Under the pieces are notes generated by a model. The model searched no databases. It had not been told where the DNA came from and was given only the letters and a program-made list of their open reading frames with translations. The position numbers and the translations under genes were made by a program. A stretch of DNA of 23,363 nucleotides from a virus, in IMG/VR virus record IMGVR_UViG_3300044731_000158, positions 1 through 23,363 of that record; one strand, given 5' to 3'. Every line of letters begins with the position of its first letter. The stretch's first letter is position 1. This document shows positions 1 to 23,363 of this stretch, piece after piece.

Positions 1-213
1 GTTGCCGTTGCAAATGGTTTGTCTTCTAACAAAATGGTGGCTGCACAGAAGTCAAACTTGTTCTTCGGTACCGGTTTGTTGAGCGACAAGAACGAAGTTC
101 GCCTGATTGATATGGCTGACATCGATGGTTCTCAGAACTTCCGCTTGATTATGCGTATGAGCGCTGGTATCCAATACGGTATCGGTAGCGACATCGTTTA
201 CTACGGAGCTTAA
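1..213 (+). CDS. Probable major capsid protein, C-terminal 70 residues (5' end cut by window)
   Basis: The reading frame is open from base 1 and stops at TAA 211-213, so the true start lies upstream. The visible tail contains a stretch like LLSDKNEVRLIDMADIDGSQ, then R/M-rich beta-strand sequence and an aromatic end (DIVYYGA). I associate this style of C-terminus with major capsid proteins of Bacteroidota siphophages; that is recall, not a search. Position supports it: the frame is followed at once by a hairpin terminator, as is common after highly expressed capsid genes, and then by a tail-tube-like gene. It could be another abundant virion protein. Confidence 0.6.
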   Translation, partial: VAVANGLSSNKMVAAQKSNLFFGTGLLSDKNEVRLIDMADIDGSQNFRLIMRMSAGIQYGIGSDIVYYGA

Positions 214-233
214 TTAATTTCAAAAATCCTGAT

Positions 234-273
234 AGGGGTGGTGGTGTAATGACGCCCCACCCCTTTCTTTTTT
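234..273 (+). terminator. Hairpin terminator or attenuator after the capsid gene
   Basis: Perfect 8-bp stem AGGGGTGG (234-241) / CCACCCCT (257-264) with a 15-nt loop, followed by TTC and six T (268-273). The next start codon is only 25 nt on and I see no new promoter between, so it probably acts as a partial terminator that raises capsid transcript over the distal genes. Confidence 0.75.
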
Positions 274-298
274 AAACCAACTAAAAAAACAAAACAAA

Positions 299-832
299 AT
301 GGCTTGTGCATTATCCCTTGGCCGAATCGAACCTTGCAAAGACGTTGTAGGTGGCATTCAGGCGGTTTACTTTCTGAACTATCAGAATCTTACGGTTACC
401 TACGATGTAACCAATACAGACGCTATCGATACATTGGGTAGCGGTTTGACGGCATACAAATACGAATTGAAGGGTACGTCTTCTTTTGAGCAGGCAATTA
501 CTTCAAGCCGTGATAACGGAACTACGTTCTTTGACCAAACCTTGAACCTGACCTTGCACAAGTTGAGCAAGCAATCACACAAGGAAATCAAGTTGATGGC
601 TTACGGCCGTCCTATCGTAATTGTAGAAGACCGCAACTCTAACTTCTTTGTTGCAGGTTTGGAACACGGTTGCGAGGTTACCGGAGGAACAATTGTTACC
701 GGTGCTGCTATGGGCGATATGTCTGGCTACACCTTGACCTTGAATGGCCAAGAGCAGTTGCCTGCAAACTTCTTGGATGGTACTTTGGCTGCTTCTGGTA
801 TTTCTACGATTGTCTCCGGTTCAGATTTTTAA
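299..832 (+). CDS. Putative major tail (tail tube) protein
   Basis: 177 aa, no signal peptide and no membrane segment, rich in Thr, Ser, Gly and alternating hydrophobics, as expected of an all-beta virion protein. Around residues 57-85 it shows the arrangement 'F-x-x-x-[IV]...R-x-N-G-T...F...L-x-L-x-L-H-K' seen in tube-forming proteins. The N-terminus (MACALSLGRIEPCKD) has two Cys. It starts at an ATG behind an A-rich leader (CTAAAAAAACAAAACAAA), the usual initiation context in Bacteroidota, and follows the capsid gene and its attenuator. Tail tube is inferred from length, fold-like pattern and position; another head or neck structural protein is possible. Confidence 0.5.
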   Translation: MACALSLGRIEPCKDVVGGIQAVYFLNYQNLTVTYDVTNTDAIDTLGSGLTAYKYELKGTSSFEQAITSSRDNGTTFFDQTLNLTLHKLSKQSHKEIKLMAYGRPIVIVEDRNSNFFVAGLEHGCEVTGGTIVTGAAMGDMSGYTLTLNGQEQLPANFLDGTLAASGISTIVSGSDF

Positions 833-838
833 TGACCT

Positions 839-1249
839 ATGGAAAAGGCATTAAAGATTATGAACCAAATGTCTGCCCAGCGGATTGAACTTGCAGCAAC
901 AGACGATTTAGAAGCGGCATTCCGTGACCTGGCTACGGTCAGTTCCGATTACGATGTTATCGTAAAGAATGCACGGGAGTTTGAATCTGACGCTGCACGT
1001 TTGAAAGGCCGGTACGGAACCATCAGCAATCAGGGAAGCCAGGCGTTGAAGGTGTTGCAATCCATCCTTTCCCGTATCACGAAATCCCAAAAGGAAATCG
1101 TTAATCAGGCAAAGGAATTAGGAGTAGCAGCAAACACAATTCCCGCATACAATAAGTCGCAACAACAAGCAGCATTATTGGAGGCGAAGATTGCCTACCT
1201 TAGAAACGACCTGGAGCAAGATTTGAAACAATCATTACCACAGATTTAA
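839..1249 (+). CDS. Helical, coiled-coil virion-region protein of unknown function
   Basis: 136 aa, almost entirely charged and helical by eye. Residues 15-60 and 95-130 carry heptad-like runs (DLEAAFRDLATVSSDYDVI; AALLEAKIAYLRNDLEQDL). No catalytic motif and no membrane segment. The ATG lies 6 nt after the previous stop, so it is co-transcribed with the tube-like gene, and a strong terminator follows. A tail-assembly or scaffold-type role would suit a helical protein here, but I do not recognise the family. Confidence 0.75.
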   Translation: MEKALKIMNQMSAQRIELAATDDLEAAFRDLATVSSDYDVIVKNAREFESDAARLKGRYGTISNQGSQALKVLQSILSRITKSQKEIVNQAKELGVAANTIPAYNKSQQQAALLEAKIAYLRNDLEQDLKQSLPQI

Positions 1250-1272
1250 TAAATCAGTTCCAATTTAAAAGA

Positions 1273-1296
1273 GCCATCCTTCGGGGTGGCTTTTTT
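1273..1296 (+). terminator. Rho-independent terminator with TTCG loop
   Basis: Stem GCCATCC (1273-1279) / GGGTGGC (1284-1290) with one T:G wobble, TTCG tetraloop, then TTTTTT. It ends the 299-1249 unit. The next gene starts 38 nt later without a clear promoter, so read-through is likely. Confidence 0.85.
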
Positions 1297-1333
1297 ATTT
1301 AAAACAAAAAGCAACAAACGAGTTATTTGTAAG

Positions 1334-1669
1334 ATGAACATTTTAACTACAAGCGCATCAGCGCAGAATTTGCAAATCATCCCTCGCTCGTTTCCTGCTT
1401 CTGTATCGGCACGGTTAACGAATGAGTCCACCAATACCACCCAAACGCAAACAATCGCTCCTACAAGCGCAAACGGTTATATGACGTTGAATGCTGCTTG
1501 GACCTTAAAGGAAGCAAACTTTTACCTATTGGAGGTATTTGATGGCGTAAATTTGATATACAGAGGTCGTGTATTCTGCACGAACCAAACAAACTTCGAG
1601 AAGTTCACGGTAAACAATGGCGTTTACACGCAAGAGCAGGCAGGAGATAACACGTTCGTAATTATATGA
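1334..1669 (+). CDS. Small beta-rich virion-region protein, unknown function
   Basis: 111 aa from ATG 1334. The frame is open upstream to a GTG at 1286, but that would start inside the terminator stem, so 1334 is the sensible start. The sequence alternates polar and hydrophobic residues with many Thr, Asn and Ser, suggesting a beta-sandwich. It ends with an aromatic segment (RGRVFCTNQTNF...FTVNNGVYT). Its stop overlaps the portal start by 4 nt (ATGA), implying translational coupling to portal synthesis. It may be a head decoration or neck protein; I do not recognise it. Confidence 0.7.
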   Translation: MNILTTSASAQNLQIIPRSFPASVSARLTNESTNTTQTQTIAPTSANGYMTLNAAWTLKEANFYLLEVFDGVNLIYRGRVFCTNQTNFEKFTVNNGVYTQEQAGDNTFVII

Positions 1670-3429
1670 GCAACATACGATTTATGGCCTTGAACTCCTA
1701 CGTTAAGCCGCAGGTAAAGGAGGTTAGTGGAAAGCAATGGATTGAGTACGGAGATGATAACAATTATTTCCAATACCTAATCGACCGCTACAATGGAAGT
1801 CCTACCAACAACGCTATTATCAATGGCGTTATTGATATGATTTTCGGCAAAGGTCTTGCAGCAACAGACGCAGCACAAAAGCCAGATGAGTACGCAATGA
1901 TGATGTCGTTGTTTACCAAGAACTGCGTTAAAAAAGTCGTTAGTGACTTTAAGATGATGGGCAATGCTGCCTTTCAGGTGATTTACAACCAAGACCATTC
2001 CAAGATTGTAGGTGTTGAGCATATCCCGGTTGAGACCTTGCGTGCTGAACGTGCAAACGAAGATGGGTTTATCCCTGCGTACTACTATGCAAAGGACTGG
2101 AATCGAGTAGCCCAACGCAAAGAGGTACCTGTACGTATTGAGGCGTTTGGTATGTCTAAAGCTGGAATCGAGATTCTGTATATTAAACCGTACAAAGCGG
2201 GATACTACTACTACGCACCCACGGACTATCAAGGTTCCTTGCCGTATGCCGAATTGGAGGAAGAGGTAGCCAACTACCATATCAGCAACATCAAGAATGG
2301 CCTAGCACCGTCAATGCTGATTAACTTCAACAACGGAACACCTACCGAAGAAGAGCAGACGTTAATCGAGGCACGTATTGCGGATAAGTTTTCTGGCAGC
2401 TCGAATGCCGGTCGGTTTATCTTGGCCTTCAACGACAACAAGGAACTCGCAGCAACAATCGAACCCGTACAATTATCAGACGCAAGCGAGCAGTACCAAT
2501 TTCTTTCGTCTGAATGTACGCAGAAGATTATGGTAGGCCACCGTGTAACGTCTCCGATGCTTTTGGGTATTAAGGACAATAGCGGCCTAGGTAACAATGC
2601 TGACGAGTTGAAGACGGCATCTATCCTGTTCGATAACGTGGTTATCCGCCCTTTACAGGAGATTATCCTGGATGCAATAGAGCAAGTGCTATCTTACAAC
2701 GGAGCGTCTCTAAACATCTATTTTAAGACGTTGCAGCCGTTGGAGTTTAAGGAGGAGATTGTTGCTCCTGCCGAGGTTATTGAAGAGAATACAGGCGTTG
2801 AGGATAGCAGCGTTGCTTTGTCTGCTGACGTGTCGGACGAAGTGCTAAACGAAATGTTTGAAACGCTAAACGAGTTTGGCGAAGACGAAGACTTGGACAA
2901 CTGGGATTTGGTGGACGAACGTCCGGTGGATTACGAGCAGGAGGAATACTTGGATTCTATTTTGCAGTTTGCCAAGACCGGGGAAGCATTCCCGAACGCA
3001 AAGAGCGAGCAAGACGGAGAAACCAAAGACGGACGTAAGTACAAGATTCGCTATTCCTACGCACCCGGAACAACCAAGACCAATAGCCGTGAGTTTTGTA
3101 AGTTGATGGTAAACGCAAAGAAGGTCTACCGCAAGGAGGATATTATGCGGATGCGGAAGCAAGAAGTTAACGCAGGATTCGGGCCACGTGGTGCATCAAC
3201 ATACGACATCTGGTTATACAAAGGAGGCGCACGTTGCCACCACTTCTGGATGCGGAAAACGTATTTGGCAAAAGCAGAAGGCGTAACTCCTGACGCTAAA
3301 AACCCGAATGCAGACGTATCGGTAAACCAAGCTCGCAAGGCAGGTGTAAAGCCAGAGGTGAACAATCCAAAGGTTGCAAAGCGCCCAGTTGATATGCCGA
3401 ATCAAGGATTCTTAAAACCACGCAAATAA
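1666..3429 (+). CDS. Portal protein with a C-terminal Cys/His extension
   Basis: 587 aa. Residues 1 to about 355 look like a phage portal: YGDDNNYFQYLIDRYNGSPT near the N-terminus, an alpha/beta body with helical stem, and GHRVTSPMLLGIKDNSGLGN around 290-310, the usual start of the helical wing. The portal forms the dodecameric DNA channel at the capsid vertex. The C-terminal 200 residues are unusual: an acidic linker (about 365-430) leads to a compact domain with SREFC at 474-478, a Y-x-K-x-D-I segment, GFGPRG, and C-H-H-F-W at 524-528, then a Lys/Pro-rich tail. That order of motifs resembles the C-terminus of Mu gpF-type minor head proteins, suggesting the portal carries a minor-head module. 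The portal call is firm; the extension is inferred from motifs. Confidence 0.88.
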   Translation: MSNIRFMALNSYVKPQVKEVSGKQWIEYGDDNNYFQYLIDRYNGSPTNNAIINGVIDMIFGKGLAATDAAQKPDEYAMMMSLFTKNCVKKVVSDFKMMGNAAFQVIYNQDHSKIVGVEHIPVETLRAERANEDGFIPAYYYAKDWNRVAQRKEVPVRIEAFGMSKAGIEILYIKPYKAGYYYYAPTDYQGSLPYAELEEEVANYHISNIKNGLAPSMLINFNNGTPTEEEQTLIEARIADKFSGSSNAGRFILAFNDNKELAATIEPVQLSDASEQYQFLSSECTQKIMVGHRVTSPMLLGIKDNSGLGNNADELKTASILFDNVVIRPLQEIILDAIEQVLSYNGASLNIYFKTLQPLEFKEEIVAPAEVIEENTGVEDSSVALSADVSDEVLNEMFETLNEFGEDEDLDNWDLVDERPVDYEQEEYLDSILQFAKTGEAFPNAKSEQDGETKDGRKYKIRYSYAPGTTKTNSREFCKLMVNAKKVYRKEDIMRMRKQEVNAGFGPRGASTYDIWLYKGGARCHHFWMRKTYLAKAEGVTPDAKNPNADVSVNQARKAGVKPEVNNPKVAKRPVDMPNQGFLKPRK

Positions 3430-3929
3430 TGCCAACTGCTCTTTTCATCAAGCGTGAGGATATTGTCCGCAACACGGTAATCTCCGGTAACGTAGATACG
3501 GATAAGTTTATCCAATTTATCAAAATTGCCCAAGAGATTCACATCCAGAACTACACGGGTACGAAGTTGTACGACAAGATTTCTGCGGACATCATTGCCA
3601 ACACACTTGCGGGTAATTACCTATCATTGGTAACCGACTACTTGCAGCCGATGCTTATCCACTTTGCGATGACAGAATACCTGCCGTTTTCGGCCTTTAC
3701 GGTGGCTAATGGTGGTGTATACAAGCATACGAGCGAGAACGCAACAAACGCAGAGAAAATAGAAGTTGACTACTTAGTTGAAAAGGAGCGCACGATAGCC
3801 AAATACTACACGGAGCGCTTTATCGACTATATGTCTTTTAATCAATCCCTTTTCCCGGAATACAATGCAAACGTCAACGAAGACATCTACCCGGACAGAG
3901 ATTCCCGCCCGGCATCGTGGGTACTATAA
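3429..3929 (+). CDS. Head-tail connector-like protein (DUF6712-like)
   Basis: 166 aa. It begins one base inside the portal stop (TAATG). The N-terminus (LFIKREDIVRNTVISGNVD), then KFIQFIKIAQEIHIQNYTGT and a central ...YLQPMLIHFAMTEYLPF, match my memory of a conserved helical protein found directly after the portal in Bacteroidota phages. A helical protein of this size after a portal commonly forms the adaptor ring under it. Trp/Tyr-rich helices and the lack of signal or membrane segments fit a virion component. DUF assignment is from recall. Confidence 0.7.
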   Translation: MPTALFIKREDIVRNTVISGNVDTDKFIQFIKIAQEIHIQNYTGTKLYDKISADIIANTLAGNYLSLVTDYLQPMLIHFAMTEYLPFSAFTVANGGVYKHTSENATNAEKIEVDYLVEKERTIAKYYTERFIDYMSFNQSLFPEYNANVNEDIYPDRDSRPASWVL

Positions 3930-3970
3930 AGTAAAGAGCGAGAATCTAATCAAACTACAAAAGTATCTCG

Positions 3971-4222
3971 ATGGAAAGTCCAAATAATACAATTCAATGG
4001 GGCCAAGGTGCTGCTTACAACGAAATAGGTTGGGGGCAGGGCTTTATTAATAATATCAGTTGGGGACAAGTCCACCCGAACTCTTGGGGACATCCAGAGA
4101 CAAACCTCACGGGTCAAAGCGGTGAGGCGTATATGTATTTTTATTCACTTAGAGTACAGGCAGCAGGAGGCGTAATTCAAAACGCTACTTGTGCTGAAGC
4201 TCGAATAGACGCTTTGTTATGA
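3971..4222 (+). CDS. Small WGQG-repeat structural protein
   Basis: 83 aa. The first half is a short tandem repeat with the pattern I-x-W-G-Q-[GV] about every 10-12 residues (NTIQWGQG, NEIGWGQG, NNISWGQV, then NSWGHP), followed by ETNLTG. The second half is a hydrophobic/polar segment ending in a Cys-containing helix. Trp-Gly repeats of this sort suggest stacked beta-turns in a fibre or spike accessory. Its stop overlaps the tail-fibre start (ATGA at 4219), so the two are likely made together. Function is inferred from context only. Confidence 0.7.
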   Translation: MESPNNTIQWGQGAAYNEIGWGQGFINNISWGQVHPNSWGHPETNLTGQSGEAYMYFYSLRVQAAGGVIQNATCAEARIDALL

Positions 4223-5880
4223 GTTTTTACGATGACGCCTCTTGGCTCCTTATCCCATCGGGAATTAAGGAAGACGTAGTATACGCCCAAAAGCCAACCA
4301 GCGGACTGGGAGATTTAACAATGACGAGAGCATCTGATGCTACCTATACAGATAGTACAGGGGTGGTTAGAAGGAGTCCTTATAATTTAGCTTCTTGGTC
4401 TGAAATGTTTTCGGACGCATCTTGGTCTAAAACTGGCATAACAGTAACTCCGAATGTTGCGTTAGCACCGAACGGAACTATGACTGCTGATAGAATTCAG
4501 TTTAGTAGTTCGAATAGAGCATTAACCCAAACCACGTCATTGGGTACTGGCGTTGTTTGTACTTCAAGTTTTTACGTACTTGGTACAGCTGGAGAAACTC
4601 TTTTATTTGCCGCAGGAGGTCTTGACCAACTGGTTACACTTACTGGCTCTTGGCAACGAATTTCCACTACTAAAACCTCCATAAATTCAACCATTAACGT
4701 AAGTACGTTTGGTGGTGCTACTGCACGGGACATCTTTCTTTGGGGCGCACAACTCGTTGAAGGCACTTCCGCCCTTGACTACTTCCCAACCACCAACAGA
4801 CAAGACGTACCACGAATCGATTTCAGAAACGCAGACGGGACATTGAGTAGTTGTGGGCGGTTGTTGCTCGAACCGCAACGCACCAACTCCATCCGCAACT
4901 CTACGATGGTGGGGGCGGTGGCAGGGAGTCCTGGGACGTTGCCTACGAATTGGGCGGGTGGTGGATTTGCTAACTTAACTCAAACAATTGTAGGTCTCGG
5001 AACTGAAAATGGTCTTCAATACATTGATTTGCGATTCAATGGTACTGCTGTTGGAACTATTGTGCGTATATTTTCAGAGTCAACTACACAGATAACTGCT
5101 TCAAACGGACAAACTTGGTCAAGCAGTGTTTACATAAAGCGCATCAGCGGAACATTTGATTCTTGTGCCATTGGTCACGCTTTGCGTGGAATTGGTGGTT
5201 CTGGACTTGGTGTACAAACCGCAACTGTAAGCGTCACTACTTCGCTGGCAAGATATGCCACGACTCAAACCGTGAACAATGCTTCTACGTTGAGCGTACA
5301 ACCACTCGTTGACTTTAACGTAACAAGCGGAGCAACATACGACTTCACCATCCGAATCGCAGCCCCACAAATGGAGCTTGGCGCTTATGCTACTACGTGG
5401 GTACCAACAACAACCGCAGCGGTGACAAGGATTGCGGACACGGCAAGTAAGACGGGCGTTTCTTCGCTTATTGGGCAGACGGAGGGGACTTTGTTTGTTG
5501 ATATTACTTTAACTTCAAGGTCAAGTTTTTCTTATTTTGCTATTGCTCCAAACTTGGGGGCTACAAATACATACATTGGTATAGGCATAAGTGCAAGCTC
5601 AATATCTTTTGAGGTTGTTAATAGTGGCATCCAAGTTGCTTACAGCTTCCCAAACACCTCTACGGGTAGTTTCAAATTAGCATTTGCTTACAAAGCAAAC
5701 GATTTTGTTGCCTATGTAAATGGGGCACTTGTACACACTGACACAAGTGGAACGGTTCCAACGTGTAGCCAAATTGGGCTAAACGCATATAACAATGCAG
5801 CTTCTTGGAACTATAACCAAGCCGCCCTATTCCCGACACGCCTAACCAACGCCCAACTCGCAGAACTGACCACGTTATGA
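4219..5880 (+). CDS. Tail fibre / receptor-binding protein with a C-terminal LamG-like lectin domain
   Basis: 553 aa, Ser/Thr/Gly/Ala-rich and all-beta in character, no signal peptide. A short N-terminal segment (about 1-50, containing TRASDATYTDSTG) looks like an attachment part. Two jelly-roll-like carbohydrate-binding modules follow, about 55-195 and 225-410. Each closes with a similar phrase (LWGAQLVEGTSALDYFPTT and APQMELGAYATTWVPTT), suggesting an internal duplication. Residues about 415-553 have the concanavalin/LamG pattern (QTEGTLFVDI..., KLAFAYKANDFVAYVNG). The likely role is binding of host surface glycans. It overlaps both neighbours by 4 nt. Tail-fibre identity is good; exact domain limits are estimates. 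Confidence 0.8.
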   Translation: MSFYDDASWLLIPSGIKEDVVYAQKPTSGLGDLTMTRASDATYTDSTGVVRRSPYNLASWSEMFSDASWSKTGITVTPNVALAPNGTMTADRIQFSSSNRALTQTTSLGTGVVCTSSFYVLGTAGETLLFAAGGLDQLVTLTGSWQRISTTKTSINSTINVSTFGGATARDIFLWGAQLVEGTSALDYFPTTNRQDVPRIDFRNADGTLSSCGRLLLEPQRTNSIRNSTMVGAVAGSPGTLPTNWAGGGFANLTQTIVGLGTENGLQYIDLRFNGTAVGTIVRIFSESTTQITASNGQTWSSSVYIKRISGTFDSCAIGHALRGIGGSGLGVQTATVSVTTSLARYATTQTVNNASTLSVQPLVDFNVTSGATYDFTIRIAAPQMELGAYATTWVPTTTAAVTRIADTASKTGVSSLIGQTEGTLFVDITLTSRSSFSYFAIAPNLGATNTYIGIGISASSISFEVVNSGIQVAYSFPNTSTGSFKLAFAYKANDFVAYVNGALVHTDTSGTVPTCSQIGLNAYNNAASWNYNQAALFPTRLTNAQLAELTTL

Positions 5881-6191
5881 CCTACTTGAAATACGCTTGG
5901 CCTACCGAAGGCCAGTTCATTACCGATATGCTTTCAGCTGGATTCGCCCAAATGGAAGAAGACCAAATCACCTTTATGGATTGCTACGTCCATCAGATTG
6001 GCATCGTTGAATCTGACCCACGTTGGGCGGTTGATATCATTTGGGAAGCACCAAGCGAATTCAATCAATACGTTGTTTGGCCTGCTCCGAATAGCGCAGT
6101 TCATTGGTTTGCAGGTTGGGAGAGTAATTACGCACAAGCGTTCTGCGAGGCCAATCCGACACTTTGCAACGAAGCAACAGGCGAACAATGA
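5877..6191 (+). CDS. Unknown protein downstream of the tail fibre
   Basis: 104 aa, acidic and very rich in Trp, Tyr and Phe (DPRWAVDIIWEAPSEFNQYVVW; SAVHWFAGWES), no membrane segment or signal. ATGA overlap with the fibre gene at 5877 and with the next gene at 6188. Such position and aromatic content would fit a fibre chaperone or tip protein, but there is no recognisable motif. Confidence 0.75.
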   Translation: MTYLKYAWPTEGQFITDMLSAGFAQMEEDQITFMDCYVHQIGIVESDPRWAVDIIWEAPSEFNQYVVWPAPNSAVHWFAGWESNYAQAFCEANPTLCNEATGEQ

Positions 6192-6352
6192 TGAAAACAG
6201 ACAGTACAAGTGCGGTAGCGACCTCTTGGAGTTTAGCCGTTGGTGGGTTAACGATAGCCGAGGTGCATCAGATAGCAGGACTATTCGTAATGCTGACCTC
6301 TTTTGTGTACACCTTGTGGCGTTGGAATCGGGATATTAAGAATGATAGATAG
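6188..6352 (+). CDS. Small membrane protein, holin candidate
   Basis: 54 aa from ATG 6188; the 3' neighbour ATG 6191 would also serve. The frame is open upstream, but 6188 gives the ATGA overlap typical of this genome. Polar N-terminus, a moderately hydrophobic segment (about 13-24), a clear membrane segment (about 28-45, IAGLFVMLTSFVYTLW), then a charged tail RWNRDIKNDR. The size, topology and place four genes ahead of the endolysin/spanin pair's end suit a small holin. It overlaps the next membrane-protein gene by 11 nt. Confidence 0.6.
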   Translation: MMKTDSTSAVATSWSLAVGGLTIAEVHQIAGLFVMLTSFVYTLWRWNRDIKNDR

Positions 6353-6584
6353 ATTATTTAGAAATCCAAAAACAACGCTTATCGGCCTTATCCTGATTTC
6401 CTTTGGTGGAATCTTGGTTTGGTTCGAGAAAGCGTCTTTAACAGAGTTTAGTGCGTTTATAATGGGCGGGTTTGCCTTAATGATGAGTAGAGATGGCGAA
6501 GCAACAGGAGCAAACAAAAATCAAGAAGTCAAAAAGAAAACTGGGAAGGCACACCAAGAGCCAGAACAAAAGGGTGACGAGTAA
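6342..6584 (+). CDS. Two-segment membrane protein, second holin/antiholin candidate
   Basis: 80 aa from ATG 6342; an upstream TTG extension at 6303 is rejected because it would run far into the preceding gene. Hydrophobic segments at about 11-26 (LIGLILISFGGILVWF) and 35-46 (AFIMGGFALMMS) are linked by a short polar turn, followed by a hydrophilic Lys/Glu-rich tail of about 30 residues. Two small membrane proteins in tandem before an endolysin is a common holin/antiholin arrangement. The hydrophilic tail overlaps a different-frame gene at 6493. Confidence 0.62.
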   Translation: MIDRLFRNPKTTLIGLILISFGGILVWFEKASLTEFSAFIMGGFALMMSRDGEATGANKNQEVKKKTGKAHQEPEQKGDE

Positions 6585-6609
6585 GACCTACCGGGGTCAA
6601 GGTCGTTAA
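6493..6609 (+). CDS. Hidden 38-residue very basic protein ending in YRGQGR
   Basis: ATG 6493, 38 codons, TAA 6607-6609. Its first 92 bases overlap the tail of the 6342 gene in another frame. About 15 of 38 residues are Lys, Arg or His, and it ends TYRGQGR. I recall short basic phage proteins of Bacteroidota ending in Y-[KR]-G-Q-G-[KR], which is why I call it real. It is too short for routine gene finders. Possible roles include nucleic-acid binding or a basic lysis-modulating peptide; there is no direct evidence for either. Confidence 0.5.
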   Translation: MAKQQEQTKIKKSKRKLGRHTKSQNKRVTSKTYRGQGR

Positions 6610-6671
6610 AACCATCATTAGAGCAATAAAAGGCACCTAATGATACTTAAAAGTAACAAAATACATAACCT

Positions 6672-7100
6672 ATGCAACTTTCAAGGGACTTTATACTTTC
6701 TGAGTTTACAGATACCGATACCGGGTTACCGAACGTACCTGGTCAGGAAGAAATCCGTAACCTAAAGCTTTTAGCACAAAAGGTGCTGCAACCGGCACGG
6801 GATAAATTCGGAGTAATTAATGTTACGAGTGGATTTCGTTCACCGGAGGTAAACTCTGCGGTTGGCGGTAGTGCAACATCCGACCACGTACACGGAAGAG
6901 CAGCAGACATCCAATGTGATGATATGGCAGCGGTGTTTAACTACATACGCAAATATCTGCCGTTTAAGCAACTCATTTGGGAATTTGGTACCGATGTACA
7001 ACCTGGATGGATTCACGTCTCCTATGACGTTCTAAATAACCGAGGACAAGTTTTAAAAGCAATCAAGAAAGGTGGAAAAACAAAGTACGTCCAATTTTAA
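6672..7100 (+). CDS. Endolysin, peptidase M15 family (L,D/D,D-carboxypeptidase-like)
   Basis: 142 aa single-domain enzyme. It shows the M15 zinc-peptidase signature: SGFRS at 53-57, S-x-H-x-x-G-x-A-x-D at 70-79 (zinc ligands His72 and Asp79), the segment L-I-W-E at 101-104 (probable catalytic Glu104), and G-W-I-H-V at 112-116 (third ligand His115). It would cleave peptide cross-links of peptidoglycan at the end of infection. No signal peptide, so it needs a holin, consistent with the small membrane proteins just upstream. The family is sure; exact bond specificity is not visible. Confidence 0.9.
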   Translation: MQLSRDFILSEFTDTDTGLPNVPGQEEIRNLKLLAQKVLQPARDKFGVINVTSGFRSPEVNSAVGGSATSDHVHGRAADIQCDDMAAVFNYIRKYLPFKQLIWEFGTDVQPGWIHVSYDVLNNRGQVLKAIKKGGKTKYVQF

Positions 7101-7111
7101 CGACTGGTTAA

Positions 7112-7525
7112 ATGAGCTTGAAGAAATTCCTACATCCACTAGTTGTAGTATTGATAATCCTGATTGCGAGTCTTGCTCTGGGTAGTTGTTCTGCGGAATG
7201 GCATTTAACCCAAGCAATTCGCAAGGGAGCAAGAGTCGAACAATCAAAATGGGATACGTTGGTTATTACCAAGGAAAGAACTCTTTGGGATACGCTAACC
7301 CTAAACGATGTTGATACGGTAGTTGTCCAAAAGGACAACATCCGACTACGGATTGTTAGGAACTTTGATACTATACGTGTAAAGGCAATCTGCTTACCGG
7401 ACACGGTACAGGTGACTAAGTACATTAACCGTACCATCAAAGCACCAAGCGAAAAAGGAATATGGGAAAAATACATAATGCTATTTGCAGTTGGTATGCT
7501 GCTTGTAGTGTTATTAAGGCGATAG
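7112..7525 (+). CDS. u-spanin-like lipoprotein with C-terminal membrane anchor
   Basis: 137 aa. N-terminus: Lys4-Lys5, hydrophobic core 9-22 and a lipobox L-G-S-C with Cys26 as the lipidation site. A periplasmic segment of about 90 residues follows, rich in Thr, Val and Asp and beta-like. Residues about 121-135 form a second membrane segment ending in two Arg. A single protein tethered to the outer membrane by lipid and to the inner membrane by a C-terminal helix is the topology of unimolecular spanins such as T1 gp11. It starts 11 nt after the endolysin stop. The spanin role is inferred from topology and place; sequence families of spanins diverge strongly. Confidence 0.68.
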   Translation: MSLKKFLHPLVVVLIILIASLALGSCSAEWHLTQAIRKGARVEQSKWDTLVITKERTLWDTLTLNDVDTVVVQKDNIRLRIVRNFDTIRVKAICLPDTVQVTKYINRTIKAPSEKGIWEKYIMLFAVGMLLVVLLRR

Positions 7526-7591
7526 AGGTGCTTTAGGTGCGTTCTAACGCATTATCTATCTAAGTTGGATAGATTGTAAACCTTGACCTTG

Positions 7592-7620
7592 AAAATGCGT
7601 GTAAACGCAGATTTTCTTTT
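7592..7620 (+). terminator. Terminator-like hairpin closing the lysis operon
   Basis: Stem AAAA-TGCGT (7592-7600), GTAA tetraloop, ACGCA (7605-7609), a two-base bulge GA, then TTTT and a T-rich run. Two smaller inverted repeats precede it: TGCGT/ACGCA at 7538-7551 and ATCTATC/GATAGAT at 7554-7574. The bulge and weak AT base make this less certain than the other terminators. Confidence 0.55.
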
Positions 7621-7633
7621 ATTTTTAATTTTA

Positions 7634-7722
7634 CCTAACTATCAAGTTACTTAAGTTAGTTTTAAGTTTAGTTAGAGTTATTTAGTTTTAAGTTAGTTTT
7701 AAGTTAACTTACTAACTAAGTT
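7634..7722 (+). repeat. AT-rich direct-repeat cluster (candidate origin or operator array)
   Basis: An 18-base sequence TTAAGTTAGTTTTAAGTT occurs twice exactly (7651-7668, 7688-7705). Its core TTTTAAGTT occurs a third time (7686-7694), and several more TAAGTT units lie around. Palindromes are embedded: AAGTTAACTT at 7701-7710 and AACTTA/TAAGTT at 7706-7722. The cluster is non-coding and sits exactly between the late lysis genes and the first early promoter. Such iteron-like arrays are typical of replication origins or repressor sites; which one cannot be told from sequence. Confidence 0.6.
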
Positions 7723-7738
7723 GTAAAAAATAAGCATT

Positions 7739-7779
7739 GGGCGCATACGCCCGACAAGTGTTAATAACTTTTTAGTTAT
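7739..7779 (+). promoter_or_regulatory. Two palindromes just upstream of the early promoter
   Basis: GGGCG-CATA-CGCCC (7739-7752) is a perfect 5-bp hairpin. ATAACT-TTTT-AGTTAT (7764-7779) is a perfect 6-bp inverted repeat ending 5 nt before the TTG of the promoter at 7785. Placement suggests operator sites or part of an origin. No binding protein can be assigned. Confidence 0.45.
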
Positions 7780-7784
7780 ATACA

Positions 7785-7818
7785 TTGGTTAGACCTATTC
7801 TTTTCTTGTTTAGGTTTG
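7785..7818 (+). promoter_or_regulatory. Bacteroidota-type promoter for the 7823 operon, predicted leaderless
   Basis: TTG at 7785-7787, 23 nt spacer, TAGGTTTG (TAnnTTTG) at 7811-7818. The ATG of the next gene begins 4 nt after the box, so the expected transcription start is at or next to the A of ATG. Confidence 0.75.
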
Positions 7819-7822
7819 CAAT

Positions 7823-8011
7823 ATGGGAACAGATAGAAACGACAGACGCAAGAAACATCTTGCTATGGAATTAAAACAAATTCCGAATGACTACACAAAT
7901 GCCTTCCTCAACCACTTCGGATTCTGCGACTACCCCAGAAGCGAAAACGAATCAGCAGCCACCAGAAAGTACAACACCTGGGAGCAAGGAAAAAAAACCT
8001 TCAATCAATGA
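7823..8011 (+). CDS. Small basic protein of unknown function, first early gene
   Basis: 62 aa. The ATG is chosen because it sits at the predicted transcription start of a perfect TAnnTTTG promoter; a second in-frame ATG at 7865 is the alternative. The N-terminus is strongly basic (DRNDRRKKH). The middle has an aromatic patch (FLNHFGFCDY) and the end is polar. No known motif recognised. It is translationally coupled to the next gene by ATGA at 8008. As the leading gene of the early unit it may be a host-takeover protein, which is a guess from position. Confidence 0.65.
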   Translation: MGTDRNDRRKKHLAMELKQIPNDYTNAFLNHFGFCDYPRSENESAATRKYNTWEQGKKTFNQ

Positions 8012-8328
8012 ACACCAAGGATTCCACCAAGTCTTCCTCTACTGGGACGAGCGTCCCTGAATACTACATAGGCAAGTTTAAGGGCATTGAAGCGTTTGAC
8101 GTAGTTCAGGACTTTGCCCACGACAATTACAACTTGGGTGTAGCAATCGCCTACCTACTCCGTGCCGGAAAGAAAGACGGCAATCCTGCCGAGCAAGATA
8201 TTAATAAAGCGATAATCCACCTAAAGCGTGAACTCCAACAACTTGAAGATTATGCCGTATTATACCAACCCCGAAGTAAAGCGTCAGATAGATTTGATTC
8301 TGACGGAGGTTGCGAATCTTTTCGCTAA
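8008..8328 (+). CDS. DUF3310 / SaV-like protein
   Basis: 106 aa. After a Ser/Thr-rich leader, residues about 19-78 show the DUF3310 pattern: Y-Y-x-G...G-I-E-x-x-D-V-V, N-L-G-x-A-I-A-Y-L-L-R-A-G-K-K, then D-I-x-K-A-x-x-H-L-x-R-E-L. The family is frequent in phage early regions; its biochemical role is not settled to my knowledge. The last about 20 residues (Ser/Asp/Arg-rich) overlap the next gene in another frame. Confidence 0.82.
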   Translation: MNTKDSTKSSSTGTSVPEYYIGKFKGIEAFDVVQDFAHDNYNLGVAIAYLLRAGKKDGNPAEQDINKAIIHLKRELQQLEDYAVLYQPRSKASDRFDSDGGCESFR

Positions 8329-8437
8329 CTGCGATGACCAAAACCGTGCCTACGCCAAAGCCCAGGAGCAAACCCTCCTTAAAGAAGTCCACAAACTCGA
8401 CCCGGCCTTTGCCGCCCGCTGCGGATATAGAGATTAG
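8252..8437 (+). CDS. Small overlapping protein of unknown function
   Basis: 61 aa from ATG 8252. It overlaps the DUF3310-like gene by 77 nt and the RusA-like gene by 104 nt, each in a different frame. The sequence reads as an ordinary soluble helical protein (NPEVKRQIDLILTEVANLF...QTLLKEVHKLDPAFA), while the parts of its neighbours that overlap it are low-complexity tails. That contrast favours it being real. No family recognised. Confidence 0.6.
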   Translation: MPYYTNPEVKRQIDLILTEVANLFANCDDQNRAYAKAQEQTLLKEVHKLDPAFAARCGYRD

Positions 8438-8783
8438 TGTTATCCTGTCCAAGGTACCTTCCTTGAATCAGTTCTACGCTTCCAAGCATTGGATAGTTCG
8501 CAAGAAGGCAAAGGATAAGTTTACGGAGGAAGTCCTGGCGCAGTTAACAACATACGACAAAACACGATTCAAGACCATTACGGCAACGCTAAGGCATAAC
8601 TACGGATACGATAACGATAATTGCATTATGGCAATTAAGTTTGCCTTGGACGCATTACGCAAGTGGGGAGGAATAGAAGACGATAATACCAACTTTGTAA
8701 CTAAGGTTGTTATTAGCCGTGACCACGAGATAACAAAGAATACAGGCAAAGTAATTTTTTTTGGTAAGGGAGTTGTATGTTAA
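8334..8783 (+). CDS. RusA-family Holliday-junction resolvase
   Basis: 149 aa from ATG 8334. Residues 1-33 are Pro/Lys/Ser-rich and overlap the preceding gene; the conserved domain begins about residue 34 (ISVILSKVPSLNQFY). The RusA signature is present: Y-D-N-D-N with Asp93, Asp95 and Asn96, Lys102, then G-G-I-E-D-D with Asp116/Asp117 as the third metal-binding acidic site. RusA dimers resolve four-way DNA junctions during recombination or before packaging. The true start could be a non-ATG codon nearer residue 30. The 3' end overlaps the -33 element of the next promoter. Confidence 0.85.
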   Translation: MTKTVPTPKPRSKPSLKKSTNSTRPLPPAADIEISVILSKVPSLNQFYASKHWIVRKKAKDKFTEEVLAQLTTYDKTRFKTITATLRHNYGYDNDNCIMAIKFALDALRKWGGIEDDNTNFVTKVVISRDHEITKNTGKVIFFGKGVVC

Positions 8784-8801
8784 TTTTTTTGCGTATGTTT
8801 G
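8773..8801 (+). promoter_or_regulatory. Bacteroidota-type promoter for 8829-9411
   Basis: TTG 8773-8775, 18 nt spacer, TATGTTTG 8794-8801, a full TAnnTTTG match. Leader AACACCTAAAAC follows at 8810-8821, then ATG 8829. This also excludes an upstream TTG start at 8799, which lies inside the box. Confidence 0.8.
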
Positions 8802-8809
8802 TCCTGTCT

Positions 8810-8821
8810 AACACCTAAAAC
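8810..8821 (+). repeat. Repeated 5'-leader motif AACACCTAAAAC, copy 1 of 3
   Basis: The same 12 bases occur at 12906-12917 and 21278-21289, each between a predicted promoter and the first ATG of a unit. The sequence suits the A-rich translation-enhancing leaders of Bacteroidota mRNAs. Confidence 0.7.
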
Positions 8822-8828
8822 TATTCTA

Positions 8829-8990
8829 ATGGAATACGGACAAAGAACAAACTGGTCTCAGGAATCTGCCGCACAGATGGTAGAGTTCCTTCAACATCGA
8901 GTCGAGGCGATGGCATCACGGATGGAATTCCTCGAAGCAGAAAACGAAGTATTAAAAAGAACCCTTTTAAACGAATTGCACAATGCCTAA
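8829..8990 (+). CDS. Short coiled-coil protein
   Basis: 53 aa. After a polar N-terminus, residues 15-50 form one amphipathic, leucine/methionine-heptad helix (MVEFLQHRVEAMASRMEFLE..., NEVLKRTLLNEL), so it probably dimerises. First gene behind its promoter. It overlaps the next ATG by 8 nt. Function unknown. Confidence 0.72.
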   Translation: MEYGQRTNWSQESAAQMVEFLQHRVEAMASRMEFLEAENEVLKRTLLNELHNA

Positions 8991-9411
8991 AATCACATCC
9001 ATCACCCCGAACGGCCAATGGAACGAGTTCTACAAGTTAGACATCCGCTTTGATGACGGAGAATTTGGAACCGCATTCGCCAAGAGTCAAACCCCTTCTT
9101 ACAAAGTAGGTGACGAGGTTGAGTACACCAAGAATGAGAAAGGTACCATTAAGATTCAACGTGGTGACCGCCCTGCTTGGACACCTTCAGCACCCAAGGC
9201 CAATGATGACCGCAGCGCATCTATCATTCGCCAGGTAGCATTGAAATCAGCCGTTGAGATGTCAGCAGCTTATGTTGCCCAAGGGTCAACAATTCCCGTA
9301 GAGAAAATCTTTGAGTTAGCAGAGAAGTTTAACGCTTGGATGTCAGGCACCCACGGTGCTACGCATCAAGAACACTTTGCAGCTCGTGTAGAAGAATCCA
9401 GTCCGTTTTAG
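8983..9411 (+). CDS. OB-fold-like protein, putative single-stranded-DNA-binding protein
   Basis: 142 aa. Residues 1-60 form alternating strands (KITSITPNG...YKLDIRFDDGEFGTAF...YKVGDEVEYTKNEKGTIKIQ), which looks like a small OB barrel. A Pro-rich linker (64-75) leads to a helical domain starting DRSASIIRQVALKSAVEMSA, a phrase I associate with phage DNA-metabolism proteins of this host group. Highly expressed by the look of its dedicated promoter and strong terminator, which fits an SSB. There is no acidic SSB tip, so the assignment is tentative. Confidence 0.6.
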   Translation: MPKITSITPNGQWNEFYKLDIRFDDGEFGTAFAKSQTPSYKVGDEVEYTKNEKGTIKIQRGDRPAWTPSAPKANDDRSASIIRQVALKSAVEMSAAYVAQGSTIPVEKIFELAEKFNAWMSGTHGATHQEHFAARVEESSPF

Positions 9412-9434
9412 GTGTTTCATAATGACTGGTTTTT

Positions 9435-9461
9435 AGCCCCTCTCCGGAGGGGCTTTTTTTT
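9435..9461 (+). terminator. Strong Rho-independent terminator with TCCG loop
   Basis: Perfect 8-bp stem AGCCCCTC (9435-9442) / GAGGGGCT (9447-9454) closed by TCCG, followed by eight T (9454-9461). It ends the 8829-9411 unit. Confidence 0.92.
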
Positions 9462-9474
9462 GCCCAATGTTTTT

Positions 9475-9500
9475 TTGTATTGATTTTTTGTTTACGTTTG
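9475..9500 (+). promoter_or_regulatory. Bacteroidota-type promoter for the helicase operon, predicted leaderless
   Basis: TACGTTTG (TAnnTTTG) at 9493-9500, with TTG at 9475-9477 (15 nt spacer, short). The T-run just upstream may offer a better-spaced partial -33. Bases 9488-9507 match 7806-7825 at 18 of 20 positions. The ATG begins 4 nt after the box. Confidence 0.7.
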
Positions 9501-9504
9501 CCAT

Positions 9505-10443
9505 ATGAAACATCCTGACCTAATTTCAAACGATAAAGTACTTCCCTTCCTCGAAAGAGCAAGAGGCGGAAAGTACTACGACACCGGTAAACTTGGCCAC
9601 CCGGTAATTGATGAGTTCCTCCGATTCAAAGACGGAGAGTTTGTCGTTGTTACAGGCCACGCAAACGTAGGTAAGACGCACACGCTTATTTACTTGATGC
9701 TGATGCAGACGATGAACTACGACAAAAAGTGGTTGGTCTATTCTTCCGAAAACGAGGTACACTCGCTCAAGCGGAAGTTGATTGAGTTCCTATCCTGCGA
9801 ACCTATCCAAAACGTGACAGAGGCAAAGATGTATCGCCACCTTGATTACATTGACGAACATTTTCGGTTTATAGATAGCAACAATCTATACAACGCATTT
9901 GACCTTCTGCGGGTAATGGAAGAAATCCACGAGGAATGGCAGTACACCGGATGCCTGATAGACCCTTACAATTCCCTTGTAACTGACCAAAAGAAACTTG
10001 GGAAATCGGGGATGCACGAATACCACTATGAGGTAGCATCTGCCGTGCGAATCTTCGCTCACAAGAACGCAGTTACTACAATCGTAAACACCCACCCGGT
10101 TACGGAAGCAATGAGGCGTGTGTTCCCAAATGGCCATCAATACGCTGGCCTTCCAACGCCACCAATGACTTCAGACATTGAAGGAGGCGGCAAATGGGGT
10201 AACCGTGCCGATGCCGTAGTAATTATACATAGGATGGCCCAACACTTAACCGACTGGGTATTTACCGAAATCCACGTTCGCAAAACCAAGGAGATGGAAA
10301 CAGGTGGAAGACCTACTCCGTTATCCGAACCTATCCGCTTGCGTTCAATGAAAGGCAATGTTGGGTTTACCTATAATAATCTTAACTTGTTGGACGTTCA
10401 AGCACCTATTCAAACTATAATTTATTCAGATGACCCATTTTAG
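9505..10443 (+). CDS. DnaB-type (SF4) replicative helicase / RecA-fold ATPase
   Basis: 312 aa. The RecA-like core has Walker A G-H-A-N-V-G-K-T at 51-58, the segment Y-S-S-E-N-E at 79-84 where DnaB-type enzymes carry a catalytic Glu, Walker B G-C-L-I-D-P-Y at 149-155 (Asp153), and a late VRKTKEMETGG/RSMKGN region as in DnaB motif H4/Arg-finger strands. The DnaB N-terminal domain is absent and no primase is fused, so it is a helicase-core-only version. It would unwind the phage replication fork, probably with host primase and polymerase. It starts at the predicted transcription start and overlaps the next gene by 14 nt. Confidence 0.82.
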   Translation: MKHPDLISNDKVLPFLERARGGKYYDTGKLGHPVIDEFLRFKDGEFVVVTGHANVGKTHTLIYLMLMQTMNYDKKWLVYSSENEVHSLKRKLIEFLSCEPIQNVTEAKMYRHLDYIDEHFRFIDSNNLYNAFDLLRVMEEIHEEWQYTGCLIDPYNSLVTDQKKLGKSGMHEYHYEVASAVRIFAHKNAVTTIVNTHPVTEAMRRVFPNGHQYAGLPTPPMTSDIEGGGKWGNRADAVVIIHRMAQHLTDWVFTEIHVRKTKEMETGGRPTPLSEPIRLRSMKGNVGFTYNNLNLLDVQAPIQTIIYSDDPF

Positions 10444-10747
10444 TCAAGACTCTTGGGAGATTTACGTTAGGGATAAAATCCTTCAGGTAAGCGATGTTGT
10501 TCGGTGGTTAAACGAGATGGCCTTAGCCAACCCTAAAGAGCCACAAATCGTGGATAATATGCTATCAGTATGGCGTGCTACGCAGATGCTGGAGGATATG
10601 GTAGATATGAAACGCCACATCGACAAGCGGGTAAACGAGGCACGAGTAGAAAACGCCCGACTACTTATCCAGAACCGGGAGCGTTTAATTGAGATTGATG
10701 CCCTGAAGAAAGAGTTAGAGCAAATCAAAGAAAATCTATCCTTATGA
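10430..10747 (+). CDS. Coiled-coil protein following the helicase
   Basis: 105 aa, highly charged. N-terminal half is globular-looking with several Trp. Residues about 60-103 form a long heptad helix (RHIDKRVNEARVENARLLIQ...EIDALKKELEQIKENL). No catalytic motif. The 14-nt overlap with the helicase suggests joint synthesis, so a helicase loader or partner is conceivable but unproven. Confidence 0.75.
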   Translation: MTHFSQDSWEIYVRDKILQVSDVVRWLNEMALANPKEPQIVDNMLSVWRATQMLEDMVDMKRHIDKRVNEARVENARLLIQNRERLIEIDALKKELEQIKENLSL

Positions 10748-10959
10748 TTATTCCCGTACCATTTGCACCGAATGAGGTGTTTGCAATTAACGGAAAGAAG
10801 TTCTTGGTATTGGACTATTGGCGTCCCGTGAGCTGGAGCCAATGGAGCGCCTGGTACCTAATTGAAGACGAACACGGCAAGAATTACGAAGTACCGTACT
10901 TCCACATCCTAATTCAAAAAGAAAGAGGCAACGCAAAATACGTTGGTACCAAAAGATGA
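10744..10959 (+). CDS. Small beta-type protein of unknown function
   Basis: 71 aa, Trp-rich (YWRPVSWSQWSAWYLI) with alternating strands that suggest an SH3- or Tudor-like barrel. ATGA overlaps on both sides (10744 and 10956). No family recognised. Confidence 0.72.
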   Translation: MIIPVPFAPNEVFAINGKKFLVLDYWRPVSWSQWSAWYLIEDEHGKNYEVPYFHILIQKERGNAKYVGTKR

Positions 10960-11348
10960 ACTACAAACAATTCTGCAAAAACATCGGATACACCGATAAA
11001 GGAACTCGTGACTGGAACAATGTTAAAGTCCGAGCAGCATACGTAAAAGCATTCCGCCCATTCTTCACGCTTACGGAATTAGGTCGGCAGATGGGTAAAA
11101 GTCACGCTACTATTATCCATTACCAAAAGCTAAAATTCCCAAGGGATACCTTTTACGAATCAACATTAGAAATAGCGCACAATCTACGTGGCCCGCTTCC
11201 AGAACCGGAAGAAACTGAAGAAGACCGAATGGTTACAAGTGTACTCAATTACGATTATTTGCTTGAGCAGAATGCTAAACTCGCCACCCAGGTAAAAGAA
11301 CTTGAAGCGAAGTTGGCAACGCTTAAACAATTCGTCAATGGGCTTTAG
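10956..11348 (+). CDS. DnaA domain IV-like helix-turn-helix protein with coiled coil
   Basis: 130 aa. Residues about 36-58 read FFTLTELGRQMGKSHATIIHYQK, closely following the DnaA C-terminal DNA-binding signature (E-I-G-x-x-x-G-[KR]-x-H-[AS]-T-[VI]-I-H). After an acidic Pro/Glu linker, residues about 93-128 form a leucine-heptad coiled coil (LEQNAKLATQVKELEAKLATL). It is therefore a probable dimeric DNA-binding protein, either an origin-recognition factor or a transcription regulator, and lies directly ahead of a sigma factor. It has no ATPase domain. Confidence 0.72.
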   Translation: MNYKQFCKNIGYTDKGTRDWNNVKVRAAYVKAFRPFFTLTELGRQMGKSHATIIHYQKLKFPRDTFYESTLEIAHNLRGPLPEPEETEEDRMVTSVLNYDYLLEQNAKLATQVKELEAKLATLKQFVNGL

Positions 11349-11490
11349 CGTTAATTTCTACCCTCTTTACGGTTTTCTTTTGGGTGCTAATTGGAGCAAG
11401 ACTGAATTTGAGGATTGTAACCTACATAGTTTGGAGATTTGCCTTGGCATTATCTTAGTCGAAGTATTATGGGAATCCTACCCCGATTAG
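11338..11490 (+). CDS. Small hydrophobic protein bridging HTH and sigma genes
   Basis: 50 aa from ATG 11338, overlapping the HTH gene by 11 nt and the sigma gene by 22 nt. It fills an otherwise empty 120-nt gap in a region where genes are gapless. The sequence has aromatic and hydrophobic stretches (FYPLYGFLLGANW; LEICLGIILVEVLW), possibly membrane-associated. I have a vague recollection of similar short phage proteins with an L-x-I-C-x-G-I-I motif. No function can be given. Confidence 0.5.
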   Translation: MGFSVNFYPLYGFLLGANWSKTEFEDCNLHSLEICLGIILVEVLWESYPD

Positions 11491-12002
11491 CAAAGCGCCA
11501 CGAGGACTGGTTGCGTATGGCGAGGTCGTTCGGTCTTGACCGTGACGATGCTCACGACTTAGTGCAGGATATGTACCTGCGCTTGTATCAGTACGTGGAC
11601 AACCCCGAAAAGCTGGAATACGGAGACGATGACGTTAACACGTTTTTCGTGTACATCACCTTGCGGAATATGTACCTGCGGGAGATGACGCAGCGAGCAA
11701 GAATCAAATTCGTATCAATAGAAGAGTTTGACGATAAGGAAGAGATTTATAACATAGAGTCAGACCAAGCGCTTACGGTGCTTTTAGATGCCGTAAAAGG
11801 CGAGGTATCTAAATGGGATTGGTACGACAATAAGTTGTTCACGATTTACCACGATGGGGACGTATCGCTTCGTAAGTTATCGGAGGCAACAAAGATTTCA
11901 CTAAGGTCTATTTATAACACGTTGAAAAATGGAAGAGACAAAATCAAAACCAGTTGCGAAAACGAATACCAAACGTGGGCGGAAGCCAAAGGGACTCGGT
12001 GA
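11469..12002 (+). CDS. Phage sigma-70-family (ECF-like) RNA polymerase sigma factor
   Basis: 177 aa from ATG 11469; a TTG start at 11439 is less likely. Region 2-like segment at about 24-42 (DRDDAHDLVQDMYLRLYQY), followed by F-F-V-Y-I-T-L-R-N-M-Y-L, the usual region 2.3-2.4 pattern. An acidic linker follows, then a region 4-like helix-turn-helix at about 130-165 (VSLRKLSEATKISLRSIYNT). It would direct host RNA polymerase to a subset of phage promoters. The last about 24 residues are also covered by the next gene in another frame. Confidence 0.8.
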   Translation: MGILPRLAKRHEDWLRMARSFGLDRDDAHDLVQDMYLRLYQYVDNPEKLEYGDDDVNTFFVYITLRNMYLREMTQRARIKFVSIEEFDDKEEIYNIESDQALTVLLDAVKGEVSKWDWYDNKLFTIYHDGDVSLRKLSEATKISLRSIYNTLKNGRDKIKTSCENEYQTWAEAKGTR

Positions 12003-12351
12003 CCGTATCGAGCAGATAACCGAAGCCACCGGAATCAAGGCGGTAGTAGATTGGTTTGCCGCTGCAACCGGTATCGACTGCGGCTGCGAAGCCCGAAAGG
12101 AAAAGTTAAATCAGTTGTTCCCAAGCAAGAATCCAAAATGCCTGGAGGAACCTGAATACAAATGGCTTGACCAATTCTATAAGGAATACAAAAGTACCTT
12201 ATCCAGCGACCAAAGTAAAGAAATCGCAACCATTCACGCCAGGGTATTTAACCACACATACCACGTGCCTTGCGGATGCAACCCGAAGTTATGGAAGCAA
12301 TGGGTAGAGGACTTGCGTTCCGTATATACTGCCTATGAACCAGTCGGGTAA
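11929..12351 (+). CDS. Cys-rich protein with N-terminal AT-hook-like segment
   Basis: 140 aa. Residues 12-22 (NTKRGRKPKGL) include an AT-hook-like R-G-R-K-P core, and this basic leader is the part that overlaps the sigma gene (74 nt). The body has D-C-G-C-E-A-R-x-x-K-L-N-x-L-F-P near 50-65, a lone Cys around 70, and V-P-C-G-C-N near 113-118, which could bind zinc. I recall this D-C-G-C/C-G-C layout in phages of Bacteroidota, function unassigned. DNA binding is inferred. Confidence 0.7.
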   Translation: MEETKSKPVAKTNTKRGRKPKGLGDRIEQITEATGIKAVVDWFAAATGIDCGCEARKEKLNQLFPSKNPKCLEEPEYKWLDQFYKEYKSTLSSDQSKEIATIHARVFNHTYHVPCGCNPKLWKQWVEDLRSVYTAYEPVG

Positions 12352-12829
12352 ATTTGGTGAACACCTCTGGAAGTCTTTCCTTGAGAATCGGGGATACGAT
12401 GTTGAGGAGGCACCACCCCGCAAGTTCTACGATTGGGACTTGAAGGCCACGAAGCGGGAACCCGACCCGGAGACAAACTTTCACCCGACCTACACCTTTG
12501 AGGTGAAATACGATGAAAAGGCGTACTATTGGGCGAGCAGGAGGGGAACACCAAACGACCCTAACCTGTACATTGAATATCGCAATAGTACAAAAAACGA
12601 GGACTCCGGTATAATGACAAGCCGTTCTGACTTTTACGTGTACATCATTAAGGACGTTGAGAATGTTGCGTACATATTCCGAACCGCAAAGCTCCTGGAG
12701 CATCTGATGAATGCCAACTATAAATCCGTAGGCAATAGCGCAACAGGAGACGATAACGCTGAGGGATGGATACCTCCGCTATCAATGCTAACAAGGACTA
12801 AATCCTTTATTAAAAAAATAACCTTGTAA
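12335..12829 (+). CDS. PD-(D/E)XK-type nuclease
   Basis: 164 aa. The restriction-endonuclease-like core is visible: helix 1-20 (SGKFGEHLWKSFLENRGYDV), Y-D-W-D at 32-35 (candidate metal Asp33/Asp35), a strand with F-E-V-K at 55-58 (Glu56 and Lys58 as the E-x-K), then K-Y-D-E-K-A-Y-Y-W and N-L-Y-I-E-Y-R-N. This resembles phage recombination-type or Holliday-junction nucleases. Substrate cannot be told. It overlaps the upstream gene by 17 nt and is the last gene before a terminator. Confidence 0.68.
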   Translation: MNQSGKFGEHLWKSFLENRGYDVEEAPPRKFYDWDLKATKREPDPETNFHPTYTFEVKYDEKAYYWASRRGTPNDPNLYIEYRNSTKNEDSGIMTSRSDFYVYIIKDVENVAYIFRTAKLLEHLMNANYKSVGNSATGDDNAEGWIPPLSMLTRTKSFIKKITL

Positions 12830-12834
12830 GAAAG

Positions 12835-12858
12835 TAGGGCTACGGCCCTATTTTTTTT
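12835..12858 (+). terminator. Rho-independent terminator with TACG loop
   Basis: Stem TAGGGC (12835-12840) / GCCCTA (12845-12850), TACG loop, eight T (12851-12858). It closes the helicase-to-nuclease operon. Confidence 0.88.
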
Positions 12859-12868
12859 GCATTGATGT

Positions 12869-12897
12869 TTGGTGTATTGTTTTTTTTTATATGTTTG
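12869..12897 (+). promoter_or_regulatory. Bacteroidota-type promoter for the 12919 operon
   Basis: TTG 12869-12871, 18 nt spacer, TATGTTTG 12890-12897. Identical box and spacer length to the promoter at 8773, and again followed by AACACCTAAAAC (12906-12917) and ATG 12919. It excludes the in-frame TTG start at 12862. Confidence 0.8.
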
Positions 12898-12905
12898 TCG
12901 AAACA

Positions 12906-12917
12906 AACACCTAAAAC
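12906..12917 (+). repeat. Repeated 5'-leader motif AACACCTAAAAC, copy 2 of 3
   Basis: Begins 8 nt after the TAnnTTTG box, the same distance as copy 1, and ends one base before the ATG at 12919. Confidence 0.7.
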
Positions 12918-12918
12918 A

Positions 12919-13047
12919 ATGAATCAAAAACTGCAAGACCTCATCATTAACATCACGGTTCCCCTGGCTTGGGTTGCCTTGTGGTGTGTTGCAATCTTTG
13001 TTGTATTCCTGCTTCCGCAGGCAATTTGGAATGTGCTATGCAAGTAA
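12919..13047 (+). CDS. 42-residue membrane protein
   Basis: Starts at ATG 12919 behind the promoter and leader motif. Residues about 13-36 form one hydrophobic segment (VPLAWVALWCVAIFVVFLLP) with a short polar N-terminus and a C-terminal Cys-Lys. It overlaps the next ATG by 10 nt. As the first gene of its unit it could be a host-membrane effector; function unknown. Confidence 0.68.
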   Translation: MNQKLQDLIINITVPLAWVALWCVAIFVVFLLPQAIWNVLCK

Positions 13048-13340
13048 CATACGTTGACCTGATGGATGCTGCGGCAGACCAGAATGTAGGCCCAGAGGAT
13101 AACTTTGACACGGTAACCGCCTTCTACGAGGCGTTTGCTGCTTGGGCAGGATTCAAATCCGTAGAAGAGTTCTACGACTGGCGCTTAGAGTTAGACGGTG
13201 CCTTTGAGTATGGCCCTGATGGCAACCACTTCTACGGTGGTTTCATTCAAGAGCCAAGGGAAATCAATTTCCCCGAAGAGTTTGATATTTCGCCTTTGTA
13301 TTTACGTGCGGAGTTCCGTGCTGAAAACCTTGCGTGGTGA
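13038..13340 (+). CDS. Acidic protein of unknown function
   Basis: 100 aa from ATG 13038. The longer frame back to 12969 is rejected because it runs through the preceding gene and promoter-proximal region. Strongly acidic, with many aromatic residues (FYEAFAAWAGF, EEFYDWRLEL, NHFYGGFI). It could mimic DNA or bind a basic partner, as small acidic phage proteins sometimes do, but there is no motif to support a specific function. Confidence 0.65.
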   Translation: MQVTYVDLMDAAADQNVGPEDNFDTVTAFYEAFAAWAGFKSVEEFYDWRLELDGAFEYGPDGNHFYGGFIQEPREINFPEEFDISPLYLRAEFRAENLAW

Positions 13341-13507
13341 AGGCCGGGGATATTGTGCTTGTCCGTGATGACATTGACGAGCAATGGGAGCAGGCAAAGT
13401 TCGTCTGCTACAACGAGAAATTCACCTACCCATTCCGGGTGGTAGGCGTGAACGAAGAGGTGCCTGAAACATTGGATTCAACATTCGGATACATCTACTG
13501 CAAATGA
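13337..13507 (+). CDS. 56-residue SH3-like protein with GTG start
   Basis: GTG 13337 overlaps the previous stop as GTGA; an adjacent GTG at 13334 is the alternative. It ends at TGA 13505-13507, itself overlapping the next ATG as ATGA. The sequence reads as a small beta barrel: KAGDIVLVRDDIDEQW, a central YNEKFTYPFRVVGV, and a last strand GYIYCK. The perfect coupling on both sides and the protein-like sequence support a real gene too short for routine detection. Confidence 0.62.
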   Translation: MKAGDIVLVRDDIDEQWEQAKFVCYNEKFTYPFRVVGVNEEVPETLDSTFGYIYCK

Positions 13508-13689
13508 AACGCATATTTAAAGAGCTTGTAACCCGTGAATGCACGGATTGCAAGGAGGTAGTTGATGCAAAGTATTTCACGCATTGCAAACGCACAAATA
13601 AGAACGAGGTTATGTACTACCAAAGGGCAGATTGCAAGTTCTGCCGTGCAAGGAAGGAACGTGACCGTAGACTAAAAAACAAGATATGA
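13504..13689 (+). CDS. Small four-cysteine zinc-finger protein
   Basis: 61 aa. Cys pairs C-T-D-C (13-16) and C-K-F-C (44-47) are separated by 27 residues, with a His-Cys in between and a basic C-terminus (RARKERDRRLKNK). The layout is like the zinc-binding half of phage HNH/endonuclease VII proteins but lacks a catalytic H-N-H core. Nucleic-acid binding is likely. ATGA overlaps on both sides. Confidence 0.7.
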   Translation: MKRIFKELVTRECTDCKEVVDAKYFTHCKRTNKNEVMYYQRADCKFCRARKERDRRLKNKI

Positions 13690-14549
13690 AAACAATAAAT
13701 TCTATTTCTGGCGGAAAAACGTCTGCATATATTGCGGCCCACTATCCAGCGGACTACAACATCTTCTCGCTTGTCCGCATTGAGGATGAGAATTGCAGAT
13801 TTAAAGATGAGAAAGTCCGCAAAATGGTTGAAGACCGTATTCAAGCTCCATTTATAGGGACTCCTGAAGAAGACACAATAATTTACACAATGCTTGACCT
13901 TGAGCAATTTATTGGAAAAGAAATAAATTGGGTTACGGGTCCAACATTCGATGAGATAGTAATGATGAAAAACGGCAAGACAGTTCTTCCGAATGTTCAA
14001 CGGAGAATGTGTACTATGCAGATGAAGATTGAACCTATGTTTCAATGGTGGAGAGCCAACATAGGTGAGATTGTAGAGGTCAGAATCGGTTTCAGGGCTA
14101 ATGAAACAAACCGAGCAAAAAATATGATAGAACGAGCAGCGGAGACAAATGGTGTGTTGACTTGCAAAGCTATTGTTGGAAAACACAAAGACGGAAGAAA
14201 TAAGTGGCAAACAGTACCCTATCAAATACCCCGCTTCCCCTTAATCGAAGGCAACATATATAAAGACACCATTGAAAATTTTTGGAGTGACAAACCCGTT
14301 CGATTTGCTTATATGAATAACTGCGTAGGATGTTTCCACAGGTCACCAATGCTATTGAATATGATGTTTCAAAGGCATCCCGAAAAAATGGAATGGTTCA
14401 ACAAAACAGAACAGAAGGCAATGAGCGATTTGAGAGGGAACAAGTGGAAGTCTGAAGTTAGCTATCAACAGATTAAGGAGTACCGTCCTCAATTTGAAAT
14501 GTTTGATACCGACTTTAACGAATGCGATTCAGGATACTGCGGACTTTAA
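13686..14549 (+). CDS. PP-loop ATP-pyrophosphatase (PAPS-reductase-like family)
   Basis: 287 aa. N-terminal PP-loop S-G-G-K-T-S at 8-13, in a fold that adenylates substrates using ATP. Further marks: R-R-M-C-T-x-Q-M-K-I (about 106-115), typical of the family's substrate/thiol region, N-N-C-V-G-C around 212-217, and a C-terminal C-x-x-x-x-C. The Cys pairs could bind a metal or Fe-S centre. Related enzymes reduce PAPS, thiolate tRNA or load sulfur for phosphorothioate DNA; no other gene of those pathways is in the window, so the substrate is open. Its codons look more A-rich than its neighbours', perhaps later acquisition (impression only). Confidence 0.78.
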   Translation: MKTINSISGGKTSAYIAAHYPADYNIFSLVRIEDENCRFKDEKVRKMVEDRIQAPFIGTPEEDTIIYTMLDLEQFIGKEINWVTGPTFDEIVMMKNGKTVLPNVQRRMCTMQMKIEPMFQWWRANIGEIVEVRIGFRANETNRAKNMIERAAETNGVLTCKAIVGKHKDGRNKWQTVPYQIPRFPLIEGNIYKDTIENFWSDKPVRFAYMNNCVGCFHRSPMLLNMMFQRHPEKMEWFNKTEQKAMSDLRGNKWKSEVSYQQIKEYRPQFEMFDTDFNECDSGYCGL

Positions 14550-14560
14550 AAATAAAAGAT

Positions 14561-14764
14561 ATGAAAGATTGGCAAATTGAAATGTTAGAGATGGGAATCA
14601 CACCTAAAACACAAGCGGAATATCTGTTCCAAATGTACCTATGCTTGATGACAGGCAGTCCAGACCTTGCTATTGAGTGCGCAAAGATTGCTGCGATTCA
14701 ACTGTTCGAGGAGACGGACAATGGGTTCTGGGTACAAGTCGAGCAAGAACTGAACAAACTATGA
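14561..14764 (+). CDS. Small helical protein of unknown function
   Basis: 67 aa from ATG 14561; the frame extends upstream into the previous gene, but this ATG follows an A-rich leader (AAAAATAAAAGAT). Acidic, helical (QAEYLFQMYLCLMTG...LAIECAKIAAIQLFEE). ATGA overlap with the RecE-like nuclease suggests they are made together; it could be a partner, unproven. Confidence 0.68.
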   Translation: MKDWQIEMLEMGITPKTQAEYLFQMYLCLMTGSPDLAIECAKIAAIQLFEETDNGFWVQVEQELNKL

Positions 14765-15540
14765 AAATAATTCAACTATTAGATGGCAGCACTTGGGACA
14801 GAGGCACCATCCTTGAAAAGATGCAGGACGATTCGTTTTACTACGGACACCTTGCAAAACACGCTTTATCTTCCTCAGCTTGTAAGCTGCTACTCTCGTC
14901 ACCAAAAACGTACCACTACGTTACGAAGTACGGCCAAGATGAATCAGATGCCTTCACGGTAGGGCGGTTGGTTCACCTGATGGCTCTGGAGCCGCACCGG
15001 ATGCAGGAATACGACATTATCGATGTACAGAGCAAGAACACGAATATGTGGAAGGACGCTAAAGCAAAAGGCGGACAAATCATAACTAGAAAAGAATACA
15101 ACGAAGCCCGTAGGATTGCAGATGCCCTGCTACGCAACGAACACGTATTAGGTTACATTCAGGGCTGCGAGTTCGAGGTTCCTGCCGTTGGTGTTATTGA
15201 GGGGTTGCCCTTCCGGGCAAAGGCAGACATCCTTGGGGATGGATTCCTTGCCGACCTGAAGACAACTACCGACCTGCGTGCGTTTCCCTACTCCGCCAAG
15301 AAGTACGGGTACGACCTCCAGGCGTTTATCTACACCCGACTATTTGGGGTGCCGATTGATAAGTTTATCTTCATTGCCGTAGACAAAGCATCGCTTGACA
15401 TTGGCATTTACACCGTATCCCCGGAGTTTGTAGCGATAGGTGAGCAGAAGGCGCACGAGGCGATTGAACTGTACAAGGAGTTCTTTATGGGAAATGACAA
15501 CCCAGAGCTTGACAACTATACCATCATCGGTCAACTTTAA
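14761..15540 (+). CDS. RecE/YqaJ-like PD-(D/E)XK exonuclease
   Basis: 259 aa from ATG 14761, which overlaps the previous stop; the upstream extension in frame is discarded. N-terminal region SSSACKLLLSSPKTYHY and G-R-L-V-H-L-M-A-L-E-P (68-78) match the helical start of the exodeoxyribonuclease VIII-type domain. Catalytic core: F-R-A-K-A-D at 151-156 (Asp156), A-D-L-K-T-T at 164-169 (Asp165, Lys167), then Y-D-L-Q-A-F-I-Y with Gln187 and Tyr191, the Q-x-x-x-Y motif. It would degrade DNA ends to leave single strands for recombination. No annealing protein is obvious next to it; the OB-fold-like protein at 8983 might cooperate. Confidence 0.85.
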   Translation: MKIIQLLDGSTWDRGTILEKMQDDSFYYGHLAKHALSSSACKLLLSSPKTYHYVTKYGQDESDAFTVGRLVHLMALEPHRMQEYDIIDVQSKNTNMWKDAKAKGGQIITRKEYNEARRIADALLRNEHVLGYIQGCEFEVPAVGVIEGLPFRAKADILGDGFLADLKTTTDLRAFPYSAKKYGYDLQAFIYTRLFGVPIDKFIFIAVDKASLDIGIYTVSPEFVAIGEQKAHEAIELYKEFFMGNDNPELDNYTIIGQL

Positions 15541-15597
15541 CGCTTACAATTCGGAATTATACCGAGTAGTGAAATAAAATTTAACACCAAACAAAAA

Positions 15598-15762
15598 ATG
15601 AAAAGAACACTTATTATCTACAACACGGGTGAGACAACCCAAGAAGAAGCGCAACACCTTCTTGAAATCTTAAACTGCGATGACTCCACTTTGTGGGATA
15701 ACGCAGACCATTGCGGAGTGCAAGTGTTTGAAGTACCAACATTTAAAACCAAACAAAAATGA
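15598..15762 (+). CDS. 54-residue protein of unknown function
   Basis: ATG 15598 behind an A-rich leader AACACCAAACAAAAA, a variant of the repeated leader motif. Ends TGA 15760-15762, overlapping the next ATG as ATGA. The sequence (KRTLIIYNTGET...EEAQHLLEILNCDDSTLWD) reads as a small alpha/beta protein. No motif known. Confidence 0.62.
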   Translation: MKRTLIIYNTGETTQEEAQHLLEILNCDDSTLWDNADHCGVQVFEVPTFKTKQK

Positions 15763-15959
15763 AACCAAAGTATCAACTACACATTGTGAGCGATTGCGGA
15801 AAGCGTGAGACCTACACAAGCGGAGACACAGTACAGGAATGTATTGATAAACTAAACGGCTACCACACATTCGGTAAACACGAGCAAGATTTTTTCGGAA
15901 AGAAAGGAGAGCAAAAACTCAAAGAAGAAATGGAGAGCGGGTGGTACGTTAATCTTTAA
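15759..15959 (+). CDS. 66-residue protein of unknown function
   Basis: Begins MKPKYQLHIVSDCGKRETYTSG, a beta hairpin-like start, then a helix and a charged tail ending in GWYVNL. ATGA-coupled to the preceding gene. No motif recognised. Confidence 0.65.
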   Translation: MKPKYQLHIVSDCGKRETYTSGDTVQECIDKLNGYHTFGKHEQDFFGKKGEQKLKEEMESGWYVNL

Positions 15960-15964
15960 CACCA

Positions 15965-16129
15965 ATGACTGACATCACTAAATGCACAGGGGAGGGATGC
16001 CCGCTTAAACTCCAATGCTACCGATTCACCGCACCAATGGGAAGTTATCAATCAATGTTTGTTGAAGTTCCTTTCAAAGATGACGGATGCAATTACTATT
16101 GGCAAGACAAATATGAAAGCAATTATTGA
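15965..16129 (+). CDS. Small four-cysteine protein (C-x4-C-x5-C ... C)
   Basis: 54 aa, ATG 15965 to TGA 16127-16129. Cys at 7, 12, 18 and 42 within CTGEGCPLKLQCYRFTAP and DDGCNYYW, probably one structural zinc site. I recall short phage proteins of Bacteroidota with the same C-x-x-x-x-C-P-L-K-x-x-C-Y-R pattern, function unknown. It starts 5 nt after the previous stop with the leader AACACCA. Confidence 0.68.
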   Translation: MTDITKCTGEGCPLKLQCYRFTAPMGSYQSMFVEVPFKDDGCNYYWQDKYESNY

Positions 16130-16331
16130 ATTTAATCTACCTGACGAAGAGCAGGAGTTTAAAGAAGCATTAAACGGAGGGATGTTTAAGTACGTCCTCT
16201 GGCGTTTAGACCAAGACCTGCGTGGAAAGATAAAGTATGAGCAGTTGAACGATTGCGAGCATAAATGCTACTCCGACATCCGAGAACAACTGCATCAAAT
16301 TTTATCCCAAAACAACCTTGACATCGAATGA
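16113..16331 (+). CDS. Small conserved-looking phage protein (MKAIIEFNLP family)
   Basis: 72 aa from ATG 16113, overlapping the previous gene by 17 nt. N-terminal strand KAIIEFNLPDEEQEFKEAL, then YVLWRLDQDLRGKIKY and a helical end. I recall proteins with this start in many phages of Bacteroidota and Firmicutes, without assigned function. ATGA overlap with the next gene. Confidence 0.7.
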   Translation: MKAIIEFNLPDEEQEFKEALNGGMFKYVLWRLDQDLRGKIKYEQLNDCEHKCYSDIREQLHQILSQNNLDIE

Positions 16332-16483
16332 AAACACAAATTCAAGAGCTGATGGCACTTTATCATATGATTGACGAAATCGGTCAAATCATAGATTCGG
16401 AGAATAGCGGCCTATCAGCGGAGCAAAGATTAGACGAGATTCAAACAACAATTAGAAATTATTTCAAGAATGACGCCAGTTGA
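16328..16483 (+). CDS. 51-residue helical protein
   Basis: ATG 16328 overlaps the previous stop (ATGA); TGA 16481-16483 lies within the next gene's first codons. Two amphipathic helices are likely (QELMALYHMIDEIGQIID and SAEQRLDEIQTTIRNYF). It fills an otherwise empty gap. Unknown function. Confidence 0.6.
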   Translation: MKTQIQELMALYHMIDEIGQIIDSENSGLSAEQRLDEIQTTIRNYFKNDAS

Positions 16484-16679
16484 AGAGTTGTTTCAGTTGC
16501 TTTGGGATACGCCAAAGGATAAGTTGACGTGGTTTACTATTCGTAAACAAATGATGGAAAAGGAGAAACAGGTAATGATTGAAGTGTTTGAAGCGGGTAT
16601 GTATTGCAATGATGAAAACCCAAGTTCTGGAATTGCAGAAGAATACTACTACGCAAGATTTAAAAACGAAAAGTTCTAA
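16470..16679 (+). CDS. 69-residue acidic helical protein, unknown
   Basis: Overlaps its predecessor by 14 nt. Pattern TPVEELFQLLWDTPKDKLTWFTIRK then a Met/Glu-rich helix and an aromatic end (EEYYYARFKNEKF). No known motif. Confidence 0.65.
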   Translation: MTPVEELFQLLWDTPKDKLTWFTIRKQMMEKEKQVMIEVFEAGMYCNDENPSSGIAEEYYYARFKNEKF

Positions 16680-16680
16680 A

Positions 16681-16902
16681 ATGAAAGACCAATTTATGCG
16701 GATAGCAATGGCTCGCTTAAAGTCCATCTATCCATTCAAGCCACAACGCAGAGCAGTTGCTGCAAAGATGTGGGTAAGGTTCGTTAACAAGAAGTCCGAT
16801 AACCAACCTTGCTGGCAGGACGAAGAAGAGGAACTCAATAAGCGAATGAATATCATTGGGCAGAACGGAAACACCGGAGAGCATTATGAAGAATCACACT
16901 AA
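16681..16902 (+). CDS. 73-residue basic protein, unknown
   Basis: ATG 16681, one base after the previous stop. Basic N-terminal half (ARLKSIYPFKPQRRAVAAKMWVRFVNKK) and acidic C-terminal half (QDEEEELNKR). Its 3' end overlaps by 17 nt the start of the truncated HNH-gene copy at 16886, the coupling expected if an intact HNH gene once followed. Confidence 0.65.
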   Translation: MKDQFMRIAMARLKSIYPFKPQRRAVAAKMWVRFVNKKSDNQPCWQDEEEELNKRMNIIGQNGNTGEHYEESH

Positions 16903-16954
16903 GGTTTACCTGAAGGCAATGGGGTTATCACCCGTTGAGTTTAGCAGAACGTAA
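16886..16954 (+). pseudogene. Truncated 5' end of an HNH endonuclease gene (22 codons)
   Basis: ATG 16886 reads MKNHTKVYLKAMGLSPVEF, then three codons and TAA. It matches the start of the intact HNH gene at 17461 (MKKHTKVYIEAMGYTDTDF) at 11 of 19 positions, and the DNA is clearly alike. The homing-endonuclease gene lies between the two copies. This looks like the left remnant of an invaded HNH gene. It still carries a start codon and could be translated as a short peptide. Confidence 0.65.
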
Positions 16955-16976
16955 CAAATGCAGCAATCTGCGTTAC
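16951..16976 (+). other. Hairpin at the left junction of the homing-endonuclease insert
   Basis: GTAAC (16951-16955) and GCAG (16960-16963) pair with CTGC (16968-16971) and GTTAC (16972-16976), with a bulge AAAT and loop CAAT. It spans the end of the remnant and lies 6 nt before the endonuclease ATG, so it may affect its translation or mark the insertion boundary. Confidence 0.45.
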
Positions 16977-16982
16977 TTATGT

Positions 16983-17489
16983 ATGGAAGAAATATGGAAA
17001 GAGATACCTGAACTCAACGGTAAGTATGAGTGCAGTAACAAGGGAAGGGTTCGCAGGGTTAACAAAGACCCAAGATGCGAGAAATATAAAATGTTAAACC
17101 TTCAAAATACCAAAGATGGGTATATCTCGGTAAACCCGACTATAAAGTTTAGAAGGAGAGTTCACCGGCTTGTTGCTGAAATTTTCATACCAAACCCAGA
17201 AAACAAGCCATTTGTAAACCACAAGAACTTAAACAAGAAGGATAACAATGTAGATAACCTGGAATGGGTAACCGCTTCCGAGAACTCTATTCACGCCCAA
17301 AGCAATGGCAAACTTGGAAGGATGTCATACACAATAAGTAATGAAGATGGGACTGAGGTGTTTTTGTCAGCAAAAGAGTTTGTTGATGCGGTAGGTGGTA
17401 GTTACAAGGTTATTGTTAGAGACTTAAAAAAATCAGGTGAATACAAAAACTATAAAGTAATTGAAAAAACATACAAAAGTTTACATTGA
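16983..17489 (+). CDS. NUMOD4/HNH homing endonuclease
   Basis: 168 aa from ATG 16983; the TTG at 16935 would start within the remnant. Residues 1-30 follow NUMOD4 (EEIWKEIPELNGKYECSNKGRVRRV). Residues about 58-96 form an HNH_3 core: V-H-R-L-V-A-E-I-F-I-P-N, then F-V-N-H-K-N-L-N-K-K-D-N-N-x-D-N-L-E-W-V-T. The C-terminal part (SNEDGTEVFLSAKEFVDAVGG...) is a DNA-recognition-type module like NUMOD1. It is a free-standing selfish nuclease. Its last 29 bases overlap the HNH gene's 5' end in another frame. Confidence 0.88.
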   Translation: MEEIWKEIPELNGKYECSNKGRVRRVNKDPRCEKYKMLNLQNTKDGYISVNPTIKFRRRVHRLVAEIFIPNPENKPFVNHKNLNKKDNNVDNLEWVTASENSIHAQSNGKLGRMSYTISNEDGTEVFLSAKEFVDAVGGSYKVIVRDLKKSGEYKNYKVIEKTYKSLH

Positions 17490-17715
17490 GGCGATGGGGT
17501 ACACGGATACCGATTTTATTTGCTGCGAAGTCTGCAACAGGCGAGCCGTAGACATCCATCACATCGAAACACGTGGTATGGGAGGCAGTAAACTTATGGA
17601 CACACCAGAGAACTTAATGGCCTTGTGCCGGGAGTGTCACCACGAAGCAGACTTTGGTGTTGAGTTATCCAAGGACTTCTTAAAAGCCGTACATCTTAAA
17701 AAGCTGAACAAATGA
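17461..17715 (+). CDS. HNH endonuclease, resident copy with TTG start
   Basis: 84 aa. The homologous start (MKKHTKVY...) falls on TTG 17461 inside the homing-endonuclease gene; the first ATG, 17492, would remove the first 10 residues. Zinc and catalytic marks: C-E-V-C at 23-26, A-V-D-I-H-H-I (HNH first His pair), G-M-G-G-S, E-N-L-M-A-L-C-R-E-C-H. Small HNH proteins near the terminase often assist packaging in siphophages; here a sugar cassette separates the two. Coupled by ATGA to the glycosyltransferase. Confidence 0.85.
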   Translation: MKKHTKVYIEAMGYTDTDFICCEVCNRRAVDIHHIETRGMGGSKLMDTPENLMALCRECHHEADFGVELSKDFLKAVHLKKLNK

Positions 17716-18242
17716 TTCATATCATAACACCGTGTTCCCGACCGGAGAACCTTTCAACAATCAAGGCAACCATACCGGAGGACTGCACCTGGACGGTGGT
17801 CGTTGATGAGAAAGCAACAGGCGATTTCCCAAATGGAATTACTTACCTACGTCCTAACGTCTCCGGTAGTTGGGGACACCCGCTCCGGAATGTAGGAATG
17901 GAGTTTATATTGGCTCTAAAGGCCAAGAGAGGCGATTACATCTACTTTCTTGATGACGATAACATAATCCACCCGGATTGGTACGAAGCCGTTAAAAACG
18001 AATCCTATCCGTTTATCACTTGGGGCCAGGTCTTCAAAAATGGCCAACCAAGACTCCACCCAACAAAAGAACCACGATTAGGTACGGTAGACACGGCATC
18101 GTTTATGGTACGGTGCGATGCAATCGGGGAAGTTAGATTCGGCAACGAATACGAAGCGGATGGATTGTTTGCCCAACAAATGGCTAAGTGGAACGTCAAG
18201 ACCCTTGATGCTTACCTTTGTTACTACAACTATTTGCGATGA
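17712..18242 (+). CDS. GT-A glycosyltransferase (GT2-like)
   Basis: 176 aa. Begins IHIITPCSRPENLSTIKATI, the nucleotide-sugar-binding start of GT2-type enzymes. The metal-binding D-D-D at 81-83 lies in YIYFLDDDNIIHPDW. It is short for GT2 enzymes, so a minimal catalytic domain with no membrane segment. It heads a three-gene cassette with a methyltransferase and a second glycosyltransferase, all with 4-nt overlaps. Targets could be virion proteins, DNA or host surface sugars. Confidence 0.82.
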   Translation: MIHIITPCSRPENLSTIKATIPEDCTWTVVVDEKATGDFPNGITYLRPNVSGSWGHPLRNVGMEFILALKAKRGDYIYFLDDDNIIHPDWYEAVKNESYPFITWGQVFKNGQPRLHPTKEPRLGTVDTASFMVRCDAIGEVRFGNEYEADGLFAQQMAKWNVKTLDAYLCYYNYLR

Positions 18243-18766
18243 AGCAAACAAACGAGATAGAAGGGTGGTTCAATCACCAAAACGCTTACGACTTCTTGTT
18301 AGACAAGATTCCCTCAGTAGGCACGTTCGTTGAGCTTGGCGCTTGGCTTGGCAAGTCCTCCTCGTATCTGTGCGACAAAGCAACAGGCCAACAAATAATC
18401 ATTATAGATTCTTTTAAGGGAACACAAGAATACATTGATTCTTATTATAACCTTGCCAAGACCGCAGATATCTACGAGCTATTCGTTGAGAATATGGGTA
18501 GCCGCAAATACAAAGCGATTAAAGCAACATCCAAAGCAGCATCACGCAAATTCAAAGACGAATCATTAGACGTGGTGTTTATAGACCTTAACCACTCTTA
18601 CGAATCAGTAAAGGAAGATATTGCCCTATGGCTGCCAAAGGTTAAGAAGGGTGGATATTTAGCAGGAGACGATTACCACGAGAACTGGCCAGGTGTTATC
18701 CAAGCCGTAAACGAGATGCTAAACGGGTTCACCGTAATTGATGATGCTTTTATATTTCAAAAATGA
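18239..18766 (+). CDS. SAM-dependent methyltransferase (Methyltransf_24-like)
   Basis: 175 aa from ATG 18239. Motif I V-E-L-G-A-W-L-G-K-S at 31-40 (SAM binding), an acidic residue after IIIID at about 57, and D-V-V-F-I-D-L-N-H-S-Y-E-S-V (motif IV region) followed by G-G-Y-L-A-G-D-D-Y. This is the pattern of class I O-methyltransferases such as those acting on sugars of secondary metabolites, consistent with its place between two glycosyltransferases. Sugar O-methylation is the inferred role. Confidence 0.82.
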   Translation: MKQTNEIEGWFNHQNAYDFLLDKIPSVGTFVELGAWLGKSSSYLCDKATGQQIIIIDSFKGTQEYIDSYYNLAKTADIYELFVENMGSRKYKAIKATSKAASRKFKDESLDVVFIDLNHSYESVKEDIALWLPKVKKGGYLAGDDYHENWPGVIQAVNEMLNGFTVIDDAFIFQK

Positions 18767-19743
18767 AGATACTCTGCATAGGCGACCCGGACTCCGGGGT
18801 AGTGTACCACCGCATCTATAAGCCCTTCACTCTGTTAAAGGAGAAAGGGCTTTTGGACTTTCAGATAATCAACTACAAGCAACCCATCCCCGAAGCCGAT
18901 TGGGAAGGAGTCACGCACGTTATCTTTTCTCGTGCGCTTCCGTTCACCGGGGAATCCTTTGCCAACTTCTTTGCGATTTGTAAAGCAACAGGCAAAAAAG
19001 TAATCATCGACAATGACGATTGGTGGCACCTAGCATTAGACCACCCATCAAAAGCAACATACGATAAAGCAAACCTCTCAGGACGTATTGTAAACTCAAT
19101 GTACTTTGCAGATGAGGTCTGGACTACCCAAAAGTATTTAGCCGATAAAATCAAGAAGGTAAACCGTAACGTACACATCATCCCAAACGGATTAGACCCA
19201 TCAGACCCGCAATGGCAGATTACCCGCCAAGAAGCAGACGAGGTACGATTTGGTTACGTGGCCGGCATATCACACCTTCCAGACCTTGTACAAAACAAGA
19301 TTGACCTTTCACCTTACGAATCCTATGTTGCGGACATTGGTGGATACCCACAAGCAGCTAAAGCAAGATTCGCATTAGAAACACAATCACCCAACGAATA
19401 CGGAAAACTATACCAGGCATTTGACGTTGCCCTATCACCATTAATCCCAAGTGAGTTCAACAGATGCAAGTCAAATCTTAAAATGGTAGAAGCAGGTTTT
19501 GCCGGTTGTGCGTTAATTGTAAGTGATGTAGCACCGTACTCGCAACACCTGAATAAAAATAATTGCATTGCAGTAAAGCATAAAGGAGACTGGGCAAGTG
19601 CTATCAAGTACCTACATCAGAACCCAAACAAAGCCGGTGACATCGCTTTAACACTTCACGAAGAGATGACCACCAACTTCAACATTCACGACTTCAACGA
19701 CATCCGTTTTGAACGGTTGCAAAAAATGCAACAACTGCGTTAA
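18763..19743 (+). CDS. GT-B glycosyltransferase (GT4-like)
   Basis: 326 aa, two Rossmann-like halves. N-terminal KILCIGDPDSGVVYHRIYKP, mid-section DEVWTTQKYLADKI...HIIPNGLD (about 117-145), typical of the GT4 inter-domain region, and C-terminal KSNLKMVEAGFAGCALIVSD (about 232-251), matching the nucleotide-sugar-binding E-x-x-A-x-G segment. Last gene of the sugar cassette; the terminase unit follows after 23 nt. Donor and acceptor are not predictable. Confidence 0.82.
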   Translation: MKILCIGDPDSGVVYHRIYKPFTLLKEKGLLDFQIINYKQPIPEADWEGVTHVIFSRALPFTGESFANFFAICKATGKKVIIDNDDWWHLALDHPSKATYDKANLSGRIVNSMYFADEVWTTQKYLADKIKKVNRNVHIIPNGLDPSDPQWQITRQEADEVRFGYVAGISHLPDLVQNKIDLSPYESYVADIGGYPQAAKARFALETQSPNEYGKLYQAFDVALSPLIPSEFNRCKSNLKMVEAGFAGCALIVSDVAPYSQHLNKNNCIAVKHKGDWASAIKYLHQNPNKAGDIALTLHEEMTTNFNIHDFNDIRFERLQKMQQLR

Positions 19744-19766
19744 TTATTTAAGTAATAAAATCAAAT

Positions 19767-20084
19767 ATGCCAAAAGGAAATCCAAACCTCGTCAAGGGTG
19801 GCCCACCTTTGAATCCCGCTGGCCGTCCACAAGGCGCATTAAACAAGTCAACGACCAAGATTCGGGAAGCATTCCAAAAGCTTATTGAGGATAACTTGGA
19901 GAATATGACCATCTGGTTATCTGACGTAGCAGCAGAAGACCCTAAAGCAGCACTCGACATCCTAAACAAGATGGCAGAGTACACTACGCCCAAACTTGCC
20001 CGGGTAGAGAACTCACACGAAGTAGCAGAAGAACTAACCTCAATTAAGGTAGAGATTGTCCGTTCTGGAAATCAAGACAAGTGA
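19767..20084 (+). CDS. Terminase small subunit
   Basis: 105 aa. N-terminus KGNPNLVKGGPPLNPAGRPQGALNK, a Gly/Pro/Arg-rich segment found in small terminase-type DNA-binding proteins, followed by helices (TKIREAFQKLIEDNLENMTIWL; DPKAALDILNKMAEYTTPKLAR). It would recognise packaging DNA and feed it to the large subunit, whose gene overlaps it by 29 nt. Confidence 0.78.
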   Translation: MPKGNPNLVKGGPPLNPAGRPQGALNKSTTKIREAFQKLIEDNLENMTIWLSDVAAEDPKAALDILNKMAEYTTPKLARVENSHEVAEELTSIKVEIVRSGNQDK

Positions 20085-21216
20085 GTTGTTTGAGCGCAAC
20101 TATACTGCGCCAACTCGTATTGTCGTAAACCAAGGCGGTAGCCGTTCTGGTAAGACTTATTCCATTCTTCAAATGCTGGTTATTCTGGCAATGCAAGAAC
20201 GGGGTAAGGTTATCTCTATTGTCCGTAAATCGCTTCCATCATTAAAGATGACGGCCTACCGTGACTTTATGGAAATCGTAAAGGCAATGGAGTTGTACGA
20301 TGAAAAGCACCACAACAAATCAGACCTTACCTACACGCTAAACGGAAACCTATTTGAGTTCCTATCCCTTGACCAACCGCAAAAGAAGCGAGGAGCAAGA
20401 CGTGATTACCTATTCTGCAACGAAGCAAACGAACTGACTTGGGAAGACTTCTTTCAGTTGTTGGTTCGTACCACCGGGAAGATATGGATTGACTACAACC
20501 CGTCCGAGTCGTTCCACTGGATATATGACCGACTGCTTACACGTGACGATGTAACGTACATTCAATCCACCTACAAGGATAACCCATTCCTTGACCCTAA
20601 CATTGTATCGGAGATTGAACGCCTGCAATACACGGACGAAGACTATTGGCGTATCTACGGCCTTGGTGAACGTGGTATGAGCCGTGCTACAATCTTTCAA
20701 TTCGGAATGTCTGAAATACCCCAAGAAGCAAAACTTATTAGTTATGGACTTGACTTTGGTTACACCAACGACCCCAGCGCACTTGTGGCAGTCTACACAC
20801 ACGGGGATAACCTTTACCTGGATGAGTTGCTCTACCGGACGGGGATGACCAACCGTGACCTCCATCACCACCTACAATCGTTAGGACTTGACCGGAGGGA
20901 TGAAATCTTTGCGGACTCTGCCGAACCTAAATCTATTGAAGAGCTGCACCGGTTCGGTTGGAACGTAAAGCCAACTGCCAAAGGTCAGGATTCGATTAAC
21001 GCAGGTATTGATATCCTGAAGCGGCACAAGATATTTGCCACGTCAAGGAGCAACAATCTAATTAAAGAATTGCAGAACTACAAATGGACGGAGGATAAGA
21101 ACGGCAATCTTTTGAATAAACCTATTGACGTAATGAATCACGCATTGGATGCGAGCAGATATGCGGTTTATAACAAATTGTCCAAGCCGAATTACGGGCG
21201 TTATTCTATTAGGTGA
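20056..21216 (+). CDS. terL: Terminase large subunit (packaging ATPase and nuclease)
   Basis: 386 aa. ATPase: Walker A G-G-S-R-S-G-K-T at 27-34, Walker B with catalytic Glu in Y-L-F-C-N-E-A-N-E (about 117-125). RNase H-like nuclease: G-L-D-F-G-Y-T-N-D-P-S-A (about 231-242), F-A-D-S-A-E-P-K-S, and D-V-M-N-H-A-L-D-A-x-R-Y at the end. Terminase_3/PBSX type. No ATG exists before residue 40, which is past Walker A, so translation must start at a non-ATG codon: TTG 20056 is most likely, with CTG 20065 or TTG 20086 as alternatives. Most of the region before Walker A overlaps the small-subunit gene, so coupling may drive initiation. Confidence 0.92.
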   Translation: MSVLEIKTSELFERNYTAPTRIVVNQGGSRSGKTYSILQMLVILAMQERGKVISIVRKSLPSLKMTAYRDFMEIVKAMELYDEKHHNKSDLTYTLNGNLFEFLSLDQPQKKRGARRDYLFCNEANELTWEDFFQLLVRTTGKIWIDYNPSESFHWIYDRLLTRDDVTYIQSTYKDNPFLDPNIVSEIERLQYTDEDYWRIYGLGERGMSRATIFQFGMSEIPQEAKLISYGLDFGYTNDPSALVAVYTHGDNLYLDELLYRTGMTNRDLHHHLQSLGLDRRDEIFADSAEPKSIEELHRFGWNVKPTAKGQDSINAGIDILKRHKIFATSRSNNLIKELQNYKWTEDKNGNLLNKPIDVMNHALDASRYAVYNKLSKPNYGRYSIR

Positions 21217-21236
21217 AAATTTTTTTTGTGTAAATG

Positions 21237-21266
21237 TTGCACGTATTAAAAATCTGTGTAGTTTTA
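21237..21266 (+). promoter_or_regulatory. Promoter for the 21298 gene
   Basis: TTG 21237-21239, 19 nt spacer, TAGTTTTA 21259-21266 (one mismatch to TAnnTTTG). Followed by leader copy 3 (21278-21289). Confidence 0.62.
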
Positions 21267-21277
21267 CCACATCAAAC

Positions 21278-21289
21278 AACACCTAAAAC
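21278..21289 (+). repeat. Repeated 5'-leader motif AACACCTAAAAC, copy 3 of 3
   Basis: Exact copy of the 12-mer at 8810 and 12906, followed by AAAACAAA and ATG 21298, which resembles the leader of the 299 gene. Confidence 0.7.
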
Positions 21290-21297
21290 AAAACAAA

Positions 21298-21540
21298 ATG
21301 AAAAACGCAACAATCGTCCTCGAAGCTTCAAACGCATCTTTCGCCTACCGCATCGTGCGCAACCCTAACGGAGTTCTTGCTTCTAACGGTAAAGACCACG
21401 AGTGGGAACTTCAAGTAAACCACGGAACGGGATTCGAGTTTCAAATGAGCTACAACTTCCCAGAGACCGCACGAAAGTCAATCCAGCGGGGAGTACGATA
21501 CGCTGACGAACTCTGGGGGAAGTTAGGATACCAGATGTAA
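21298..21540 (+). CDS. Small monocistronic protein of unknown function
   Basis: 80 aa. Beta-like N-terminal half (ATIVLEASNASFAYRIVRNPNGVL, EWELQVNHGTGFEFQM) and a basic helical end (RKSIQRGVRYADELWGKLGY). It has its own promoter, leader and terminator, unusual in this compact genome, which suggests independent and probably strong expression. No family recognised. Confidence 0.75.
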   Translation: MKNATIVLEASNASFAYRIVRNPNGVLASNGKDHEWELQVNHGTGFEFQMSYNFPETARKSIQRGVRYADELWGKLGYQM

Positions 21541-21546
21541 AACAAG

Positions 21547-21568
21547 GCCACCTCCGGGTGGCTTTTTT
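21547..21568 (+). terminator. Rho-independent terminator with TCCG loop
   Basis: Stem GCCACC (21547-21552) / GGTGGC (21557-21562), TCCG loop, six T (21563-21568). Confidence 0.88.
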
Positions 21569-21574
21569 ATGCGC

Positions 21575-21582
21575 TATATTTG
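21575..21582 (+). promoter_or_regulatory. TAnnTTTG box ahead of the tail-chaperone gene
   Basis: TATATTTG is a full match and lies 19 nt before ATG 21602, directly behind a terminator. No TTG is seen at the proper upstream distance, because the terminator stem is there, so this promoter is probable but weak. Confidence 0.48.
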
Positions 21583-21601
21583 CGTAAAGAGTTATTTACG
21601 T

Positions 21602-22267
21602 ATGGAACTTAAATTAGTAGTACCAACATCGCTTGATGAAATCACGCTAGACCAATACCAGCGCTTTGCTCGTATTGAAGGCGAAGGTGAGTTCAAGCAA
21701 ATGAAGATGTTAGAAATCTTCTGCAATGTTCCATTCTCCGACCTGCCGAACGTCCGCCTGGTGGATGCCGTCAACGTCCTAAACACCTTGACCAAGACCC
21801 TATCTGAAAAGCCAGGTCTTACAAAGTTTATAGATTTAAAGGGAACCAAGTACGGATTTATCCCTGCCCTAAATGAAATCTCGTTAGGCGAATTCGTAGA
21901 CTTGGATAGTTACATTTCTGATTGGGCAACAATGCACAAGGCAATGTCGGTATTGTACCGTCCGGTAACAAAAGAGAAAGGAGAACGCTACGATATTGAA
22001 CCGTACACGGCAACAGATGAGCGAGACGAGATAATGAAAGAGATGCCCGCTTCGGTAGTGCTTGGAGCGCTGGTTTTTTTTTATCGTTTAGGGAACGTAT
22101 TAGCAACACATACGTTGCGCTCTTTGGCCAAACAACAGACAACCCCTACACAAGAGAAGCGCAGTTCGGACAAAAGTGGGGATGGTATCAATCCATCTAT
22201 GCACTTGCTGATGGAGATGTCCTCAAATTTGGAGACGTTACTAAACTTCCCGTCCACCAAGCTCTAA
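21602..22267 (+). CDS. Tail assembly chaperone-like protein, zero-frame product (G-like)
   Basis: 221 aa from ATG 21602; upstream in-frame codons to 21569 cover the promoter box and are excluded. Helical, acidic (LVVPTSLDEITLDQYQRFARIEG; KYGFIPALNEISLGEFVDLDSYI; MHKAMSVLYRPV), no membrane segment. The frame crosses a T9 run at 22074-22082 and continues about 60 codons to TAA 22265-22267, ending with a plausible sequence (KSGDGINPSMHLLMEM...). By analogy with lambda gpG, such a protein would bind the tape-measure protein during tail assembly. Family assignment rests on the frameshift architecture and on neighbours (tail-completion-type genes). Confidence 0.75.
   Translation: MELKLVVPTSLDEITLDQYQRFARIEGEGEFKQMKMLEIFCNVPFSDLPNVRLVDAVNVLNTLTKTLSEKPGLTKFIDLKGTKYGFIPALNEISLGEFVDLDSYISDWATMHKAMSVLYRPVTKEKGERYDIEPYTATDERDEIMKEMPASVVLGALVFFYRLGNVLATHTLRSLAKQQTTPTQEKRSSDKSGDGINPSMHLLMEMSSNLETLLNFPSTKL
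22075..22116 (+). other. Putative -1 programmed ribosomal frameshift signal
   Basis: T-TTT-TTT at 22075-22081, in register with the zero-frame codons TTT (22076) and TTT (22079), is an ideal X-XXY-YYZ slippery heptamer. A perfect 7-bp inverted repeat AACGTAT (22094-22100) / ATACGTT (22110-22116) with a 9-nt loop begins 12 nt after the heptamer's last base-pairing codon. A competing stem GCAAC/GTTGC (22103-22118) overlaps it. Confidence 0.72.
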
Positions 22268-22326
22268 CGTATTTGACGTTTGAAAAAGAGAAAAACGATA
22301 TTGAATTAGCAATGATGAAGAAATGA
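22081..22326 (+). CDS. Minus-1 frame extension of the tail assembly chaperone (T-like), joined to 21602-22081
   Basis: After a -1 slip at the T run, reading continues from TTA 22081 for 81 codons to TGA 22324-22326, giving a 241-residue fusion. The extension reads as real protein (NPYTREAQFGQKWGWYQSIY, ADGDVLKFGDVTKLPVHQAL, EKEKNDIELAMMKK). This frame is open only from 22021, after TGA 22018-22020, and has no ATG, GTG or TTG before its last 25 codons, so it cannot start by itself. Its TGA overlaps the next gene's ATG as ATGA, the junction type found throughout this genome. A wrong T count in the homopolymer (true length 10) would also join the frames. Confidence 0.78.
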   Translation, partial: LSFRERISNTYVALFGQTTDNPYTREAQFGQKWGWYQSIYALADGDVLKFGDVTKLPVHQALTYLTFEKEKNDIELAMMKK

Positions 22327-22790
22327 GAAGTTTTTATTTAGCCACCCAAAAGATTAACGATTACCTATCCTCACACCCCTTGGTTAAGGTGGTAACCTTT
22401 GGCGATATCTTCGATGTTGACCTGAACAAGCAGACCATCTTTCCGTTGGCGCACATTATGGTTAACCAGGCCACATTCGCAGACCACGTAATACGCTTTA
22501 ATGTATCGGTCTTGTGTATGGATATCGTAGACGAAACCAAGCAGGACATTCGCAACCAGAACGAGCCGTTCTTTGGCGTGGATAACCAGCAAGATATTCT
22601 GAACACGACTCTTGCTATCTTGAACGGATTGCAATCGCAACTACGCAGAGGCACGTTGTACACGGATAAGTTTGAGATTGAAGGTGACATTATCTGCGAG
22701 CCGTTCACGGAGCGATTTGAGAACCTGCTAACGGGATGGAACCTGACCTTTGATATGATTGTTCCCAATACCGAAATCTCTATCTGCTAA
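22323..22790 (+). CDS. Tail terminator/completion-like protein
   Basis: 155 aa, alpha/beta. Begins RSFYLATQKINDYLSSHPLVK, then VVTFGDIFDVDLNKQTIFPLAHIMV, the start-helix and strand layout common to small tail-terminator or tail-completion proteins. The central part lists strands around VIRFNVSVLCMDIVDE. It lies between the chaperone-like gene and an HK97 gp10-like gene, joined by ATGA and TAATG overlaps. Function is inferred from order and fold pattern. Confidence 0.6.
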   Translation: MRSFYLATQKINDYLSSHPLVKVVTFGDIFDVDLNKQTIFPLAHIMVNQATFADHVIRFNVSVLCMDIVDETKQDIRNQNEPFFGVDNQQDILNTTLAILNGLQSQLRRGTLYTDKFEIEGDIICEPFTERFENLLTGWNLTFDMIVPNTEISIC

Positions 22791-23296
22791 TGCCACGCAA
22801 GGAACTTGTCCAAGCCGCATTAGAGCGATTTGCAAAGCGTGTAATCCAACAGGCGAGGCAGAACCTTACCAAGAAGAAAAAGAATAGCACAAAGGAGCTT
22901 TATAACTCTTTGGATTATGATTTGTCGGTTGGCCCAAACTCGTTTTCTCTTACGTTCTCAATGGAGGACTATGGCGAATACCAGGACAAAGGCGTAAGCG
23001 GTATCAAACGCAAGTTCAACACACCGTATAAGTACACCAACAAGATGCCGCCACCCAAGGCATTTGCACAATGGGTAGTTCGTAAAGGTCTGGAAGGTGT
23101 AAGGGATAAGAACGGACGATTCGTACCACGCAAGAGTCTGCAATGGGCTATTGCAAAGTCGGTGTACAACAATGGTATCAAACCGAGTTACTTTTTTAGC
23201 GCACCGTTCAAAATGAACTTCGCCAAACTACCGCCCGATATTGTTAAGGCATTTGAATTAACCCCGGAAGACTTCCAAGCATTTACACGTAAATAA
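22790..23296 (+). CDS. HK97 gp10-like minor head-tail protein
   Basis: 168 aa, basic. N-terminal helix ERFAKRVIQQARQNLTKKKKN, then TKELYNSLDYDL and FSLTFSMEDYGEYQDKGVSGIKRKF, where the M-x-x-Y-G-x-Y-x-D-x-G phrase is typical of gp10/tail-completion proteins. The later part AIAKSVYNNGIKPSYFFSAPF has the G-I-x-P-S/T-x-F-F end motif. It would act at the head-tail joint or in tail completion. Confidence 0.72.
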   Translation: MPRKELVQAALERFAKRVIQQARQNLTKKKKNSTKELYNSLDYDLSVGPNSFSLTFSMEDYGEYQDKGVSGIKRKFNTPYKYTNKMPPPKAFAQWVVRKGLEGVRDKNGRFVPRKSLQWAIAKSVYNNGIKPSYFFSAPFKMNFAKLPPDIVKAFELTPEDFQAFTRK

Positions 23297-23363
23297 TGGC
23301 TATACCTGTTGCAACATTCCCGACTACGCCACAAATGGCAAGGTCGCCTATTTTTATCACGTT
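23296..23363 (+). CDS. Start of a structural-region gene cut by the window end
   Basis: ATG 23296 overlaps the previous stop (TAATG). 22 residues are visible (MAIPVATFPTTPQMARSPIFIT), Pro/Thr-rich as in N-termini of tail or baseplate proteins of this phage group. No domain can be judged. Confidence 0.6.
   Translation, partial: MAIPVATFPTTPQMARSPIFIT

Follow-up and report, generated by a model that had tools for sequence, protein, structure and literature searches.

The locus described here raises the question of whether a single late gene of a phage gives two proteins through a shift of reading frame at a run of nine thymines and, if so, which machine slips there and why both frames stay open beyond the run. 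The window, by which we mean the whole stretch of DNA analysed, is a 23,363-base virus record with terminase, portal and late genes. We lean towards a reading in which one gene would yield two chaperone-like virion-assembly proteins, mainly by slippage of RNA polymerase at T9, the tail of the shorter protein being overprinted on the T domain of the longer.

The T9 run, its two frames and its relatives

The gene and its surroundings comprise the following features of the window:

1666-3429: portal
20056-21216, plus strand: terminase large subunit (Pfam Terminase_3), directly upstream of G in relatives (gene order of locus L402)
21602-22267, plus strand: 0-frame open reading frame, the short product G (221 aa)
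21602-22326, plus strand: predicted long product GT (241 aa)
22048-22072, plus strand: terminator-like stem directly 5' of the T run (-8.2 kcal/mol in the window)
22074-22082, plus strand: T9 slip run, inside the 221-codon open reading frame
22075-22081, plus strand: in-register heptamer T_TTT_TTT, found in 87 of 87 lineages
22082-22267, plus strand: dual-coding stretch, 0-frame tail over T domain, marked by the openness test and by synonymous suppression
22094-22116, plus strand: 7-bp hairpin AACGTAT/ATACGTT, not conserved and probably without a role
22268-22326, plus strand: end of T in the -1 frame only, with the ATGA junction; synonymous rate back towards the control
22323-22790, plus strand: next gene (155 aa), overlapping the T stop

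The codons at the slip, read from 22073, are GTT TTT TTT TAT. Normal reading would give G, composed of 160 residues in common with GT and a 61-residue 0-frame tail (61 codons and the stop, 186 nt), and the fraction shifted by -1 at T9 would give GT, with the conserved T domain as its last 81 residues. GT would be built from residues 1-160 in frame 0 (21602-22081) and 81 residues in the -1 frame (22081-22323), with its stop at 22324-22326; a T peptide in the window's phage would be, for example, WGWYQSIYALADGDVLK. From 22081 to 22326 the -1 frame is open for 81 aa, holds no ATG, GTG or TTG until a TTG within its last 25 codons, and ends in an ATGA overlap with the gene at 22323, a junction found in 48 of the 87 lineages. 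The run, the U-UUU-UUU heptamer, the overlap of about 186 nt and the extent of the -1 frame given in the initial annotation were all correct on re-reading of the sequence, and its remarks on the missing early start and on the ATGA ending were verified by reading of the open frames.

To collect relatives, viral contigs were searched at the protein level with G, T and their alignments, and one scan of bacterial genomes and genome searches were added. The T run was never used as a query criterion. These searches yielded about 480 loci, which were reduced to <80% nucleotide identity to define lineages (n=87). Both frames are kept in the ~480 loci, and essentially every complete relative fetched has the same T run, the same register and two open frames. 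Among the lineages, 80 have T9, six have T10 and one (L321/L322) has T8, with T_TTT_TTT always in register; the residue that follows FF is Y, W, L, F or S in the 0 frame, and L or F in the -1 frame. The 0-frame tail varies between 16 and 86 codons across the family, mostly 48-65, and is short (16-25 codons) on the Inhavirus side. Matches in bacterial genomes were few, with T9 in all readable ones, and a tblastn search of cultured phages with the window's own T gave no match. The arrangement is well beyond chance.

The cultured members are two, on Bacteroidota. These are the Nonlabens phages P12024L and P12024S (Inhavirus), whose genes 40 and 41 are the same gene with the same T9 and the same -1 T domain, differing in a 0-frame tail of only 25 codons. 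Their records split the gene into two unrelated hypothetical proteins, with part of the T domain covered by a separately annotated open reading frame; gene 41 (JQ823123 24473-24640; JQ823122 23663-23830) is probably no separate gene and represents the C-terminal end of what gene 40 yields by frameshifting.

Two loci deserve mention on their own. A 4-nt deletion within the overlap exchanges the two tails in L022/L145 (IMGVR_UViG_3300043399_000119), the one exception in the family; the -1 frame there enters the 0-frame tail and the 0 frame is truncated, through either a mutation or an assembly error. L413 (G238:C1, about position 2,638,661), with an identical T9, sits 2.6 Mb along a contig in a genome of 3.9 Mb, and from this position some members of the family are probably integrated prophages.

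RNA polymerase or ribosome at the run

At the T9, RNA polymerase would add one U to a fraction of the mRNAs, and the resulting U10 messages would be translated straight into T; a contribution from -1 slippage of the ribosome on U_UUU_UUU is possible. The register does not discriminate between these mechanisms, since any T9 contains an in-register heptamer. The RNA polymerase of E. coli slips on at least 7 T's, T runs being favoured (PMC6260861), slippage of high efficiency occurs in vivo at 9 A/T (PMC5009743), and Tn with n>8 is used for transcriptional realignment (PMC3711429). By these same three reports, the T8-T10 of all lineages is long enough for bacterial RNA polymerase, which needs ~7-9 T.

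The eighth T of the run allows the two machines to be compared. A C at this position would alter neither protein (TTT to TTC, TTR to CTR) and would turn the heptamer into U_UUU_UUC, yet C is found there in 0 of 79 lineages. By comparison, C stands at 36% of such sites in the other -1-frame Leu codons within the overlap, and at codon index 13, a conserved Leu, the count is 27 C:33 T. The integrity of the run is thus conserved beyond the needs of the codons and of the heptamer. In E. coli, U_UUC is a better shifting tetramer than U_UUU, and the efficient heptamers include those of the H_HHU_UUY type (PMC4066793). The uninterrupted run would therefore matter, because U_UUU_UUC shifts at least equally in E. 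coli and yet is never seen, and ribosomal shifting alone should tolerate the C, because U_UUU_UUC is shift-prone on E. coli ribosomes, the rules of shifting and of polymerase slippage being known from E. coli rather than from Bacteroidota.

The alternative that survives best is -1 programmed ribosomal frameshifting, in which the P- and A-site tRNA-Phe would slip on U_UUU_UUU and produce the same two proteins, and we regard it as possible, if on balance rather doubtful. Ribosomal shifting is the known mechanism for most phage tail chaperones, lambda itself shifting at a low level (PMC5009743), and U_UUU_UUU figures in a published list of motifs at which unstimulated shifting is measurable in E. 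coli (PMC4066793); moreover, the heptamer is intact even in the T8 lineage, whose short run is a point against polymerase slippage. What weighs against the ribosome is the strict exclusion of U_UUU_UUC at the doubly synonymous site, together with a family devoid of any other heptamer type: relatives with a different slip heptamer were searched for and none was found, all having T8-T10. A stimulatory structure is likewise not conserved, although this is not an obligatory feature of such shifting.

The hairpin, considered as a possible stimulator, exists in the window, but it is not the minimum-energy fold (z -1.17), and downstream RNA structure has a mean z of about 0 over both 40 and 87 lineages, with none conserved; the hairpin was rejected as a stimulator for this lack of conservation. 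The terminator-like stem upstream of the run, also with a mean z of about 0 among lineages, was rejected as a conserved element on the same ground.

The label of programmed -1 frameshift, as first applied to this gene, stands for the shift into the -1 frame; as to its cause, slippage of the polymerase is at least as likely as that of the ribosome. The pattern at the eighth T slightly favours transcriptional slippage over ribosomal frameshifting for the main role, without proving it. Whether the wider statement holds, namely that a large and mainly environmental phage family makes G and GT by programmed transcriptional slippage at T9, with a selected tail overprinted on T, we judge to be an even call. 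If it does, this would be a phage assembly gene in which slippage by the polymerase and by the ribosome differ in a testable way, by the presence or absence of U10 mRNA.

Dual coding and the single-chain homologues

When the codons of the -1 protein were resampled, the 0 frame stayed open to its observed length in ~4% of the draws for a lineage (P about 0.04); the third frame is closed within a few codons almost everywhere. The synonymous rate was measured as the fraction of same-residue codons that differ between independent pairs, taking the -1 frame in the overlap. It was 0.33 upstream and 0.345 in the next gene, which served as controls, 0.068 over the overlap's first 20 codons and 0.206 over its remainder, rising again to 0.293 after the 0-frame stop, where the change of rate is located; the ratio of the distal to the upstream rate has a 95% bootstrap CI of 0.54-0.70, and all these selection figures, coming from pairwise tests on lineages that are not independent, are strong indications rather than exact probabilities. 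Only 4.3% of the -1-synonymous changes would give a stop in the 0 frame, and the changes are conservative in that frame (BLOSUM -0.8 vs -1.3 expected).

As judged from these codon patterns, the dual coding is real and the 0-frame tail is under selection. The first impression that both frames look protein-like is borne out by conservation and constraint, which are present in both across relatives. It could be considered that the tail is a by-product, open for no protein reason, which would fit either slippage mechanism and would be in keeping with its shortness on the Inhavirus side and with the low AlphaFold confidence of its distal part. We consider this improbable, given the result of the openness test, a synonymous suppression greater than avoidance of stops would bring about, and the conservative nature of the 0-frame changes. 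In the AlphaFold model of G (pTM 0.74) a helix spanning residues 150-180 crosses the slip, and the first ~16-20 residues of the tail, which form the end of this helix, are probably its essential part.

The long product is homologous from end to end to proteins encoded in one frame. The fused GT profile aligned with a single-ORF family over columns 9-259 of 262 (hhalign E 4.9e-15), and the profile of the short form aligned with E 1.3e-10, its match stopping before the end of the T domain. Since the GT profile aligns in this way, the predicted frameshifted product has full-length unshifted homologues. These belong to Duneviridae and other phages, among them Flavobacterium phages 2A and laban6-1, Cellulophaga phage Ingeline, Polaribacter phage Leef and a phage deposited as Microcystis phage Mea-Yong924-1; they hold G and T in one frame of 260-302 aa, with a junction that lacks the T run. 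They were reached via Flavobacterium phage 6H, in whose record (KC959568, L491 10352-10927) the G-T homologue is disrupted, probably by sequencing errors of that record, the frame being intact in 2A. Near-identical phages having one intact open frame, 6H was rejected as a shifted homologue and left out of the evidence.

On the strength of the profile alignments, this phage protein, a single chain in other phages, is encoded here in a shifted and dual-coded form, and the 0-frame tail is probably overprinted on an older T domain. The earlier proposal of a programmed -1 shift with about 186 nt of dual coding is upheld by the conservation and constraint of both frames and by the homology of GT to unshifted proteins. 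If this is true, nature would provide a comparison between phages that make the same long protein from a single frame and phages that use a shift for it, from which one could ask for the purpose of the short form and of the ratio of short to long; the gene would also be a clean case of overprinting, with an old T domain and a younger selected tail in another frame.

A reading without any shift, in which internal initiation or translational coupling would produce the T domain as a protein of its own, we find very unlikely. Such a start has its model in the P12024L/S GenBank records, where gene 41 is a short frame with an ATG inside T, and an ATG of this kind is present in 6 of the 87 lineages; against this, 77 of the 87 lack a start codon between the slip and the WGWY motif, the window has none before the last 25 codons, the conserved LSFRER segment would be lost, and the homologues hold G and T in one chain. 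The reading of the T9 as a sequencing or assembly error of one continuous frame with a true T10, for which the proneness of homopolymers to error and the continuous frame of the distant relatives might speak, has a negligible probability and was ruled out, because the T9, with an identical frame relation, recurs in hundreds of separate assemblies and in both sequenced cultured phages, and because the 0-frame tail has a selection signal of its own.

Comparison with known systems and putative function

Two products with a common N terminus made by a -1 shift are found in lambda (gpG/gpGT), HK97 (gp13/14), P2 (E/E+E') and D29 (24/25); the sequence signature of the same arrangement is present here in 87 lineages, which would thus make two such products. 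As in lambda-type pairs, the proteins are small, belong to a late operon and lie upstream of a tape-measure-like gene. The differences are considerable: lambda and P2 slip 5 and 6 codons before the stop of the short product, compared with 61 here (16-86 in the family), and lambda-type chaperones showed no sequence homology to G and T, whose gene always has T8-T10 as its slip run, with a terminase as neighbour and the tape measure several genes away. HIV-1 gag/pol is a case in which the 0 frame goes on encoding functional protein for tens of codons beyond the shift site; here the setting is a dsDNA phage, and the stimulatory RNA structure was not found. Thermus dnaX and the realignment in Shigella mxiE also have nine identical A/T, conserved integrity of the run and two products (PMC5009743, PMC3711429), and differ from the present case, which is a phage structural-assembly gene with long, selected dual coding and putative slippage.

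The label of tail-chaperone-like is plausible by analogy and context, and found no counterpart in matches to known chaperones by sequence or fold. G matches PHROG phrog_32199 (E 1e-23), an entry that carries no functional name; PHROGs and Pfam gave neither a functional name nor a chaperone match for G or T, the PDB gave no match for either by sequence or by fold, and hhalign comparison with lambda G and T, HK97 gp13, P2 E and D29 24 stayed below 1% probability. Fold searches of viral models found uncharacterised phage proteins, some of which match both the G and the T model in one chain, and one weak BFVD match to an annotated chaperone (E 0.22).

The order of genes does not appear to be the classical one of tail protein, chaperone and tape measure. 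In the window's relatives the tape-measure-like gene is found 4-5 genes downstream, and the major tail protein was not identified with certainty; as tape-measure probes, phrog_3336 had matches in 8 of 19 records and Pfam TMP_3 had none. In Ingeline an annotated TP901-type tape measure is three genes downstream. By analogy, it is plausible that G and GT are a virion-assembly pair of putative tail-chaperone type, which may act like lambda G/GT, with G in large excess over GT on the tape measure and T reaching the tail tube. We do not file the pair in the lambda family, because homology is not detectable, the slip is far from the 3' end and the gene order seems unusual, though by analogy it would work like the lambda pair.

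Other parts of the window were noted in passing. Between the terminase and G (21217-21601) lies an exchangeable cassette with a promoter-like leader, a small open reading frame and a terminator-like stem. Compared with L056, L043/L123 and L031, the flanks of this cassette are 92-99% identical and the open frame differs, occurring in versions of 80 aa, about 62 aa and 85 aa; most relatives have no cassette, and the site resembles a moron slot. Close together in a non-structural region (12851-12888) stand a T8 (12851) and a second T9 (12880). At 17712-19743, from a reading of the translations, two predicted glycosyltransferase-type proteins flank a methyltransferase-like protein, an unusual cargo for a phage of ~30 kb.
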